Origin: Paenibacillus swuensis
GTDB taxonomy: Bacteria; Bacillota; Bacilli; Paenibacillales; DY6
Direction: 5' to 3'
NCBI RefSeq assembly: GCF_001644605.1
Contig: NZ_CP011388.1
Location: 4,259,501 to 4,323,500 of the forward strand
Length of the DNA: 64,000 bases
Part shown: one piece after another, positions 1 to 64,000 of the stretch
Layout of the letters: the number at the start of each line of letters is the position of its first letter
Position numbering within the stretch: the stretch's first letter is position 1
Translations under genes and position numbers: made by a program
The notes under the pieces: generated by a model
The model's database searches: none
Told to the model about the DNA's origin: nothing
What the model saw: the letters and a program-made list of their open reading frames with translations, nothing else

Positions 1-731
1 AAGCCCAACTCCTCGAACAAAACACCGGAGACGACCATATATTTAAGACTGTCCTTGACTTTCTCCGCTGTCTTAGCCAGTGTGCCGCCAATTGAAGGGA
101 TTTTCTTCAACAGGCTTTCCAGTTCGCCCTTAGCCTTCTTGTAATTCTTATCGGAACGAATGCGGCTCAAATAATTGTGAATCGCCCCGACGTTTGGAGC
201 AATCGACATTTCATTATCATTCAGCACGACCATCAGGTCTTTCTTCTCATGCCCAATATGGTTCATCGCTTCCAAAGCCATGCCGCCGGTCATTGCGCCG
301 TCGCCAATAATGGCAATTACTTTATTAGACTCTCCTTTAAAATCCCGCGCCAAAGCCATCCCCATCGCGGCGGATAAGGAAGTACTGCTGTGGCCGGCTT
401 CCCAAACATCGTGAACACTTTCATTCCTTTTTATAAACCCTGACATGCCTTTATATTTTTTCAAAGTATCGAAACGGTCTTTACGTCCCGTTAAAATTTT
501 ATGTACATACGATTGATGTCCCACGTCAAAGAGGAACTTATCAACCGGACTGTTATACAGATAATGCAACGCTATCGTTAATTCCACAATACCCAGATTC
601 GAGGACAGGTGGCCGCCGGTTACCGAAAGCTTTTCAATGAGAAACGTACGGATTTCCTGTGCTAACAGCTCCAGTTCTTCCACTGAATAATGCTTGATAT
701 CGCCGGGCTCATTAATTCGATCGAGCAGCAC
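1..731 (-). CDS. dxs: 1-deoxy-D-xylulose-5-phosphate synthase, N-terminal part (cut by window edge)
   Basis: This is the first enzyme of the MEP isoprenoid pathway; it condenses pyruvate and glyceraldehyde 3-phosphate using thiamine diphosphate. About 243 N-terminal residues are in the window. They show the GGHLSSNLG segment, [23 protein letters not shown] and the thiamine-diphosphate/Mg motif GDGAMTGG followed by LNDNEMSI. The start is a GTG at 729-731 ([10 protein letters not shown]) with a purine-rich ribosome site just upstream; it overlaps the end of the upstream gene oapA by 20 bases, so translation is probably coupled. It is the last visible gene of the nusB-folD-xseAB-ispA-OLE-oapA-dxs cluster. 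The remaining two thirds lie outside the window. Confidence 0.95.
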
Positions 732-1341
732 GCTTGTTTCCCCGCTTTCCGTTTTTCGATGACTTGTTTTTCTTAGCGTTAAAAATTCGAATACCTAAAT
801 GGTGCTCTATAAGATAAAAGAATTTGCCAATCGTGAGTACAATCTCAGTTGAGTAGTGAATAGCGAAGGATTTCCCCATCGCTTTCCCGCCAACCGTCAA
901 AGCAGACACGATGCCGGCAAAAACTACGCTGACAACGGTAGTTAAAACAGAGTTTTCCGCATTCATGGATACGAGAAGCTTCAGCACTACCAAGGCGCCT
1001 GCCGCTCCGCTGATAACTCCGCAAATATCACCGATCACATCGTTACAGAAATTACTGAACCGGTCCGCGTTGCGCACAATGCCAATCGCTTGGCGCGCGC
1101 CGTGAACCTTCTCGGATGCCATGGCATGAAAAGGGGTTTCATTCGCAGCAGCAGCGGATAATCCCATCACATCGAAAAATATGCCTACAAGAATCAGCAT
1201 AAAGACAACGCACATCCCGATCCCCCAGCTGACACCGCCCAACAAAGTGGTCGAGGTTACGGAGAAAATACAGGCCAGAATAAAGGATACGCCCGCGATA
1301 AAAATGCTCCATTTAACGGAATCTCGAACAGAAAATTTCAT
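712..1341 (-). CDS. oapA: OLE-associated membrane protein OapA
   Basis: A 209-residue protein with four predicted membrane segments (about residues 11-30, 34-60, 103-125 and 132-152) and a very basic C-terminal tail rich in Lys, Arg and Ser (from about 189). The loop after segment 2 contains [28 protein letters not shown], shown here only as key residues F55, D57, E68 and H80, and resembles the start of a CNNM/DUF21-type magnesium-transporter domain. OapA is known from Bacillus halodurans as the membrane anchor of OLE RNA, and its gene normally lies between the OLE gene and dxs, exactly as here. The assignment rests on size, topology, basic tail and this synteny. The end overlaps the dxs start by 20 bases. 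Confidence 0.85.
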
Positions 1342-1387
1342 GATACAGGCATGACTCCAGTCAAATATAATTCATTAAAATACAAAA

Positions 1388-2045
1388 TCGAGTGGTGGCT
1401 TCCTGAGTAAACGCTGTGGCTTAGGTCCAGTAGGTTTTCCCAACAGAGACACCCCTTCGTCGCCGAACAGGCGGTTTCCCTTTATGCTCCGCTTGACGCA
1501 GTCACCCAACGTCAGACTGGATTACCACTCAGTCCACACTATAATCCCCAGGAAGCCTTGCCTTGCGGCAAACAGTCTAGGAGATTTCCTCTGCAGCCCT
1601 GAAACTCATCCCTTAGCCTCTTTTGCAAAACAGATTTCAAATAGCATCCGGCGAACGTCTCTTTGGCCTAAGAAACGAGCTCCTACCATCTATAATCCCC
1701 TCTGGCTCACTCAAGGCAGGCTACGCTGCAAACAAGTCGTTTTAGACTCCAGCTCTTCGCTAAGTACGAATAATGGGCAGGTGAGACTCGCAATGCAGGT
1801 TCATACCCCAAGCCGTAGCCGAGCGCACGGTGGCGCAAAAGCCACGCACTTGGGCCTCCGCGGAAGCGGGGTCAACGCCCACATGCCATTGTGGATCGCC
1901 CCACAACCTTAACTCCCAGCATCAGCCCCCGACTGGGCGTCAGAAGCCAACACCAGGAACTTCATCGATGTGCCCTTTAGCGAATTTTTAGGCCCGCCTT
2001 CAGAGATGGTAGACTGACTAGAATACTGCACCACCCTCGAATGTA
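1388..2045 (-). ncRNA. ole: OLE RNA (ornate, large, extremophilic), about 650 nt
   Basis: The 769-base gap between ispA and oapA has no convincing protein gene on the minus strand, yet is dense with short complementary segments. The two ends pair: the 5' segment complementary to 2029-2040 (TCGAGGGTGGTG) matches the 3' segment complementary to 1388-1399 (GCCACCACTCGA) with one small bulge, which defines a closed RNA of roughly 650 nt. OLE RNAs are about 600 nt, and lie between ispA and oapA/dxs in several Bacilli and Clostridia. In B. halodurans the RNA sits at the membrane with OapA and also binds OapB and the ribosomal protein S21 homologue OapC; loss sensitises cells to cold, ethanol and magnesium stress. 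Identification is from length, strand, position and partner gene, not from a covariance search. Confidence 0.87.
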
Positions 2046-2051
2046 ATACAC

Positions 2052-2081
2052 ATTATACCATACCCGCAGGTCAAAACCCAA
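2052..2081 (-). promoter_or_regulatory. Extended -10 promoter for OLE RNA
   Basis: Read on the minus strand, TGGTATAAT (complement of 2052-2060) is a perfect extended -10 element. TTGGGT lies 18 bases upstream as a partial -35. Transcription would begin near 2045, a few bases before the paired 5' end of OLE RNA. The promoter lies just after the ispA stop codon, so the RNA, oapA and dxs can be transcribed independently of the upstream genes. Confidence 0.65.
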
Positions 2082-2110
2082 TGGTACATCATATCCTTGT
2101 GAGGGTTAAT

Positions 2111-3028
2111 TTAGTAGTCCCTGCGCATCAAATAATCGGCAAACTGGAGGAGACGGTCCGGATTGGCCAGCTCTCCCGCCAGCAAAGCCGCTTTGGCATC
2201 ATCCGTCAATTGAACCACTTTCGCCTTACAGGCGTCTAAGCCGAGTAAATATGGATAGGTTACTTTCTGGAGTTTCTCATCGCTGCGCAACGGTTTGCCG
2301 ATCTTCTGTTCATCCCCCGTCAGGTCGAGGATATCATCTTGGATTTGAAAGGCCAGTCCCAACAGCAGCCCAAACCGTTCCAAAGCTTCAAGCTGGTTGG
2401 ACGTGGCCCCGCCTACACGTCCGCCCGCTTTCAGGGAAAATACAATGAGATCACTGGTCTTGTGCGTATGTATATATTCGAGTTGACCGATATCCGTGAT
2501 ACCTTGCTCACCCAGAATATCCGCGGCTTGCCCGCCGACCATCCCTCTTGCGCCGGCATAATAGGATAAATCCTCCACGATGGCTAGGGCGCGGTCCGCC
2601 GGCAAGCCTCCATGTTTGGCCGCCTGTGTAATACTGAAGAATGCGTGCGTCAACAGGGCGTCTCCCGCAAGAATCGCCATGGCTTCGCCGTAAACGCGGT
2701 GATTGGTCGGCTTACCGCGGCGAAAGTCATCATTATCCATAGCGGGCAAATCGTCATGTATAAGAGAATAGGTATGGATCATTTCGATAGCGCAAGCTAT
2801 GGGCATAGCGCCTCGGGAAGTATCTGCGTCATCCGCAGCAACGGCCTCAGCCGCCGCTAATACGAGAAGAGGCCGCAGGCGTTTGCCTCCGGCCATGAGA
2901 GAATACTGCACAGCTTCAGACAACGCCCCGGGCACTTCCCAATCGATCGGCAAGGCTTGGCGCAGCTGTGTTTCTACCCTATCCACTTGTTCTTCCATGT
3001 AGGCTTTAAACGGCAACGTAGAACTCAC
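2111..3028 (-). CDS. ispA: Farnesyl diphosphate synthase (polyprenyl synthetase family)
   Basis: This enzyme joins isopentenyl diphosphate to allylic diphosphates to make farnesyl diphosphate for undecaprenyl phosphate and quinone synthesis. The 305-residue protein has the first aspartate-rich motif DDLPAMD at residues 92-98, the second DDILD at 231-235, GGKRLRP at 47-53 and the FQ pair before the second motif. Length fits the family. The start is GTG and overlaps the xseB stop by four bases (GTGA), indicating translational coupling. Its stop is followed by the promoter of OLE RNA. Confidence 0.96.
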   Translation of the reverse strand: MSSTLPFKAYMEEQVDRVETQLRQALPIDWEVPGALSEAVQYSLMAGGKRLRPLLVLAAAEAVAADDADTSRGAMPIACAIEMIHTYSLIHDDLPAMDNDDFRRGKPTNHRVYGEAMAILAGDALLTHAFFSITQAAKHGGLPADRALAIVEDLSYYAGARGMVGGQAADILGEQGITDIGQLEYIHTHKTSDLIVFSLKAGGRVGGATSNQLEALERFGLLLGLAFQIQDDILDLTGDEQKIGKPLRSDEKLQKVTYPYLLGLDACKAKVVQLTDDAKAALLAGELANPDRLLQFADYLMRRDY

Positions 3029-3294
3029 AGTGTCTCCCCTTTCTCCGAGTCAGCGCCCGGGAGAAAAGGTTTCTTTGTGAGGCTACCGTTCTCTTCCATC
3101 AAGGTCTCAATCTTGCGCTCCACCTGCTCCAGCTTACTACCGCATACCTGCGAGAGCTTCATCCCTTCCTGAAACAATTCAATCGCCTGCTCCAAGGGGA
3201 CGTCCCCGCTCTCCAGCCGGGATACGATGTCCTCCAGTTTCTCCATCGCTTCCTCGAAACCAATAGCTTCTTCTTTATTCGTTGTCGTTTCCAT
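3025..3294 (-). CDS. xseB: Exodeoxyribonuclease VII small subunit
   Basis: XseB is a short helical protein that assembles on the XseA subunit of the single-strand-specific exonuclease VII. The start chosen is the ATG at 3294, giving 89 residues beginning METTTNKEE. A longer reading to 3369 adds a region with no family resemblance that lies inside xseA. The family core FEEAMEKLEDIV-RLESGDVPLEQA-ELFQEGM is clear. The gene begins 20 bases inside the end of xseA and its stop overlaps the ispA start by four bases. Confidence 0.94.
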   Translation of the reverse strand: METTTNKEEAIGFEEAMEKLEDIVSRLESGDVPLEQAIELFQEGMKLSQVCGSKLEQVERKIETLMEENGSLTKKPFLPGADSEKGETL

Positions 3295-4681
3295 CTTCGA
3301 CTCGATCCCCTTCCATCGATTCCATAGACCACACTTGACATTGCAGTCGTCCGTCCTCCAGACGGACATTAATCAGATCGCCCAGCTGCACGTCTCCGAC
3401 TTTCTTCACCAGGCGGCTTCCTTGCTCATCGTAGACCAGGCTGTAGCCCCTCTGCATAACCTTCAGAGGGCTCAACGCATCCAGATGCCGTATCTGGCTC
3501 AGCAACGCTTGCCTGCGCTGCTTGTGCAAGCCGAGCATCGTCTGCGTCAGCCGCTGCTCGGCTTGCTCTGTGCGCCGCTTGGCGAATCGCACCTGCTCGC
3601 GCGGGTTAAAGCCGGCGAGTACGCGCTGCGACTTCGCCAAGCGTTCGCCCGCCTTGCCGAGCCGGCGCGACGCGCGATAGTGCAACTGATCGCGCAGCCG
3701 ATCGAGCCGCTCGGCGTGCTGCAGCAGATGCTTCCGCGGATGCAGGAAGAACGGCGACCGCTGCATGCGGCCGAGCCGTTCCCGCTTCCGCGTCAACTGC
3801 TGCAGCAGCCCGCCGCGCATACGTTGCCGCAGGTTCGCGAGCTGATTCGTCAGCTCGGCGATGTGCGGCACGGCAAGCTCGGCGGCGGCCGTCGGCGTGG
3901 CTGCGCGCAGATCGGCGACGAAGTCGGCGATGGTGAAGTCGGTTTCGTGGCCGACGGCCGAGATGATCGGGATGGCGGAGCGATAGATGCTCCGCGCCAC
4001 GATCTCCTCGTTGAACGCCCACAGCTCCTCCAGGGAGCCGCCGCCGCGCCCGACAATCAGCACGTCCACTTCACCGTGGCGGTTCATGGCGTCAATCGCC
4101 TTCGCGATCGACGCCCCCGCCTGTTTGCCTTGGACGAGCACCGGAAACAGCAGAATCGGCACCGAGGGATGCCTGCGCTGCAGCGTAATCATGATGTCGC
4201 GTACAGCCGCGCCTGTCGGTGAAGTAATCACACCGATCGCCTTCGGATACTTCGGCAACGGCTTCTTCTTATGCGCGGCAAAGAGACCTTCGTCTTCCAG
4301 CTTCTTCTTCAGCTGTTCGTAAGCAAGATATAAACTGCCCACACCGTCCGGTTGCATCTGGGTTACATAGAATTGATAGTTTCCATCCCGTTCGTAGACC
4401 GACACATTCCCCCGGGCAAGCACCATCGTGCCTTCCTTGGGGATGAACGGCAACCTTTGATTATAAGAAGAAAACATGATGCTCTTAATACGGCTGTCCT
4501 TATCCTTAAGCGTGAAATACATATGTCCGCTGGAATGATGAGTGAAATTGGAAATTTCCCCGCGAATCCATACATCCTGCAGAACGGGATCCGATTCCAG
4601 TTTCATCTTAATATAGCGATTTAATTCTTTAATAGATAATATACGGTCGGAGCTTTGGTTCGGATTCATCTTCATTCCCAT
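3275..4681 (-). CDS. xseA: Exodeoxyribonuclease VII large subunit
   Basis: This is the catalytic subunit of exonuclease VII, which degrades single-stranded DNA during repair. The 468-residue protein has an N-terminal OB-fold (about 15-110, with VWIRGEISNF and HMYFTLKD), then the nuclease domain with GVITSPTGAAVRDI, VGRGGGSLEELWAFN and SAVGHETDFT, and a long Arg/Lys-rich coiled-coil (about 270-410) that binds XseB. A GGAGGA site lies about ten bases before the ATG. The region 3.6-4.1 kb is much richer in G and C than its surroundings, which creates long but spurious frames on both strands. Confidence 0.96.
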   Translation of the reverse strand: MGMKMNPNQSSDRILSIKELNRYIKMKLESDPVLQDVWIRGEISNFTHHSSGHMYFTLKDKDSRIKSIMFSSYNQRLPFIPKEGTMVLARGNVSVYERDGNYQFYVTQMQPDGVGSLYLAYEQLKKKLEDEGLFAAHKKKPLPKYPKAIGVITSPTGAAVRDIMITLQRRHPSVPILLFPVLVQGKQAGASIAKAIDAMNRHGEVDVLIVGRGGGSLEELWAFNEEIVARSIYRSAIPIISAVGHETDFTIADFVADLRAATPTAAAELAVPHIAELTNQLANLRQRMRGGLLQQLTRKRERLGRMQRSPFFLHPRKHLLQHAERLDRLRDQLHYRASRRLGKAGERLAKSQRVLAGFNPREQVRFAKRRTEQAEQRLTQTMLGLHKQRRQALLSQIRHLDALSPLKVMQRGYSLVYDEQGSRLVKKVGDVQLGDLINVRLEDGRLQCQVWSMESMEGDRVEDGNDNE

Positions 4682-4702
4682 CCGTCTCGTGTCCTCCCGT
4701 TG

Positions 4703-5563
4703 TTATGACATTGGATTTAGTGCTTTAGCCGCTTTCAGCGTGTTCTTCATCAGCATGGTAATGGTCATCGGACCTACACCGCCGGGAACCGGTGTGATAT
4801 AACCCGCGGTATCCACCACATCGTTGTAATCCACATCGCCAGCCAGCTTTCCTGTGTCTAACCGATTGATTCCGACATCGATAACGATTGCGCCCGGTTT
4901 CACATAATCTCTTGTAATCATGTTGGCCCGCCCTGTGGCTACGACCAGAATATCAGCCTGACGGGTAATCTCTTGCATATTCTTTGTACGGGAATGACAT
5001 ACGGTAACGGTTGCGTCTTCTCTGAGCAGCAGCATCGCTACCGGTTTTCCTACAATATTACTCCGGCCCACGACCACCGCGTGCTTACCCCGAATTTCGT
5101 GACCGGTTCGTTTAATGAGCTCAATAACGCCGGCCGGTGTACACGGCAAAAGTGAATCATCGCCAATTACCAGATTGCCGACACTCTCCGGATGAAATCC
5201 GTCCACATCCTTAGCAGGCGATATGGCGTCAATAACCGATTTCTCATCCATATGTTTAGGCAAAGGAAGCTGTACAAGAATCCCGTGAATTCGAGCATCC
5301 TTATTTAGCCGGTCAATCATGCTTAACAAATCGGCTTGCGATGTATCTTTAGGCATCCTATGAACTTCTGAATAATAACCCAGTTGCTCACAGGCTTTGG
5401 CCTTGCTGCCCACATACACTTTAGACGCCGGGTCCTCACCTACCAGAACGACTGCCAGACCCGGTTGTATACCGCGCGCAGCCAATTCGGCAACTTCGTT
5501 CTTCAGCCCTTCCCGAATATCTTCCGAAACCTGTTTTCCATCAATGCGTTGTCCTGTCATCAT
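4703..5563 (-). CDS. folD: Bifunctional methylenetetrahydrofolate dehydrogenase / cyclohydrolase
   Basis: FolD interconverts 5,10-methylene- and 10-formyltetrahydrofolate with NADP, supplying one-carbon units for purines and formyl-methionine. The 286 residues match the usual length. Visible motifs are the catalytic [13 protein letters not shown] near 50-63, QLPLPKHM, the nucleotide-binding [14 protein letters not shown] near 166-179 and the family signature [10 protein letters not shown] near 260. It starts 40 bases after nusB and ends 22 bases before xseA, in one operon. Confidence 0.97.
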
Positions 5564-5603
5564 CCATCTCTCCCCTGATTGGCATGGCAGCGATCGAATA
5601 TTT

Positions 5604-6056
5604 CTATTCGCTCTTCGCTTTAATTTGTTCCAGTTCCTTGATCATTTTCCCCAATACACCGTTGACGAATTTACCGGATTCCTCGGTGCCAAAATGCTTG
5701 GATAATTCAATAGCTTCGTTAACGACAACCTTCGGCGGTACATCTTCTTTAAACACCATCTCGAATGTCGCCAAACGCAGAATCTGACGATCTACTCTGG
5801 ACAACCGGTCCATCTGCCAGTTCTTCAAATACACCGCGAGCACATCGTCTACTTGTTGTTTCTGGGCTGTAATTTGGGTAACCATATCACGGACATAAGC
5901 AACCAATACAGGCACGTCATTCAATTCAACGTTGGCTTCGTTATCCTGGCTCGCTTCCTCTATTAACATGGCCACGGCCGTTTCCGCGGACACTTCATTC
6001 ATCTCCACATGGTACAAGCACTGTACCGTTATTTCCCTCGCTAACCTACGTTTCAC
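5604..6056 (-). CDS. nusB: Transcription antitermination factor NusB
   Basis: NusB binds boxA RNA together with ribosomal protein S10 and supports rRNA antitermination. The 150-residue all-helical protein starts with the family pattern [18 protein letters not shown] and has the C-terminal [31 protein letters not shown] region, given here by its key residues N and E of the NEAIEL motif and the FVNGVL motif. The start is a GTG behind an AGGAGG site. It is the first gene of the folate/exonuclease/isoprenoid operon. Confidence 0.96.
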
Positions 6057-6201
6057 CTTATGTTCCTCCTGAACGAAAATATCGATTACTATCTAGTATG
6101 ACTTGCAGCCGTTGTTTCCAAACAAAAAAAACCTGAACACTCCCTTAGAAAAGACATGATGACCCACGGCCATCCGCAGTCCCAAGGGTGCGAAACAGGA
6201 T

Positions 6202-6429
6202 TCATTTCAACTTTCTTTTCCTGTCAAAGAGCCGTTCATAAATACGTTCATAAGGAATCGGCGTTTCTCCGCGATCTACTTTATGGCCTATATAAAATCC
6301 CAGGCCGACAATGGCGGTAAATACAAGCATATGCCAAAAACCGAAAAATAAATAAATAAAGCCAAAGAAAACCCCGGCGGCGACACCGGAAAGCTTACCG
6401 CTATGAGTTTCCCACAATCTGTTCCACAT
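6202..6429 (-). CDS. DUF2273 small membrane protein of the Asp23 cluster
   Basis: A 75-residue protein with two adjacent hydrophobic segments (about 15-30 and 33-50) around a GVAAGVFFGFIYLFFGFW stretch and a charged C-terminus. Small DUF2273 proteins are regularly encoded beside AmaP and Asp23/Gls24 genes in Firmicutes; their function is unknown. It starts 14 bases after the amaP stop, so the two are surely co-transcribed. The 145 bases between it and nusB hold no other gene that I can see. Confidence 0.85.
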   Translation of the reverse strand: MWNRLWETHSGKLSGVAAGVFFGFIYLFFGFWHMLVFTAIVGLGFYIGHKVDRGETPIPYERIYERLFDRKRKLK

Positions 6430-6443
6430 GCGGGCAGCCTCCT

Positions 6444-7007
6444 CTATTCCACTCTGCTTTTAAACGTCTGTGCCTGAGGTTGCGTAACATTGGCTACATA
6501 AACGGAAACCAGCGCCACAGGAATTCCGGTTACATCTTCCACATGCGTCTTCACCGCGCGTTGTACTTCTTCGGACAGATTCGGAATTGACGATTCCCCG
6601 TCAACAAATGAGCGAATCACAATCTCCAGTCCGGCGTCCGTCACGCGAATTCTGGACTTCAAATCTTTCACCCCGCGAATCCGTGAAGCCGCCTTTAGGG
6701 AAAGGTTCTCCACCGTATCCACAGAGATGCGGATATCGCCGAATTCCGTACGTTGATTAATGGATGGAGATTGGGTTGAACCTCTGCGAACAGAGATATA
6801 GAGCATTCTCAATCCCATTAACAGCACAATCATAGCTACGGAAACAATGGCAACACTCAACCAAGTGGATGTATAAACGGTCTCAATAAATTCGGTAACA
6901 TCATTCTTGCCGAAAACCCTTAACCCGACCATGCCCGCAATACAGGATGCAAGGACCACGGCTAAGGAGAATATAAATAAAAGGAGCCTGTCCAACACTT
7001 TAACCAC
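6444..7007 (-). CDS. amaP: Alkaline-shock membrane anchor protein AmaP
   Basis: In staphylococci AmaP anchors the abundant alkaline-shock protein Asp23 to the membrane. This 187-residue homologue has two N-terminal membrane segments (about 6-30 and 48-70) followed by a soluble domain of the Asp23 type, with SRIRGVKDLKSRI, IPNLSEEVQRAVKTHVEDVTGIPV. The start is GTG with a weak ribosome site. It sits 90 bases after the Asp23-family gene, with a hairpin between them. Confidence 0.86.
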   Translation of the reverse strand: MVKVLDRLLLFIFSLAVVLASCIAGMVGLRVFGKNDVTEFIETVYTSTWLSVAIVSVAMIVLLMGLRMLYISVRRGSTQSPSINQRTEFGDIRISVDTVENLSLKAASRIRGVKDLKSRIRVTDAGLEIVIRSFVDGESSIPNLSEEVQRAVKTHVEDVTGIPVALVSVYVANVTQPQAQTFKSRVE

Positions 7008-7036
7008 GACTGCTTGTCCCCTTCCGACACTATAGC

Positions 7037-7059
7037 AAACCCCCTGATCGCAGGGGGTT
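7037..7059 (-). terminator. Hairpin between asp23 and amaP genes
   Basis: On the minus strand AACCCCCTG-CGAT-CAGGGGGTT forms a nine-pair stem with a four-base loop. It follows the asp23-family stop by about 40 bases, but the downstream run is only TTTGCTAT, so it may be a partial terminator that lowers amaP expression relative to the asp23 gene, or an mRNA-end stabiliser. Confidence 0.6.
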
Positions 7060-7097
7060 GCCTCGTTTCACATTCTATTGCCGCTTGATTCTTGCGA

Positions 7098-7508
7098 CTA
7101 TTTCACTCTAAGGGTAATGTCTTCTTCTTCAACCTTCTCCGTACCCTTGAAGTGGACATCATGGATATGTACATTAACCTCAACGACATGCAAGCCTGTC
7201 ATGGACTCAATCGCGCGTTTCACATTGCGCTGCACCTCGCCGGCAAGCTCAGGAATCCGCACACCGAACTCAATAATTACGGATACGTCCACAGAAGCTT
7301 CACGTTGTCCCACATTGACTTTCACACCCTTGGACAAGTTCTTGCGCCCGAGAAGCTCTGCAATGCCGCCCACGAAACCGGCGCTCATTCCTGCAACACC
7401 TTGAATTTCAACGGCTGCCAGTCCGGCAATAATCTCAATGACTTCGGGAGCAATCTGAATGTTGCCGATGTCGGTTTTCTCATAATCGGTAGTTACTGTA
7501 TTCATCAT
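7098..7508 (-). CDS. yqhY: Asp23/Gls24 family envelope stress response protein
   Basis: A 136-residue soluble protein with the family core IAPEVIEIIAGLAAVEIQGVAGM (given here by the key motif AAVEIQGVAGM near 52-62) and VSVIIEFGVRIPELAGEVQ in the second half. The B. subtilis equivalent YqhY is encoded just before or after accBC, as here, and its loss causes suppressor mutations in acetyl-CoA carboxylase genes, suggesting a link to fatty-acid synthesis. It lies 97 bases after accC and is followed by amaP. A GGAGGTG ribosome site precedes the ATG. Confidence 0.92.
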   Translation of the reverse strand: MMNTVTTDYEKTDIGNIQIAPEVIEIIAGLAAVEIQGVAGMSAGFVGGIAELLGRKNLSKGVKVNVGQREASVDVSVIIEFGVRIPELAGEVQRNVKRAIESMTGLHVVEVNVHIHDVHFKGTEKVEEEDITLRVK

Positions 7509-7605
7509 TCACACCTCCTGGAGCCGTCAAACGAACTAACGTTCGCGTGAGCAAGCTTTCTTACTCTAATAATATAACATTTCGGGACATTTATGACAAA
7601 TATCG

Positions 7606-8958
7606 CTAGCCTTGATTCACATCGTAATCTTCCAGAAATTTAATGTCAAAATCGCCGGCAATGAATTTAGGATGATTCAGAAGCTTCATATGAAACGGAA
7701 TGGTCGTATGAATTCCGTCAATCGCGAATTCCCCTAACGCGCGTTTCATGCGTTCCGTAGCTTCTTCCCTCGTCTTGCCCCAAACGATCAGCTTGGCAAT
7801 CATGGAATCATAATGCGGAGATATCGTATATCCCGGATAACAAGCGCTGTCCACACGCACGCCTAAACCGCCGGGGGGCAGATAGAAGTTAATTTTGCCT
7901 GGCGCGGGCATGAAATTACGGTTCGGATCTTCCGCATTAATACGACATTCAATCGACCAACCGTCAATGACGATGTCCTCTTGTTTGAAAGATAAGGGAT
8001 GACCTTCCGCTACAGAGATCATTTCCTTAATGAGATCCACACCCGTAATCATTTCGGTCACCGGGTGTTCCACTTGGATCCGGGTATTCATCTCCATGAA
8101 ATAAAATTGCTCATCCGGTCCAAGAAGGAATTCCAACGTTCCTGCGCCTGAATAGTGAACAGCCTGTGCCGCTCGAACCGCCGCAGCTCCCATCGCTTCC
8201 CTTGTTTTCTCCGTCAGCACGGGGCAAGGGGCTTCTTCAAGAAGCTTCTGACGACGGCGCTGAATGGAACAATCACGTTCACCTAGATGAACAACATTAC
8301 CGTGTTTGTCGGCAATGATCTGGATCTCGACATGTTTCATGCCGGTCAGGAATTTCTCCAGGTACACGCCTGCGTTGCCGAAGGCTTTCTGCGCTTCTTG
8401 CTGAGCCATATTAATCTGTTGAACCAGGGATTCCTCATCGTCCGCAATGCGGATCCCTTTGCCGCCGCCGCCTGCCGTCGCTTTTATAATGACCGGATAA
8501 CCGATTTCGCGTCCCAGACGAATGGCGTCTTCAATATCTTCGATGAGCCCGTCCGAACCTGGAATGACCGGCACTTTCGCGTCTTTCATCGTCTGTTTGG
8601 CGACAGCCTTGTCGCCCATACGATTTATAGCGTCGGGGGACGGACCGATGAACGTGATGTTGCAGGTTTCGCAAATCTCGGCAAAGTCGGCATTCTCCGC
8701 GAGAAAGCCATATCCCGGGTGAATCGCGTCGCATTCGGTCAACGTGGCAACGCTCATTATGTTGGTAAAGTTAAGATAGCTGTCCTTGGAAAGTGTGGGT
8801 CCGATACAGTAAGCTTCGTCCGCCAGTCGCACATGTAAGGAATCGCGATCCGCTTCCGAGTATACGGCTACGGTCTGAATCCCCATCTCTCGGCAGGCGC
8901 GAATAATCCGCACGGCAATCTCTCCGCGGTTTGCAATGAGAACCTTATGAAATTTCAT
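7606..8958 (-). CDS. accC: Acetyl-CoA carboxylase, biotin carboxylase subunit
   Basis: AccC carboxylates biotin on AccB using ATP and bicarbonate, the first half-reaction of malonyl-CoA synthesis. The 450 residues are full length. Motifs in order: [17 protein letters not shown] at the N-terminus, the ATP-grasp glycine loop [11 protein letters not shown] near 165, [13 protein letters not shown] near 230, and the metal and catalytic segment [15 protein letters not shown] near 285-300. It begins 16 bases after accB, so accBC is one transcriptional unit. Confidence 0.98.
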
Positions 8959-8974
8959 GTCTGTCTCTCCATTC

Positions 8975-9484
8975 TTATTCCGGTTTCACCAGGAACAACG
9001 GTTGGCCAAACTCGACAAGTTGTCCGTTCTCCACCAATACTTCTACGATCTCCCCATGAACTTCAGCTTCGATTTCGTTCATCAGCTTCATGGCTTCCAC
9101 AATACATACAACAGTCTTGTCTTTCACCTTGTCTCCGGTCTGTACATAGGAAGAAGAACCGGGTCCGGGGGAAGCGTAGAAAGTTCCAACCATCGGTGAA
9201 ACGATTTTATGTAAATTAGGTAATTCTGTCTCTTCAGTGCTTTGTACTTGTACAGTCGCGGAATCGGCTGAAGCCGGCACGGTTGCTTGCACTTGCGGGG
9301 CGTTCATCTGAAGCGGGGCTTGACTGTAATATCCCGGCGCAGCTGAAGTCTGTAACACATAGGATTCGGCCGGATTCGGCTTCTTGATTAAAATCCGTGT
9401 TCCTTCATTCTCGATTTCGAACTCCTGAATGGAGGTCTGGTCAATAAGCTTGATCAGGTCTTTAATTTCACTAAGCTTGAACAA
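8975..9484 (-). CDS. accB: Acetyl-CoA carboxylase, biotin carboxyl carrier protein
   Basis: The 169-residue carrier has an N-terminal [17 protein letters not shown] segment, a Pro/Ala/Gln-rich linker (about 40-85) and a C-terminal biotinyl domain. The biotin attachment site EAMKLMNEI places the modified lysine at K133; the thumb sequence YASPGPGS at 103-110 is typical of the family. The gene precedes accC by 16 bases. A TGTGATATAAT sequence on the minus strand about 30 bases upstream is a likely -10 element for the pair. Confidence 0.97.
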
Positions 9485-9550
9485 ATACGTTCACTCCTTA
9501 TTTAACCACTCAATAACTTTAGTTATTATATCACAAAAGGCAGAAATAGA

Positions 9551-9577
9551 AAGAGCCCAGTTTCACCGGACTCTTCC
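9551..9577 (-). terminator. Terminator after the spoIIIA operon
   Basis: On the minus strand AGAGTCCGGTGAAACTGGGCTCT folds into a stem (AGAG-CC-GT / AC-GG-CTCT with mismatches) followed by TTTCTATTT. It follows the spoIIIAH stop by about 45 bases and precedes the accB promoter. Confidence 0.7.
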
Positions 9578-9622
9578 TCTGTTTAAAGCGGTAATTCTAT
9601 TGAATTTCGCTGCCTGACGGCA

Positions 9623-10360
9623 TTATTTCATATACTGCACAGACACTTTGTCCGGAGCGATATCCAGCTCCGTAATCACTCTTTCCAAGATGCTGACGGC
9701 TTCACCGGCGGCCAGTTTCTCGGATTGCACGACAACCGTCCACTTGTCAGCGTCATTCAGTACAACCGCATTCTCGTATTCCTTCATAAATTCCGTTTCC
9801 AGCTCCGTAAGTTTGTCTTCTTTCACCTCGAGCTGTTGTATTTCATTCTGCGCTTTACTAACTTCATCCGGCGTCTTCTTCATATCCACTGTAACTGCGT
9901 TCAGGCGTTCAAACTCGCTTGCAAGCTTCTCGTTGCGTTCCATCACTTTAGTGTCGAAGAAACCCGTGCCGGACTCCGCTTCCGTCTCAATCATGTTCAG
10001 TACGGCTTCCTCGTCTTGAAACAATTCTTCCAATTTAAGATCCTCTTCCGGAGCAACCGCTGTTTCTTTTTCTCCGGCTTGATTTTTAGATGTTTCCGTT
10101 ACTTCTTTAGTGCCTGTGGCGGGTTCTTCTTTGCCCGTTTCCACTACCTCAACCGCCGAATCTGTTTCGGTCTTTGTGATCGTCTCAGTCTTAGTTACCG
10201 TCTCGGTGCCGTCAAGCAGGTTGACTTCCTTCACCGTCGTGTTGTTCGTAGCCGTCAAATCTGTTGTTCCAGGTGTATCAGTGAACAGGTAATATGCGGA
10301 CAACACAACCATTAAACTCAACATGGACACCAACCACACGGTTTGTCTTTTTGTATTCAC
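9623..10360 (-). CDS. spoIIIAH: Stage III sporulation protein AH
   Basis: SpoIIIAH is the mother-cell half of the SpoIIQ-SpoIIIAH channel across the forespore double membrane. The GTG at 10360 is preferred because GAGGAGG lies eight bases before it and the product then begins MNTKRQTVWLVSMLSL, as in B. subtilis; an ATG 30 bases upstream lacks a ribosome site. It has one membrane segment (about 7-26), a long Thr/Glu/Lys-rich linker that is longer than usual, and a C-terminal domain of the YscJ/FliF-like ring-building fold (about 135-245) ending in DIAPDKVSVQYMK. It is the last gene of the operon. Confidence 0.95.
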   Translation of the reverse strand: MNTKRQTVWLVSMLSLMVVLSAYYLFTDTPGTTDLTATNNTTVKEVNLLDGTETVTKTETITKTETDSAVEVVETGKEEPATGTKEVTETSKNQAGEKETAVAPEEDLKLEELFQDEEAVLNMIETEAESGTGFFDTKVMERNEKLASEFERLNAVTVDMKKTPDEVSKAQNEIQQLEVKEDKLTELETEFMKEYENAVVLNDADKWTVVVQSEKLAAGEAVSILERVITELDIAPDKVSVQYMK

Positions 10361-10421
10361 TTTCAATTCCTCCTCATGGATATAACTCATTTTTTTGGGA
10401 TTTCAGGGCGCGATTCTATAT

Positions 10422-11054
10422 TCACTGTTTTCTTGGCACAACCGAGATACGATGCGCCGGAACACTCAAGCCTCTTTCTACCGCCTCTTTGATCAGGCGC
10501 TTAACAGCCGCGTTCTCCGCGCCCCTGGCGACAATTAACACCCCTCGTACCTGAGGTTTCATCTTCTTCACCACGATGGGAACCTGGTCGCCGGATTTCT
10601 CATGCAGTACCACGTCGCTGCTCTGATCCACATCCGTCACATGCCTGCGCCCGCCGTTCTGATCATTCTCATCTGTCACCTGCTGTGTGCTCTTTGTGTT
10701 CTGTTTGATCACCAATTCTTCCGTAGAATCAATCGTAACCAGAACATCCACAGCGCCGACCCCAATCATTTTATCCAGAATTTCCCTGATCTTGGTTTCG
10801 TACTTACGCTCATACTCGTCAAACTCCGTATCCTCTTTGGCGGCGCCGAATGCCGGTTCAGCGTTCTGCTCCGGTGAACCTCTGCTGTCGCTCAGCGGAT
10901 CGGCAATTTCTTTGACGGACACGAAAGAATTAATGATCATCAACGCCGCGCCGGTGAGTCCCAGCAGTACGATCCAGCGGATCGTCTGGGTTCGTTTACC
11001 GCCGCCCGGACCGCCGCCGGTCCATTTCTCCAGCAGCTCCGTAAATTTCCCCAT
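10422..11054 (-). CDS. spoIIIAG: Stage III sporulation protein AG
   Basis: SpoIIIAG forms a large ring in the intermembrane space as part of the mother-cell to forespore feeding tube. The 210-residue protein has an N-terminal cytoplasmic stretch with GGGPGGGKRT, one membrane segment (about 27-46) and a periplasm-like ring domain. The C-terminal half carries GVLIVARGAENAAVKRLIKEAV and HRISV, typical of the family. It lies 18 bases after spoIIIAF. Confidence 0.95.
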   Translation of the reverse strand: MGKFTELLEKWTGGGPGGGKRTQTIRWIVLLGLTGAALMIINSFVSVKEIADPLSDSRGSPEQNAEPAFGAAKEDTEFDEYERKYETKIREILDKMIGVGAVDVLVTIDSTEELVIKQNTKSTQQVTDENDQNGGRRHVTDVDQSSDVVLHEKSGDQVPIVVKKMKPQVRGVLIVARGAENAAVKRLIKEAVERGLSVPAHRISVVPRKQ

Positions 11055-11072
11055 ATGTTCACCTCGCTTTCT

Positions 11073-11849
11073 TTATTCGCCGTTCCTGGAACCGTCTGAA
11101 TAAATAACGGTTATTTGTTGTTCATGAATGCCCCATTTGTTGCGAAGTTGTTCTCCGTACCTCACCTTAGCAGATTCAGCCTTCGCCTCGGCCCGTTCTT
11201 GCTCAGTAGGTTGCGGCGGCCCAGGCGGTTGTTGCGATCTATTATGAACGGTTCCTTCAAATGAAGTCTCCCGATTATTTTCAAGTTCAATGTTTACATT
11301 TACGGGCATTACAGGCTGGATCTCCTCGATGGAAGGTTCCCGAGCCCCATGGCCTTCTCCGTCCGGAACTTTAGGCTGGGAAGATAAATGCAGCTCCACT
11401 TGCTTAATTCCCAATTCCCCATTGTCCAATTGTTGGGTCGTTACCTTCACATTCCGGAGCATATCGCCATCCGCGGTATGCAGATCATCCGCAATCATCT
11501 GGGCAATTCGACTCTCCACCTCAGGCACCGTTTGTGTAAGTTGCTCATCTTTCAGCTTAAGACCCTGTGCCAGAATTTCTTGAAGTTGAGGTTGGCTGCC
11601 CACTGCCAATCCTCTGCCTGCCCCGACTGCTTCAGGCAACTCTTCAATCGCGGCCGTCATCTTGGCGCTGTTCCAGTCCGATTTCAGCAGATGCACCAAG
11701 GGCGTAAGGATCGCGAGCAGAATGAAGAGCGACACCACTAATTTCACGTAGCGGGTCAGCGCGCGATTGGGAAGCATCAGGTCTACGAAGGTGGCCAGCA
11801 GAATAATGACGATAATATCCCGGAGCCAACCGCTTAACCATGTCAGCAT
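11073..11849 (-). CDS. spoIIIAF: Stage III sporulation protein AF
   Basis: A 258-residue protein with two N-terminal membrane segments (about 10-28 and 34-55), the family start WLRDIIVIILLATFVDLMLPN and a divergent soluble C-terminal region rich in Gln, Glu and Pro. SpoIIIAF is a membrane component of the A-Q channel complex needed for sigma-G activity. It is longer than the B. subtilis protein, mainly in the linker around residues 170-225. Confidence 0.93.
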   Translation of the reverse strand: MLTWLSGWLRDIIVIILLATFVDLMLPNRALTRYVKLVVSLFILLAILTPLVHLLKSDWNSAKMTAAIEELPEAVGAGRGLAVGSQPQLQEILAQGLKLKDEQLTQTVPEVESRIAQMIADDLHTADGDMLRNVKVTTQQLDNGELGIKQVELHLSSQPKVPDGEGHGAREPSIEEIQPVMPVNVNIELENNRETSFEGTVHNRSQQPPGPPQPTEQERAEAKAESAKVRYGEQLRNKWGIHEQQITVIYSDGSRNGE

Positions 11850-11877
11850 ATCCTGCTCCTTTCCGGTAGGCGTTTCT

Positions 11878-13065
11878 TCATCGCATCATGACTGTTACAT
11901 TTCCCGCTGTAAGAATAATGGTGATGGACAAGAAAAACATCAATCCTACGGTTGCCAGTGCCGCGAACACGTAAATCATGCTTTTACCGATGGTTTGCAA
12001 GCATCCTATAATTGGGTTGTCTCCAAGCGGCTGCATTACGGCTGCCGCTACGTTGTAGATGAGCGCCAGGGTCAGAATCTTGATCGCGGGAAACGCGCAC
12101 AGGAAGATGATGATGACCACACCCGCCAGCCCAATGCCGTTCTTCACCAGCAAGGACGCGCTGATCACGGTGTCCGCCGCATCCGAAAACACCCGGCCGA
12201 CAACCGGCACGAAATTACCGGTGACGTATTTGGCGGTTCTTAGCGTCACCCCGTCCGTTACGGCTCCCGTGGCTCCTTGTACGGAGATCACCCCGAGAAA
12301 GACGGTAAGGAAAACTCCCAGCAAGCCTACACTGATGGTACGAAGCAAGTTCGCAAGTTGAGTTACTTTGTACTTATCTGATAAGAAGGAGACGATGTGC
12401 AGCACTGCCGAGAAGAATAATAGCGGAAACACAATCGCATAAATCAAAGTACCGATTGTATGAATCATGAACACAATGAGCGGGTGCATAAGTGTGACTG
12501 TTGTGACATTGCCCATGGAAGTCAATAAAGTGAGAAGTAAAGGAACCATCGCCATCATGAAATGGATCATGCTCTCAATGGCGTTCTTTGCGTATCCGAT
12601 CGCTACGTTAAACGAATTGATAGCCAGTATAATGATGACCATGTAAGTAATGGAGTAGGCGATTTTACTCACCGCGCTGCGTTCGAAGGCTGACTGCAGC
12701 GTTTCGAGTATCATGCTGAATACGGTCAGGATCACGATGGAAACCAACAGTTTTCCGTTGTAGAGAATTTCATGAAAGAAGTATTTCAGAATTCCCTGGA
12801 ACATGTCTTTCAAACTGAACCCGTCACCGCCAGGAATCAATAACTCCATGAAAGTCGGCACTTTACTGTCCGGCAGATAGCCCCCGTATTCGTGAACCAG
12901 CTGATCCCAGAATTGCTCCACCTGATCGGTCGGCAGGTTATCGGCCTGTCTCTCGATTAAGGCGTCTGCCGGAGATGCGGCGAAGCTGGTTGTTCCCATA
13001 TAGATAAAAGCCGCAAACATCAAGGTGAGAATGAGTTTCCACGGTTCTGCGTTCGCTGTTCTCAT
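11878..13065 (-). CDS. spoIIIAE: Stage III sporulation protein AE
   Basis: A 395-residue polytopic membrane protein with a cleavable-looking signal segment (about 12-30 ending in ASFAASPADA) and about eight later membrane spans. Conserved stretches include LIPGGDGFSLKDMFQGIL and VPVVGRVFSDAADTVISAS. SpoIIIAE resembles an export-apparatus or transporter core of the spoIIIA channel. It lies 31 bases after spoIIIAD and 28 before spoIIIAF. Confidence 0.95.
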   Translation of the reverse strand: MRTANAEPWKLILTLMFAAFIYMGTTSFAASPADALIERQADNLPTDQVEQFWDQLVHEYGGYLPDSKVPTFMELLIPGGDGFSLKDMFQGILKYFFHEILYNGKLLVSIVILTVFSMILETLQSAFERSAVSKIAYSITYMVIIILAINSFNVAIGYAKNAIESMIHFMMAMVPLLLTLLTSMGNVTTVTLMHPLIVFMIHTIGTLIYAIVFPLLFFSAVLHIVSFLSDKYKVTQLANLLRTISVGLLGVFLTVFLGVISVQGATGAVTDGVTLRTAKYVTGNFVPVVGRVFSDAADTVISASLLVKNGIGLAGVVIIIFLCAFPAIKILTLALIYNVAAAVMQPLGDNPIIGCLQTIGKSMIYVFAALATVGLMFFLSITIILTAGNVTVMMR

Positions 13066-13096
13066 GGCGCAGCATTCAACTCCTAAGGTCTGTTGG

Positions 13097-13486
13097 TCAG
13101 GTCGGCAACAGCTTCAATACCGTTTCCACGATAACCGTAATAATGGGAATGGCCATGACCATAATCAGAATTTTACCGGCCAGCTCGATTTTGCCTGCGA
13201 TTGCTTCCTGCCCGGCATCCCTTACAACCTGCGCCCCAAACTCCGCGATATAAGCAATGCCGATGATTTTCAGGATTGTTTTGAGGAAGATCATGTTGAT
13301 TTCCGTTTTCAGCGCCATATGCTCCAAGACGCGTATGATCGAAGATATTTTGCCAATCAGGAAGAGAAAGATCATGACGCCCACGAAGATGGACAACAGA
13401 AACGCGAAGACCGGCTTCTGCTCCCGTATGATAAGCACCAGCACCGTCGTGATGATACCAAGCCCTACAATCTGTATAATTTCCAT
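13097..13486 (-). CDS. spoIIIAD: Stage III sporulation protein AD
   Basis: A 129-residue membrane protein with four hydrophobic segments and the family motifs IIQIVGLGIITTVLVLII and IAYIAEFGAQVVRDAGQ. SpoIIIAD resembles small membrane subunits of type III secretion export gates. Start ATG at 13486 is ten bases after the spoIIIAC stop. Confidence 0.95.
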   Translation of the reverse strand: MEIIQIVGLGIITTVLVLIIREQKPVFAFLLSIFVGVMIFLFLIGKISSIIRVLEHMALKTEINMIFLKTILKIIGIAYIAEFGAQVVRDAGQEAIAGKIELAGKILIMVMAIPIITVIVETVLKLLPT

Positions 13487-13495
13487 GGCGACCGC

Positions 13496-13699
13496 CTATT
13501 GAAACAAGAAGATGGTTTTGATTTCCCTGAACAGATCGTCCAGCATTCGGATGACCATGAAGAGCACGACGACGAACCCGATCAACGTCACCCAGTGGGC
13601 GTAATCTTCCTTGCCCATTTGTTTGAGAACAGTATGAAGCATGGCTACGATAATGCCGACGCCGGCGATCTGGAATACACTCGACACGTCGATGTTCAT
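13496..13699 (-). CDS. spoIIIAC: Stage III sporulation protein AC
   Basis: A 67-residue membrane protein with two hydrophobic segments, VSSVFQIAGVGIIVAMLHTVL and the following WVTLIGFVVVLFMVI, as expected for SpoIIIAC. It precedes spoIIIAD and follows spoIIIAB by 12 bases. Confidence 0.95.
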   Translation of the reverse strand: MNIDVSSVFQIAGVGIIVAMLHTVLKQMGKEDYAHWVTLIGFVVVLFMVIRMLDDLFREIKTIFLFQ

Positions 13700-13711
13700 T
13701 TGGCACCCCTC

Positions 13712-14227
13712 TTAATACATCAATATGGCGACCAGCGCACCGCCTAAAGCACCGAGGCTCTTCCACATCGACTCGTAACGTCTCTGTTGTTCCCTCGCTA
13801 GTTCTTCTTCGCTTTGCAGCTGATTCATGGCCAGCCGGAGATGCTTGATCTGGTTGTCCCGATCGCTGACGCCGAGCGTATGTCCCAGTTGCCGCATCAC
13901 CTGTTGCTCCGCTTTGCCCATGGAGGTCGCTCCCCAGTGGACCTTCACCGCTTCATGCATCGCTTCCGCCGCCGTCATTCCTTGCCGCTTCAGCTGCTCG
14001 GAAGCGGTTCTAAACAAGGAGGAAAGCGGCTCGGTTGCTTGCTCCGAGAGCGCGGTCAACGCTTCAGGCAACGGTGTGAACCCATAGTGAATCTCCGTCT
14101 CCAGCCGTTGCAGCGCCTGAATCAACTCGCGAATTTCCTTCGGGCGATTCGCGTACTTCGCGGATTGAATGAAGCCGAACAGCGTGCCCGCGGCGATAAT
14201 GATGACGGCGCCCAGCAGCTTCATCAT
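13712..14227 (-). CDS. spoIIIAB: Stage III sporulation protein AB
   Basis: A 171-residue protein with membrane anchors at both ends (about 2-20 and 155-171), REIRELIQALQRLETEIHYG and TPLPEAL motifs and a helical cytoplasmic middle. It resembles GspF-type secretion inner-membrane proteins. The ATG overlaps the spoIIIAA stop by four bases. Confidence 0.95.
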   Translation of the reverse strand: MMKLLGAVIIIAAGTLFGFIQSAKYANRPKEIRELIQALQRLETEIHYGFTPLPEALTALSEQATEPLSSLFRTASEQLKRQGMTAAEAMHEAVKVHWGATSMGKAEQQVMRQLGHTLGVSDRDNQIKHLRLAMNQLQSEEELAREQQRRYESMWKSLGALGGALVAILMY

Positions 14228-15228
14228 GAGTTCAAGCCTCCGCCGGCCATGGTGCTTCTCGCGGCTCGCGAAGGTTGCCCCGGCTGAATTCGGCGACCCT
14301 GTCCGTCATAGACGGCCTGGGTCCTCTGCTCGCCCTGCGTGCCCAGCACGACATAGCGGCCGAAGAAGCCGTCCTCCGCCATTCCCGACAGAATCGGTCG
14401 GCGGCGGATGTCGTCAAGCCCCCGGCCGTGCGCGGTGGCGATGACGATAATGCCTGCGTGCAGCGCTTCCTGAATGGCTTCGGCATCCTCACGCCGGCCG
14501 ATCTCGTCGACGATGAGGATTTCCGGCGACATCGACCGGATCATCATCATCATGCCCTCGGCCTTCGGACAGGCATCCAGCACATCCGTGCGGGAGCCGA
14601 CGTTGAACGTGGGCACGCCTTTCACACAAGCCGCGAGCTCCGAACGCTCGTCGACGATTCCGACTTTCCGGGCTTTCACATGTAAGCCCGGGACACCCGA
14701 ACCGGCGATGCGCGCCAGGTCGCGCAGCAAGGTGGTCTTGCCCTGCTGCGGCGGCGAGATCAGCAGCGTGTGATGCGGCGCATGCCGCGCCGGGTCCAGG
14801 AGCAGCGGGAACAGAGCATCCGCGGCGCCGACGATTTCCTTCGCGAGCCGGATGTTAAATCCGGCAATATCGCGAAGCTGTTTGACTTGGCCGCGGTCCA
14901 GCACGGCGCGGCCGGCCAAGCCGATCCGGTGGCCGCCGCGAACCGTGATGTACCCTCGGCGCAGCTCCTCTTCCAACGTGTACAAGGAATGGTTGGAGAT
15001 GAGGTCCAGCAGCTTCAGACATTCCTCACGCGGAGGAAGGTAGGCGCCCTCCGGTTGTTCGGAAAGCATCCCTTGAGGCGTCACGAACCGGTAATGCCCC
15101 TCATACACAATCTCAAGCGGCCGATTCTCGCGAATGCGGATTTCTTCCAACCGGGCTTGTACCTTGTCCGGAAGTGAAGCGATGATATGCTGCAAACTTA
15201 ACGGCAATAGTGCGATGGCGCTGTTCAT
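14224..15228 (-). CDS. spoIIIAA: Stage III sporulation protein AA (ATPase)
   Basis: SpoIIIAA is the secretion-ATPase-like motor of the mother-cell to forespore channel. The 334-residue protein has a Walker A PPQQGKTTLLRD near 158-169, a Walker B EILIVDEIG near 236-244 and the downstream GGLDDIRRRP-like region after an ATAHG motif. It is the promoter-proximal gene of spoIIIAA-AH, and ends by a four-base overlap with spoIIIAB. Local base composition is markedly GC-rich from 13.8 to 15.0 kb. Confidence 0.96.
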   Translation of the reverse strand: MNSAIALLPLSLQHIIASLPDKVQARLEEIRIRENRPLEIVYEGHYRFVTPQGMLSEQPEGAYLPPREECLKLLDLISNHSLYTLEEELRRGYITVRGGHRIGLAGRAVLDRGQVKQLRDIAGFNIRLAKEIVGAADALFPLLLDPARHAPHHTLLISPPQQGKTTLLRDLARIAGSGVPGLHVKARKVGIVDERSELAACVKGVPTFNVGSRTDVLDACPKAEGMMMMIRSMSPEILIVDEIGRREDAEAIQEALHAGIIVIATAHGRGLDDIRRRPILSGMAEDGFFGRYVVLGTQGEQRTQAVYDGQGRRIQPGQPSRAARSTMAGGGLNS

Positions 15229-15269
15229 CTTCCTTTCACCTCCGGGGACAAGTCCGATCGTATACCCCT

Positions 15270-15297
15270 AACTTATGCTTGCTCACCGAAAATATGA
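15270..15297 (-). promoter_or_regulatory. Candidate sigma-E promoter of the spoIIIA operon
   Basis: On the minus strand TCATATT (complement of 15291-15297) fits the sigma-E -35 pattern KMATATT, and CATAAGTT (complement of 15270-15277) fits the -10 pattern CATACAHT at six of eight positions. The spacer is 13 rather than the usual 14-15. The B. subtilis operon is transcribed from a sigma-E promoter at this position. Confidence 0.55.
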
Positions 15298-15324
15298 CTA
15301 GCATTTCCCGATTTAATAGAAAGC

Positions 15325-15591
15325 TTATTTCTTGATAATTCCGATGAACAAACAGCATACACCGGCGGCTACCCAGAGAAATTTACTTGGCGACAGCTTA
15401 TCGGCAATGCCGACCAAGCCTACGGTTGTTGTGGCAATTAGAACAAGCGGACCAACCAACGCAAGACCTGAATTCACCATGATCGCCTTCTCAATCTGGT
15501 TGAATCTAAGCATCAGCATGGCGGCAATAATCTCGATCGAGCCCGATCCGAGCCTCAGTAACGCCATCGTTAATACAATTTTGTTCAACAT
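15325..15591 (-). CDS. yqhV: YqhV-family (DUF2619) membrane protein
   Basis: An 88-residue protein with three hydrophobic segments. The sequence LRLGSGSIEIIAAMLMLRFN-QIEKAIMVNS is characteristic of YqhV, which is found immediately upstream of spoIIIAA in B. subtilis and relatives, as here. Its function is unknown; it is transcribed during sporulation in B. subtilis. Confidence 0.88.
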   Translation of the reverse strand: MLNKIVLTMALLRLGSGSIEIIAAMLMLRFNQIEKAIMVNSGLALVGPLVLIATTTVGLVGIADKLSPSKFLWVAAGVCCLFIGIIKK

Positions 15592-15655
15592 GTCATTCTC
15601 TCCCTTCTTTTATTTCTCTATTTCTATGCGGGCTTGTCTCTTTTTAGCATAGGGG

Positions 15656-15684
15656 CACCTCCCCAGTTCGCCCTGCATATATTG
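15656..15684 (+). promoter_or_regulatory. Possible sigma-K-type promoter before the sulfolactate genes
   Basis: CACC at 15656-15659 and CATATATTG at 15676-15684 are 16 bases apart and resemble the sigma-K pattern (mACm-N16-CATAnnnTA), except for the last base. Sulfolactate is a spore compound in B. subtilis, which makes a late sporulation promoter plausible, but the match is short. Confidence 0.3.
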
Positions 15685-15761
15685 CTCAAATACAACAGGA
15701 GAACTTCGCGTTACCCGCGATAAATTTTCCTAATTTACGGATAGAGCGAGGAGAAACGTAA

Positions 15762-16577
15762 ATGGAAGCAATTTCTCTGCCGATATGGCATCCACTGCTT
15801 CTCGACCCAAGCGGTCAACGGGAAGCTAAACCGCGCGACAAGGGACTCACCATGGTTATTGATAAAGGACTCGGAATCCGCGCCTTTGCTGATTTAATGG
15901 GCACCTCCTCCGCGCATATAGATTTAATTAAGCTTGGGTTTGGCACATCCGCGTTGTATCCTGTAGAAATTTTGAAACAAAAAATTGAAATCGCCAAAGC
16001 CCATAACGTGCTGATTTTACCAGGCGGCACCTTTCTTGAAGTCGCTGTAACCAAGGGACAAACCGATGCTTATTTTGAGACCATCCAAGGGCTTGGCTTC
16101 AACGCTGTGGAAGTTTCGGACGGCACGATTGAAATGGATCGCAAAACTAGAATCGGGCTGATTTTGGAAGGAAAAAGAAGGCAGTTGGAAGTGTTCACGG
16201 AATACGGGAAAAAATGCTGGGGCTCCTCCATTGAGATCGAAGAACTGATTCAAACGGTGGAATGCGATCTGGAATTCGGCGCGAAGCTTGTTACCATTGA
16301 AGGCAGGGAATCGGGTATGGGCGTGGGGATCTTTGATGAAAAAGGGCAGTGTAAAGAAGATGACTTTGCGTTAATTGTTAAACGATTGCCTCATCTGAAC
16401 CGAATCATGTGGGAGACACCGCTCAAATCCCAGCAATCTCAGCTATTAAATATGTTAGGCTCCCAGATTCACCTGGGTAACATTGCTCCTGAGGATGTGT
16501 TCTCATTGGAGGCTTTACGGCGCGGCTTGCGGTCGGATACGTTTCAATTCGGGGAGCAGCTTCATTACTATATCTAG
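15762..16577 (+). CDS. comA: Phosphosulfolactate synthase
   Basis: ComA-type enzymes add sulfite to phosphoenolpyruvate to give 2-phospho-3-sulfolactate. The 271-residue protein shows the family features: DKGLGIRAFADLM, IDLIKLGFGTSALYP, LPGGTFLEVA and GFNAVEVSDGTIEM, which form the TIM-barrel active site. The B. subtilis homologue YitD is encoded beside YitC and supplies sulfolactate found in spores. Here too the phosphatase gene follows 56 bases downstream. ATG is preceded by GAGGAG. No obvious sulfolactate dehydrogenase (ComC) lies nearby, so the pathway probably stops at sulfolactate. Confidence 0.9.
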   Translation: MEAISLPIWHPLLLDPSGQREAKPRDKGLTMVIDKGLGIRAFADLMGTSSAHIDLIKLGFGTSALYPVEILKQKIEIAKAHNVLILPGGTFLEVAVTKGQTDAYFETIQGLGFNAVEVSDGTIEMDRKTRIGLILEGKRRQLEVFTEYGKKCWGSSIEIEELIQTVECDLEFGAKLVTIEGRESGMGVGIFDEKGQCKEDDFALIVKRLPHLNRIMWETPLKSQQSQLLNMLGSQIHLGNIAPEDVFSLEALRRGLRSDTFQFGEQLHYYI

Positions 16578-16633
16578 ATACGGGGAACAACGATGCGTCT
16601 TCATAGAGGCATGAATCGGGAGGTATATTAACA

Positions 16634-17389
16634 ATGCAAGTGGACGTTATCTCCAGTGTAAACGAAGCCCGAACCGACGAATTGCTTCATAAAACCGTTA
16701 TCGTCATTGATGTTCTTCGGGCAACCAGTACCGTAGTCAGCGCCTTGGATAACGGCGGCGCGTGTATAATTCCTGTGGAAACCGTCAGCCAGGCCAAACA
16801 ATGCCAATCTCTTGGCGATCTGCTGGGCGGAGAAAGGTATTGCAAGAAAATCGCAGGCTTCCACTTCGGCAATTCACCGTTGGAATATACAGAGCAGCAT
16901 GTTAAAGACAGGAGAATTATATTAACCACCACCAACGGGACCCGCGCTGTGCAAAAGGCGCAACGAGCAGCCATTGTGCTCGCCGGGTGTCTTAGAAATG
17001 CGGCATCATGCGCCGAAACGGCCGTTTCCTTCGGCAAAGATATCGCTGTTCTATGTTCAGGAACCCGGGATGAATTTTCATTAGAGGATGGTTTATGCGC
17101 GGGTTTACTCGTGGAGCGAATTGTTCAGTTTGTCGGCAATCAATCGAGGGCAAGAGTATCCACCAATGATTTGGGAATGGCGCTTCGCTTTGCTTATTTG
17201 CATCAACAAGACGATATCACCTCGACGTTGCTGGAATCCAGCAACGGTAAGCGACTAGCCAGATTAGGGTATCGAGAAGATGTGGTGTATTGCTCCGAGG
17301 TCGATGTGACCACGATGGTGCCGATCCTGGATCAGGGCATGCTGGTTCCTTTCAGCTGCAGCGCTCAGGCGCGCACACTTCCGCGTTAA
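16634..17389 (+). CDS. comB: 2-phosphosulfolactate phosphatase
   Basis: ComB removes phosphate from 2-phosphosulfolactate to give 3-sulfolactate. The 251-residue protein contains the family motifs TVIVIDVLRATSTVVSAL near 25-42, GGERYCKKIAGFHFGNSPLEY near 64 (key residues G64, E65, F77, N80, S81), TTTNGTRAV near 99-107 and CSGTRDEFSLEDGLCAG. It corresponds to B. subtilis YitC and follows the synthase in the same direction. ATG has a GGGAGG site. Confidence 0.92.
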   Translation: MQVDVISSVNEARTDELLHKTVIVIDVLRATSTVVSALDNGGACIIPVETVSQAKQCQSLGDLLGGERYCKKIAGFHFGNSPLEYTEQHVKDRRIILTTTNGTRAVQKAQRAAIVLAGCLRNAASCAETAVSFGKDIAVLCSGTRDEFSLEDGLCAGLLVERIVQFVGNQSRARVSTNDLGMALRFAYLHQQDDITSTLLESSNGKRLARLGYREDVVYCSEVDVTTMVPILDQGMLVPFSCSAQARTLPR

Positions 17390-17476
17390 TGGATTGTCCG
17401 TTCTATCCGTTCTAAAAAGCCCGTCCACTCATACACTCTAATAGAAATCTATTAGGACAGGGGTTCGGGCATCGCT

Positions 17477-17941
17477 ATGAACGGAGACATCGTATTGGTT
17501 GTACTCATTATCATAGGGCTGATCGGCAGATCGCATATCATTACAACAGCCGCTTGTATACTTCTTGTTGTCAAGCTGGTGAATCTGGACCGTTTTCTGC
17601 CATCTATTGAGCGAAGAGGACTGGAGCTCGGTTTGCTGTTTCTTACCATGGGTGTCCTCGTACCTTTTGCGAGCGAAAAAATAACCTATAAAGATATTGC
17701 CTCGGCCTTTATGACATGGCCGGGCATTGTTGCATTGTTGGGCGGCGCGATCGCCACCTATATGAACGGCAAAGGTCTTGACTTGCTTAAGGTGGATCCT
17801 CAGATGATTGTCGGACTCGTCATCGGCTCCATCTTCGGGATCATCTTTTTACGGGGCATTCCGGTTGGCCCCCTCATGGCTGCGGGCATCACCGCAATGA
17901 TTATGAAAGTGGTGCAATTGGTGATGAACCGTCTGCCATGA
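17477..17941 (+). CDS. DUF441 (YtwI/YeaL-type) membrane protein
   Basis: A 154-residue protein with about four membrane segments. It has the DUF441 pattern: [20 protein letters not shown]-type first segment, then [23 protein letters not shown] and [24 protein letters not shown], given here only by its key blocks TMGVLVPFA and [10 protein letters not shown]. The function is unknown. It lies 87 bases after comB, behind a short AT-rich inverted repeat (TAATAGA-AA-TCTATTA at 17440-17455). Confidence 0.85.
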
Positions 17942-17966
17942 CTTGCATTACCAAAGAGCCCCATAG

Positions 17967-17995
17967 AAAACAGCCTGCCGGCGGCAGGCTGTTTC
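17967..17995. terminator. Bidirectional terminator
   Basis: AAACAGCCTGCCG-GCGGCAGGCTGTTT forms an almost perfect stem between the convergent DUF441 gene and lysC; A-runs on one side and T-runs on the other suit both directions. Confidence 0.85.
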
Positions 17996-18010
17996 AGGTT
18001 TAATCGTACA

Positions 18011-19264
18011 CTAACGTCTGTCCGAAGGTCCGCCCACAAAAGCTTGCTCCGTTGTATCCAGACCATACGCCGTATGCAAATCCGCGATGATATCGTTCAG
18101 TTGCGTGTTCTCGATCACGCAGGACGTTTTGATTTCTGAGGTGCTCACAAGCTTGATGCTTACACCGCGTTTGGAAATCACGTTAAACATCTTGGCCGCG
18201 ACTCCCGGGGTGCTGACCATACCCGCTCCGACGATCGAAACTTTGACCAGGTTATCTTCAAACGTGGCTTCACGGAATTTCACATCGGCTTGGATGCTGT
18301 TAATCGAACGTAAAGCTTTCTCGCCGTCCGAAAGCGAAACGGTAAATGAGAAATCGGCTTGCCCGTTCAACACTCCGCTCTGTACGATAATGTCAACATC
18401 GATACAATCGTCAGCGAGCGCTGTGAATACTTTCGCTAATTGTCCCGGTACGTCCGGCACTCCCAGTATACTGATTCTCGCCACATTCTTGTCGAACGCG
18501 ATGCCGCGGACTACAACGCCTTGCTCCATCTCGGCTTCCTCCTTCACCAATGTTCCTTCTGAGTGTGTAAAGCTGGATCTTACCACAAGCGGCACTTGAT
18601 ATTGCTTGGCATACTCTACGGCTCTTGGATGAAGCACCGCCGCGCCCAGGTTAGCCAGTTCAAGCATCTCGTCGTAAGAGATTTCGTTTAACTTCCGGGC
18701 AACCTTCACGACCCGGGGGTCGGTTGAGTAAATGCCGTTCACATCCGTATAAATTTCGCACAGATCAGCTTGGATGGCTGCCGCTAAAGCAACCGCCGTT
18801 GTGTCCGAGCCGCCTCTGCCCAAGGTTGTGATTTCTCCGTCCTCGGTCATGCCTTGGAATCCGGCTACAATCACGATGTTTCCTTCATTCAGCGACTTCA
18901 GTATACGCGCCGGCTGAATATCGGTAATTCGCGCCTTACCGTGCGTAGCTTCCGTCCGCATGCCCGCTTGCCATCCGGTGTACGAAACAGCTTCGTGCCC
19001 TATGTGGTGGATTGCCATCGACAATAAGGCAACCGAAATTTGTTCGCCTGTCGTCAGGAGCATATCCATTTCACGCGCGGGTGGATTCGGATGAAGCAGA
19101 TTCGCCTGGTCAATCAAATCGTCCGTCGTATCGCCCATAGCGGAAACAACGATTACACATTGATGACCCTCGTTCTTCTTCTCCGCGATCCGATTCGCAA
19201 CCCGCTTCATCCGTTCCGCGTCTCCGACGGAGCTGCCTCCGAACTTCATAACTATCAGTGACAA
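18011..19264 (-). CDS. lysC: Aspartokinase
   Basis: Aspartate kinase starts the lysine, threonine and methionine branch and, in spore formers, the diaminopimelate/dipicolinate supply. The protein starts SLIVMKFGGSSVGDAERM; the catalytic domain shows VIVVSAMG, TTGEQIS and GRGGSDTTA, and two ACT domains occupy the last third (with ISILGVPDVPG and VSIVGAGM). The TTG at 19264 is preferred because GGGAGTG precedes it by six bases; an ATG at 19282 has no ribosome site. Length is about 417 residues, as in lysine- or lysine/threonine-regulated Bacillus enzymes. Confidence 0.93.
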   Translation of the reverse strand: MSLIVMKFGGSSVGDAERMKRVANRIAEKKNEGHQCVIVVSAMGDTTDDLIDQANLLHPNPPAREMDMLLTTGEQISVALLSMAIHHIGHEAVSYTGWQAGMRTEATHGKARITDIQPARILKSLNEGNIVIVAGFQGMTEDGEITTLGRGGSDTTAVALAAAIQADLCEIYTDVNGIYSTDPRVVKVARKLNEISYDEMLELANLGAAVLHPRAVEYAKQYQVPLVVRSSFTHSEGTLVKEEAEMEQGVVVRGIAFDKNVARISILGVPDVPGQLAKVFTALADDCIDVDIIVQSGVLNGQADFSFTVSLSDGEKALRSINSIQADVKFREATFEDNLVKVSIVGAGMVSTPGVAAKMFNVISKRGVSIKLVSTSEIKTSCVIENTQLNDIIADLHTAYGLDTTEQAFVGGPSDRR

Positions 19265-19303
19265 CGTGTTCACTCCCATCATGACTATTCAAACTATTCA
19301 AAC

Positions 19304-19312
19304 ATTATAGCA
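19304..19312 (-). promoter_or_regulatory. Extended -10 element of lysC
   Basis: The minus strand reads TGCTATAAT here, an exact extended -10 box, about 33 bases upstream of the lysC start. No good -35 is visible. The short leader leaves no room for a lysine riboswitch. Confidence 0.6.
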
Positions 19313-19417
19313 TAGGTCAAACGCCCGGGCGTATAAAAATTCATTAACTCACCAATAGAAAACAGTGATTTACATATCGTGCAAAATTGTATAAAAGCAC
19401 TCGTATCGGCAGTGCAC

Positions 19418-19443
19418 AAAAAAAGACCTCCCGCAGGAGGTCC
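19418..19443 (-). terminator. Terminator of efp
   Basis: On the minus strand GGACCTCCTGCGGGAGGTC folds into a strong hairpin followed directly by seven T residues, just after the efp stop codon. Confidence 0.92.
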
Positions 19444-19453
19444 ATCTATACGA

Positions 19454-20011
19454 TTACGCGCGGGATACGTATTTACCTTCGCGTGTATCAATCAGCAATA
19501 CATCGTCTTCGTTGATGAACAGAGGCACTTGAACGTTCAGGCCAGTCTCCATCTTAGCGCTTTTCGTTGCGCCTTGTGCCGTGTTGCCTTTAATACCCGG
19601 CTCGGTTTCAGCGACTTTCAACTCCACGCTGTTCGGCAAGTTAATACCCAGAATCTCGCCTTGGTAAGAGATGATGTTAACCGTCATGTTCTCTTTAAGG
19701 AAGTTTAGTTCCCATTCCAGCTGAGCGCTGTTTAATTCGAATTGATCATAAGTTTCGTTATCCATGAATGTGTGTTGATCCGCTGCTGCGTACAGATATT
19801 GAACTGCGCGGTTTTCCACGTGAGCGCGGCCGATGGATTCACCTGCACGGAATGTGCGCTCTACGGTATTGCCGTTACGCAGATTTTTAAGTTTGGAGCG
19901 TACGAACGCCGCGCCTTTACCGGGTTTAACGTGTTGGAAATCAATAACCGTAAATAAATCGCCTTCTACCTCTACGGTTAGTCCTGTCTTAAAATCATTA
20001 ACTGAAATCAC
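19454..20011 (-). CDS. efp: Elongation factor P
   Basis: EF-P relieves ribosome stalling at proline runs. The 185-residue protein begins [20 protein letters not shown] and has three beta-barrel domains. The loop [10 protein letters not shown] near 29-38 carries the lysine that is modified in many bacteria (5-aminopentanolylated in B. subtilis). The C-terminus has the family block [23 protein letters not shown] (key residues VPLFI and DTREG). It is the last gene of aroQ-yqhT-efp and is followed by a strong terminator. Confidence 0.97.
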
Positions 20012-20051
20012 TGAGTGTCCCTCCTAAAATGGTACAATTCAACCCTATGAA

Positions 20052-21122
20052 TTAAATTGTAGTAAACTGCTTCGTTGCATGGGTAAGTATTTGAATTCCG
20101 TTCTCCGTAATGACAATGTCATCTTCAATCCGGACGCCGCCGAATCCGGGCAAATAAATGCCGGGTTCCACCGTTACCGTCATGCCGGGTTTAAGGATCG
20201 TTTCGCTGCGAATCGATAACCTCGGCGCTTCATGAACTTCCATGCCGAGACCATGCCCGGTACCGTGACCGAAATACTCTCCATAACCATACCTTGTGAT
20301 GATATCTCTCGTCAAGGCATCCGCCTCTTTCCCTGTCATACCCGGTTGAATCTTGTCCAGCGCGTGCATCTGGGCTTCCAATACAATGTCGTAAATCTCT
20401 CGGTGCTTCGGTTGATGCTGTCCCAAGACGACCGTTCTCGTTAAGTCTGAGCAGTAGTCCTGATAATACGCCCCGAAATCCAATTTAATAAATTCGTTGC
20501 CTTGAATGACACGGGGAGAAGCTACGCCGTGAGGCAAGGCAGAACGCTCTCCAGAAGCGACAATCGTATCAAACGAAGATGAAGTTGCCCCGTTGCGGCG
20601 CATGAAAATCTCCATCTCCAGAGCTACTTCCAATTCCGTTAAGCCCGGTTTAATGAACGTTAAGATATGTTCAAACGTACGGTCGGCTAAATCCGCGGCT
20701 TCCTGCATAATGCGTAACTCACCGGCGTCCTTGAACATGCGGAGTCCTTCAACCAGTCCGTCGGAGGGTACTAATTCGATGGATTGTAACTGTGCGGCAT
20801 AAGTCGCATAATCCCCGTAAGCAACATCAGCCTGTTCAAATCCCAGTTTATCGATGCCGGATGCCTTCAAGACTTCTTTCACGGAGTCCATCACAACCGG
20901 CAAATGCTCCAGAACTTCCAAAGCCTTCGCCTGCTCCGGCGCCTGTGTCATGTAACGAAAATCCGTGAACAGAATCGCTCTATCCATGGTAATCAAAATG
21001 TAGCCTGAACTTCCGGTAAAACCGGATATGTACTTTCGGTTATGGGGATTCGTGATGAATAAAGCTTGAAGTCCCGCCTCTTCCATCGCTGTCCTAAGGT
21101 TGTTAATTCTTGATGTTGTCAT
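20052..21122 (-). CDS. yqhT: Xaa-Pro dipeptidase family metallopeptidase
   Basis: A pita-bread-fold peptidase that removes residues N-terminal to proline. The N-terminal creatinase-like domain (about 1-125) has [13 protein letters not shown], and the catalytic domain has the metal ligands in [32 protein letters not shown] and [19 protein letters not shown] (given as key blocks). The ATG at 21122 lies behind GGGATGAGGAG; another ATG nine bases upstream is possible. The start overlaps the end of aroQ, and efp follows 40 bases later, the same order as in B. subtilis. Confidence 0.94.
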
Positions 21123-21570
21123 GCTCCTCATCCCTTTCCTGCAAATGACGTACCAATGCGTTCAACCCAAGCTCGTAACCGTATGCGCCGAAACCCGCAA
21201 TCTGACCGATCACGACCGGAGCAATAACCGATGTATGCCTAAACGTCTCCCGCTTATGGATGTTGGATAAGTGCACTTCCACAGCGGGCAGCTGAACCGC
21301 GGAAAGAGCATCGCGTAAAGCATAGCTATAATGAGTAAAAGCACCTGGATTTATAATAATTCCATCCATGTTGCCGTAGGCTTCATGAATCCGATCAATC
21401 AAGTACCCTTCCACATTCGACTGATAGCAAGTCAGCGCCACACCTTGTTGTTTGGCCAATTCCCCGAGCCTTTGTTCTATGGCGGTAAGCGTCTCTGAAC
21501 CGTAGACGCCCGGTTCCCGAACACCCAACATATTTAAATTAGGACCGTTTAACAGCAATATTCGTTTCAT
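21103..21570 (-). CDS. aroQ: Type II 3-dehydroquinate dehydratase
   Basis: AroQ converts 3-dehydroquinate to 3-dehydroshikimate in aromatic amino-acid synthesis. The 155-residue form starting [16 protein letters not shown] matches the family length and is preceded by GGAGC; a longer reading to 21786 is not homologous. Catalytic blocks are [35 protein letters not shown] and [11 protein letters not shown], with the Tyr of GVYG and the His of EVHLSN. It overlaps the yqhT start by about 20 bases. Confidence 0.96.
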
Positions 21571-21764
21571 CAGGAGCTCCTCGCTTGTTTTATGGCAAAA
21601 TGTCACTGACATTTTACCACACCCTTCCCCGGTTTGAGAATCCTTTATTGCTATTATGCGCTGAGCGCAGATTCTGTAAACAGTGGTAAAACTTCCGCGA
21701 TTCCTATAAAATGAAGGGTATACCTCGATTAGAGAAAATATGATACGAACAGGGAGTGACCTCG

Positions 21765-22748
21765 TTGTCGCAAAATCAAACACCAAGCATTTACGGAGGA
21801 CAAGCCGTCATTGAGGGCGTGATGTTCGCAGGCAAGGCCGCCAACGTGACCGCTGTCCGCCGCAAAAATAACGAGATTTCGTTTTACGAGGTTCCGAGAC
21901 AGGACAAGGCCTGGATTACCGCTTTGAAGAAGATTCCTCTGATCCGCGGAATCGTCGGCATTGTTGAAGCCAGCGCCAAAGGCTCAAAGCATCTAAACTT
22001 CTCGGCAGAAGCCTATGCGGAGGATGAAGTTGGTCCGGATGAGAAAGCTGAAGCGAAGATAGAGGAAGAAACGAAGAGTGGATTCAGTTTAACGATGATT
22101 CTTGGCGTTGCGGTGGTCGGCGTGCTATCTTTTGTATTCGGAAAGACTGTACTAACCGTGTTACCGATCCTGATTGAAGATTTTCTTTTTGGTGATGCAT
22201 TTGAGAATCAAGTTGTTCATACTTTAATTGAAGGTATTATCAAGATTCTGTTCCTTCTGATTTACTTGTTTGCCATATCGCAAACCAAAATGATTAAGCG
22301 TCTGTTCCAATATCACGGAGCGGAACATAAAGTAATCAGCGCTTATGAAGCAGGTGTGGAATTAACGGTAAGCAACGTCCAGAAATTCAGTACTCTGCAC
22401 TATCGCTGCGGTAGCTCCTTCATTATTTTTACGGTAATCGTCGGGGTATTCATTTATTCCATGGTTCCTTATGATTCCCTGTGGGAGCGCATATATGAGC
22501 GTATGCTTCTGTTGCCTTTGGTCATGGGTGTGTCTTATGAAGTGCTCAGATTTACGAACTCCTTGCGTGAAACGCCTGTCCTTCGTTATTTGGGATATCC
22601 TGGATTGTGGTTGCAGCTGCTTACGACAAAAGAACCTACAGATGATCAGGTGGAAGTATCCATTGCCTCCTTTAACCGGGTATTGGAACTTGACCGCGTA
22701 CTTGCGGAGTCCGCTGTGAATGTACCTGTTCATGGTGTTAAAGCATAA
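21765..22748 (+). CDS. yqhQ: DUF1385 membrane protein YqhQ
   Basis: A protein of about 327 residues with the DUF1385 signature blocks [14 protein letters not shown] near the N-terminus, [13 protein letters not shown] near 190 and [12 protein letters not shown], plus about four membrane segments. TTG at 21765 is taken as the start because AGGGAG lies nine bases before it; the in-frame GTG at 21756 overlaps that site. The function is not known. It is divergent from aroQ and followed by yqhP, as in B. subtilis. Confidence 0.9.
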
Positions 22749-22772
22749 GAATTGGATTAAGGGGGAATTTCT

Positions 22773-23066
22773 ATGTATGGTAAACAACGAATCTGGTTTT
22801 ATATCATTATCGGACTCATGGTCATTGGTGTATTAACCCAGATTGCTTCCCTGCTGCTCCCAATCATTATTATCGGCGGTGTATTGCTGCTTTATAAATT
22901 CCCACCTTCCTCCTTTAAGAATTCCAAGGGCGGCATTGGGGCAATATTCCGCAAGAATAAAGGCCCCATCCAAATGAATAAGGCCAAGACGAAACGAGCT
23001 AACCCCTTCTATGTCATTAAAGGGAATAAAAAGGATTCCGAAGACGATCCGCCAACATACCACTAA
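22773..23066 (+). CDS. YqhP-like small membrane protein
   Basis: A 97-residue protein with one or two overlapping hydrophobic segments near 10-45 (IIIGLMVIGVL and LLLPIIIIGGVLLLY) and a basic, Lys/Asn-rich C-terminus. It is 24 bases after yqhQ behind an AGGGGG site, in the place of B. subtilis yqhP; the function is unknown. Confidence 0.75.
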   Translation: MYGKQRIWFYIIIGLMVIGVLTQIASLLLPIIIIGGVLLLYKFPPSSFKNSKGGIGAIFRKNKGPIQMNKAKTKRANPFYVIKGNKKDSEDDPPTYH

Positions 23067-23075
23067 CATACAAAA

Positions 23076-23117
23076 TTATAAGAGGCAGCAATCCTTGAGG
23101 ATGCTGCCTCTTATTTT
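23076..23117. terminator. Bidirectional terminator
   Basis: ATAAGAGGCAGCA-TCC-TTGA-GGA-TGCTGCCTCTTAT forms a long stem followed by T-runs, between the convergent yqhP-like and patatin genes. Confidence 0.9.
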
Positions 23118-23123
23118 ATTACT

Positions 23124-24110
23124 TCAAGACATGACCCTGTCGCGATCTTTCAGACTTTCCCGTTCATATTGTCCGTATTTCTTTAAGTATTCATCCATCG
23201 ACCAGTGATCCAGAAATCTGCGGCCTGCCGATAAGCCGGATTCAAACAACTCCATGCTTCTTTCCGTTGAAACAGAAAATTCGGTCAAACCTACGGCATC
23301 CGACGGAATTTTTATCGTACGATAATCGTTATGCTTCTCAATGTAACGTTCATCATGGGCGCTGAGCATTGTATCGAATAACGCCTGCAACATCGTAATG
23401 GGTCCCACGATTCGGTTAGGATGATTCTGATTTTTGCCTACCAGTTGAAAGCCAAGGGTGGGAATCCCTCGCCTGACCGCGCCGCTTTGGTCAAATAACC
23501 ACAAAGGAAAGTTACTTAGCAAACCGCCGTCCACGATATAATAAAACTGTTTGTGAAACGCATCCAACGGTTTCTTGTCCCTGACGTTCTTGCGAATCAA
23601 TACGGGTTCAAAGAAATAAGGAATAGAACAGCTCATCCGTACCGCTTTGGATATTTCGAAACGATCGGGATTGATGTCATATTGAATGATATCATCCGGA
23701 AGCACCAGTAATCGGCCTTGCGTAATATCTGAGGCAATAATACGCAATTGGCGAGGCTGCAGGTCGTTAAAGGTGCGAATCCCTTTATCCATCAGTTTGC
23801 GATGAACCCAACGCTCCAGCTGTTCTCCTGAATATAAACCTTTCTTAATCAGCAATCGCAAGGCGGGACCCGCATAACCCAACCGGAACAAGAAATCCTT
23901 TTGCACAAACTGGCTAAACGGGGTTTCCAGTATAAGTTTTTTCATTTCCTCCGCCGTATAACCGGCTGCAAGCAAGGCTGCAACGATGGAACCGGAAGAA
24001 GTACCGGCCATTTGATGAAAACCAACTTTGCGTTCTTCCATTGCCGCAATTGCGCCGACAAGCGCAATCCCTTTAACGCCCCCGCCTTGAAACACCGCGT
24101 TCACTTTCAT
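23124..24110 (-). CDS. yqhO: Patatin-like phospholipase (YqhO family)
   Basis: A predicted serine lipid hydrolase. The ATG at 24110 gives 328 residues starting MKVNAVFQGGGVKGIALVGA; the oxyanion glycine loop GGGVKG, the nucleophile GTSSGS near 38-43 and the Asp of VDGGLLSNFP near 195-204 are all present. A longer reading to 24227 adds no conserved sequence, and a GGGGGG-rich ribosome site precedes 24110. The C-terminal quarter is Arg/Asp-rich. It is convergent with yqhQP. Confidence 0.92.
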   Translation of the reverse strand: MKVNAVFQGGGVKGIALVGAIAAMEERKVGFHQMAGTSSGSIVAALLAAGYTAEEMKKLILETPFSQFVQKDFLFRLGYAGPALRLLIKKGLYSGEQLERWVHRKLMDKGIRTFNDLQPRQLRIIASDITQGRLLVLPDDIIQYDINPDRFEISKAVRMSCSIPYFFEPVLIRKNVRDKKPLDAFHKQFYYIVDGGLLSNFPLWLFDQSGAVRRGIPTLGFQLVGKNQNHPNRIVGPITMLQALFDTMLSAHDERYIEKHNDYRTIKIPSDAVGLTEFSVSTERSMELFESGLSAGRRFLDHWSMDEYLKKYGQYERESLKDRDRVMS

Positions 24111-24217
24111 ACCCTGTCCCCCCGGGAATTCCGATACACTCACTCTTTTGTATGTATGTGAGCACAGGTTGTTTATATTCCGCGGAACTGACGTTTGGCT
24201 CGCCTCTAGTACATAGC

Positions 24218-24253
24218 GAAACCGCACCTCTGCAAATGAGAAGATGCGGTTTC
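24218..24253 (-). terminator. Terminator of mntR
   Basis: On the minus strand GAAACCGCATCTTCTCATTTGCAGAGGTGCGGTTTC contains a stem with AAACCGCA at 5' and TGCGGTTT at 3'; it follows the mntR stop directly. Confidence 0.75.
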
Positions 24254-24255
24254 AA

Positions 24256-24678
24256 TTAATCGTTATCCATTTCGGCACGTACTTGTTGAAGATGCGCTAT
24301 CCGTTCAGGATCACGGTTGAAGAATTCAACAAGCGTCTCTATACAGGTGATGGAATCCCAGCTTAAATGATGCTCAATACCCTCTACATCCTTGTATATG
24401 TTGTCGGCTTGAACACCGATAATATGTAAAAATTGCTCCAGAAGATGATGCCTGTCCACTAATCTCTTTCCCATCTTCTTTCCTTTGGATGTTAAGATCA
24501 ATCCGCGGTACTTCTCATAAACCAAGTAATTATCTTTATCCAATTTCTGAATCATTTTGGTTACAGATGAGGGATGTACTTCAAGTCCTTCCGCAATATC
24601 GGAAACTCGCGCGTAGCCCTTCTCATCAATCAGTTTATAAATGCGTTCAAGATAATCCTCCATACTCGGGGTGGCCAT
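24256..24678 (-). CDS. mntR: Manganese-responsive regulator MntR (DtxR family)
   Basis: MntR represses manganese uptake genes when Mn(II) is bound. The 140-residue protein begins with the winged-helix segment [41 protein letters not shown] (key block [12 protein letters not shown]) and continues with [15 protein letters not shown] and [10 protein letters not shown], which carry the metal-ligand His and Glu. Size equals B. subtilis MntR. It is divergent from splB; no mntH or mntABCD gene lies in the window. Confidence 0.93.
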
Positions 24679-24878
24679 ACGCTCCCCTCCTTCACTCTTA
24701 GCTTGTCTGGAATCGTGTTAAATCCATGTTAACACACAATGCTCTTAATGATACACCGTGTCCGCTTTGTAAATCAAGCCCGTTCGCCTCCCTGCCTATA
24801 GTCCCTCATTTTTACAGGATTGTACCTTGAGTCAACGGCGCAAACTACAGACAGTGAGAGATAAAGGAGGCCTGAGTT

Positions 24879-25958
24879 GTGAGCACATTGGTACTGGAAC
24901 CGACGGAAACTAAGAAAAAGACACCAAGAAGTACAGGTGAATTCGTACCGGAGCTCGCTTATTTTGAACCGGAAGCGTTGAATTATCCGAAAGGCGAGCG
25001 AATTTTTCAATGGATCAAGGACAAGGGTATCCCTTATCGTATGACCACCTCGCATAACCGTATTACCAACTTGCCGGGGGAAACGGAAGTGGAGCAGTAC
25101 AAGATTGCTAAACGCACCCTAGTTGTCGGAGTAAGAAAGACGTTAAAGTTCGATACCTCCAAGCCGTCCGCGGAGTACGCCATTCCGGTTGCGACCGGTT
25201 GTATGGGACATTGTCATTATTGTTATTTGCAAACGACATTGGGTGCCAAGCCCTATGTCCGCGTTTACGTAAACACGGATGATATTCTGAAGCAAGCCAA
25301 GCAATACATCGAAGAACGCAAACCGGAAATTACACGCTTTGAGGCGGCCTGTACTTCAGACCCGGTCGGTCTGGAGCACATTTCGGGATCACTTAAGGAA
25401 TACATTGAATTCATGGGGCAAGAGGAGTTTGGGCGTCTTCGATTCGTGACCAAGTATCACCACGTAGAACCGCTGCTGGATGCGAAGCATAACGGTCATA
25501 CCCGTTTTCGGTTCAGTGTGAACGCGGCCTATGTCATCAAAAATTTCGAGCCCGCGACCTCCCGCTTCGAGGAACGGATTGAAGCCGCGGGTAAAGTCGC
25601 CAAAGCCGGATATCCACTCGGATTTATCGTAGCGCCCATCATATGGCATGACGGATGGGAAGAAGGGTATACGGAATTGTTCGAAAAGCTCGCGTCCACG
25701 TTGCCGGAAGAAGCTACAAGGGATTTAACCTTTGAGTTAATTCAGCATCGGTTTACAAAGACCGCCAAGACGGTCATTGAGAAGCGTTACCCCAAATCCA
25801 AGCTGGAGATGGATGAAGCCAAACGCCAATACAAATGGGGTCGTTGGGGTCAAGGGAAATATGTTTATCCGAAGGACCAGGCTGAAGCGTTACGTGAATT
25901 TATAACGGAGCGGATCTTCGAAAAATTTCCCCAAGCCAAACTGGAATATTTCACATAG
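24879..25958 (+). CDS. splB: Spore photoproduct lyase (radical SAM)
   Basis: SplB repairs the spore photoproduct, a methylene-bridged thymine dimer formed in UV-irradiated spores. The 359-residue protein has the radical-SAM cluster motif at C108, C112 and C115 (GCMGHCHYCYLQ), and C158 in EAACTSDPVG corresponds to the hydrogen-donor cysteine (C141 in B. subtilis). The start is a GTG behind AAAGGAGG. No splA regulator is present upstream. Expression in the forespore under sigma-G is usual for the family, but no clear promoter was found in the 200-base gap to mntR. Confidence 0.95.
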   Translation: MSTLVLEPTETKKKTPRSTGEFVPELAYFEPEALNYPKGERIFQWIKDKGIPYRMTTSHNRITNLPGETEVEQYKIAKRTLVVGVRKTLKFDTSKPSAEYAIPVATGCMGHCHYCYLQTTLGAKPYVRVYVNTDDILKQAKQYIEERKPEITRFEAACTSDPVGLEHISGSLKEYIEFMGQEEFGRLRFVTKYHHVEPLLDAKHNGHTRFRFSVNAAYVIKNFEPATSRFEERIEAAGKVAKAGYPLGFIVAPIIWHDGWEEGYTELFEKLASTLPEEATRDLTFELIQHRFTKTAKTVIEKRYPKSKLEMDEAKRQYKWGRWGQGKYVYPKDQAEALREFITERIFEKFPQAKLEYFT

Positions 25959-25974
25959 GTTTTACGAAATACAG

Positions 25975-26003
25975 AACAAGCCGGGCATAAGCCCGGCTTG
26001 TTC
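25975..26003. terminator. Bidirectional terminator between splB and ccdA
   Basis: ACAAGCCGGGC-ATAA-GCCCGGCTTGT is a perfect 11-pair stem followed by TCTAAC on one strand and by TCTGTATTTCG on the other. Confidence 0.8.
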
Positions 26004-26021
26004 TAACATATTTAATGAATA

Positions 26022-26741
26022 CTAAAATTTTAACCATTCCGGCGTAATCGCATTCAATTCCCGCGTAATTACTGTCATTTGATCCGTATACAACAGAACA
26101 CCGACAATCAACATCACAACACCGCCAACCTTCATCAAGGCATTGGAATAGCGCAAAATCCACTTGGTTGTACCGATAAAGAAAGCTAAGACGAAGAATG
26201 GTACCGCAAAGCCCAACGTATAAGCCGTAATCAACGGAAACCACGCGCCCGGCTCAGTCGCAGCCAAGGCCATAATGGAGCCCAGAATAGGACCGATACA
26301 AGGGGACCAACCGGCTGCAAAGCCGATGCCCAGCAAGAATGATCCAAAATAACCTGCTTTGCGAAAGCCCATCTGGACTTTGCGTTCTTTCATTAAAAAT
26401 TCCGGCTTAAAAATACCTAATAAGAACAAGCCCATCAGAAAAATAAGAATGGCTGCGATCTTTTTGAACAAATCACGATATCCCGAATCCGCGAACACAT
26501 CCGAAATCAGTCCCGCACCAAACCCCAAGCTATAAAAAATCATCGAAAATCCCAAAATAAAAAATAAGGTATGCGTCATCGTTCGAATGCGCACATCCCG
26601 TTTACGTCCTTCCGATGACTTTAAAGTAGTAACCGATATGCCTGTAATATAAGACAGGTAAGAAGGATATAAGGGCAGACAGCATGGCGAAATAAAGGAA
26701 GCCAAACCCGCCCAAAAAGCAATCCAGATATTTATATCCAT
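26022..26741 (-). CDS. ccdA: Cytochrome c biogenesis / thiol-transfer protein CcdA
   Basis: CcdA passes reducing equivalents across the membrane to extracytoplasmic thioredoxin-like proteins for cytochrome c maturation and, in spore formers, spore cortex synthesis. The 239-residue protein has six membrane segments and the two conserved redox cysteine regions: FISPCCLPLYPSYLSYI near 17-33 and AAGWSPCIGPILGS near 141-154. It starts only 21 bases after znuB, so it is probably part of the zinc uptake operon controlled by Zur, an unusual placement. Confidence 0.93.
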   Translation of the reverse strand: MDINIWIAFWAGLASFISPCCLPLYPSYLSYITGISVTTLKSSEGRKRDVRIRTMTHTLFFILGFSMIFYSLGFGAGLISDVFADSGYRDLFKKIAAILIFLMGLFLLGIFKPEFLMKERKVQMGFRKAGYFGSFLLGIGFAAGWSPCIGPILGSIMALAATEPGAWFPLITAYTLGFAVPFFVLAFFIGTTKWILRYSNALMKVGGVVMLIVGVLLYTDQMTVITRELNAITPEWLKF

Positions 26742-26762
26742 GTCAAGTTCCTCAATCCAAGT

Positions 26763-27575
26763 TTATATTCTAAAACTCCGCTTCACACCCAGAGTAAGGA
26801 CAAGCATCGCAATCAAAGACAGCACGATGGTCGCGCCGGGCGCGTAATTATATAATCCGGCAATTAATAAGCCCGCTACAACAGCGACTTCCGAATAAAT
26901 GACCGCCAGAATCAGCGTATGCTTAAAGCCCTTGGAAACCACAAGACTTGACGCCACCGGAATTGTCAGTAAAGCCGATACCAGCAAAGCTCCGACAATC
27001 TTGATGCTCACAGATATTACCAATGCGGTGAGCACCGTTATTACCATGTTTAAGTAGCGTGTGGGCAAACCGCTGACTCCCGCCGCGTCTTCATCGAATG
27101 AAAGCAAGAAGAACTCCTTGAACAGAAAGAAGACCACGCCAACAACAAACAACGTAACAACCCCTACAATGTATACATCCAACTCATTCAGAGTATAAAT
27201 GCTGCCAAACAAGTAGGACGTTACGTTCAGATTAAACCCTTTGCCTTGTGAAAACAAGAAGGTTGCCAAAGCCACGCCGCCTGACATAATAATAGCAATC
27301 GATAACTCCGCGTAGGTTTTATAGGCTTTCCGCAGCTTCTCGATTCCGAAGGCCGCAACGATGGAAAAAACCAAGCCCATAGCGAGCGGATAGATGTTCA
27401 TAATAAATCCAAATGCAACACCGGCGATGGAAACATGGGCCAGCGTATCACCAATCATGGATAAACGGCGGAGCACCAGAAATATGCCCAAGAGCGGCGC
27501 GGCAAGACCGATTAGCAATCCTCCGATAATGGCCCGCTGAAAAAAATCGCTAAATAAAATATCCAAACTTTCCAA
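26763..27575 (-). CDS. znuB: Zinc ABC transporter permease
   Basis: The membrane subunit of a high-affinity Zn(II) importer (ABC-3 family). The 270-residue protein has about eight membrane segments and the family block LRRLSMIGDTLAHVSIAGVAFG near 31-52 (key residues GDTLAHVS), plus VSALLTIPVASS. It is 34 bases after the ATPase gene and followed by ccdA. The Zur box and the His-rich binding protein upstream favour zinc over manganese. Confidence 0.93.
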   Translation of the reverse strand: MESLDILFSDFFQRAIIGGLLIGLAAPLLGIFLVLRRLSMIGDTLAHVSIAGVAFGFIMNIYPLAMGLVFSIVAAFGIEKLRKAYKTYAELSIAIIMSGGVALATFLFSQGKGFNLNVTSYLFGSIYTLNELDVYIVGVVTLFVVGVVFFLFKEFFLLSFDEDAAGVSGLPTRYLNMVITVLTALVISVSIKIVGALLVSALLTIPVASSLVVSKGFKHTLILAVIYSEVAVVAGLLIAGLYNYAPGATIVLSLIAMLVLTLGVKRSFRI

Positions 27576-27609
27576 AACGGAAAAACTCCCTCTGAGCCGA
27601 CTGCAGCGG

Positions 27610-28407
27610 CTACGTGTAAGAAATAGTAGATTGCAGTTTATTTCTAAGGTCCTTCAAACTATGGGTCAGGTCGGTTTCCCGACAATCCTCAATATCATGG
27701 GAATGCTTCACATAGAACTTGAGCTTGCCGCTTCGCTCAATCGGCTCTGTGCCTAGATACGTTTCAATCATGTCCATATCATGTGAAACCATGAGAAAAG
27801 TGATGTGATGATGCTGATGCATATGCTTGATCATATGGAAAAAGCCCTCTTGCGTTTCCGGGTCAATGCCCACCGTAGGCTCATCCAGGATTAACAAATC
27901 CGGGTTATTGATTAATGCCCGGGCAAGGAACACCCGTTGTTGCTGCCCTCCGGACAATTGCCCGATTCGTTTGTCGGCCAGATCCTCAATGCTCATGGCA
28001 TGAAGAGCGTCTTCGCATTTCTGCAATTCCGATTTGGCGATACGGCGAAACAGTGATTTCTTCCCGTAAAGACCGGACATCACTACTTCCCTGACCGTCG
28101 CCGGAAATAAAGGGTTTAGTGAATTCTTCTGAGGCACATAACCGATGCGCTCCCATTGCTTAAATTGACTGATCGGTTCACCAAACAAGTGAATTTCCCC
28201 TTGCGTCGGCTTAAGAAGACCGACAATCATACGCAGAAGCGTTGTCTTACCGGCGCCGTTCGAGCCGATCAAACCGACAAAGTCCCGCTGTTTAATGGAG
28301 AAATTAACATGCTGAAGCACATTCTTATGTTCATAGGCGAAAGAAAGGTCACGCAGGGTTATTACATCCTCGTGACACGCCTCACGCATACCAATGGGTT
28401 CTGTCAT
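27610..28407 (-). CDS. znuC: Zinc ABC transporter ATP-binding protein
   Basis: The 265-residue ATPase has a Walker A GSNGAGKTTLLRM near 48-60, signature LSGGQQQRVFLARAL near 154-168, Walker B DLLILDEPTVGID and the switch His in MVSHDMDMI. It lies 52 bases after znuA. The C-terminal 40 residues beyond the core, with HSHDIEDCRETDLTHS, may be a metal-sensitive or regulatory tail as in some ZnuC proteins. Confidence 0.93.
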   Translation of the reverse strand: MTEPIGMREACHEDVITLRDLSFAYEHKNVLQHVNFSIKQRDFVGLIGSNGAGKTTLLRMIVGLLKPTQGEIHLFGEPISQFKQWERIGYVPQKNSLNPLFPATVREVVMSGLYGKKSLFRRIAKSELQKCEDALHAMSIEDLADKRIGQLSGGQQQRVFLARALINNPDLLILDEPTVGIDPETQEGFFHMIKHMHQHHHITFLMVSHDMDMIETYLGTEPIERSGKLKFYVKHSHDIEDCRETDLTHSLKDLRNKLQSTISYT

Positions 28408-28459
28408 TCGTCATGCTCCTCTACTGAAACCCGCCATGATTTTAACCGTGGTCGTTCTT

Positions 28460-29488
28460 TTATTGTAATGCCTTTAATAAATTTTGCAAATTGACTTCCA
28501 TAATGGAGATATAATCTTCACCCGATTGCTCTTGTTCCTCTGTCAGTCCTTCAACAGGGTTGAGCACAAGGGTGTCCGCATCCGCCTCGCTTGCCAATGT
28601 CCGGGCTAACTGGTCAGACACCAGTTCTTCAAAGAAAATATATTTAACTTTATGTTCTTTAACGAACTTTGCAATTTCCAGCAAGTCCTGACCTCTGGGT
28701 TCAGCATCCGGAGATAACCCCATAATGGACACTTGACGCAGTCCGTAATCCCGGCACAAATAACCGAAAGCATGATGGGAAACGACAATATCTTTCTTCA
28801 CCGTTGCAGCAAGCTTAGTCTTAAATTGCTCATGCAGCGAGGTTAGCTTCTCTTTGTAAGACGCCCAATTCTCCTCATACTCTCCTTGATGGGCTGGATC
28901 AGCTTTCACCAAAGCATTCTTGATATTCTCACCCATAATTAATGCTGAAGCGGGGCTGCTCCATGTATGGGGATCCGTGGATAGATCATGCTCGTGTTCA
29001 CTGTTATGGTTTACGTTTCCGGCAGAATCCGAGTGTGTGTTCCCTTCTTCTGCATGTTCATCCGCGTGTTCCTCTTCCTCTGCGGAAATTAACGAGATGC
29101 CTTTGCTTGCCTCTACTGTAATCAGCTTGGAGTCTTTCGGCATCGTACTTAAGAAATCGTCCACCCAGCCTTCAAAGCCCGCACCGTTATAGAGAAACAG
29201 CTGCCCTTCGGCAATGTTCTCCATATCACGACTCTTCGGACTCCAATCATGCGGTTCAACGCCGGAAGGCACAAGATTGGATACATAGACCCGCTCCCCA
29301 CCTATATTACGGGCGAAATCGGCCAATGGAAAGAATGACGTGATGATCCGAACTTTTCCTTCCGCGGCTTGGCGCTCCTTCTCCGCGCCGGAAGTACCGC
29401 ACGCCGAAAGCACAACGATGAAAAGCACAGCAGCAATCAACATATAAACAGGACGTGAACGCATAGGATTCAGAGTAAGCTTAAACAT
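28460..29488 (-). CDS. znuA: Zinc-binding lipoprotein of ABC transporter
   Basis: The 342-residue protein has a lipoprotein signal with the lipobox LSAC (Cys about 30) and a cluster A-1 metal-binding fold. Predicted ligands lie in VEPHDWSP, in DPHTWSSP, in VSHHAFGYLC and in the C-terminal FFEELVSD region. A loop at about 139-168 is rich in His, Glu and Asp (HADEHAEEGNTHSDS and EHEHD), the hallmark of zinc rather than manganese carriers. It is the first gene of znuACB-ccdA; a Zur box lies upstream. Confidence 0.95.
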   Translation of the reverse strand: MFKLTLNPMRSRPVYMLIAAVLFIVVLSACGTSGAEKERQAAEGKVRIITSFFPLADFARNIGGERVYVSNLVPSGVEPHDWSPKSRDMENIAEGQLFLYNGAGFEGWVDDFLSTMPKDSKLITVEASKGISLISAEEEEHADEHAEEGNTHSDSAGNVNHNSEHEHDLSTDPHTWSSPASALIMGENIKNALVKADPAHQGEYEENWASYKEKLTSLHEQFKTKLAATVKKDIVVSHHAFGYLCRDYGLRQVSIMGLSPDAEPRGQDLLEIAKFVKEHKVKYIFFEELVSDQLARTLASEADADTLVLNPVEGLTEEQEQSGEDYISIMEVNLQNLLKALQ

Positions 29489-29531
29489 AACAACACCTCA
29501 TTATTTGTGGTAGACCCCTGTGTATATGTGT

Positions 29532-29552
29532 AAATCGTAAGTATTTTTATTT
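29532..29552 (-). promoter_or_regulatory. Zur operator upstream of znuA
   Basis: AAATCGTAA-GTA-TTTTTATTT matches the Bacillus Zur box AAATCGTAATnATTACGATTT perfectly in the left half and at seven of nine positions in the right half. It lies 44 bases before the znuA start. The zur gene itself is 4 kb away in the same window. Confidence 0.85.
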
Positions 29553-29645
29553 ACAAGGTCAGGATTGATTATACAAATGAGCCTCTGCCCTGTCAAGACT
29601 TATTCGTAATTGTTCTTAATAAGACGATGTAACAAGACCATAAAA

Positions 29646-29684
29646 ATGCTTCGCCAAGGATTATTACTCTCCCCGGCGAAGCAT
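29646..29684 (-). terminator. Terminator of metG
   Basis: On the minus strand GCTTCGCC and GGCGAAGC pair around a loop of about 19 bases and are followed by ATTTTTATGG, just after the metG stop. Confidence 0.8.
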
Positions 29685-29695
29685 GATTCGTTCTG

Positions 29696-31705
<2,010 letters not shown>

Positions 31706-31751
31706 TCAAAATATGTAAACAAAACGTCGTAAATCCTGTAACAACAACAAA

Positions 31752-32010
31752 AAAAGCCCTTCCCCCCACAAACCATGGGGCGAGAGCTGTCTCACGCGGT
31801 ACCACCCAAATTTCCCCTGCAGCCAGTTCTGACAACCGGGGCTCTATAGGCTTCGTTCCCGAAGCCGTTCCGCTAACGCCGGAATTCGCGCCGATGCTTG
31901 CCTATCGTTCAGGCTCACACTCGGTTCCTCCAGGACCATGTTCCAAAGGTGTTCCATACCGGTTTTCAGCTCCCCCGGCTCTCTGCAATGGACGAAACTT
32001 TGTACTTATC
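31752..32010 (-). promoter_or_regulatory. T-box leader of metG
   Basis: On the minus strand GGGTGGTACCGCG (complement of 31796-31808) is the T-box sequence that pairs with the free CCA end of uncharged tRNA. It is preceded by a long folded stem I region and followed by a GC-rich hairpin ending in GGGCTTTTTTT (terminator, complement of 31752-31795). In the right part of stem I, GAACATGGTCC contains a candidate AUG specifier codon (complement of 31937-31939), which would fit tRNA-Met. Low methionine charging would thus favour antitermination. Confidence 0.9.
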
Positions 32011-32056
32011 CGTTCACAGGAACATTCTATACATAATAGTATAACCATCTATGCAA

Positions 32057-32086
32057 AATATAACGTTTCGGTATGCAACATGTCAA
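32057..32086 (-). promoter_or_regulatory. Sigma-A promoter of metG leader
   Basis: On the minus strand TTGACA and TATATT are 18 bases apart, a strong vegetative promoter that lies just after the stop codon of the methyltransferase gene and starts the T-box leader. Confidence 0.75.
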
Positions 32087-32089
32087 GTT

Positions 32090-33109
32090 TTAACCGCGAT
32101 TGCGGGATAATGATTTTCGTTTGGATCCCGAGGATCCGGCTTTACTCGATTTACTTCGCTTGCCGACAAGCCGATGCACCTTCTTCTTGTTCGCTGTTTT
32201 AGTCCCTTTTCTACCTTTTCTGCGCGGATTAACTACTACGGAAGGCGGCTGATGTCCAGGGCTCTCCTGAGGGGCTTCAATTTCTTCGGCTACGTCCGCC
32301 ACTCCTTGAACATTCTCCGCCTGCATAACGGTTGACTCCTCAGTCCAATCTGCCCCAGGCTCCGTTGTTTGCTCATCCACAATTTCTTCCGTTACCGGTT
32401 GAGTACAGTCTATTGTATGTGAAGTTAGCTCCTCAAGTTCAAACCCGTCAAAAGATAATGTTCGTTCTCTCGCGGAAAGCTCGGTCCACTCCTCTTCGGA
32501 AACGTCTTGCTTTACTACTGCGAAACAATATAGAATTTCATCCACTACATTCATCTGGGTTTCCCTCAGCAGTTGCCGTTCTTCCTCGTCCAGCAAGGAC
32601 GACCGATACTCGGGAAAGTAGGAATATTCCATACTCAGCAGCCTTAAGTCCATACCCGGTCCCTGAGTACCGTCCGGATCAAACAAAGGCAATCTCCCTT
32701 CGGGCGGAATGGGCTGGGGATCATCTTCATCCATAACAAATTCGGACGGGGTAACTTCCGGTTGCGATCCGGCTCTGTAAGTATCCACACCTGTAAAGAA
32801 ACGAGGGGTATGTTCGTTAAAGAGGTATCGGTTGTATGGATTGCCTATATGACATTGCGAGTGAGCATACGGCGCAATAATGTATACGATGGCTTTATGG
32901 CGACATACCCGATAAATCTCCCGCATGACATACATTAAGTTGTCGACAAATTGCAGGGAATGAGACGCTACAAGTACATCAACCGAATTTTTCTCCAGAG
33001 GCAAACCTTTATCCAAATCACAAACGACATCCACACCGGCAACAGCGAACCGGTCAATCCCCACAAATCCTTTTTGCTTATGAAAACCACAGCCTAGTTG
33101 AACCTGCAT
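32090..33109 (-). CDS. Class I SAM-dependent methyltransferase-like protein with charged tail
   Basis: The first 110 residues look like a small methyltransferase domain: VQLGCGFHKQKGFVGID is the SAM-binding motif I region (VQLGCG), followed by VVCDLDKGLPLEKNSVDVL (motif II/III) and VMREIYRVCRHKAIVYI. The middle part has an unassigned segment rich in Pro, Asp and Tyr. The last 120 residues are first acidic (about 220-280, many Glu and Thr) and then very basic (about 290-339, Lys/Arg/Ser repeats), suggesting binding to nucleic acid or a polyanion. ATG at 33109 is preferred to an in-frame GTG nine bases upstream. Substrate unknown. Confidence 0.7.
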   Translation of the reverse strand: MQVQLGCGFHKQKGFVGIDRFAVAGVDVVCDLDKGLPLEKNSVDVLVASHSLQFVDNLMYVMREIYRVCRHKAIVYIIAPYAHSQCHIGNPYNRYLFNEHTPRFFTGVDTYRAGSQPEVTPSEFVMDEDDPQPIPPEGRLPLFDPDGTQGPGMDLRLLSMEYSYFPEYRSSLLDEEERQLLRETQMNVVDEILYCFAVVKQDVSEEEWTELSARERTLSFDGFELEELTSHTIDCTQPVTEEIVDEQTTEPGADWTEESTVMQAENVQGVADVAEEIEAPQESPGHQPPSVVVNPRRKGRKGTKTANKKKVHRLVGKRSKSSKAGSSGSKRKSLSRNRG

Positions 33110-33273
33110 TCCGTTCACCCGTTTCCGTCGATATTTCCACTAATGCAACTCCTGTCTTCTGTCCGGATCCATAGTATAGATTATGGTGTGTATGCGGTGT
33201 TGGTATGGGTATCTAATCAAAATGGGTCAATCCCCTTGCCCTGTCCGCATAAGCCTTTCCATAACAAATAAAC

Positions 33274-33323
33274 AACCCCCGCGGACAGAATGGTGGATAT
33301 TCTCCACTCTGTCCGCGGGGGTT
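33274..33323. terminator. Strong hairpin terminator after yidD
   Basis: AACCCCCGCGGACAG-AATGG...CCACT-CTGTCCGCGGGGGTT is a long, nearly perfect stem of about 20 pairs. It lies immediately downstream of yidD on the minus strand, with TTGTTTATTTG beyond it. Confidence 0.85.
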
Positions 33324-33331
33324 GCATACTG

Positions 33332-33574
33332 TTATGATAAGTCCGTTATTCGTTTCGGCGGGACCGGATCCAGACCGCCCGGATGAAACGGATGGCATTT
33401 ACAGATCCTTCTGGCAGCAAGCCATGATCCTTTAGCCGCCCCATGAATTTCAATGGCCTCTAAAGCATAAGCCGAACAAGTCGGGTAAAACCGGCAAGTA
33501 GGAGGCTTAAGCGGTGAAATCCATCTGCGGTAGGCTTGAATCGGCAACTTCAGCGTTCGTGATATCCCCTTCAT
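33332..33574 (-). CDS. yidD: Membrane protein insertion efficiency factor YidD
   Basis: A membrane-associated protein that helps YidC-dependent membrane insertion. ATG at 33574 gives 80 residues, the usual length; a longer reading overlaps zur. The family signature [28 protein letters not shown] (key residues [14 protein letters not shown]) and [13 protein letters not shown] are intact. Genes usually lie near rnpA-yidC; here yidD is directly after zur, with ten bases between. Confidence 0.95.
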
Positions 33575-33584
33575 ACGGCTTGCT

Positions 33585-34004
33585 TCACTTCTCCTGTTTA
33601 CAATCGTTACAATATCCGAATACTTCAAACTTGTGACGCACCACTTGAAAGTCATCAGGAACCTGACAACCCATATCCATGGGACAGAATACGAGCGGAT
33701 ACGTTTTCTCGCACTGCAGACAAATCAAGTGGTGATGATGATGCGCTTCCTGACAATGCACCTTGAATTTAATCCCGTCTTCAAATACAAATTGCTCTAA
33801 TACGCCCAGTTCATGCAATACTCTTAAATTTCGATAAACGGTATCAAAGCTTAGACCGGAATACGTATTTCCCATGGCGTCATATACATCCTTAGCCGTT
33901 AAATATCCGTCAGCTTCCGCGAACAGCCGGGCAAGTGTCTTTCTCTGATCTGTAATGCGCAAGCCTTGTCCGGCCATGACCTTGACGATTTCTTCCGTAT
34001 TCAA
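33585..34004 (-). CDS. zur: Zinc uptake regulator Zur (Fur family)
   Basis: A 139-residue Fur-type repressor. The winged helix has [11 protein letters not shown] and [21 protein letters not shown], and the dimerisation/metal region has [22 protein letters not shown] followed by CPMD and a C-terminal CNDC, that is four structural cysteines plus the HHHHH cluster. The HHHHH-ICL-C and CPMD blocks match B. subtilis Zur better than Fur or PerR. The start is TTG with GGAGGG before it. The Zur box before znuA is the obvious target. Confidence 0.9.
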
Positions 34005-34099
34005 GCTGCAACCCTCCAGCTGACTCCTGTGATCTTATTATAATGCATGAATTCAGAACCCTCGTCAAACCAACCCCGTCCATTCCTATTTAAAATAGT

Positions 34100-35221
34100 T
34101 TATTCCATGCTTTTGGAGCTGCGCTTTCTTTTGACTACAATAATCATAGCCATAATCAGCGGTATTCCGTACTGCATCGGCACATGCATATAAAGCGGAA
34201 CCTTCTTCAAACCCGTTTCAATATGCTCGACGTAGCTGCCGCTCATCACGAAAGATAGCCATAGTAATCCTGCCCCGAATATAAACGCGATGATTTGTCT
34301 ATGTTGTGGCTGATTCAACTTCATGAGGGTCGTAAACCCTTGGACGGAAGCATAAAAGAACACCGTAACTTTATAAAACACACCGAGAATAAGAATGGAA
34401 ATTGCGAATGCATCCATTCTTTGAATGAAGCTGCCGATACTAATTCGTCCGATAACCGTTAATAAGGGGAAATGCTCCAAGCTTGCACGTTTGGCTCCGA
34501 GAACCGCAATATCCGTCCAGATGACCACAGTCAATATGGCCCCGCTGGCCAGCACAGCTTTCACCATCACGGTTCTGATTCCTGATTTGGTTGACGTTCG
34601 GACGTTAGGAAAAATCATCAGGAAGGCGATTAACTCACCGAATGGGAACGTGGAGGTAAGCGGATAAGCCGTGGATAAAACGGGCTTCCATCCTTCGCCC
34701 AACACGGGTAGAGTATTTTCCGGCCTTATAATATCCGAGAATGAAATCAACAGAGCCAGAAAAATGCCAATGAGCACCATAATCTCCATAACCATTTCCC
34801 CGCTTCTCGCGAACGATTCAATCCCTTTCAGGTAGGCGTAAAGCACGACGAAGCCCATCACTATTGCCACAGGGATCGGCGACGTAAGATTTAAGGAAGA
34901 ACTAATTAACAAAGCCCCGAAATCTCGCAACACCCGTCCCGCGATATACAGAAAATAAATAATATACCCCAGGGCTATTGCCGTACCGATCCAGGGACCG
35001 AACACGTTTACAATATGATCTGTCCATTCCTTCCCCGACGAACGCTCATGCAAGTAAGCATACAGATGTACGGCTGCAAGTCCGGAGAACATGCCCAGCA
35101 ATATTGCGATCCATGCATCCTGCCCGGCATCCATACCTAAACCAACAACTATGGCGCTGCCCAATTCAAACAGAACCACCATACAGAAAAGTTGTCTCAC
35201 GCTTATCTGATTACTCATCAT
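34100..35221 (-). CDS. Spore germinant receptor permease subunit (GerAB/GerKB family), copy 2
   Basis: A 373-residue protein with ten membrane segments of the amino-acid permease (APC) type, subunit B of a GerA-type germinant receptor in the spore inner membrane. The N-terminal QISVRQLFCMVVLFELGSAIVVGLG is typical. It overlaps the upstream permease gene by four bases (ATGA). It is the last of the five genes. Confidence 0.92.
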   Translation of the reverse strand: MMSNQISVRQLFCMVVLFELGSAIVVGLGMDAGQDAWIAILLGMFSGLAAVHLYAYLHERSSGKEWTDHIVNVFGPWIGTAIALGYIIYFLYIAGRVLRDFGALLISSSLNLTSPIPVAIVMGFVVLYAYLKGIESFARSGEMVMEIMVLIGIFLALLISFSDIIRPENTLPVLGEGWKPVLSTAYPLTSTFPFGELIAFLMIFPNVRTSTKSGIRTVMVKAVLASGAILTVVIWTDIAVLGAKRASLEHFPLLTVIGRISIGSFIQRMDAFAISILILGVFYKVTVFFYASVQGFTTLMKLNQPQHRQIIAFIFGAGLLWLSFVMSGSYVEHIETGLKKVPLYMHVPMQYGIPLIMAMIIVVKRKRSSKSME

Positions 35222-36327
35222 TCTCTCAAGCCCCTGTTCAACTGGCCTCTAATCGTTGTTAAGAGCAACAAGAATAACGGAATAATAAATCCCATGAATA
35301 CAACTGTACCCGGTATGATACGCGTGGTCACATGTCCCGTAAATGCGCTATTGGGCGAGACATAATAAGCTAAAGGTACTAGTACTAAAGCCAGCGGCCA
35401 AGTTAAAGGTTTCCAGTCTTTCGTACCTGATAATCGCGAGATCATGACTAGGGCTACATACATACATATCGTTATTTTGTAAAATATTGTAACAAACCAG
35501 ATGCCGGCCATCATTATTTCCAACCTCCCAAAAAAACCGCCTGCTTCAATCGACTGCGCTAACCTGTACGTGGGAAATGTATTTACCGAGGTCAGCATCG
35601 CCCCGTTACACATAATGCACAACAGAGTCAGCACTGTAATGCAGCTCCCACCAATCCAGACCGCGTGAAACATCGCTTTCCGAATTGTGCGATATTGGTT
35701 GGAAACATGAGGAGCTATAACAAGAAACAGAACCATTTCCCAGTAAGGAAAAGTCATGAACATGAGACTTGCTTTCGCAATTCCAAACAAACCAAACCCC
35801 ATATAAGGTTTAATGAGATCAATCTCGGAATCTTGAAGCAGGAATACGGTAAAAAAAATCAAGATGAGGCAAATCAGCGGAAAGAAGATTTCCGTTGAAC
35901 GCCCCAACGCTTCCAATCCCACCCTAACCGCATATGTGCCCAGCACAGTCATCACGATTAGAATTGTGACTAAAGGTGTTGCTGTTTCAATTTGCGTCGT
36001 GATGAAGGTTCCCATATCATTAATGTTCAGTGTAGCAAGGATGAGCGCAAATGCGATATATAGTAAATTAAGCATGCCTCCTGCCCATGTACCAAGTGTA
36101 ACGTTTAGATACTGTTCGAATGACAATCCATTCATACAGCGGTAAATAGCCACATACAGCAAGATGCTAAACATCGCTCCCACGGTCCCGACGATTCCCG
36201 AAATCCATCCCGCTTCCCCGGCGTATCTCGTTAATAAGCTAGGTAAGTAGAGGATGCTGCTGCCGATGATAAACAGACAAATCAATAACATGTACTGCCT
36301 TGCACTGATAACGCGCAACAGATTCAC
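35218..36327 (-). CDS. Spore germinant receptor permease subunit (GerAB/GerKB family), copy 1
   Basis: A 369-residue ten-span GerB-type permease with ISARQYMLLICLFIIGSSILYLP at its start (key blocks ISARQYM and LFIIGSSIL) and about the same length as the next gene. The two permeases are clearly different in sequence, so this is an old duplication or a deliberate pair that may widen germinant recognition. It starts 26 bases after the small D-type gene. Confidence 0.92.
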   Translation of the reverse strand: MNLLRVISARQYMLLICLFIIGSSILYLPSLLTRYAGEAGWISGIVGTVGAMFSILLYVAIYRCMNGLSFEQYLNVTLGTWAGGMLNLLYIAFALILATLNINDMGTFITTQIETATPLVTILIVMTVLGTYAVRVGLEALGRSTEIFFPLICLILIFFTVFLLQDSEIDLIKPYMGFGLFGIAKASLMFMTFPYWEMVLFLVIAPHVSNQYRTIRKAMFHAVWIGGSCITVLTLLCIMCNGAMLTSVNTFPTYRLAQSIEAGGFFGRLEIMMAGIWFVTIFYKITICMYVALVMISRLSGTKDWKPLTWPLALVLVPLAYYVSPNSAFTGHVTTRIIPGTVVFMGFIIPLFLLLLTTIRGQLNRGLRE

Positions 36328-36353
36328 CTTCCCTTACATGCTGATGGGAGACT

Positions 36354-36575
36354 TCAGAACGGAAGCCAGAATTGAATTGGAGATATTATCCATTCGACCC
36401 AAAGAAGCGGACTCGGCAACTCTATATGCATTGCCAATGCGCCAGACAATGACCCGCCCGCAATCAAAAATATTGCGAATACTCCAATCTCCTTGCCTTC
36501 GCGGCGAGAAATCAAACCAGGATATTCCTTCCAACCAATGAAAATCACTGCGGCGATTACGAGCATTATTCGCAT
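36354..36575 (-). CDS. Small two-span protein of the germinant receptor operon (D-subunit like)
   Basis: A 73-residue protein with two membrane segments (about 3-15 and 30-48) and a hydrophobic C-terminus. It lies between the C-subunit gene (four bases) and the first permease gene. Small D subunits (such as GerKD in B. subtilis and GerUD in B. megaterium) have this size, topology and gene position and modulate receptor function. I assign it by these features only. Confidence 0.65.
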   Translation of the reverse strand: MRIMLVIAAVIFIGWKEYPGLISRREGKEIGVFAIFLIAGGSLSGALAMHIELPSPLLWVEWIISPIQFWLPF

Positions 36576-36579
36576 TTTG

Positions 36580-37803
36580 TTACTCTCCTTCTACGATTAT
36601 TCTGCGATTTAGTGTCCCTGTACGACGAATTGCGTAATCTATTTTATACTCTACTTTTATATCAGCGAATCGTTCAGGCCAGTCCTTCTCCATGGCTTTC
36701 CATTCTTGCGGGTATCTTCTATGAACAGCCTCGCCAAAGCCGTAAATATCAGCTTTGTATTTTTGAGCTTTTTTAATCGATGCGCCCATAATGTCAATTA
36801 ATGTCTTCTTCGCGGACGTTTCCAATTCATCGATTACTTTAGGATCGGAGATGTCCACTTTGCACATCACCTCGCCTATATTAGCTTCCACTCTGGATTT
36901 AATCAGAATAAGAGGTTCTTTTCTCCGCATCTCCGCCTTGAACTTCGTATTCACATGAATGAGTTCCAGATTGAGCAACCCGCCATCCGGACAGGGAATA
37001 TGCCCTACCGTATTTTCAACGTTATTGGTGATATAGTTATAGCCTTTACTTTCTTTCTCATTAAACCAGGTGATTAGACGATCCTTTTTGAAAAGGGCAA
37101 GATTCCCTATTTCAAGCCGAGTTGGAGGATCGATGCTGGAAATATTACCTGGTTGCTTCCCCTCTTCCATGTTGCCGTTTATTATGATCCCGGTTAGAAC
37201 AGGGGATTTGCTCTTGCTCATAATCGAGGTTAACAGCTCGTCCAAATAAATCCCGATAGACGGAGCAAATGCCTTTTCGGCCGTAGTCAATGTGCTGAAT
37301 ATTTTCTCGGCAGGTATGACTTCCAAAGGGGTAAAGACGCTGAGTACGTCCTGTGCTGTGGCATCCTTCGCTACGGTAACGTAGAAATCGTTACGCACTT
37401 CATAATCCCTTGCCAGCAAATCCAGAACCGGTGCAACTCCTTGTCGAGCCAGTTTCTCGCCGATAATCAGAATACGCAGATGGGCTACATAAATTTTACG
37501 GGGAGATTGCTTCGTAATTTTCCGGACCGCTTCATAGACGGTTGAAGCTTTGGAAACATATGTAACTACGGCTGAACCGCTCCCAGAGCCGGATCTGTTC
37601 GCAATAGAGGAAGGATTCACAACTTGCGCGCTCACCACGTAATTTCCTTCGTCATCCACATCCAGACCCAAACCGACAGTTATGGCTAATTCATTCAACT
37701 CCCTGCGGTTCCAACATCCGGTTAGCAGTCCGGTCAGGAGAAGGACAGATAGAACAATCCAGGCTGCACGTCTGAACTGGTTTAAGGAGATTTGCTGAGA
37801 CAA
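36580..37803 (-). CDS. Spore germinant receptor lipoprotein (GerAC/GerKC family)
   Basis: Subunit C of a GerA-type germinant receptor. The 407-residue protein has a lipobox LLTGC near 26-30 directly followed by WNRRELNELAITVGLGLD, the family hallmark, then the three mixed domains of GerAC. It lies between gerA and the small D-like gene, 26 bases after the A gene. Confidence 0.94.
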   Translation of the reverse strand: MSQQISLNQFRRAAWIVLSVLLLTGLLTGCWNRRELNELAITVGLGLDVDDEGNYVVSAQVVNPSSIANRSGSGSGSAVVTYVSKASTVYEAVRKITKQSPRKIYVAHLRILIIGEKLARQGVAPVLDLLARDYEVRNDFYVTVAKDATAQDVLSVFTPLEVIPAEKIFSTLTTAEKAFAPSIGIYLDELLTSIMSKSKSPVLTGIIINGNMEEGKQPGNISSIDPPTRLEIGNLALFKKDRLITWFNEKESKGYNYITNNVENTVGHIPCPDGGLLNLELIHVNTKFKAEMRRKEPLILIKSRVEANIGEVMCKVDISDPKVIDELETSAKKTLIDIMGASIKKAQKYKADIYGFGEAVHRRYPQEWKAMEKDWPERFADIKVEYKIDYAIRRTGTLNRRIIVEGE

Positions 37804-37829
37804 TCATTTTCCTCCTCCACTTGTGGACC

Positions 37830-39398
37830 CTATTCTTTATTCGATGCGGGTTTGTATCTCTTCACATAATCCGGAACTTTCTTCTTCATCCAGGATGGAA
37901 AGCGAAATATGGCGTCGCTTTGGTCATCCACATCCCACGGTGCGAATGGAGATAAATAAGGAACACCAAATGACTTTAAAGAACACAGATGCAGGATTAA
38001 CACAATCAAACCCACCGTTATCCCGAACAAACCGAACGTAGCTGCGCAGATCATAAAAATAAATCTAAGCATACGTATGGAAATGCTCATATTGAAGGAA
38101 GGGAATACAAAGCTTGTAATCGCTGTTACGGACACCACAATAACCATAGCAGCGGAAACAATACCTGCCTCTACCGCGGCTTGCCCGATGACCAAAGCTC
38201 CGACAATCGATACGGCTTGACCGACCGCGCGAGGTAGTCTTACGCCGGCTTCCCGCAGAACTTCAAAGGTAAATTCCATAATAACCGCCTCAATAAAAGC
38301 GGGAAACGGAGTGCCTTCACGCTGGGCAGCCAGGGAAATCAGTAACGGCGTCGGCAACATCTCCTGATGAAAAGTGGATATTGCAATATATAAAGCCGGA
38401 GCCAACAGTGAAATAACCAGAGCTATATATCTCAATATTCGCAAAAAGAAGGCGATATCCGCACGTTGATAATAATCCTCCGCCACCTGGAAAAAGTGAA
38501 CGAATAATGCGGGCACCAGCAGGACAAAGGGTGTTCCGTTTACAAGAATGGCTACCCTGCCTTCCATAATCGCGGCGGCTATCGTATCCGGACGTTCCGT
38601 GTTGTAAACTGTCGGAAACGGGGTCAGGAATTTGTCCTGAATATATTCTTCGATATTCCCGCTCTCGAGTATGCTGGTTGTGCGAATTTTCTCCAACCGA
38701 TGGAAAAGCTCCTGTACGACCTCAGGGACAGCAACGCCCTCCATATACATCACGACTACGTCTGTTTTACTCATTTCTCCGATGATCATTTGTGTACACC
38801 GCAATCGTTTATCACGGATCCTCTTGCGGATTAACATCATATTCGTCCGCAGATCCTCCGTAAAGCCTTCTCTCGGTCCTCGAATAACTGTGGAAGAGGA
38901 AGCTTCCTCAATTGATCTTTTCTCCAGTCCTGCGGAATGAATGGAAAGTGCTTTGGAAATACCATCAGCAATCAGCATTGTATTTCCGGAAAGGAGCTCA
39001 AGATACAACGGTTCCCAGGTGTCGACCTCCTTTAAATCCCCTACAGCAATCACTTGATCTTTAATCCAACGAAAATCCTTCGATGTTTCTGTTCGCCTGT
39101 CTTCTAACTTATCCTTCCATTGGAGCAACGGCTTTACAATGGAATCATTAATGGTATGGGGGTCTGACAAACTGTCCATATACACCAAATAAGCTTTATT
39201 CGTGAATGGTCCAAGTGGAATCGGTTTGAATACTAGATCCGCATCCTTGCCAAACGTTTGTTGAATTTGTTTCTTATTGATGTCGATTGAGCTGTCTATA
39301 TATTTATTTTCCGCATCAAGCGAAGGGTTTGGGCGAGGTTTTGCCTTATGATCAGCACGTTTCTTTCCCGAACGAAACCATCTTGTAAAACCGTTCAT
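37830..39398 (-). CDS. Spore germinant receptor subunit A (GerAA/GerKA family)
   Basis: Subunit A of a GerA-type receptor, the ligand-responsive membrane protein that opens as an ion channel. The 522-residue protein has a large N-terminal cytoplasmic domain with the family core ERPDTIAAAIMEGRVAILVNGTPFVLL (key block MEGRVAILVNGTPF) and five or six C-terminal membrane spans including the ALVIGQAAVEAGIVSAAMVIVVSVTAITSFVFPSF region (key block VIGQAAVEAGIVS). The N-terminal tail is unusually Lys/Arg-rich. It is the first gene of the A-C-D-B-B operon. Confidence 0.94.
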   Translation of the reverse strand: MNGFTRWFRSGKKRADHKAKPRPNPSLDAENKYIDSSIDINKKQIQQTFGKDADLVFKPIPLGPFTNKAYLVYMDSLSDPHTINDSIVKPLLQWKDKLEDRRTETSKDFRWIKDQVIAVGDLKEVDTWEPLYLELLSGNTMLIADGISKALSIHSAGLEKRSIEEASSSTVIRGPREGFTEDLRTNMMLIRKRIRDKRLRCTQMIIGEMSKTDVVVMYMEGVAVPEVVQELFHRLEKIRTTSILESGNIEEYIQDKFLTPFPTVYNTERPDTIAAAIMEGRVAILVNGTPFVLLVPALFVHFFQVAEDYYQRADIAFFLRILRYIALVISLLAPALYIAISTFHQEMLPTPLLISLAAQREGTPFPAFIEAVIMEFTFEVLREAGVRLPRAVGQAVSIVGALVIGQAAVEAGIVSAAMVIVVSVTAITSFVFPSFNMSISIRMLRFIFMICAATFGLFGITVGLIVLILHLCSLKSFGVPYLSPFAPWDVDDQSDAIFRFPSWMKKKVPDYVKRYKPASNKE

Positions 39399-39479
39399 AA
39401 CATCCCTCCTTTCCCGGTAGCTTAACCAACTTCTGCCATGTCAATTCTTTGAGAATCAAACAGGAGATCAAGAGGGATT

Positions 39480-39690
39480 CCCTTCCGGGCTAGGTCTAAA
39501 ACGGGTATAATCCGAAGCCATTTAGCGCATACCTACAGTAAAGGAAGTTTCTTCCCATTCATATTTATCACCGCGATCACATAAACACGTTCTACATCAT
39601 CTCTTTCGGTACGCAGGCGAAGATGCACTGTTTCCTTGTTAATGCTGTAGACGCAATTTTTCTTAAAAAAGTTCAAACTATACCCTCTCC
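39480..39690 (-). pseudogene. Decayed N-terminal fragment of a neopullulanase/maltogenic amylase
   Basis: On the minus strand, an open frame beginning TTG near 39680, behind AGGAGAGGG, reads NFFKKNCVYSINKETVHLRLRT (key block ETVHLRLRT), then ERDDVERVYVI. A one-base frame change continues as RGDKYEWEETSFTVGMR and, after a stop, MASDYTRF. These blocks are the order found in the CBM34-type N-terminal domain of neopullulanase and maltogenic amylase, for example HLRLRT, DDV and GDKYEW. The catalytic domain is gone. The fragment is clearly a gene relic of about 200 bases, with a frameshift and stops. Confidence 0.7.
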
Positions 39691-39691
39691 T

Positions 39692-39717
39692 GTTTCAAAG
39701 CAAATGTTGTCGTGTAA
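39692..39717 (+). promoter_or_regulatory. Sigma-B-type promoter for glsB
   Basis: GTTTCA-N14-GTGTAA lies 55 bases before the GlsB-like start. It has the exact spacing of the other stress promoters in this window. Confidence 0.5.
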
Positions 39718-39771
39718 GAATAGGCATGCAAGTCAACATCCAAATTCGAAACATTAAAGGAGTGATGAACC

Positions 39772-40029
39772 ATGTGGAGTTTATTAATCAGTATCATTAT
39801 GGCAATTGTCATCGGACTAATCGGAGACGCACTGGTAAAGAACGATATGCCGGGCGGTATCATCGGCTCGATGATCGCAGGGTTTGTAGGCGCTTGGTTA
39901 GGTAACCTGTTGCTAGGTTCTTGGGGCCCGGATATCGGCGGTTTCGCAATCGTCCCAGCCATCATCGGTGCAGCCTTATTCGTCTTCTTGCTAGGCCTGA
40001 TCTTCAGAATGGTACGTAAAACGGCTTAA
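39772..40029 (+). CDS. GlsB/YeaQ/YmgE family stress membrane protein
   Basis: An 85-residue three-span membrane protein of the transglycosylase-associated family. It has GLIGDALVKNDMPGGIIGSMIAGFVGAWLG (key block MPGGIIGSMIAGFVGAWLG) and GGFAIVPAIIGAALFVFLLG. Homologues are general-stress proteins in many bacteria. It is preceded by AAAGGAGTG and a sigma-B-type promoter, and followed by a YtxH gene. Confidence 0.9.
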   Translation: MWSLLISIIMAIVIGLIGDALVKNDMPGGIIGSMIAGFVGAWLGNLLLGSWGPDIGGFAIVPAIIGAALFVFLLGLIFRMVRKTA

Positions 40030-40092
40030 TCTATTCAATTTAATGCTAGCTTCAGAAACATAATAAATGATATTTTAAAGGAGAGATTTATA

Positions 40093-40497
40093 ATGAGTAC
40101 AACAAAAACAAGTAACGGTATGATGTCTGGTGTCATTGTCGGAGGTTTAATCGGTGCCGCGGCTGCATTACTGTTCGCCCCTAAGAAAGGTACTGAACTT
40201 CGTCAAGATCTTATGAACTCTTGTTCTACGCTGAATGATAAAACTACAGAATTGGCTTCCAATCTAAGTGTGAAAGCCAAAGACATTGCAACTAACGTTT
40301 CCGCTTCGGCCGGAACGGTTGCAGGTACAGCTACAGATGCGCTGACGAAAGCTAAAGAATTAGGACAAGGCGCTTTGGAAGAATACAAAACTTGGCGTAC
40401 AGAGCAACAAAGCGCCGGTATTGATTCCGCTCCTGAAACTGACACTGCTCCGAAGTCAACTCCTGCTTCCGTTAACACGAACAATACGACGGTTTAA
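40093..40497 (+). CDS. YtxH-domain general stress protein
   Basis: A 134-residue protein whose N-terminus GVIVGGLIGAAAALLFAPKKGTELRQDL is a YtxH membrane anchor with the typical LLFAPKKG motif. The rest is a long Ala/Thr/Lys/Asp amphipathic helix with TDALTKAKELGQGALEEY repeats, like late-embryogenesis or dehydrin-type proteins. YtxH relatives belong to the sigma-B regulon in B. subtilis. It is co-directional with glsB and followed by a terminator. Confidence 0.88.
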   Translation: MSTTKTSNGMMSGVIVGGLIGAAAALLFAPKKGTELRQDLMNSCSTLNDKTTELASNLSVKAKDIATNVSASAGTVAGTATDALTKAKELGQGALEEYKTWRTEQQSAGIDSAPETDTAPKSTPASVNTNNTTV

Positions 40498-40512
40498 CCC
40501 CAAATGACTTTA

Positions 40513-40560
40513 GAGAATAGCCAGACGTTCTATCTTTATAGACACTGGCTATTCTTTCTT
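40513..40560 (+). terminator. Terminator after the YtxH gene
   Basis: AGAATAGCCAG and CTGGCTATTCT pair around a loop of about 21 bases and are followed by TTCTTTT. Confidence 0.85.
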
Positions 40561-40586
40561 TTATAAACCAACCGGAGGTGATTTTG

Positions 40587-40952
40587 ATGTCTATGCGACA
40601 ACCTAATGCGTACTCAACGAAATCCAAAGAACGAGCGGAATTTCCTCATCATGAAGGTCCTGGTGCGCGTTCAGAGGAACATAAAGATGTGAAGAAGTTG
40701 GACAGTAGATTGGAAACCTTGAACCGTTTTCTTGAGCAAGCTGAATTTAAGGATATCCTGGAGAACTACGGAAATACCCGTAAACGCTTGTTTAGCAATT
40801 TTACCGCGGGGATCGCTCGTGGTCTGGGAATGACGTTGGGTACAGCGCTCATTATCGCATTAGCGGGTTGGTTATTAAGCATGTTCATTGACATGCCCAT
40901 TATTGGCCAGTACATTGCGGATCTCCAAAGTTACATTGATGCGTACAAATAA
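40587..40952 (+). CDS. DUF5665-domain membrane protein
   Basis: A 121-residue protein. The ATG at 40587 is preferred because GGAGG lies 9-13 bases before it; a GTG nine bases upstream overlaps that site. The C-terminal half has the DUF5665 pattern NRKRLFSNFTAGIARGLGMTLGTALIIAL-like, seen as NFTAGIARGLGMTLGTALI, with one hydrophobic segment (about 85-105) that anchors the protein. The N-terminal 40 residues are charged and variable. Function unknown. Confidence 0.8.
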   Translation: MSMRQPNAYSTKSKERAEFPHHEGPGARSEEHKDVKKLDSRLETLNRFLEQAEFKDILENYGNTRKRLFSNFTAGIARGLGMTLGTALIIALAGWLLSMFIDMPIIGQYIADLQSYIDAYK

Positions 40953-40984
40953 ATTCATCACATTATGAATGCGAGGGAAACCCT

Positions 40985-41431
40985 ATGCAACGATCTCTGT
41001 TTGCCAATTCATCCGACAAGCACGTTTATCCGTTTTCTTTCATGCATTCTGTCTTTACACAGCTCGGATTTTATTCCTCTGAAGGAAACGGGGATGCTGG
41101 ATATCGATTCACTTTAAAAGACGACATCCATCTTGTTATCCCCTTCCACAGTGCAGATCAAGAGGCTGCTACTGTGGATTGGGGCAATGCTTACATCACA
41201 GACAATCCCAACGATGAAGTGGCTTATAACGACGCCATCATCCGTTGGGAGGAAACTAAGGAAGCCTTTGCCAGAAAAAGCGAGGACTACGAAAAGATGA
41301 AGCTTGCCGATAACAGTTCATTGGCTCAGAATGAAAGTGAGCTTGTGCAACTGGGCAAAGATATGGATAGTATGAAAACCAATGAGCAGTTAAGAGCGCG
41401 CGGCGTTATCTCCGATCCGATACAATCCTAA
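40985..41431 (+). CDS. Hypothetical protein of the stress cluster
   Basis: A 148-residue soluble protein that I do not recognise. The middle has VIPFHSADQEAATVDWGNAYITDNPNDEVAYNDAIIRWEETKEAF (key block TDNPNDEVAYNDAIIRWEE) and a charged helical C-terminus. It is 32 bases after the DUF5665 gene and preceded by GAGGG, and is closed by a strong terminator, so it belongs to that two-gene unit. Confidence 0.7.
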   Translation: MQRSLFANSSDKHVYPFSFMHSVFTQLGFYSSEGNGDAGYRFTLKDDIHLVIPFHSADQEAATVDWGNAYITDNPNDEVAYNDAIIRWEETKEAFARKSEDYEKMKLADNSSLAQNESELVQLGKDMDSMKTNEQLRARGVISDPIQS

Positions 41432-41455
41432 TCGCATAGCTCTCTGCCTAATAAT

Positions 41456-41490
41456 GAAAAAACAGCACCTTGGAGGTGCTGTTTTTTTTG
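41456..41490. terminator. Bidirectional terminator
   Basis: AAAAAACAGCACCTTGGAGGTGCTGTTTTTTT is a perfect stem with A and T runs at both ends, between the convergent unknown gene and the AI-2E-family transporter gene. Confidence 0.92.
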
Positions 41491-41512
41491 TATGTTCGAG
41501 ACTGATTAATGG

Positions 41513-42607
41513 TCAACCCTTCTCTTGCAGCTCCGGCCGCGAGCGTAGCACAAACAATCGAATTGCATGTTGTACGATCAACTTCCCTACAGCGTAAACC
41601 GGCACGGCCAATAACATGCCCAGAAAGCCTGCAAGGCTCGCCGAAATCAATAACAACAGGATAATGGTTAGAGGATGGATATCCAGCTTTCTGCCCATAA
41701 TATGAGGCGATAAGAAGTTACCGTCTATTTGTTGGGCGATGGTAACAACAATGATTACTTTAAGGACCATCGTGGGAGAATGGATGAAAGCCACGATGAT
41801 GCTCGGAATAACACCTATAAGCTGGCCGATGGAGGGTATTACATTCGTCACCATGGCCAGTATAGCTAATAAGAGGGAATATTCCATACCGATGATGGAA
41901 TAACCAATAAATATGACGACGCCAAGTACCAAGCTTACTAAAAATTGTCCCTGAATATAGGAGCTCAGCGCGTCATCCATATCCGCAAGGATTTTACGTC
42001 CCTCTATTTCATGGCGTTGAGGCAGCCATTTTAATAGTATTCTCGGTACCTTCTCCCCATCCTTCAGCATATAGAAAAGAATGAAAGGGATCGTAGAAAG
42101 GATCACGATAGCGCTTGTTGTAGCTGCCATAAATGTTAACAAACGATCCCCCATGGTGGACATGGATTGATTCAGGTAGGTTGCGACTCGATCCGTCAAA
42201 TCCGCATTCCCTCCGCCCCCAAATAATCCTTTGGCCCAAGGTTTCTGCTGAAGTTCGGTCAACTGCCCTCTAAAGTTTTCTACAAGCTCCGGCAGATTCG
42301 TGACCAGCATTTCTACCTGCCGTTGTACGATAGGTCCTATCAGCAACACTACGGCCGTTATAAGGCATGTGACCAGCAGATACAGCACGATGATGGAGGC
42401 GGACCGGTTAATACGTCTTTTCTCCAGCAATAACACCAGCGGCCTTAGTATGTAATAGAAAACACCGGAAATTAGGAAGGGAAAGAATAAGGCGCGCACA
42501 ATTGTAAAGATCGGTTGAAACAGATAATCCACTTTCGTCGCCAAATACGCGATTAACAAAAAAATAATGATTCCATATCCGATACGAAAATACTTGCCCT
42601 GGGGCAT
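41513..42607 (-). CDS. AI-2E family (UPF0118) membrane transporter
   Basis: A 364-residue protein with seven or eight membrane segments. The family core GVIPSIIVAFIHSP and QQIDGNFLSPHIMGRKLDIHPLTIIL (key block NFLSPHIMG) is clear. Members include exporters of the autoinducer AI-2 and Na+/H+ antiporters, so substrate cannot be read from sequence. It lies just outside the stress gene group, downstream in the minus direction of the 105-residue gene, but 140 bases away, so it probably has its own promoter. Confidence 0.9.
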   Translation of the reverse strand: MPQGKYFRIGYGIIIFLLIAYLATKVDYLFQPIFTIVRALFFPFLISGVFYYILRPLVLLLEKRRINRSASIIVLYLLVTCLITAVVLLIGPIVQRQVEMLVTNLPELVENFRGQLTELQQKPWAKGLFGGGGNADLTDRVATYLNQSMSTMGDRLLTFMAATTSAIVILSTIPFILFYMLKDGEKVPRILLKWLPQRHEIEGRKILADMDDALSSYIQGQFLVSLVLGVVIFIGYSIIGMEYSLLLAILAMVTNVIPSIGQLIGVIPSIIVAFIHSPTMVLKVIIVVTIAQQIDGNFLSPHIMGRKLDIHPLTIILLLLISASLAGFLGMLLAVPVYAVGKLIVQHAIRLFVLRSRPELQEKG

Positions 42608-42746
42608 ATGACACCTCTTTCTATATCCAGAAACAACATGAGAAAACCTCTATCGGGGCCACTCGGATGAGCGACCTCGCCTAGAGGCGGATTTACTTTA
42701 ATGAAATGCGGGCTGTTAACCCGCGTAAGCGGACGCGTATGCTAGT

Positions 42747-43064
42747 TTAACCTGCCAAGATTGTGGACCATTCATCTTCAGAGAATTTCTTCTCAATGAC
42801 CCAATTCGCGGCATAGCTTTCTTTGTCAGGTTTAGTGAACGAATTATTCTGCAAATAGTATCCTTTTTCCTTGGCAATCGTGTACATGTGGCAAAAGTAT
42901 TGTGCGGCAGATACGGCGTCATCTTCGTCAAGAAACGTTTCCAATGCGCTTCCGAACCCCAACGGATTAAGCAAGGACTGAATGCTCAACTCATATGCCT
43001 CATTTTTGTGCACCACCAATATTTCACTATCGAAACATTTGACACGATGTTTAATCTTTTGCAT
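42747..43064 (-). CDS. Hypothetical protein under a sigma-B-type promoter
   Basis: A 105-residue soluble protein with no recognised domain. It begins MQKIKHRVKCFDSEILVVHKNEAYELS (key block HRVKCFDSEILVVH) and ends WVIEKKFSEDEWSTILAG. AGGTGGTG precedes the ATG at 43064. Immediately upstream is one of the best sigma-B-type promoters in the window (GTTTCA-N14-GGGTAA), so it should be a member of the stress regulon. Confidence 0.75.
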   Translation of the reverse strand: MQKIKHRVKCFDSEILVVHKNEAYELSIQSLLNPLGFGSALETFLDEDDAVSAAQYFCHMYTIAKEKGYYLQNNSFTKPDKESYAANWVIEKKFSEDEWSTILAG

Positions 43065-43111
43065 AGATTTCACCACCTAAGGAATTTTTGTGTTTATGGG
43101 GTTAGTTATCA

Positions 43112-43137
43112 TTACCCTTGACAATCGGTGGTGAAAC
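43112..43137 (-). promoter_or_regulatory. Sigma-B-type promoter for the 105-residue gene
   Basis: Minus strand GTTTCA-N14-GGGTAA, 48 bases before the start codon, close to the sigma-B consensus GTTTAA/GGGTAT. Confidence 0.8.
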
Positions 43138-43166
43138 CGCTTTATCTTGTCCTATGGCATTTTATT

Positions 43167-43937
43167 TTAGTAACTGTCCAACTCGGACAAGATTCGTTTC
43201 AGCTTCTCCATCGCGCGTCTCTGAATTCGGGAAACACTCATTTGAGACATCCCCATCTCCTGCGCTATCATACGTTGCGAGTAACCGTTATGATAAGCCA
43301 GCGTCAGAATTTGCCTCTCTTCTTCCTTCAGTCTCTCAAACGCCTGTTGAAGGTCTAAACGATTCTCAATGAACGCATAGTCGTCAATATCCGACGAAAT
43401 CATATCTCCGATGGTTGAAGCAGCTTCCTCCATGGAGAGGGGCGTATCCAAAGATACATACTGATAACACTCGCGACCCGCTAACACTTCTACCGTCTCC
43501 TCAACCGAAAGCTGCAAATGCGCCGCAATTTCCGCAATATCCGGAGAACGCTCCAGTTTCATGGTCAGCTCGTCTATCGCTTGCTGTAATAAGACACCCT
43601 TTTCCTTAATACGCCTGGGCACCTGAATATACCATGAGCTGTCTCGCAAGTAATTCTTCATGCGTCCAATCAAGCTCTTCATAGCATAAGGTTCAAAGGG
43701 GATGCCCAGCGTCGTATCGTATTGTGTGAACAGCTTCAGCAAAGCGATCTGGCCGATTTGATACAGGTCTTCGTACAAGTCGTTACGATTTCTGGACATC
43801 TTGATGGCAGCCAGCTTCACCATAGATTCATAATGCTGCAAGAGGCGGGTAGCAACATCCTGGCAATGGTTCTGTTGGTACAGAATAATATCGTCTATCG
43901 AACTTGAGCCTGGCAATGGACCGGTTTGAGATTTCAT
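43167..43937 (-). CDS. SigB/SigF/SigG-family sigma factor, copy A
   Basis: An alternative RNA polymerase sigma factor of 256 residues. Region 2 has NDLYEDLYQIGQIALLKLFTQYDTTLG (key block DLYQIGQIALLKLF) and the core-binding and -10 contact stretch IQVPRRIKEKG; region 4 has a helix-turn-helix SQRMIAQEMGMSQMSVSRIQRRAMEKL (key block MSQMSVSRIQRRA). It is a close paralogue of copy B at 47765-48541, with the same length and architecture. The ATG at 43937 overlaps the stop of the anti-sigma-like gene by four bases (ATGA), so they are made together. Confidence 0.92.
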   Translation of the reverse strand: MKSQTGPLPGSSSIDDIILYQQNHCQDVATRLLQHYESMVKLAAIKMSRNRNDLYEDLYQIGQIALLKLFTQYDTTLGIPFEPYAMKSLIGRMKNYLRDSSWYIQVPRRIKEKGVLLQQAIDELTMKLERSPDIAEIAAHLQLSVEETVEVLAGRECYQYVSLDTPLSMEEAASTIGDMISSDIDDYAFIENRLDLQQAFERLKEEERQILTLAYHNGYSQRMIAQEMGMSQMSVSRIQRRAMEKLKRILSELDSY

Positions 43938-44389
43938 AGCCAACCGCTCCTGTGAATCTGTTTCGTTAATATAACCTCGGTTCCGCCATCATTGGTGATT
44001 CTGACTTTATCCATTAACGTACTTAGCATGAGTTGACGTAATTCCGGCGGCACCTGATCAAACTTCTTTAATGAAGAAGGATCCTTGCTTAACGGCGGTA
44101 CCGATCGCTGATAATAGTAGCCGGAAACTTCATCTTTAACGATGATGGTCAACGTCTCGTGATCTACAATGAAGGAGAGTTGAAGCAGATAAGAGTTACT
44201 CTCGTGACTGCTAAAGAATAAAGCCCCTTCGCAAGCTTCCGTAACCGCGATCTTCATATCTTCAATATCTTCGAAGCAGAATCCCATTTTACTTGCGACA
44301 CTGTACAACGTTGCCCGGACCACTTCGAAGTATTCCAGTTTGGCAGGTATATGTAGAACTATGGATTCCTGACTTTGACTTGTATTCAT
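43934..44389 (-). CDS. Degenerate RsbW-like anti-sigma factor
   Basis: A 151-residue protein of the RsbW/SpoIIAB GHKL fold that has kept the N-terminal strand and helix (PAKLEYFEVVRATLYSVASKMGF) and the C-terminal VRITNDGGTEVILTK, but lost ATP-binding motifs. The N-box EACNNAVLHAY of the partner copy reads EACEGALFF here, without the Mg-coordinating Asn. The G1 box DEGKSF reads DEVSGY, and the G2 box GGLGLYLM reads PPELRQLML. It should bind its sigma factor but not phosphorylate an anti-anti-sigma factor. No rsbV-like gene lies next to it. The next gene is sigma copy A. Confidence 0.88.
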   Translation of the reverse strand: MNTSQSQESIVLHIPAKLEYFEVVRATLYSVASKMGFCFEDIEDMKIAVTEACEGALFFSSHESNSYLLQLSFIVDHETLTIIVKDEVSGYYYQRSVPPLSKDPSSLKKFDQVPPELRQLMLSTLMDKVRITNDGGTEVILTKQIHRSGWL

Positions 44390-44453
44390 TGTCCATCCCG
44401 TCCTTTTCCTGTAAATTCATTTTCCATTGACGAACATTTAATTTTAGTTGTAT

Positions 44454-44479
44454 TTAAACTTAATTTTTTTGTTTGAAAC
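44454..44479 (-). promoter_or_regulatory. Weak sigma-B-type promoter before the degenerate rsbW
   Basis: Minus strand GTTTCA-N14-GTTTAA. The -35 is exact for this window, the -10 matches only three positions of GGGTAT. It may give self-activation of the rsbW-like/sigma-A operon. Confidence 0.35.
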
Positions 44480-44494
44480 CCAATCTAGCGCAGT

Positions 44495-44520
44495 GTTTGA
44501 AGTTGCTAGGATGGAGGTAA
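44495..44520 (+). promoter_or_regulatory. Sigma-B-type promoter for dps
   Basis: GTTTGA-N14-AGGTAA, 50 bases before the dps start. It is divergent to the candidate at 44454-44479, with 15 bases between the -35 elements. Confidence 0.6.
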
Positions 44521-44570
44521 TAGAGGATAGGCAGTACTACTAAATTAAATTTATTGGAGGTTTTACAGAA

Positions 44571-45047
44571 ATGGCAACGAATAAATCACCGAAAACAACT
44601 ACTCAAACTCTCGAAGAGGCACTGAATCTGCAAGTGGCTAACTTCTCCGTCCTTTATATGAAGCTGCATCATTATCACTGGTTTGTTACAGGGCCTACAT
44701 TCTTCTCCTTGCATCCTAAATTTGAAGAAATGTACAATGAGATTACGCTCCATCTGGACGCATTAGCAGAGCGTATGTTAGGACAAGGATATAAGCCGGC
44801 ATCTCGCCTCAAAGATGTGTTGAGTATCTCTTCGATTAAAGAAGCTGAAGGCGGTGAAAGCGCCGAAGAAATGGTAACACAACTGGTAGCGGATTATACC
44901 CAGGTGTGCACGGAGCTGGATGAGGCGATCACCATGGCCGAAGAGGAAGAAGAAGACCAAGCTACGGCGGATCTGTTGACTCAATTTAAACAAGCCATTG
45001 AAAAGCATGTATACATGTTGAATAATTTCTTAGGCAAAAAAAGATAA
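44571..45047 (+). CDS. dps: Dps-family DNA-protecting ferritin
   Basis: Dps forms 12-subunit shells that oxidise Fe(II) with peroxide and protect DNA in stressed cells. The 158-residue protein has the ferroxidase ligands in KLHHYHWFVTGPTFFSLHPKFEEMY (key residues H in HHYHW and E in KFEEMY) and the DALAERM helix. B. subtilis Dps is also a sigma-B target. AGGAGG-like GGAGG lies before the ATG. A sigma-B-type promoter precedes it, divergent to the rsbW-like gene. Confidence 0.95.
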   Translation: MATNKSPKTTTQTLEEALNLQVANFSVLYMKLHHYHWFVTGPTFFSLHPKFEEMYNEITLHLDALAERMLGQGYKPASRLKDVLSISSIKEAEGGESAEEMVTQLVADYTQVCTELDEAITMAEEEEEDQATADLLTQFKQAIEKHVYMLNNFLGKKR

Positions 45048-45054
45048 AAATAAA

Positions 45055-45100
45055 ACGAGGCTGTCCCAAGGGTAACTAAACCTTAAAGGACAGCCTTCTT
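45055..45100 (+). terminator. Terminator of dps
   Basis: AGGCTGTCC and GGACAGCCT pair, with an inner AAGG/CCTT pairing, and are followed by TCTTTATTTT. Confidence 0.85.
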
Positions 45101-45150
45101 TATTTTCTGAAATTTTGTAAATCCATACTTATGGAACAGCCTATATACAA

Positions 45151-45193
45151 CAATAAAACCGTCCGACGGCCTTCAGCCATCGAACGGTTATTA
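45151..45193 (-). terminator. Terminator of glgD
   Basis: On the minus strand AACCGTTCGATGGC-TGAAG-GCCGTCGGACGGTT is followed by TTATTG, directly after the glgD stop. Confidence 0.8.
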
Positions 45194-45209
45194 TTTGTTC
45201 GCGTACACC

Positions 45210-46334
45210 TTAAACTAACAGACCGCGGTCAACTTGATTCATGGTGACTTGAACCAATTCATACGAAGAGACGTTCGGTGTGATTGAACCGTTGGGACCC
45301 AAGATCACATTCTCTAAGTCCGCGCCTGGAGGCACCGTACATCCTTCTAAAATTACGCAATTCTTTACGCGGGCTCCGCGTTCAATATGCACTTTGCTGA
45401 ATATTACCGAACTTTCCACACTTCCTTCAATGACACAGTCACCCGCAATCAACGAATTACGAACGATGGATTGTTGGGAATAATGTGTCGGAGAAGATTC
45501 CTCGGCATGGGTATAGATGGTATGATCACCGCCAAACAGTTGATCCCATACCTGCGGCTTCAACAAGTCCAGGCTGTGTTTCAGATAACTTCCGGCAGAA
45601 TCAATATGCGCCGTATAACCATAGTACGGATGTGCAAATACATCATATTGGTCGGCGTTCTCCAGAACTGCATTCATGAGCACGGTGTGAATACCTTCAT
45701 CATAAGTTTTCTTAATCAGATCAATTAAGAAGGTCCGACTCATCATGGCCGTGCCTAAGAACACATTCTGTATTCCCCTGCGGTTCATACCGGCTTCTTC
45801 CGTTGCGATGACATATCCTTTACGGTCAAGTGTCAACACATCGCAATCCAATGAAACTTCTTCTTGCATCGAATCTGTTGGCTTATACAGCAAAGTAACT
45901 TCAGCACCGCGCTGTTCATGCACTTGACGCATTTGGAGGTAATTTTCCGTACATAACACATGACTGGAAGTAAGGATTACATATTTCTCCTCACAGCTTT
46001 CTAGGTAATCGAGATGGCTATGGAATTTATGCACATCACCTGTCATATAACCAAAGTCAAGTACAGTCGGCAACACCGTCAAACCGCCGCGACGACGACG
46101 TTCCATCCCCCATGTCCGTCCGGACGATACATGATTAATCAGCTCACGGGATTGGACATTGGAAAGTACCGCCGCTTTCGTGATACCTGAGTTCACCAGG
46201 TTCGAAAGCGCGAAATCCACCAGTTTGTAATTCGCTGCAAAAGGCAAAGTCCCTACACAACGGTTCCACGTCAAATCAGAGAGTGCCTCTTCTCTTTGAT
46301 GTGTCAAATTAACAATACCCAGTATATCCTGCAT
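45210..46334 (-). CDS. glgD: Glucose-1-phosphate adenylyltransferase regulatory subunit GlgD
   Basis: GlgD joins GlgC to make ADP-glucose for glycogen. The 374 residues have the nucleotidyltransferase fold with TLPFAANYKLVDFALSNLVNSGI in the N-terminal half and left-handed beta-helix hexapeptide repeats in the C-terminal third. The usual GlgC catalytic start (GGEGSRL) is absent, as expected for GlgD. It follows glgC by two bases. No glgA or glgP lies here, so the pair may be a specialised stress-linked module. Confidence 0.92.
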   Translation of the reverse strand: MQDILGIVNLTHQREEALSDLTWNRCVGTLPFAANYKLVDFALSNLVNSGITKAAVLSNVQSRELINHVSSGRTWGMERRRRGGLTVLPTVLDFGYMTGDVHKFHSHLDYLESCEEKYVILTSSHVLCTENYLQMRQVHEQRGAEVTLLYKPTDSMQEEVSLDCDVLTLDRKGYVIATEEAGMNRRGIQNVFLGTAMMSRTFLIDLIKKTYDEGIHTVLMNAVLENADQYDVFAHPYYGYTAHIDSAGSYLKHSLDLLKPQVWDQLFGGDHTIYTHAEESSPTHYSQQSIVRNSLIAGDCVIEGSVESSVIFSKVHIERGARVKNCVILEGCTVPPGADLENVILGPNGSITPNVSSYELVQVTMNQVDRGLLV

Positions 46335-46336
46335 GA

Positions 46337-47536
46337 TTAACCGATCCTTTCAAGAAGATGTAATAGTTGCTTTTCGCGGGAAGTAAAGACGATGGTATTG
46401 TCCTTTTCAACCGGGTTCAAATCTTCTTTGCAGAAGAGCGAAACCTGTTGTGAATTGCCGATCATATCTCCGTCCGCAATGATAGTGCCTTCTCCAATGA
46501 TCGCGTTATGAATTTGCACATTCTCACCAATCTTCACATTCGGCATAATGACCGAGTTTCGGATCAAGGAGCCCTGTCCCACCTGAACACCATAAGAAAG
46601 AACGGAGCTATCAACGTCCCCGAAGATCTGGCAGCCTTCGCTTAACAATGAATTGCTTACAGAAGCGGGACCGCCGATATATTGCGGTGCACGATTCTGA
46701 TTAGCCGTATACAGGGGCCAAGCTTTGGAATTCAACCGAAATTCCGGTTCATCCCCCAATAAATCCATGTGGGCATCCCAGAGACTTTCAATCGTGCCGA
46801 CATCTCTCCAATACCCTTCGAAAGGATAAGCGTAAAGCTTCACATCATTGGCAAGCATGGCCGGAATGACATCTTTACCGAAGTCATGAGTGGAGCCCGG
46901 CATTTGCTCATCTCGCAGCAGATACGTGCGCAGAACATCCCATTTGAAAACATAAATGCCCATGGACGCCAAGTTGCTCTTCGGCTGCGCCGGCTTTTCC
47001 ACAAATTCTGTAACTCGGTTCCGATCATCTGTCGACATGATGCCGAAGCGGCTCGCTTCATCCCATTTCACGCCGATGACTGAAATCGTGACATCCGCAC
47101 CGGTTTCCTTATGTCGGTCAATCAAGGCGCGATAGTCCATGTTATAAATGTGATCTCCGGATAAAATAAGCACGTGTTCCGGATTGCAGCTATCCAGATA
47201 ATTGAGATTCTGGTATACCGCATTTGCCGTACCGGTATACCATTTCATCTCCTTCTTCTCCATGTACGGAGGCAGAACGGTTAAACCGCCGCGATCATGA
47301 TGCAGGTCCCATGGTGTTCCGACACCGAGGTGAGATCCCAGCGCAAGCGGTTGGTACTGAGTCAATACGCCGACCGTATCAATCCCTGAATTTGCGCAAT
47401 TGCTCAATGCAAAATCAATGATTCGATACTTCCCTCCAAAATGGACTGCGGGCTTAGCTACGTTGGCCGTGAGCGCTTTCAGTCTTGAACCCTCTCCTCC
47501 CGCCAAAAGCATCGCCACACATTCTGTTTGTTTCAT
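46337..47536 (-). CDS. glgC: Glucose-1-phosphate adenylyltransferase
   Basis: The catalytic subunit that makes ADP-glucose from ATP and glucose 1-phosphate. The 399-residue protein has [16 protein letters not shown] near 8-23, [25 protein letters not shown] (key block [12 protein letters not shown]), [13 protein letters not shown] and the substrate-binding VEKPAQPK, plus C-terminal hexapeptide repeats. It is the first gene of glgCD and has a sigma-B-type promoter upstream (47610-47635), which suggests that storage of glycogen is triggered by stress. Confidence 0.95.
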
Positions 47537-47609
47537 TCTATATCGTCACCTTTCATCGTGTAGTAAACATAGTCTGTGATACGAACGTTTCAACGTTTGA
47601 TATGAATTT

Positions 47610-47635
47610 ATACACGCAATGCTATCATTTGAAAC
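47610..47635 (-). promoter_or_regulatory. Sigma-B-type promoter for glgCD
   Basis: Minus strand GTTTCA-N14-GTGTAT, 74 bases before the glgC start. Confidence 0.6.
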
Positions 47636-47710
47636 AATATATTTTGGATAATGTCACGAAGTTTCATAGAAAGGGGAATGAATCATGAGTTTCATGTAAA
47701 AGTAAACAAG

Positions 47711-47753
47711 AAAAAGCCGATCCGATCTCCGTAGGAGAATTCGAATCGGCTTT
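47711..47753 (-). terminator. Terminator of the rsbV-rsbW-sigB operon
   Basis: On the minus strand AAAGCCGAT pairs with ATCGGCTTT around a folded loop and is followed by TTCTTG. Confidence 0.8.
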
Positions 47754-47764
47754 ACATGGATATA

Positions 47765-48541
47765 TTAACCATCCATCACATCTTGATACCCTGTAAGTAA
47801 GTCCTTTAATTTATCCACAGCGCGTTTCTGAATGCGGGATACGCTCATCTGGGATACTCCGAGCATCTGTGCAATCATACGCTGAGATAATCCTTTCTCA
47901 TAAGCCAGCACTAGAACCTTCTGTTCTTCTTCTTTCAGTTTCACAAAGGCTTCGCGCAAATCCAGTTTCTTCTCAACGGAATCATAATCGTCAACCCCGC
48001 TGCCGATGAGATCGCCGATTGTAGCCGCGCTTTCTTCATGCGAAAGCGGAGTGTCCAAGGATACATACTTGTAACACTCGCGACCTGCAAGTACTTCCAT
48101 CGTTTCTTCCAAAGAAAGATCCAGGTGTTGCGCGATTTCTTCCACAGAAGGAGAGCGCTCCAACTTGACCGTAAGATCGTCAATAGCTTGTTGGATGACG
48201 AAGCCCTTCTCTTTCACCCGGCGCGGCACTTGAACATACCACGCCTTATCGCGCAGATAGTTTTTCATGTGACCGATTACGCTCTTCATAGCGTACGGTT
48301 CAAATTGAATACCTACATTTGTATCATATTGGTCAAACAATCGGAGCAGGGAGAGTTGCCCTACTTGATACAGATCTTCATACAAATCGGGACGGTTACG
48401 AGATATTTTGCCTGCCGCGATTTTCACAATCGGCTCGTATTGTTTGAGCAATTCGGTAGCGATATCGTTGTCATGACTTTGCTGGTATTCTAAGATCTGT
48501 CCGATCCAGTCTCTTGGTGAATCCGAAGCTGAATTCGGCAT
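47765..48541 (-). CDS. sigB: SigB-family sigma factor, copy B
   Basis: A 258-residue stress sigma factor. Region 2 has PDLYEDLYQVGQLSLLRLFDQYD (key block DLYQVGQLSLLRLF) and VQVPRRVKEKG; region 4 has the helix-turn-helix LSQRMIAQMLGVSQMSVSRIQKRA (key block VSQMSVSRIQKRA). Because an intact RsbV and RsbW precede it in the B. subtilis order, this is the likely functional SigB equivalent. Its start ATG shares one base with the rsbW stop codon (TAATG). Close paralogue of copy A. Confidence 0.94.
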   Translation of the reverse strand: MPNSASDSPRDWIGQILEYQQSHDNDIATELLKQYEPIVKIAAGKISRNRPDLYEDLYQVGQLSLLRLFDQYDTNVGIQFEPYAMKSVIGHMKNYLRDKAWYVQVPRRVKEKGFVIQQAIDDLTVKLERSPSVEEIAQHLDLSLEETMEVLAGRECYKYVSLDTPLSHEESAATIGDLIGSGVDDYDSVEKKLDLREAFVKLKEEEQKVLVLAYEKGLSQRMIAQMLGVSQMSVSRIQKRAVDKLKDLLTGYQDVMDG

Positions 48542-48996
48542 TAGGCCATCTCCTTCTCCTGGCTGCGGCTTAGCAGTTTGGTCAGTACAACCTCCGTACC
48601 GGTTTCGCTTTCTACACGTACATCATCCATGAGTGCTTGCATCAAGTAAAGCCCTAACCCACCTGCTTGCACTTCATCCAATTGCTTGTTGTGCATTGAA
48701 GCATTCTCTGTATCACGTCCGCCCACATCGAAGCTTTTACCTTCGTCTTTAACCGTAATCGTTAAAGAATCGATACCGCGCTCGAAGCGGATTTCCATAT
48801 ATCCCGCCGCAATCCCTTCATAAGCATGAAGCACAGCATTGTTACAGGCTTCAGATACGGCTACTTTCATGTCCTCGACTTGTTCATACGTAAATCCCAT
48901 CTTTACAGCTATGCCGTACAGGGTCAATCTAACAATATCCACATACTCCGCGTCTGCCGGCAATCTCAGACTAACGTATTTATCAGATGCATTCAT
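48541..48996 (-). CDS. rsbW: Anti-sigma-B factor / serine kinase RsbW
   Basis: A 151-residue GHKL protein that binds SigB and phosphorylates RsbV. Its ATP-binding motifs are intact: N-box SEACNNAVLHAY near 45-56, G1 box KDEGKSFD and G2 box GGLGLYLMQ, in contrast with the copy at 43934-44389. It follows rsbV by 18 bases. This anti-sigma factor may also act on copy A; this cannot be told from sequence. Confidence 0.94.
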   Translation of the reverse strand: MNASDKYVSLRLPADAEYVDIVRLTLYGIAVKMGFTYEQVEDMKVAVSEACNNAVLHAYEGIAAGYMEIRFERGIDSLTITVKDEGKSFDVGGRDTENASMHNKQLDEVQAGGLGLYLMQALMDDVRVESETGTEVVLTKLLSRSQEKEMA

Positions 48997-49014
48997 TCTG
49001 TTCCCTTCCCTTTC

Positions 49015-49347
49015 TTATGCAAATTGTCCGTTGGTTGGAATAAATTTCGATACACCCGTCATATCGAATAAACGCTTGATCTTAACCGGAATTTCCTCCA
49101 CTAAAAAAGGACCTTCATTCGCCGTTCTAGCTTTGAGTATGGAGAGGATAATGCCGATGCCTGTGCTGTCAATATAACTTAATTCTTTAAGGTTCAAGAT
49201 TAATGTACGTTCTGTCTGTTCAATTAGCGGTTCCACCGCGGAACGCATTTCACCGGCCATCGACAAATCCAGTTCTCCGCTGATGTAAACTACACATTCA
49301 GTTTCTTTGTTTTCTGTTGTTACTTTGAACTTATCCATTTGATTCAT
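49015..49347 (-). CDS. rsbV: Anti-anti-sigma factor RsbV
   Basis: A 110-residue STAS-domain protein. The phosphorylation site is in LSYIDSTGIGIIL, with Ser in the DSTG motif near 60-63, identical in pattern to B. subtilis RsbV. Unphosphorylated RsbV captures RsbW and frees SigB. It is the first gene of the rsbV-rsbW-sigB operon; the window lacks rsbR/S/T but has a REC-PP2C phosphatase (56620-57750) that could be its activator. Confidence 0.95.
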   Translation of the reverse strand: MNQMDKFKVTTENKETECVVYISGELDLSMAGEMRSAVEPLIEQTERTLILNLKELSYIDSTGIGIILSILKARTANEGPFLVEEIPVKIKRLFDMTGVSKFIPTNGQFA

Positions 49348-49396
49348 TAAGATCCCTCTCTATATACAAAGTTATTTTATAACTATCTGTGTTAAT

Positions 49397-49422
49397 TAAA
49401 CCACATTTGTTAGCTTTGAAAC
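49397..49422 (-). promoter_or_regulatory. Sigma-B-type promoter of rsbV-rsbW-sigB
   Basis: Minus strand GTTTCA-N14-GGTTTA, about 50 bases before the rsbV start. It fits autoregulation, as in B. subtilis. The -10 is weak. Confidence 0.5.
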
Positions 49423-49466
49423 ATCTAAACGAAAAATGTATTTTCGGGACTTTTTGCATACTTCCT

Positions 49467-49492
49467 GTTTAATTTTCCTAAAGCGGTGGTAA
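49467..49492 (+). promoter_or_regulatory. Sigma-B-type promoter for the 52-residue gene
   Basis: GTTTAA-N14-TGGTAA. The -35 is the exact sigma-B consensus. It is divergent to the rsbV promoter; -35 elements are 44 bases apart. Confidence 0.6.
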
Positions 49493-49541
49493 GGAAAGAT
49501 AGACGTTGAGACGAATTACCCAAATACAGGAGGTTAGGATC

Positions 49542-49700
49542 ATGGACGAAAATAAGAATGTTGAAATTGAACAACGGCATGTTGAGCACAAATCGGATTC
49601 AAGTTTGGTTGCTTCAACTCTAATCAAATATTTGGCATACGTCATCATTATCTTCGGAATCCTTTATTTCTTGGTTCAATACGTTTTCCCTAAATTCTAG
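49542..49700 (+). CDS. Small single-span membrane protein
   Basis: A 52-residue protein (ATG at 49542, behind CAGGAGG; a longer reading to 49506 is not preferred). Residues 1-22 are charged (MDENKNVEIEQRHVEHKSD) and 23-48 form one membrane segment (LIKYLAYVIIIFGILYFLVQYV), ending in FPKF. No family recognised. A sigma-B-type promoter lies directly upstream. Confidence 0.75.
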   Translation: MDENKNVEIEQRHVEHKSDSSLVASTLIKYLAYVIIIFGILYFLVQYVFPKF

Positions 49701-49730
49701 ATTTTCAAATTACTACAGAGGTGACATCGA

Positions 49731-49922
49731 ATGAGAACGCAAACGATACAAGTAATGAAGAAAAATAAACAATTCTTAAGCTCCCCCGTACGCGCAGTGA
49801 AGAAGCATGCGGAATCCAAGGATCATCCTCTTCAGGAATTTTACAAGCTGATGCTGGAGTACGGGACGCCGAAGACCAAACAACAAATACTCCAGATGGG
49901 ATTAGCATCCCCAGTTAAGTAA
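49731..49922 (+). CDS. Small basic protein of unknown function
   Basis: A 63-residue, Lys/Gln-rich soluble protein starting MRTQTIQVMKKNKQF and containing QEFYKLMLEYGTPKTKQQILQMG, given as key block FYKLMLEYGTPKTK. An AGAGGTG site precedes it; it follows the 52-residue gene by 30 bases and ends at a terminator, so both share the same stress promoter. I do not recognise a family. Confidence 0.7.
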   Translation: MRTQTIQVMKKNKQFLSSPVRAVKKHAESKDHPLQEFYKLMLEYGTPKTKQQILQMGLASPVK

Positions 49923-49943
49923 ATTAACTGCATCAGTGGACAT

Positions 49944-49988
49944 GAGAAAAGCCGGATTAGAGTCAAGACTCTAATCCGGCTTTTCTCA
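49944..49988. terminator. Bidirectional terminator overlapping the end of a kinase gene
   Basis: GAGAAAAGCCGGATTAGAGT and its complement form an 18- to 20-pair perfect stem with T-runs on both sides. The stop codon of the minus-strand kinase gene lies inside it. Confidence 0.9.
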
Positions 49989-52022
49989 TGTGAGAATCTG
50001 GTGCAACAAACGTTTAACCTGTTCCAGTTTCAGTGGTTTAGGAATAAAGTCGATCATGCCGGCATCCAAACATTTTTCTTTATCTCCATCTAACACGTTG
50101 GCGGTCATAGCCACCATCGGGGGGTGCTTGTCTGTCCTTGCATGAATCAATCTCGCAGCCTCCAAACCGTCCATTACTGGCATATGGATATCCAAGAGAA
50201 TGAGATCATAGTCCCTGGTTTCCGACCATTGTACCGCAAGTTCACCGTTTTCCGCGATGTCAAAGCTGTAGCCTAACTTTTGAAGCATACACGAAATTAA
50301 CTGCTGATTAATATCATTATCCTCCGCTACAAGGATATGTTTATGCTGAAGCTCACCTTCAGCCTCCGCACTGCTGGCACAATAGGGTTCCGTTTCTTCC
50401 ATGAAGTGATCCGACTTGTAAGGTTCCAACAGAATGGTAAATATAAACATCGTCCCGTTTTGCTCTTCGGGAGTTTCCACCCGAATCCGGCCCCCCATCA
50501 GTTCAACCAAATTTTTGCAGATGGCTAAACCCAATCCGGTTCCGCCGTATTTACGCGTCATGGATGAGTCCAATTGAGAGAAAGGCTTGAACAGCTGCGG
50601 CATTTTATCTGCCTGAATCCCGATACCCGTATCACGCACACAGAATTCTAGTTCAATATATTCCTCGTCCTCTTGCTTCTTAGAAACAACAATATAGACG
50701 CCGCCTTGATCCGTGAATTTCACCGCGTTTCCGACCAGGTTCATCAGGACTTGACGCAGCCTCGTTACATCGCCAATGTACCAAGACGGAAGGCCAGGAT
50801 CAATACAAGTCACCATTTCAAGATTGCGCTCTTTGGACTTGGCGCTAAATAGATCCAATGTCTCTTCTATGCAAGAAGAGATACTGAAAGGATGCGGATC
50901 CAGCTCCATTCTTCCGGATTCCATCTTGGAAATATCCAAAATATCGTTGATAATCGCAACGAGGGAATCACCGCTCTTCCGAATAATATCGGCATATTCA
51001 CGCTGCTCTTCGGATAAATCGGTTTCCAATAGCAGATCCGTCATGCCGATGACTCCGTTCATGGGTGTACGAATTTCATGGCTCATCATGGCGAGAAACT
51101 CCGTCTTGGCTCTGGCGGCGATCTCCGCTTTTTCTTTAGCGTAAACCAATTGTCGCTCCGCTTGCTTTCGCTCCGTAATATCCGAGACAGTGCAGGCAAA
51201 AATTCTTACTTCATCGATGAGGGCTTCACCTATCTGTATTTCAGCATCAAACGAGGTACCATTGGCGCGTCTGGGTTTCACTTCAGACAACTTACCTACT
51301 ATATATTTTCCGGACAAACCCTTTCCTGCTGCCTCGCCGGAACGATTCTCAAGGTCAGAAAGAGCAGGAAGAATCAGGTGTATGTCTTTATCAACCAGAT
51401 CCGTGTCAGGATAACCAAACATGATTTCCACTGCGGGATTGACCGTCATAATTCGACCTTCTTCATTAAACGTAATCATGGAATCGATCGAGGTTTGGTG
51501 AATCATCCTTGCCTGTGCTTCCACTTTGGTCAATGAATACGTGACCCTAAGCAGCTCGTTGTTCATTTTCTCAAGCTCGAGTGTTTTCTGGTGCAAAAGG
51601 TTCGTTTGCATTTGTAATGTTTTTGTGCTGATATACAGGCTGACAAAGCCTTCAATCTTGGATTTCAGAATCTGGGGAACGAACGGCTTGACCATATAAT
51701 CCATAGCGCCGACCGAATAGCCGGCAAATAAGTGATTCGTTTCTTTACTGTTCGCTGAAATAAAAATGATCGGGATGTGTTTGGTTTTGTCTCTCGCTTT
51801 AATCAGTCTGGCGGTTTGAAAACCATCCATTCCGGGCATTTGCACATCCAGCACAATTACGGCAAAATCATATTTAAGCAGGTACCGTAACGCTTCTTCA
51901 CCGGAATTCGCTTTAATCAAGTTGTAGTTTTCATCGGTTAGTACGGCTTCAAGCGTCAACAGGTTTTCAGGTTGATCATCGACCAGTAACAGATTGACGG
52001 GTTCGTTATATGATTGAGACAT
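49986..52022 (-). CDS. Hybrid sensor histidine kinase, REC-PAS-HisKA-HATPase-REC
   Basis: A 678-residue soluble kinase with no membrane span. Residues about 8-125 form a receiver (VDDQPENLL, LDVQMPGMDG, Lys of MVKPF). A coiled-coil linker and a PAS domain (about 170-295, with MITFNEEGRIMTVNPA) follow. The HisKA box FLAMMSHEIRTPMNG lies near 314-328 and the ATPase has NAVKFTDQGG, DTGIGI and GGTGLGLAIC. The C-terminal receiver (about 555-676) has AEDNDINQQL and LLDIHMPVMDG. It is the last gene of the four-gene operon with cheR, the large hybrid kinase and the phosphatase. Confidence 0.93.
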   Translation of the reverse strand: MSQSYNEPVNLLLVDDQPENLLTLEAVLTDENYNLIKANSGEEALRYLLKYDFAVIVLDVQMPGMDGFQTARLIKARDKTKHIPIIFISANSKETNHLFAGYSVGAMDYMVKPFVPQILKSKIEGFVSLYISTKTLQMQTNLLHQKTLELEKMNNELLRVTYSLTKVEAQARMIHQTSIDSMITFNEEGRIMTVNPAVEIMFGYPDTDLVDKDIHLILPALSDLENRSGEAAGKGLSGKYIVGKLSEVKPRRANGTSFDAEIQIGEALIDEVRIFACTVSDITERKQAERQLVYAKEKAEIAARAKTEFLAMMSHEIRTPMNGVIGMTDLLLETDLSEEQREYADIIRKSGDSLVAIINDILDISKMESGRMELDPHPFSISSCIEETLDLFSAKSKERNLEMVTCIDPGLPSWYIGDVTRLRQVLMNLVGNAVKFTDQGGVYIVVSKKQEDEEYIELEFCVRDTGIGIQADKMPQLFKPFSQLDSSMTRKYGGTGLGLAICKNLVELMGGRIRVETPEEQNGTMFIFTILLEPYKSDHFMEETEPYCASSAEAEGELQHKHILVAEDNDINQQLISCMLQKLGYSFDIAENGELAVQWSETRDYDLILLDIHMPVMDGLEAARLIHARTDKHPPMVAMTANVLDGDKEKCLDAGMIDFIPKPLKLEQVKRLLHQILT

Positions 52023-52050
52023 ATTCTCATTCTTCCTCCTTTCCTGTGAA

Positions 52051-52890
52051 CTATCTAACCTTGCGGTAAAGCTTCTCTTTATCGCTCAACACTTCATATT
52101 GAGCCATATGGGCGGTGAAATTAATGGATTCTTTATTTCCTAATGCCAATACGCCGTCCATAGCCAAACTTTCGTAGAATAATCTGTGAACTCTGTCCTG
52201 AAGCACTTTATCGAAGTAAATCATTACATTCCGGCAAAAGATGACCTGAAACTCATTAAAAGATCGGTCCGTGGCGAGATTGTGTTCTGCGAAAATAATA
52301 TTTTTCTTTAGAAATGGCTGGAAAATGACGGAATTATATTTAGCCGTATAATACTCCGAGAACGACTGCGTGCCGCCGGCATCCATATAATTCTTCGTGT
52401 AATCTTTCATCTTCTCCAGAGGAAATAAACCTTCTTTGGCTTTATCCAGAGAGAATTGGTTCATATCCGTCGCGTAAATCCGGGTACGATCATATAATCC
52501 TTCTTCGTGCAGCATGATCGCCATAGAATAAACTTCTTCCCCGGTTGAGCACCCAGCATGCCATATACGCAAGTAGGGATAGTTCCTTAAAATCGGTATT
52601 AGATGTTCGCGAAACCATCGAAACATCGTCGGATTGCGGAACATTTCAGTCACAGGAATACTTAAATCAGAAAGCAGTCTTTCCAGCGCTCCCCGATCGT
52701 GTAATATTCTTTCTTGCAAAGCGGATACCGTTTGTAGCTTCTCTGTATGAATCCGGTGCCAGATCCGACGCCGCAGGGAAGAGTATGCGTAATTCCGAAA
52801 ATCGAAACCATAGAACCGATGAATACCGTCCAGCATCAATTCTATTTCAATTTTCTCCCGTTCATCTTCGCGGTTCATCATGTCATCCAT
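52051..52890 (-). CDS. CheR-type protein-glutamate methyltransferase (RsbM-like)
   Basis: A 279-residue CheR homologue. The N-terminal helical domain is followed by the SAM motif IWHAGCSTGEEVYSMAI near 109-125, then IYATDMNQFSLDKAK and the FNEFQVIFCRNVMIYFD block near 215-231. Lone CheR genes beside hybrid stress kinases occur in the B. cereus group, where RsbM methylates the sensor kinase RsbK and damps SigB activation. No CheB methylesterase and no chemoreceptor gene lies nearby, which supports that role rather than chemotaxis. Confidence 0.88.
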   Translation of the reverse strand: MDDMMNREDEREKIEIELMLDGIHRFYGFDFRNYAYSSLRRRIWHRIHTEKLQTVSALQERILHDRGALERLLSDLSIPVTEMFRNPTMFRWFREHLIPILRNYPYLRIWHAGCSTGEEVYSMAIMLHEEGLYDRTRIYATDMNQFSLDKAKEGLFPLEKMKDYTKNYMDAGGTQSFSEYYTAKYNSVIFQPFLKKNIIFAEHNLATDRSFNEFQVIFCRNVMIYFDKVLQDRVHRLFYESLAMDGVLALGNKESINFTAHMAQYEVLSDKEKLYRKVR

Positions 52891-52929
52891 GGCTATAACT
52901 TCCTTTTTGTCCAGATCTTCTAGTATAAA

Positions 52930-55900
52930 TTATTTATAAAGCCAAACTCTCATTAATGATAGCAATTGATCGGGTTGAATCGGTTTAATCACATAGTCGG
53001 AAGCTCCGGCTTCAATACACTTCTGACGGTCATCCTTCATGGCTTTAGCTGTAAGCGCAATGATGGGCAATTTGGAATATTTAGGCATCTCCCGGATGTT
53101 CTGCATCGCTTCATATCCGTCCATTTCGGGCATCATAATATCCATCAGCACCAGGTCATAGTTCGCTTTGGTGTTCAATTGCTCCAGAGCCTCTCTGCCG
53201 TTCTCGGCAAAGCTGACTTGCATTCCGTATGCTTCAAGTACACTGGAGATTGCGAATACATTGCGTATATCATCATCCACCAACAAAATGCGTTTACCGT
53301 CAAAGATCGCTTCCTTGTTCTGGTAGCGGCGAAGCATCTCCCGTTTCTCCAGTGGTAAATCCGCTTCAATCCGATGCAGGAACAGCATAGTTTCATCCAA
53401 CAGACGCTCAGGTGTGCGGACATCCTTAATGATAATGGCTTCAGCGTATCGCTTTAATTTCACTTCCGTGTACTTATCCATCTCTTTACTTACGTGAATG
53501 ATAATGGGCATTCCTTTCAACTCATCGCTGGCACGAATCAGGTCGAGTAACTCAAATCCGGAAATATCCGTTAATTCCATATCCAGAACCATACAATCAA
53601 ACTGTTGATTCCTCAGGATCTCTATCGCTTCTTCACCCGTATGCACTTCAGTAATCATAATGTCGTCATGCCCAATCAAGTCAACCAGTTCCTTACATTG
53701 CTTTATATCACTCTCAACAATTAAGAGCTTCCGAAGGTTTCGTTCAATGAAACCTTCAATCTCTGAAAACACTTGCTCCAGACGATCGCGCTCGGAAGGC
53801 TTCTTCAAGAAAGCCATTGCCCCCATAGTCAGACCCTGATGTATCTCATCGGCCACCGAGATGACGTGTACAGGAATATGCCTTGTTTCGGCAGCATTTT
53901 TCAGATGATGCAGAATGGACCAGCCGTCCATAACAGGTAATTGAATATCGAGTAAAATCGCATCAGGAGTATACATCTTAGCCAAGGATAATCCTTGATC
54001 CCCTTGTTGCGCGGTAATCACCTTAAAGCCCCGGTTGCGGGCCATATCCATTAGTATTTTCGCGAAATTGACATCATCCTCTACAATCAGGATTACCCGG
54101 TCTTCCGAATTCAGATCCGCTCGGTCATCCTCCAAACTTGGCATAGGAGCCTCACTTAATCCTTTGCCCGATTCGATCGTAGCTATAACTTCGTGATATA
54201 ACGGCACTGTAACAATCGGTTGTTCCACACTTGCCGCCGCCTCTTGCATGGCGCTCGAGTTAAGTTGCAGCGGAATGGTTAATATGAAGGTGCTTCCCTG
54301 ACCTTCGATACTTTCTACTTCTAGGTTGCCGTGCAACAGTTTGGCAAGCTCTCTGCTTATGGATAAGCCTAAACCCGTTCCACCGTATTTACGGGAGGTT
54401 GTACCGTCGGCTTGTCTAAATGCCTCGAAAATAAGTTCCTGCTTCTCCTGAGGAATGCCGATTCCGGAATCCCTAACAATCATTCGTACCGACTGATCAC
54501 CGGTTGCCTCCATGGAGAGGGACACATAACCTAAATTAGTAAATTTAAAAGCATTGGAAAGCAAGTTTTTCAGAATTTGTTTCAGGCGCTGCGTGTCCGT
54601 ATATAAAGTAGGCGGCAGCATGGCGTCAACTTTGACCTGAAAATCTATTTTCTTATCGGAAGCGACAGGGCCGAAATTGCGTTCCACATAGGAAACCAGA
54701 CTTTGAATTTGCAGAGGTTCCGCATACACATCCATCTTGCCTGTTTCTACTTTGGACAGATCGAGAATTTCATCGATAAGTTTCAGTAAATCGCTTCCTG
54801 AACCATGAATCGTCTGTGCATATTCCAGTTGTTTATCGTTTAAATTACCTTCTTTATTATCCGCTAACAATTGGGATAAAATAAGCAATGAATTTAGTGG
54901 TGTTCTTAATTCATGCGACATATTGGCCAAGAATTCGGTCTTGTATTTGGAAGCCAGGGCTAATTCTAAGGCTTGCTTCTCAAGCGATTGGCGTTGAAGT
55001 TCCACTTCGTGATGCTTCGTGTCGGTTTGCTTGATTTGTTCTTGAAGCAGCTGGGTTTTCATGACCAACTCTTCGTTACTGTGCTCCAAATCCGCTTGTT
55101 GGCGCTGTAACAGATCCTCGGATTTCATTAAAGCATGGGTATGCTGCTCCAGCTTCTCATTGGAAACCCTTAGTTCTTCCTGCTGCGCCATTAATTCTTC
55201 AGATTGTGCTTGCAGCTCCTCTGTCATCGTCTGGGATTCACGAAGCAGGTCTTCGACTTTCATGCGGCCGATAATTCGATTCATTATAAATCCGGTGCTG
55301 TCGGCTAACTGAGATAACAAATCTAATTCCAAGGATGTAAACTCCGACATTTTGCCCATTTCAATAACTCCGAGCACCTTATCTTCAAATCGCACAGGTT
55401 GCACAACCACGCTCGCAGGTAAGGCTTCGCTCAAAGCGGAAGTAACTCTGATATGCTCCGAAGTGATACCCTTCAGCAGAATTTGACGGTTGTCACGTAA
55501 CGCCTGACCAGCCAAGCCATCCCCTGCCATAAGGCTTTGGCGTCCGTTCGCTTGGTTAAAGCCGTATGTTCCGTGTAAACGCAACAAGTCTTCATTATGT
55601 TCATCGACGATATACACCGCCCCGAAGGAGGCCCCCAACACAGGCGTAAATTCACTTGAAAAAGTCTGTGCCAGCTTAGACAGATCCGTAATTTCGCCAT
55701 AAACTTCCGTAAGGCGGGCTACATGCGTTTTGATCCAGGTCTGAGCTTCCTTCTCCTCCAATATTTTGCGTTCGGAGACATTGCGTTCTTCCAAATCCAC
55801 AGCCAGTTTCTTAAACACAGTCGCCACTTCGCCAAGCTCATCCTTCGATGTAACTTTAACTCGGCTCAATGCCTTTAACTTACCTTTAGAAAATCCGCTC

Positions 55901-56559
55901 ATCAATAAATTCACAACGTTAATACCGCGTGTAATTGAAATCGTAGTCCACAACACAATAGCCATGCCGATCAGCAATCCTAATAAAGTAAGGGATGATA
56001 ACCACTGGATCGATTGACGGAACGTTGACGATGAATCGGAATAAGCCGAGTCCATCTTATTCTCTTCATAGGACATTAACTGCTCCGCCAGTTCCAGAAA
56101 CCTCTCTTGAAGGCCGAGACCGGTAGCTGTACGAAGGGCTATGGCTTCTTCTACCTTCCCTGCCTTGGTCAGCCGGATAACTTCATCCGCATACGTGTTA
56201 AATTGCTGAGCCAAACTCGCTCCCGTGTACGTTAGCTGTTGTTCTTGTTCATCAATCGTTGATGTTTCGCGCAACTTAACGGCTAATTCTTTATTCACTG
56301 CGACGCTTTCTTCCAGCCTCATCATGTTCGCAGCTGAATTGGTTTGGCCCGGAATCATAGCATTAGCGACGTATCTGGCCACCTTATTTACTTGCCCGCG
56401 CATGTTCTGCGCGTTCTTATAATTCTGATAACGTTCATTATAAATCATTTCCAGCTTTTCATTCATCGTAGACATTTGGTTATAAGCCAAAGTTGTCAAT
56501 ACAAGCATAATCAACATCATGGCGCTAAAGCCCAGCAGTAATTTGGCTCTGATCTTCAC
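52930..56559 (-). CDS. Large membrane hybrid sensor kinase with three receivers (RsbK-like)
   Basis: A 1,209-residue protein. Residues 7-28 and about 187-210 are membrane segments flanking an all-helical sensor (CHASE3/4HB type); HAMP at about 211-262; GAF at about 285-430; a long Gln/Glu/Leu coiled coil at about 435-545; HisKA box FLANMSHELRTPLN near 555; ATPase with NAFKFTNLG, DSGIGIP and GGTGLGLSI. Then three receivers: VEDDVNFAK (about 825-945), VESDIKQCK (about 948-1065) and VDDDIRNVFA (about 1085-1205). The architecture is close to RsbK of the B. cereus group. The middle receiver has E-S-D where DD is usual and may not be phosphorylated. Confidence 0.92.
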   Translation of the reverse strand: MKIRAKLLLGFSAMMLIMLVLTTLAYNQMSTMNEKLEMIYNERYQNYKNAQNMRGQVNKVARYVANAMIPGQTNSAANMMRLEESVAVNKELAVKLRETSTIDEQEQQLTYTGASLAQQFNTYADEVIRLTKAGKVEEAIALRTATGLGLQERFLELAEQLMSYEENKMDSAYSDSSSTFRQSIQWLSSLTLLGLLIGMAIVLWTTISITRGINVVNLLMSGFSKGKLKALSRVKVTSKDELGEVATVFKKLAVDLEERNVSERKILEEKEAQTWIKTHVARLTEVYGEITDLSKLAQTFSSEFTPVLGASFGAVYIVDEHNEDLLRLHGTYGFNQANGRQSLMAGDGLAGQALRDNRQILLKGITSEHIRVTSALSEALPASVVVQPVRFEDKVLGVIEMGKMSEFTSLELDLLSQLADSTGFIMNRIIGRMKVEDLLRESQTMTEELQAQSEELMAQQEELRVSNEKLEQHTHALMKSEDLLQRQQADLEHSNEELVMKTQLLQEQIKQTDTKHHEVELQRQSLEKQALELALASKYKTEFLANMSHELRTPLNSLLILSQLLADNKEGNLNDKQLEYAQTIHGSGSDLLKLIDEILDLSKVETGKMDVYAEPLQIQSLVSYVERNFGPVASDKKIDFQVKVDAMLPPTLYTDTQRLKQILKNLLSNAFKFTNLGYVSLSMEATGDQSVRMIVRDSGIGIPQEKQELIFEAFRQADGTTSRKYGGTGLGLSISRELAKLLHGNLEVESIEGQGSTFILTIPLQLNSSAMQEAAASVEQPIVTVPLYHEVIATIESGKGLSEAPMPSLEDDRADLNSEDRVILIVEDDVNFAKILMDMARNRGFKVITAQQGDQGLSLAKMYTPDAILLDIQLPVMDGWSILHHLKNAAETRHIPVHVISVADEIHQGLTMGAMAFLKKPSERDRLEQVFSEIEGFIERNLRKLLIVESDIKQCKELVDLIGHDDIMITEVHTGEEAIEILRNQQFDCMVLDMELTDISGFELLDLIRASDELKGMPIIIHVSKEMDKYTEVKLKRYAEAIIIKDVRTPERLLDETMLFLHRIEADLPLEKREMLRRYQNKEAIFDGKRILLVDDDIRNVFAISSVLEAYGMQVSFAENGREALEQLNTKANYDLVLMDIMMPEMDGYEAMQNIREMPKYSKLPIIALTAKAMKDDRQKCIEAGASDYVIKPIQPDQLLSLMRVWLYK

Positions 56560-56619
56560 TTTACCATCCCCTTTCTTTCAAAATCATGTCTGCAGATTAA
56601 ATCCATCGTTTCAGAGGAT

Positions 56620-57750
56620 CTACGGCTTAATATCAATAATCACGATACACATATCATCCTGAATTTCTTGTCCTTCGAAGAAATGTTGATGTATGGTGTT
56701 AAGATCCGATTTCTGATAGGGAGCAAGCTTCGAAACCATGGCAGGAAACAACTCTTCATCTTCTTGAACCAGGTGGTCGGATAGTCCGTCTGTATACAGG
56801 ACGATACGGCACTCCTCGTTATACTCCACGGTTTGGGTATGCACCTCAATTGAATCGAAAAATCCGATGGCGCAAGCGCCTTTGTCCAACGGTCTGGAAC
56901 GACCTTGTTCCTCGAGCATTAAACCTGCGGGATGTCCTGCATTAGCGTATTGAATCGTTCTGTTCTTGGTATCGACCACCAGATAAATGGCCGTAAAATA
57001 ATATTGTACAAATGAACCCGGCACATAAAGCTGATTCATGCGTCTGTTCAATTCCTGAATAACCTTCTGAGGCGTAATCATCGTGGTAATAATGTCTCTG
57101 AGCAAAGAAGCCACAAACATGCTGACCAAGGAGGATGAAATACCGTGGCCCATCACATCCAACAGAATGATGCCACGCCGATGTTCATCAATAGGATACC
57201 AAGCATACAGATCCCCCGCAAGTACGGCGGACGGCTGATAAATCGCTTGAATATGAATGTGATCCTCAAGCAAAGTAGGTGTCAATACACCTGTCTGTAC
57301 TTGCTTGGCTAGCTGTAATTCGTTGCGCATATGATCATCACGTTCTTTGTGCCAATCCTTCTCATGCTTCAGGCGCAAAGCAACACGTATTCGGGCCAGC
57401 AGCTCGACACGGTTTATCGGTTTGGTTACATAGTCGATCGCGCCCGCATCTAATGCTTCTGCCAGCTTATTGGAGTCTCCTAACGCCGTAACCATAATAA
57501 CAGGAATATCTTTCAACGCCGGCAACAATTGAAGTCTGCGGCACGCTTCAATCCCATCCATATCCGGCATCATGATGTCCAGCAATATTAAATGAAAAGG
57601 CGAAGTTCCCTTGACTTCTTCCTGCTCCAGCAGCTCAAACATGACCTGTGCGGACGGAGCGGTTATCAGATCGCGGTAGCCGGCCTTCTTCAGAATTTCT
57701 TTAATAATTATTAAATTGGTGGGATTGTCGTCAACAATCATTATGCTCAT
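56620..57750 (-). CDS. Response-regulator PP2C phosphatase (RsbY/RsbU-like)
   Basis: A 376-residue protein. Receiver about 1-122 (VDDNPTNL, LLDIMMPDMDG with acceptor Asp, Lys of VTKPI), a coiled-coil linker, and a PPM/PP2C-type Ser phosphatase domain about 160-374 with AGDLYAWYPID, DVMGHGISSSLVSM, ANAGHPAGL and YTDGLSD, closing DDMCIVIID. RsbY in the B. cereus group has the same layout and dephosphorylates RsbV when phosphorylated by RsbK. It is the first gene of the four-gene operon. Confidence 0.93.
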   Translation of the reverse strand: MSIMIVDDNPTNLIIIKEILKKAGYRDLITAPSAQVMFELLEQEEVKGTSPFHLILLDIMMPDMDGIEACRRLQLLPALKDIPVIMVTALGDSNKLAEALDAGAIDYVTKPINRVELLARIRVALRLKHEKDWHKERDDHMRNELQLAKQVQTGVLTPTLLEDHIHIQAIYQPSAVLAGDLYAWYPIDEHRRGIILLDVMGHGISSSLVSMFVASLLRDIITTMITPQKVIQELNRRMNQLYVPGSFVQYYFTAIYLVVDTKNRTIQYANAGHPAGLMLEEQGRSRPLDKGACAIGFFDSIEVHTQTVEYNEECRIVLYTDGLSDHLVQEDEELFPAMVSKLAPYQKSDLNTIHQHFFEGQEIQDDMCIVIIDIKP

Positions 57751-57911
57751 AGATCAAGGCTCCTTCTTTAATTGATCCCACGGTGCTTCATCGAGATGTT
57801 CTGAGAATACACCAACCTCTATACTAGACCATCCTATCTGTAAAGTCTATGTCATTCACAGCAATACAGAAACCAATATATACAACATGTACCAACGGGA
57901 TTACACACTCA

Positions 57912-57964
57912 AATATACCAATAAGGATGAGAGATTTGGGCTCTTTCATCCTTATTGGTATATT
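57912..57964. repeat. Long perfect inverted repeat
   Basis: AATATACCAATAAGGATGA and its exact 19-base complement flank a 15-base loop. It lies between the RsbY-like operon and the unknown secreted protein gene (stop at 58030). It lacks a T-run, so it may be a weak terminator for the minus-strand stress gene, an operator, or an mRNA hairpin. The 279-base gap otherwise holds no gene. Confidence 0.75.
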
Positions 57965-58029
57965 AATTAAACCGATTATAACGATATAAACACACGAAAT
58001 CCCTTTTGAATCAACATAAGCATATATTT

Positions 58030-58593
58030 TTAGATTGCTGATTTAGAGAAATAATCCACACCTATCACAGCACCTGTTTTCGGATGAGTAAAGGCCTTAA
58101 TTACATCGCTCGCACGTTCATATACATATCCGTCTTCCGCTACATAATCTGGCTTTCCGAAGTAACCATTCAAACCGGCTTTACTGATTCCAACTTGTCT
58201 TCCATTCACAGACATGAAACGTTTGGTGGCAGGTATCGAAATGTACTCCACAGTTCCTTCATAGAATCCGACAGCTCCGTCGCGAAATTTATATTCCACC
58301 GTTCCGAGCCATGAATCCTTTGAAACAGCTGATGGCGCTCCTTTATATTTAACAACAGCGCTTTTGGACTGACCCAATAGGATACCATTCACCGTAAGCG
58401 GAAGTTCAGAAGCTGAGTCCGTAGTTGCGTAAGTCCCAACGGATTGTATAGCTGCAACCTCTGCCGTATAGTTGGAAGCTTCTGAAACGCTGACTGTGCG
58501 GGTATGAGCCACCGATTCTTCCGCGAACGATGGAATTGCAGTTGACGCTGCTGTTAATGCGAGAAGCAAGACCCCTTTGAGTACATTCTTCAT
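58030..58593 (-). CDS. Secreted stress protein with duplicated BamE/DUF4309-like motif
   Basis: A 187-residue exported protein. ATG at 58593 is preferred (AAAGGGGTG before it) to a TTG 18 bases upstream. It has a signal peptide ending near 24 (ALTAASTAIPSFAEE). A motif appears twice: GILLGQSKSAVVKYKGAPSAV and GRQVGISKAGLNGYFGKPDYV, resembling the helix-and-GxP pattern of BamE-like or DUF4309 (YjgB) domains. YjgB belongs to the B. subtilis sigma-B regulon. It lies 33 bases after a DUF948 gene, and the pair shares a consensus sigma-B-type promoter. Confidence 0.7.
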   Translation of the reverse strand: MKNVLKGVLLLALTAASTAIPSFAEESVAHTRTVSVSEASNYTAEVAAIQSVGTYATTDSASELPLTVNGILLGQSKSAVVKYKGAPSAVSKDSWLGTVEYKFRDGAVGFYEGTVEYISIPATKRFMSVNGRQVGISKAGLNGYFGKPDYVAEDGYVYERASDVIKAFTHPKTGAVIGVDYFSKSAI

Positions 58594-58625
58594 TGCTGCC
58601 ACCCCTTTCAATCAAAAAACTCTAT

Positions 58626-59123
58626 TTACATCGTTGACTTCACCTTGTTATTTTGCCAGCGGTTAATGATCCGGCTTCCCAAAGAAACATAGCTGGCAAT
58701 GGAAGACACGCGGTTCAAAATATTAGGATTAGAGGAAGAAGCTACGGGATAACCCGTAGTAGGAACACGTTGTCCCGATCCGGTTTCACCTAATACGGCA
58801 GCCGTAACTTGCTTAACAGAATTCGTCACACCGTGCAAAACCTCGCCTACGTCTTGAGCAGTCTCAAAGAAAGGTTCAACCGAGTTGATCTTTCCTTTAA
58901 CGTCAACCGTAATTTGATTTACCGTGTGCATTAATTGTTTCGCTTCCACCGTCAAATCATTAACCGTATGCTGTACCTCGGTAAGCGTTCGGTTCGTTTG
59001 TTCTAACGATTCCATTACTTTCTTAAGGGTTTTAATAAGAAATACGACTAAGATGGCGAAAGCCACGGCGATCACGGCGACACTGACTTGAGTTAACATA
59101 TTGAGGTTCCTCCTTGATTTCAA
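58626..59123 (-). CDS. DUF948-domain membrane protein
   Basis: A 165-residue protein with an N-terminal membrane span (about 8-30) followed by a coiled coil of the DUF948 type (LIKTLKKVMESLEQTNRTLTEVQHTVNDL, key block LEQTNRTLTEVQHTVNDL) and a variable C-terminus. B. subtilis YtxG of this family is a general-stress protein encoded with YtxH. It is the first gene of a two-gene unit with a consensus sigma-B-type promoter 30 bases upstream. Confidence 0.85.
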   Translation of the reverse strand: MKSRRNLNMLTQVSVAVIAVAFAILVVFLIKTLKKVMESLEQTNRTLTEVQHTVNDLTVEAKQLMHTVNQITVDVKGKINSVEPFFETAQDVGEVLHGVTNSVKQVTAAVLGETGSGQRVPTTGYPVASSSNPNILNRVSSIASYVSLGSRIINRWQNNKVKSTM

Positions 59124-59154
59124 TCCTTCTGTGAGGATCGGTTATGTATGGAAA

Positions 59155-59180
59155 ATACCCCACGGCTTCTTCTTTGAAAC
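59155..59180 (-). promoter_or_regulatory. Consensus sigma-B promoter for the DUF948 operon
   Basis: Minus strand GTTTCA-N14-GGGTAT: the -10 is identical to the sigma-B consensus. This is the best match in the window. Confidence 0.85.
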
Positions 59181-59229
59181 AAAGCAGGACGGGCGAATCC
59201 GGCTGCTCCACGGGCAAATAGAACCTCTT

Positions 59230-59255
59230 GTTTCACCCCGTTCAGATAGGGTTAA
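59230..59255 (+). promoter_or_regulatory. Sigma-B-type promoter for the DUF1328 gene
   Basis: GTTTCA-N14-GGTTAA (or N13-GGGTTA), 45 bases before the start. It is divergent to the promoter at 59155-59180, with 49 bases between the -35 elements. Confidence 0.6.
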
Positions 59256-59299
59256 GAACTGACTATCGCAGCATAAAATTACGAAGGAGGAACAACATC

Positions 59300-59461
59300 A
59301 TGTTGAAATGGAGTTTTATATTTCTAATCATTGCTTTAATCGCAGCCGTATTCGGATTTATGGGTATTGTCAGTGCAGCCGCAGGTATTGCCAAGGTTCT
59401 GTTCTTTGTATTCATCGTACTGTTCATCGTATCTTTGTTTACAGGCAGAAGCCGAGCCTAG
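59300..59461 (+). CDS. DUF1328 (YtjA, UPF0391) small membrane protein
   Basis: A 53-residue protein with two membrane segments: [20 protein letters not shown] and [20 protein letters not shown]. The [17 protein letters not shown] pattern is typical of the family, which is stress-induced in many bacteria. A GGAGG site precedes the ATG at 59300; a longer upstream reading is not homologous. It is transcribed from a sigma-B-type promoter. Confidence 0.9.
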
Positions 59462-59489
59462 ATATCATTTACTGGTGCAAAATAAACCC

Positions 59490-59527
59490 AAAGAAGGCAA
59501 GCCGATCTGATCGGCTTGCCTTCTTTT
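59490..59527. terminator. Bidirectional terminator
   Basis: AAAGAAGGCAAGCCGATC-TGATCGGCTTGCCTTCTTT is a perfect palindromic stem between the convergent DUF1328 and spoVAF genes. Confidence 0.92.
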
Positions 59528-59544
59528 GTGATTAAAGTTAAATT

Positions 59545-61029
59545 CTAGGTTCGGCTGCCGTCTTTGGGTTGAAGGACGGAGGGACGTTTATGTTTCGCAG
59601 GCACCGGGGAACGCACGATAATATCCAATAATGCTTTCCCGTTAAAGGGCAGCAAAGGCCATAAATAAGGCGTATTCAGAGACTTGGTAAAAGCAAGCAG
59701 CAAGAACCAGAACAAGGTGCCCGCGATTAAACCGATTCCATGAAAAAAACCGGTGAGGACGAGCAACGATAAACGAACAATCCTTGTCGCCATTCCGAAT
59801 TCATAGCTGGGTGTAGCAAATGTGCCCAGAGCGGATATCGAGAGAAACAAAATAATATTCTTCGTTAACAACCCTACATCCACAGCGATTTCTCCGATCA
59901 TCAACGCCGCTATAAGGCCTAATGCCGTCGCTAGCGCATTCGGTGTATGGATCGCAGCCATCCTTAAAGCATCGATTCCGATCTCTGTAAGCAGCGCTTG
60001 TAACAGAAACGGGACCTCGTGCTCCCCTTTAGGCAACAAGAACCGCAGATCGTCCGGTACGTTGGCAGGATTCACCGCTATGAGCAGCCATAGCGGCAAT
60101 ACAAAAACCGAGGCTAACATGGCAGCGAAACGTACCCATCTTAAATAAGCCCCAACGATAGGTTTCTGACGATACTCCTCCGCATGCTGCACGTGATGAA
60201 ACAAAGTAGTTGGCGTAATCATGACACTCGGGGAAGTATCCGTATAGATGAGCACATGCCCTTCCATCAGATGGATAGCGGCCACATCCGGTCTTTCCGT
60301 GTAGCGAACCATCGGGAACGGATTCCAATGCCTTTTGAACAGAAACTCTTCAATCGTCTTGTCCGCCATCGCCAAACCTTCAACCTCAACCGCCTGCAGT
60401 TTGCTTCGAATCGTATCCACCAGTTGTTCGTCTGCGACATCTTCCAAATACGCTAAAGCGATATCTGTTTTGGAACGTCTTCCGATTTGCAAATATTCCA
60501 TCCGAAGGGAACGGTCCCGAAGTCTTCTCCGGGTTAAAGCCGTGTTAAAGATCAGCGTCTCTGTGAATCCATCCCGCGACCCGCGGACCACCCGCTCAAT
60601 ATCAGGTTCATCCGGATTTCTTGCGGGATAAGTTCGGGCATCAATCATAATCGCCGTGTCTGAACCTTCTATTAATAATACAGGCGGTCCTGCCAGCACA
60701 GCGGCAATGATCTTTTCTGTATCCTTGACCGTTTCCGTTTCAACATAGGCGATATGCGTGTGCAGCAATTTGCTGACGGCCGACGGATTTAGATCTTTAA
60801 ATTCCAGCTTGGCCAAATGAATGAATATGACGTTCAGCACGTCGTCCTTCACAAAACCGTCCACAAAAAACAAACCCATCCGAACGCCCGCAAATTCGAG
60901 CTCGCGATGGATAACGTCAAAGCTTTTTTTGACCCCTAGCGATTCCTTTAAATATTCCACATTCGTGTTGAAATCCGTAGTAAGCTCCTTTAAATCTCTG
61001 GCGCCAGTAATGTCCGATGCTGCGTCCAT
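59545..61029 (-). CDS. spoVAF: Stage V sporulation protein AF
   Basis: A 494-residue protein of the GerA superfamily. It has the SpoVAF signature KRHWNPFPMVRYTERPDVAAIHLMEGHVLIYTDTSPSVMI (key blocks HWNPFPMVRYTERPD and TDTSPSVM), then TTLFHHVQHAEEYRQ and five or six C-terminal membrane spans. In B. subtilis SpoVAF is encoded at the end of the spoVA operon and helps germination and calcium dipicolinate release. Here it stands alone, 46 bases after moeA on the same strand. Confidence 0.88.
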   Translation of the reverse strand: MDAASDITGARDLKELTTDFNTNVEYLKESLGVKKSFDVIHRELEFAGVRMGLFFVDGFVKDDVLNVIFIHLAKLEFKDLNPSAVSKLLHTHIAYVETETVKDTEKIIAAVLAGPPVLLIEGSDTAIMIDARTYPARNPDEPDIERVVRGSRDGFTETLIFNTALTRRRLRDRSLRMEYLQIGRRSKTDIALAYLEDVADEQLVDTIRSKLQAVEVEGLAMADKTIEEFLFKRHWNPFPMVRYTERPDVAAIHLMEGHVLIYTDTSPSVMITPTTLFHHVQHAEEYRQKPIVGAYLRWVRFAAMLASVFVLPLWLLIAVNPANVPDDLRFLLPKGEHEVPFLLQALLTEIGIDALRMAAIHTPNALATALGLIAALMIGEIAVDVGLLTKNIILFLSISALGTFATPSYEFGMATRIVRLSLLVLTGFFHGIGLIAGTLFWFLLLAFTKSLNTPYLWPLLPFNGKALLDIIVRSPVPAKHKRPSVLQPKDGSRT

Positions 61030-61075
61030 CTGATGTCTCCCCTAACCGGTTCTTAGATATCACCAGTTTTTCCTA

Positions 61076-62362
61076 TTATAGGGGCAGGTATTCAACCGGA
61101 CCGTAAATGACAACTTCGGCCGTGTCACCGGTCTCTAAACAAGAATGAGCAGGCAACCGAAGTAAAGCGTTGGCTCCGATAAAACTCCCGATCATACCGG
61201 AGGACTGCGCTGCCGGAATATGTATGTGTAAGCGTCCATCCTTCATAATAACGGTACCTCTGAGATACCGGTCCGCAGGCGCGGTTCTCCTTACAAATCC
61301 TTCCGAAACCGTAGCTACGGTCACCTGATTCGCATACCGCTCGTGTCCTGCCATATAACGGATCGCCGGGGCTACAAAGAGTTGAAAATTAACAAACCCC
61401 GCTGCTACGTTTCCGGAAAGTCCGAACAAAGGCGTTTCTTCATATATAGAGAACCTAAAGGGCGCGCCCGGCCTCATCCGAACCTTGGTGATTCTCTGCT
61501 CCGCCTGCAAGACTTCATATACGGCGGGCATGAGGTCGAAATCACCGACAGATACGCCGCCTGTTGTGATGATCGCATCGGTTTCCATTGAGGCTTGTCG
61601 TATAACGTTGGCAATCGCGGCTAAATCATCCTGTTCCGCGCTATAGACTCGCGGCACCGCACCCGCTTCTTCTACCAGCGAAACCAGCATGGGCGTATTG
61701 GAGTCCCTGATTTGGGCTCCTTCAGGCAACGTATCGGCATGGACCAATTCCGAACCGGTTGCCAGAATGCCGATGACCGGTTTGCGATATACAGAAACGG
61801 CCGCAACGCCAAGTGCCGAGAGGACGGCAATCTCCGCGGCTCCGATCCGTTTACCTTTACACAGAATGGGCGCCCCAAGCGACACATCTTCGCCTTCCCA
61901 AGAAATATTCTCACCAAACGTAACAGGTCGGGTAACATGTATAGTTGTAGCTACGCCGGTCAATGCTTCAACCGTATGTTCAAACCTGCAAACCGCGTCA
62001 GCTCCCTCAGGAAGCTTACCGCCCGTCATTATCCTTGCAGCCTCGCCAGCCGCAAGGACTTTGCGAGGGTCATGACCGGCGGGGATGTGCTCGATGACTT
62101 GTAACGCGATCGGGGAATGCGCGGAAGCTCCCGCGGCATCCTCATAACGAATGGCGAAGCCGTCCATCATCGAACGGTCGAAACGAGGCAATGCGCTTGG
62201 CGCATATTCGGTCTTCGCAACGATCGACCCCCGTGCCATTTCGCGCTTTACAAGCTGTACCTCGGCACGTGACACTGCTTGCATGATGATCTGCTGCGCT
62301 TCTTCCGCTGTCTTAGATTCCAATGTTGTATGGTTCATTAGTGATTGAATCGAAACAGACAT
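61076..62362 (-). CDS. moeA: Molybdopterin molybdotransferase
   Basis: MoeA inserts molybdenum into adenylylated molybdopterin. The 428-residue protein has RFDRSMMDGFAIR, GHDPRKVLAAGEAARIMTGG-like, SDTLPEGAQIRDSN (key block GAQIRDSN), TTGGVSVGDFD and GLSGNVAAGFVNF. Domain order and length are standard. The nitrate reductase gene upstream needs this cofactor. It begins 167 bases after the reductase stop; a 9-bp repeat lies in that gap. Confidence 0.95.
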   Translation of the reverse strand: MSVSIQSLMNHTTLESKTAEEAQQIIMQAVSRAEVQLVKREMARGSIVAKTEYAPSALPRFDRSMMDGFAIRYEDAAGASAHSPIALQVIEHIPAGHDPRKVLAAGEAARIMTGGKLPEGADAVCRFEHTVEALTGVATTIHVTRPVTFGENISWEGEDVSLGAPILCKGKRIGAAEIAVLSALGVAAVSVYRKPVIGILATGSELVHADTLPEGAQIRDSNTPMLVSLVEEAGAVPRVYSAEQDDLAAIANVIRQASMETDAIITTGGVSVGDFDLMPAVYEVLQAEQRITKVRMRPGAPFRFSIYEETPLFGLSGNVAAGFVNFQLFVAPAIRYMAGHERYANQVTVATVSEGFVRRTAPADRYLRGTVIMKDGRLHIHIPAAQSSGMIGSFIGANALLRLPAHSCLETGDTAEVVIYGPVEYLPL

Positions 62363-62453
62363 TTCTATTCCCCCTTGAAATGGACCGGCTTACCAGCGGT
62401 ATGAACTCATCGCCAACGATATACATAATTTCTACGCATTCTGCGCGATCTAG

Positions 62454-62534
62454 GATTTAGGCGATTTAGGCGACCTAAGTGATCTAGGTGATCTAGGTGA
62501 TCTAGGCGGCCTAGACGACCTAAGTGATTTAGGC
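62454..62534. repeat. 9-bp degenerate tandem repeat
   Basis: Nine consecutive units of the type gatctaggt (variants gatttaggc, gacctaagt, gatctaggc, ggcctagac) run from 62454 to 62534. The last unit holds the stop codon of the nitrate reductase gene. It is too short and lacks spacers, so it is not a CRISPR array. Confidence 0.9.
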
Positions 62535-64000
62535 GTCCGAGCGCTCCACGCGTTCTACCCGTTCGATCCGAACCGCGCAAAGCTTGAACTCCGGCATCCG
62601 GCTGGTCGGGTCCAGCGCATCATTCGTAATTTGGTTAATGGCGAGCTGATCTCCCCAGTGAAAAGGTACGAATACCGTTCGTCTTTGGATGCCCTCTGTG
62701 ATTTTCACCGCAAATTCCAGCGAGCCTCGCCTTGAGGTGATCCGGATCTTATCCCCGAGCGTCAGTCCGATGCGCTGCGCCACGGCAGGATGAATCTCGG
62801 CCACCGGCGCGGGGGCCTTCTTCACCAGCTCCGCTGTGCGGCGCGTCTGGACGCCGCTCAAGTAATGGTTCGCGAGCCTGCCCGTTGTCAGAATCAACGG
62901 GTACTCGCTGTCGATCGGTTCCGCCGGACGCTTCGGCGTGATGCCATGCATCACGGCCCGTCCGTCCGCGTGCGCGAACCGATCCAGAAACAGCTGCGGC
63001 GTGCCCGCATGCTCGGGGGCGGGACAGGGCCAGAACACGCCCTGTTCCGCCTTCAGGCGGCCATAGCTCAGGCCGCTGTAATCGGCTTTGCCGCCCGCGG
63101 TGGCGCGGCACATTTCCTCGAAGACGGCCTCCGGGCCGTCATAGCGGAAATACCGGCCGCGGCCTAGCGCCTCGGACAAATCGCTGATTAAGCGATAGTC
63201 CTCGCGGCACTGCCACGGCGGCGCAAGCGCCTGGCCGCGGTGGAACACGCGGCCTTCGAGATTGGTCAGCGTGCCCTCCGCCTCGAGAAACGAGGTGCCG
63301 GGCAGCAGCCAATCCGCGTAGCGGGCGGTTTCCGTCTCGAACAAGTCGACAACGACGAGCAGTTCGAGACGCTCCAACGCGCGGCGCACGACCGCGTTGT
63401 TGGGGGAAGACACGAGCGGGTTCGAGCCCAGCACGATCATCGCCTTGATCTCGCCCTCCGCCGCCTTCACCAGCATCTCATAAGCCGATACGCCCTTGCC
63501 GGGCAGTTCGGCGGGATCGATGCCCCAGACGGCGGCAACATGCTCGCGGTCAGCCGGGTTCTCAATCAGCCGGTAGCCCGGCAATTGATCGGCTTTCTGC
63601 CCGTGCTCGCGCCCGCCTTGCCCGTTCGCCTGTCCCGTGACGGCGCCGTAACCGCAGCCCTTGCGACCGATCTTGCCGGTCAGCAGGGCCAGGTTAATGT
63701 AGTTCAACGTGTTCTCCACGCCGTTGACCTGCTGCTCCAGCCCGCGCGCCGTCAGCACGATCCCGGTGTCCGCTTTCGCGAAGCCCCGCGCGATTCCGCG
63801 CGTGACTTCCTCCAGCACCCCGGTCAACTCGCGCACCCGCGCGGGCGTGAATTCCTTCACGGCTTCGGCCACTTCGTTAAAGCCGTGCGTTCTTTCGTGA
63901 ACGAACGCCCCGTCATACAGCCGTTCATTCACGATTACGTGGAGCAGCCCGTTGACGAAGACGCTGTCGAAACCGGGCTGTAGCCCGACGTGTATATCCG
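62529..64000 (-). CDS. nasC: Assimilatory nitrate reductase catalytic subunit, C-terminal part (cut by window edge)
   Basis: A molybdenum enzyme that reduces nitrate to nitrite for nitrogen assimilation. The frame is open to the window end. It has the molybdopterin-dinucleotide blocks GQANGQGGREHGQKADQLPG, VLGSNPLVSSPNNAVVRRAL (key block LGSNPLVSS), DWLLPGTSFLEAEGTLTNLEGRV (key block AEGTLTNLEGR), and the C-terminal domain LILTTGRLANHYLSGVQTRR with FVPFHWG and NDALDPTSRMPEFKLCAVRIE. The N-terminal [4Fe-4S] region is outside the window. It is locally GC-rich. A relation to FdhA-type formate dehydrogenases is possible, but the QANGQGGREHGQKADQLPG block favours the nitrate enzyme. Confidence 0.85.
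   Translation of the reverse strand, partial: DIHVGLQPGFDSVFVNGLLHVIVNERLYDGAFVHERTHGFNEVAEAVKEFTPARVRELTGVLEEVTRGIARGFAKADTGIVLTARGLEQQVNGVENTLNYINLALLTGKIGRKGCGYGAVTGQANGQGGREHGQKADQLPGYRLIENPADREHVAAVWGIDPAELPGKGVSAYEMLVKAAEGEIKAMIVLGSNPLVSSPNNAVVRRALERLELLVVVDLFETETARYADWLLPGTSFLEAEGTLTNLEGRVFHRGQALAPPWQCREDYRLISDLSEALGRGRYFRYDGPEAVFEEMCRATAGGKADYSGLSYGRLKAEQGVFWPCPAPEHAGTPQLFLDRFAHADGRAVMHGITPKRPAEPIDSEYPLILTTGRLANHYLSGVQTRRTAELVKKAPAPVAEIHPAVAQRIGLTLGDKIRITSRRGSLEFAVKITEGIQRRTVFVPFHWGDQLAINQITNDALDPTSRMPEFKLCAVRIERVERVERSDA

Follow-up and report, generated by a model that had tools for sequence, protein, structure and literature searches.

Does the gap between ispA and dxs in the genome of Paenibacillus swuensis encode an OLE RNA, and is the membrane protein gene next to it that of the OLE partner OapA? 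OLE is a very large bacterial RNA whose role in stress responses is incompletely understood. Both assignments had been proposed in a sequence-only reading of the window, i.e., the whole 64-kb stretch of DNA analyzed here. That reading had also named checks, among them a search with the Rfam OLE covariance model and a test of open reading frame (ORF) 712-1341 for OapA homology, both of which were carried out.

Identity of the ispA-dxs gap and its neighbor

A cmscan run of the 64-kb window against all Rfam families returned OLE (RF01071) on the minus strand at 2050-1376, covering positions 1 to 616 of the 616-position model with 512.7 bits (score cut-off, 50 bits) and an E value of 1.8e-147. The same run, again with all families, yielded no second match in the rest of the window. 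The full-length match thus shows that the minus strand of the gap encodes a structured RNA, as had been claimed. The limits first given to this RNA (1388-2045) were correct to ∼10 nt, since the match spans 2050-1376 and the conserved OLE core runs along the minus strand from GUGGUGCAG (from 2034) to CCACUC (ending at 1390). The genome (5.01 Mb in one contig) carries a single OLE copy, and 0 of 14 control genomes gave a match. The genes are arranged in the order ispA-ole-oapA-dxs, with oapA ∼50 nt downstream of ole and the GTG start of dxs, read from the sequence at position 731, overlapping the 3′ end of oapA (Table 1).

Table 1. Coordinates of the features at the OLE locus, numbered from the first nucleotide of the window
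Feature	Position	Strand	Basis
ispA (farnesyl diphosphate synthase), upstream neighbor	2111..3028	-	NCBIfam FPPsyn, 375 bits (cut-off, 275)
Promoter-like element: TTGGGT (2081-2076), 18 nt, TG (2060-2059), TATAAT (2057-2052)	2052..2081	-	Predicted
ole, full-length OLE RNA (core, 1390-2034)	1376..2050	-	RF01071 and two-sided pair changes
CAUCGAUG palindrome, candidate OapA contact near P4a	1963..1970	-	Sequence reading; assignment inferred
GGCC self-complementary loop, equivalent of the L9.3 dimer kissing loop	1665..1668	-	27/27 sequences in A3
3′ region, part of domain 2, with P12.2/P13 hairpins; candidate OapB site	1390..1591	-	A3 invariance and PMC9723947; assignment inferred
oapA, 209-aa four-span membrane protein with basic tail	712..1341	-	Profile A1, E 9.2e-104, and 55 relatives
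dxs, 5′ part, cut by the window start	3..731	-	Pfam DXP_synthase_N, 1.3e-104

The protein adjoining the gap had been described as spanning the membrane four times and ending in a basic tail, and both traits were recovered: four hydrophobic peaks at residues 13-31, 41-59, 106-124, and 132-150, and 9 K/R among the last 23 residues. Its homology to OapA is borne out by the match to profile A1 (Table 1) and by relatives that adjoin OLE. A GTDB genome scan with ORF 712-1341 retrieved 55 relatives of 47 to 71% identity from named Bacillota, with hosts in Paenibacillus, Chengkuizengella, Fictibacillus, Halobacillus, and others, and in all 16 of the relatives' loci scanned OLE was found 14 to 106 nt upstream of oapA. 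The RF01071 match, the 55 OapA relatives, the upstream position of OLE in 16/16 loci, and the co-occurrence of RNA and protein across the order (see below) make it ∼99% likely that the locus consists of OLE RNA and OapA. The host OLE is a further full-length example of a known RNA, ordinary in its context. It is very probable that the locus encodes the bacterium's OLE ribonucleoprotein, made up of a noncoding RNA of ∼660 nt and its membrane partner OapA, and that, the transport-control step apart, the complex works as set out below.

Structure, conservation, and predicted transcription of the RNA

When the Rfam structure was laid on the window copy, 144 of the 159 pairs were standard. An alignment of 27 OLE sequences from the same order (A3), from which the Rfam structure was not derived, revealed changes on both sides in 71/159 pairs, compared with 41.8 ± 3.0 in shuffles, and a total of 352 two-sided cells, compared with 116.5 in shuffles and 46 to 93 in slid controls. 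The covariation score reached 0.288, against 0.073 to 0.090 for the slid structure, and 90.8% of the cells were paired across the 27 sequences, against 40 to 46% in the slid controls. None of 500 shuffles equaled the observed values on any measure, with the proviso that shuffle tests are inflated by the relatedness of the sequences, a bias of which the slid control is free.

The window copy shares with Rfam OLE all 616 positions, the place before oapA, the structure common to the 27 relatives, and the GGCC loop. It departs from the model by 46 extra nt in a hairpin loop, the length of which varies among relatives. In addition, two P6 pairs and two pairs of the next stem in the Rfam structure fail to form in most or all of the 27 sequences, reflecting either a group-specific departure or a flaw in the model; because of these four pairs, the Rfam consensus may need revision for this group. 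OLE variants 1 and 2, described from the TANB77 and RF39 clades (PMC11332333), belong to the same family but are shortened, whereas the window copy is full length.

Several segments are putative contact sites. The 3′ region, in which 99 of 202 columns are invariant in A3, includes the P12.2/P13 hairpins, with loops near 1498-1510 and 1453-1470, where OapB would be expected to bind. The GGCC loop corresponds to L9.3, the dimer role of which comes from cryo-EM of OLE (PMC12286853). OapA sites have been reported at palindromes near P2 and P4a (PMC12265935), and the palindrome listed in Table 1 is a candidate for the latter. The sequences that flank the predicted P5 kink turn are likewise conserved in the 27-sequence alignment.

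Owing to a weak −35 hexamer, a simple sigma-70 scan gave no promoter ahead of ole; an extended −10 element emerged when the loci were aligned. A TTGAG-N17/18-TGnTATAAT arrangement precedes the OLE core by 10 to 23 nt in all 53 loci with enough upstream sequence, whereas a −10 element with TG is expected in ∼1.6 of 54 shuffled stretches. TGnTATAAT is the constant part of this element; TTGAG stands out in slightly more than half of the loci, with a weaker equivalent (TTGGGT) in the window. The recurrence of the promoter-like element in 53/53 loci suggests that ole has a start site of its own besides read-through. This promoter may already have been described in the literature. In Halalkalibacterium halodurans, a single polycistronic transcript is reported to cover the cluster (PMC12265935).

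Alternatively, the structured region might act solely in cis, as a riboswitch or attenuator leading the oapA-dxs mRNA, with no free RNA being made. Its location directly 5′ of oapA on the same strand, with no terminator-like site in between, places it in the oapA-dxs transcript at some stage. However, in H. halodurans (PMC12265935) members of the OLE family are abundant and stable, conservation extends over the dimer loop and the protein-bound regions, and no terminator/anti-terminator architecture was seen at the locus, so that a leader-only role is very improbable. The chance that the locus is a decaying, non-functional OLE relic is smaller still. Decayed copies do exist in the order (G081 and G173, described below), but the window copy retains 99 of 100 otherwise invariant positions of the 3′ region, and its OapA retains 37 of the 38 positions that are invariant in the other 20 relatives; moreover, model coverage is complete, both termini are intact, and OapA is free of stops. 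Finally, a protein gene on the plus strand can be dismissed with near certainty, since neither Pfam nor NCBIfam matches the 142-codon open frame at 1484-1912 (142 aa), and the sequence is accounted for by the pairing conserved on the minus strand. All three explanations were rejected, and the locus is treated hereafter as that of OLE RNA and OapA.

OapA, further partners, and the proposed working of the complex

The OapA of H. halodurans is likewise a small four-span protein with a basic tail, encoded directly downstream of ole and devoid of CBS and CorC domains; likened by description rather than by direct comparison, it differs in nothing of note from the window protein. Pfam CNNM scored 19.6 bits on the latter (E 7.6e-4), below the cut-off of 28.4, and matched 15 of 21 OapA relatives at E ≤ 0.001 (best, 3.5e-7). 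No CBS pair or CorC/HlyC domain was detected by Pfam in the 209 residues, no NCBIfam model matched OapA, and a PDB sequence search with the OapA profile returned no match. The top matches of the predicted structure (pLDDT 72.8) were CNNM chains (Foldseek E 0.023, probability 1.00), and the model aligned to MtCorB with Z 11.0 over 129 residues, compared with Z 9.6 for Fluc, an unrelated helical bundle. As modeled, the membrane part of OapA appears to resemble the CNNM fold of the MpfA/CorB/CNNM Mg2+ transporters, from which the protein differs in its subthreshold Pfam score and in lacking both the CBS pair and the CorC/HlyC domain. These results are in line with a kinship of OapA and MpfA, as proposed in the literature (PMC11332333).

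Genes for further OLE-binding proteins are found elsewhere in the genome. A bS21 gene is present (E 3.6e-20), and OapC/YbxF was recognized by its match to YbxF structures (E 2.7e-21). OapB matches PDB entry 7k9b, "OLE-associated protein B," with an E value of 1.5e-28. As judged from the translations, the neighbors of oapB within a ribosomal-protein gene row are presumably map and infA, between which it lies, and the gene of OapC precedes what we take to be rpsL-rpsG. Pfam KOW gave two matches only in the genome, presumably L24 and NusG, and oapB was located by its gene position instead.

Published work indicates that OLE forms a dimer (PMC12286853), that OapA anchors it at the membrane (PMC12265935), that OapB and OapC bind it, the OapB site being known (PMC9723947), and that bS21 binds it as well (PMC12054373). 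According to published work, cells without OLE tolerate cold, ethanol, Mg2+, and poor carbon sources less well. Because this host has all of these components, they most plausibly work together here in the same way, and the steps that follow are drawn by analogy from H. halodurans and Clostridium acetobutylicum. Transcription of the RNA would start at its own extended −10 promoter and also proceed by read-through from ispA, and 3′ processing would free the OLE RNA from the oapA-dxs message. The RNA would then dimerize via the GGCC loop and other contacts and be held at the membrane by OapA. OapB at P12.2/P13, OapC at the P5 kink turn, and bS21 at P6 would complete the complex. In the working considered most likely, OapA would transport cations as a CNNM-like module that lacks MpfA's CBS and CorC control domains, a step put forward with caution because the CNNM score lies below the cut-off and the Z score of 11.0 barely exceeds the 9.6 of Fluc. 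OLE RNA and its proteins would supply the missing control, conferring tolerance of high Mg2+, cold, alcohols, and poor carbon sources. This transport-control step is the least certain of all, with roughly even odds.

The host genome contains three MpfA-type (CorC_HlyC) genes alongside OLE, and OapA is therefore not the sole possible Mg2+ exporter of its kind. The mean number of CorC_HlyC copies was 2.0 in the 39 OLE genomes of the order and 3.45 in 20 OLE-free genomes, the first ones listed in the order (Mann-Whitney p = 0.0002, for genomes of similar sizes and with no correction for relatedness). In earlier work, genomes with OLE tended to carry about one MpfA at most. The counts here point in the same direction, but OLE and MpfA usually coexist in this order.

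Distribution in the order and reduced copies

The order to which the host belongs is a large group of mostly mesophilic, aerobic spore formers. OLE is present in 39 of 395 genomes from this order and in 26 of the 50 genera sampled, with hosts that include P. alvei, P. apiarius, and P. psychroresistens; it is thus widespread though patchy. An OapA sequence was found in 38 of the 395 genomes, all of them within the OLE set, which leaves one OLE-only genome, whereas none of the 356 OLE-negative genomes of the order has OapA. A full-length OLE in genome G221 (L097, 2596-3263, minus strand; 519 bits) is followed directly by dxs. No oapA was found in this assembly, which is 70% complete, and the case may break the OLE-OapA rule or reflect faulty assembly.

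The host falls within Bacillota, as expected for OLE. Its description as a "Paenibacillaceae-type" genome was nearly right: it shares the order of Paenibacillus and Chengkuizengella but is the sole genome sampled from its family. The sequence-only reading had further suggested that this locus might widen the known range of OLE, which finds no support, because the RNA has already been cataloged across Bacillota and is fairly common in this order, ordinary Paenibacillus included. The 2024 survey, which covered all of GTDB R214, lists 2,822 OLE RNAs across Bacillota (PMC11332333). Among open papers, none was found that names both OLE RNA and Paenibacillus. As a single case, the locus matters little, being one more full-length OLE with known protein partners; the presence of OLE in this order offers alternatives for genetics to the alkaliphile H. 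halodurans.

Two genomes of the order harbor reduced OLE copies. That of G173 (L095, 2314-2600, minus strand) consists of the 5′ end and the 3′ domain only, most of domain 1 having been lost; 96 of the 99 invariant positions of the 3′ domain are retained, and the adjacent OapA is an open frame that has lost 8 of 37 invariant residues. The G081 copy (L096, 1939-2333, plus strand) comprises 395 nt without P5-P9 and retains 93/99 of these 3′ positions, while the oapA beside it is in fragments, a pattern of joint decay, and represents the weakest of the 38 OapA matches. Both genomes keep the promoter-like element and the OapB gene. Recent decay is a likelier explanation of these copies than a separable 3′ domain. 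The latter reading comes from the observation that the OapB gene, the promoter-like element, and most invariant 3′ positions outlast domain 1 or P5-P9 and OapA, and we consider it unlikely that the 3′ domain has a job of its own, independent of domain 1 or OapA. If it did, OLE would be a two-part device with separable parts. Strict joint loss of ole and its partner gene, partial copies, and the promoter-like element present at every locus read provide handles on the assembly and dismantling of the complex.

Follow-up and report, generated by a model that had tools for sequence, protein, structure and literature searches.

Partner switching is usually explained by one protein that is brake and kinase at once, and the locus studied here raises the question of what an RsbW homologue may still do beside its own sigma gene after its ATP site has been lost. 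The window, i.e., the whole stretch of 64,000 nucleotides from Paenibacillus swuensis that was analysed, encodes two SigB-type sigma factors, one intact and one degenerate RsbW, and a single obvious RsbV (Table 1). Along the minus strand, genes for a PP2C phosphatase, a hybrid kinase, a CheR-type protein and a receiver-kinase-receiver protein are followed by rsbV_B, rsbW_B, sigB_B and two glgC/glgD-like genes, beyond which, past the divergent dps gene, lie rsbW_A, sigB_A and hyp109. The start of sigB_A is more likely ATG 43937, the listed TTG 43943 being merely the mechanical first start.

Table 1. Features of the two rsbW-sigB loci in the window
Feature	Positions	Strand	Description	Basis
hyp109	42747..43076	-	109 aa, adjoins canonical sigB in several relatives	no Pfam match
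sigB_A	43167..43937	-	further SigB-type sigma factor of 256 aa (start ATG 43937)	66% identity to sigB_B
rsbW_A	43934..44389	-	RsbW homologue without the N-box Asn, the Gly of G1 or the glycines of G2	PF13581, alignments
dps	44571..45047	+	Dps/ferritin-like protein, divergent neighbour	domain search
glgD-like (45210-46334), glgC-like (46337-47536)	45210..47536	-	between both sigB copies, presumably glgD and glgC	nucleotidyl transferase and hexapeptide domains
sigB_B	47765..48541	-	canonical SigB	profile searches
rsbW_B	48541..48996	-	intact RsbW, putative kinase/anti-sigma factor	NCBIfam PRK04069, 178.2 bits (cut-off 145); motifs
rsbV_B	49015..49347	-	RsbV, DSTG serine kept	only RsbV-like protein of the genome adjoining a SigB
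receiver-PAS-histidine kinase-receiver protein	49986..52022	-		domains
CheR-type methyltransferase	52051..52890	-	RsbM-like by domain and position	analogy to PMC9847131
hybrid histidine kinase	52930..56559	-	1209 aa, GAF and receiver domains, RsbK-like	domains
receiver-PP2C phosphatase	56620..57750	-	376 aa, RsbY-like, candidate RsbV_B phosphatase	domains

The gene rsbW_A encodes 151 amino acids in an open frame from an ATG start, and its product matched PF13581 (HATPase_c_2) with an E-value of 8.5e-13, in keeping with the GHKL/HATPase_c_2 fold, while identity to RsbW_B amounted to 37%. As reported in the initial annotation, the gene overlaps its sigma gene, the stop codon TGA and the ATG of sigB_A sharing the bases ATGA with an AGGAG upstream. 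Alignments also confirmed the loss of the N-box Asn and of the G2 box (residues of the ATP site in the numbering of RsbW_B): the N-box reads EACEGA instead of EACNNA, with the Mg-binding N53 replaced by Gly, and GGLG of the G2 box became PELR, so that all three glycines are gone (G112 to P, G113 to E, G115 to R). For the G1 box the wording had been slightly too strong, as its Gly is indeed lost (G86 to V) but its Asp is kept (D84, in KDEV); the catalytic base E49 and T134 are retained as well. According to PMC10345196, Asn50 of SpoIIAB chelates Mg, Glu46 is the base and Gly107 and Gly109 contact the nucleotide. N53 was present in all 76 sigma-linked RsbW proteins sampled from the order and the N-box Asn in 65 of 65 sigma-linked loci from named genomes, two sets that share species. 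Against the NCBIfam RsbW equivalog (PRK04069), RsbW_A reached 101 bits and missed the cut-off of 145 bits. In its N-box and its G1 and G2 boxes it departs from the RsbW/SpoIIAB serine kinases, whose fold it shares, and it displays the features of a non-kinase RsbW of the Mycobacterium smegmatis RsbW1 type: its kinase motifs are absent, it forms an operon with its sigma gene, and the genome encodes both an RsbV-like antagonist with DSTG and a separate RsbW, namely RsbW_B, whose intact motifs point to a kinase.

Arg20 and Lys41 of SpoIIAB, which contact sigma according to PMC10345196, have kept equivalents in RsbW_A (R23 and K44). For RsbV, the contacts of RsbW given in PMC7340262 are R23, D42, K44/S48, E49 and Y118; with this numbering carried over through alignments, RsbW_A retains the R, D (D42), K and E (E49), while S48 is exchanged for Thr and the Tyr (Y118 of B. 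subtilis) for Leu, owing to which RsbV_B may bind weakly or no longer at all. The two RsbW copies differ most in the lid segment, where 12 of 57 positions are identical; the N-terminal dimer/docking part shares 26 of 53 and the C-terminal part 15 of 37. An AlphaFold2 model of RsbW_A reached a pLDDT of 81.9, with values below 50 for lid-region residues 90-96 and 106-108, and its closest PDB structures were RsbW 6m37 (TM 0.89 by target) and 6m36, followed by SpoIIAB and mycobacterial UsfX chains. Judging from alignments and model, an anti-sigma factor without kinase activity, as proposed initially, is plausible: the protein has lost its ATP site but retains the fold, the link to a sigma gene and the majority of the docking residues. 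As the N-terminal part forming the dimer is the segment best conserved between both copies, RsbW_A could alternatively pair with RsbW_B and blunt or block it, as RsbW3 of M. smegmatis does to RsbW1 according to PMC7693655; it would then boost SigB instead of serving as an anti-sigma factor. We consider this quite unlikely, for the gene shares bases with that of its own sigma factor and the sigma-contacting Arg and Lys are preserved in the protein, which suggests an anti-sigma role.

The genome of P. swuensis (one contig, 99.97% complete) encodes three STAS proteins above the PF01740 cut-off, namely SpoIIAA, RsbV_B and one at 1,935,422, and three SpoIIE-type phosphatases, located at 1,491,720, in the window and at 1,936,246. 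A third partner-switch cluster consisting of PP2C, STAS and HATPase genes spans 1,934,325-1,937,627 (L004). Its STAS protein adjoins the HATPase and PP2C and therefore looks like part of a separate system, so that, with another STAS protein being SpoIIAA, RsbV_B remains as the one obvious candidate to antagonise RsbW_A and RsbW_B alike; the third STAS protein may also be a partner of RsbW_A. By domain content, the gene cluster in the window resembles the RsbK-RsbY-RsbM module controlling SigB in Bacillus cereus, which PMC9847131 reports for Paenibacillus too.

With one obvious RsbV for two SigB and a cluster of RsbK-, RsbM- and RsbY-like proteins, a division of labour around a shared RsbV_B is the simplest model, in which RsbW_A would be a non-kinase anti-sigma factor using the same antagonist as RsbW_B; it is our best explanation, to which we give an even chance. 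RsbW_A would hold SigB_A, possibly SigB_B too, and would be unable to phosphorylate RsbV, a task left to RsbW_B alone. Without stress, RsbW_B would keep RsbV_B in its phosphorylated state; under stress, input from the RsbK/RsbM-like proteins would reach the RsbY-like phosphatase, which would yield free RsbV_B that titrates RsbW_A and RsbW_B and thereby releases both sigma factors. With its kinase site lost, the A branch would neither respond to ATP/ADP nor be able to reset itself; it would be governed by the phosphorylation state that the B branch imposes, with a different threshold. The initial conclusion that SigB_A can be released only by another signal is not compelling, as the genome offers, linked to SigB, one RsbW with an intact kinase site, together with a single obvious RsbV; it is further undercut by M. 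smegmatis, where, according to PMC7693655, a non-kinase anti-sigma factor is released by an RsbV-like protein whose phosphorylation is the work of a second RsbW.

Consistent with a shared RsbV_B are the loss of the ATP site, the kept contacts, the divergence of the lid, the predicted fold, the number of STAS proteins, the rsbW-sigB pairs without rsbV in relatives (see below) and the precedent in M. smegmatis. Against it stand the loss of Y118, the occurrence of the pair in one genome only, the third STAS protein as a possible partner and a promoter of rsbW_A that is not clearly of SigB type. Sigma binding of the SpoIIAB type is nucleotide-dependent, a behaviour that a protein without an ATP site may be unable to match, which likewise counts against this model. 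In line with the initial conclusion, RsbW_A could instead hold SigB_A independently of RsbV, with release by another partner, a ligand or proteolysis and no phosphorylation switch. Such control would fit an A operon without rsbV or a convincing remnant of it (best tblastn E-value 1.7 upstream of rsbW_A), the missing Y118 and a lid segment in which a new site could arise freely. We regard it as unlikely, as no candidate sensor or extra regulator was found between dps and hyp109, most RsbV-docking residues are kept and a sufficient RsbV is encoded nearby.

Regarding promoters, GTTTCA-N14-GGGTAA is frequent upstream of rsbV1 and dps in relatives, and an exact copy of this SigB-like promoter is located upstream of hyp109 (43077-43166) in the window. 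Scores, which are indicative only as they depend on weights chosen by us and on mononucleotide shuffles, revealed a SigB-like GTTTGA-N14-AGGTAA for dps (shuffle P 0.006), only GTTTCA-N14-GTTTAA for rsbW_A (shuffle P 0.19), which is not clearly SigB-type, and no clear SigB-type site in the scan for rsbV_B (shuffle P 0.24).

The weak promoter of rsbW_A would also fit a relaxed duplicate that is decaying with little function left, SigB_A being held by RsbW_B or mostly unexpressed, as would the restriction of the pair to one genome, the very long branch of RsbW_A (3.35 changes per site) and the branch of SigB_A, which exceeds that of SigB_B (0.64 vs 0.30). Yet the frame of rsbW_A is open, its start codon and ribosome site are in place, the overlap is exact, and conserved columns are kept in both products: RsbW_A retains 29 and RsbW_B 47 of the 48 columns conserved to at least 95% in 75 sigma-linked RsbW, and SigB_A 86 of the 93 columns conserved to at least 98% in 64 other SigB. 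In a neutral simulation from rsbW_B to 40% identity, limited to substitutions, just 2 of 300 runs stayed stop-free, with the median first stop codon arising at 89% identity. An open frame after neutral decay is thus improbable, as stops would almost always have arisen, and we hold little expectation of a decaying duplicate. Nor does the gene bear the marks of a pseudogene in its sequence, the frame being open and ribosome sites being present.

Conserved co-occurrence of the degenerate pair in related genomes, which had been put forward for checking, was absent from all other genomes sampled. No orthologue emerged when RsbW_A was compared with two overlapping sets of genomes from the order (149 and 392) and SigB_A with the larger set, where its own family is represented by its own genome; named genomes scanned with RsbW_A as the sole query yielded no degenerate pair, and a search for plasmid copies gave no match. 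The best RsbW match outside the own genome was found in genome G135 (E-value 9.2e-29) with intact motifs, and these two genomes were the only ones of the 392 with two SigB copies (E-value at most 1e-60). In G135 (L054, 5535-7456), a divergent dps gene accompanies an rsbW-sigB pair without rsbV, its RsbW being intact. Pairs of rsbW-sigB without adjacent rsbV were also observed at four named Paenibacillus loci (L135, L140, L143, L175), where rsbV-rsbW2 is located about 4 to 5 kb off, beyond CheR and hybrid kinase genes. At another locus, a sigma-linked rsbW (L103, 9742-10212, G110) is interrupted by one in-frame TAG.

Many relatives share the order CheR, kinase, glgC (glgD), rsbV2-rsbW2 without sigma gene, divergent dps, rsbV-rsbW-sigB and hyp109, a composite from which individual genomes may miss some genes, and in group f10 rsbV-rsbW-sigB directly follows the kinase gene. 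By position, rsbW_A-sigB_A corresponds to the dps/hyp109 slot and rsbV_B-rsbW_B-sigB_B to the kinase slot. The RsbW tree sets RsbW_A near RsbW2, but branches are long, and none of the three positions compared by AU tests, including an origin from RsbW1 or RsbW2, could be rejected (p 0.50, 0.66 and 0.55) with 44 of 107 rows, at most two per genus and type and the RsbW2 rows of group g21 omitted. SigB_A and SigB_B were not resolved as sisters in the SigB tree.

A second loss of the ATP site was detected in the sigma-less RsbW2 of group g21, where N53 is replaced by H or Y and G1/G2 are broken in 14 of 14 genomes examined, while RsbW2 outside g21 keeps the Asn in 15 of 15. Among the best 80 of 304 named loci, ranked by likeness to dead RsbW2, 17 of 29 sigma-less RsbW lacked the N-box Asn, all 17 from species such as P. 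tyrfis, P. elgii, P. ehimensis, P. tianmuensis, P. validus and P. caseinilyticus. Dead RsbW2 genes lie beside rsbV2 without a sigma gene (L041-L050, L104-L107 and L115-L131, P. elgii/tyrfis/validus group). The DSTG serine is kept in RsbV2 of the g21 loci aligned, and the Y118 position of the dead g21 RsbW2 is Tyr or Phe in 14 of 14, differing from the Leu of RsbW_A. Selection on dead RsbW2 is relaxed, but constrained, with pairwise dN/dS of 0.20-0.48, RsbW1 from these genomes showing 0.01-0.17 (20 of 78 pairs, those with RsbW2 dS under 1.2). As replacement residues, gene linkage and placement differ, the loss in g21 appears to be independent of that in RsbW_A, the tree itself being weak. Tentatively, and with more doubt than confidence, ATP-site loss in RsbW paralogues might be a recurrent route by which Paenibacillales rewire partner switching: RsbW_A would be a sigma-bound brake neither sensing ATP nor resetting RsbV, and, independently, the dead RsbW2 of the P. 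elgii/tyrfis/validus group, maintained beside its RsbV2, would act as a non-phosphorylating sponge setting the SigB threshold.

Altogether, the degenerate RsbW_A-SigB_A pair was correctly observed and is uncommon. An intact and a kinase-dead RsbW beside two SigB and one obvious RsbV would make brake and kinase functions genetically separable in a Firmicute, and the clade-wide dead RsbW2 of Paenibacillus, with close relatives at hand, would make the question testable across species. Literature searches in open-licence papers yielded the mycobacterial precedent and, among the papers listed, no report of this degenerate pair or of the dead RsbW2. Given this precedent, the notion of a new type of partner-switch control is weakened to a new variant within the SigB system; the mechanism probably varies a division of labour that is already known.

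According to PMC7693655, SigF of M. smegmatis is bound by RsbW1, which shows no kinase activity towards RsfB; RsfB is instead phosphorylated by RsbW2. RsbW3 heterodimerises with RsbW1 and does not bind SigF, and both RsbW1 and RsbW3 group with anti-sigma factors that have no kinase activity. Like RsbW1 and M. tuberculosis UsfX (anti-SigF), RsbW_A is paired with a sigma gene, the kinase would be a paralogue and an RsbV-like antagonist would be common to both. In contrast to the mycobacterial kinase paralogue, which in that account does not bind sigma, RsbW_B has its own SigB, and the sigma factor of RsbW_A is a second SigB copy instead of SigF. UsfX chains in the PDB align to the RsbW profile only over the N-terminal half (positions 4-80), the best-kept half of RsbW_A. 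With RsbW3, RsbW_A shares being a non-kinase RsbW homologue, but unlike RsbW3, which does not bind SigF, it is encoded by a gene overlapping its own sigma gene. With B. subtilis RsbW (6m36, 6m37), it has in common the fold, the dimer/docking helices, the overlap with sigB and the sigma-contacting Arg/Lys, whereas N-box and G boxes are intact, by alignment, only in the B. subtilis protein. The B. subtilis rsbW operon also contains the rsbV partner, which the rsbW_A operon lacks. Finally, as in the RsbK-RsbY-RsbM module of B. cereus (PMC9847131), genes for a hybrid kinase, a receiver-PP2C and a CheR protein lie by rsbV-rsbW-sigB, to which the window, unlike that module, adds a receiver-histidine kinase-receiver gene and a second, degenerate rsbW-sigB pair.
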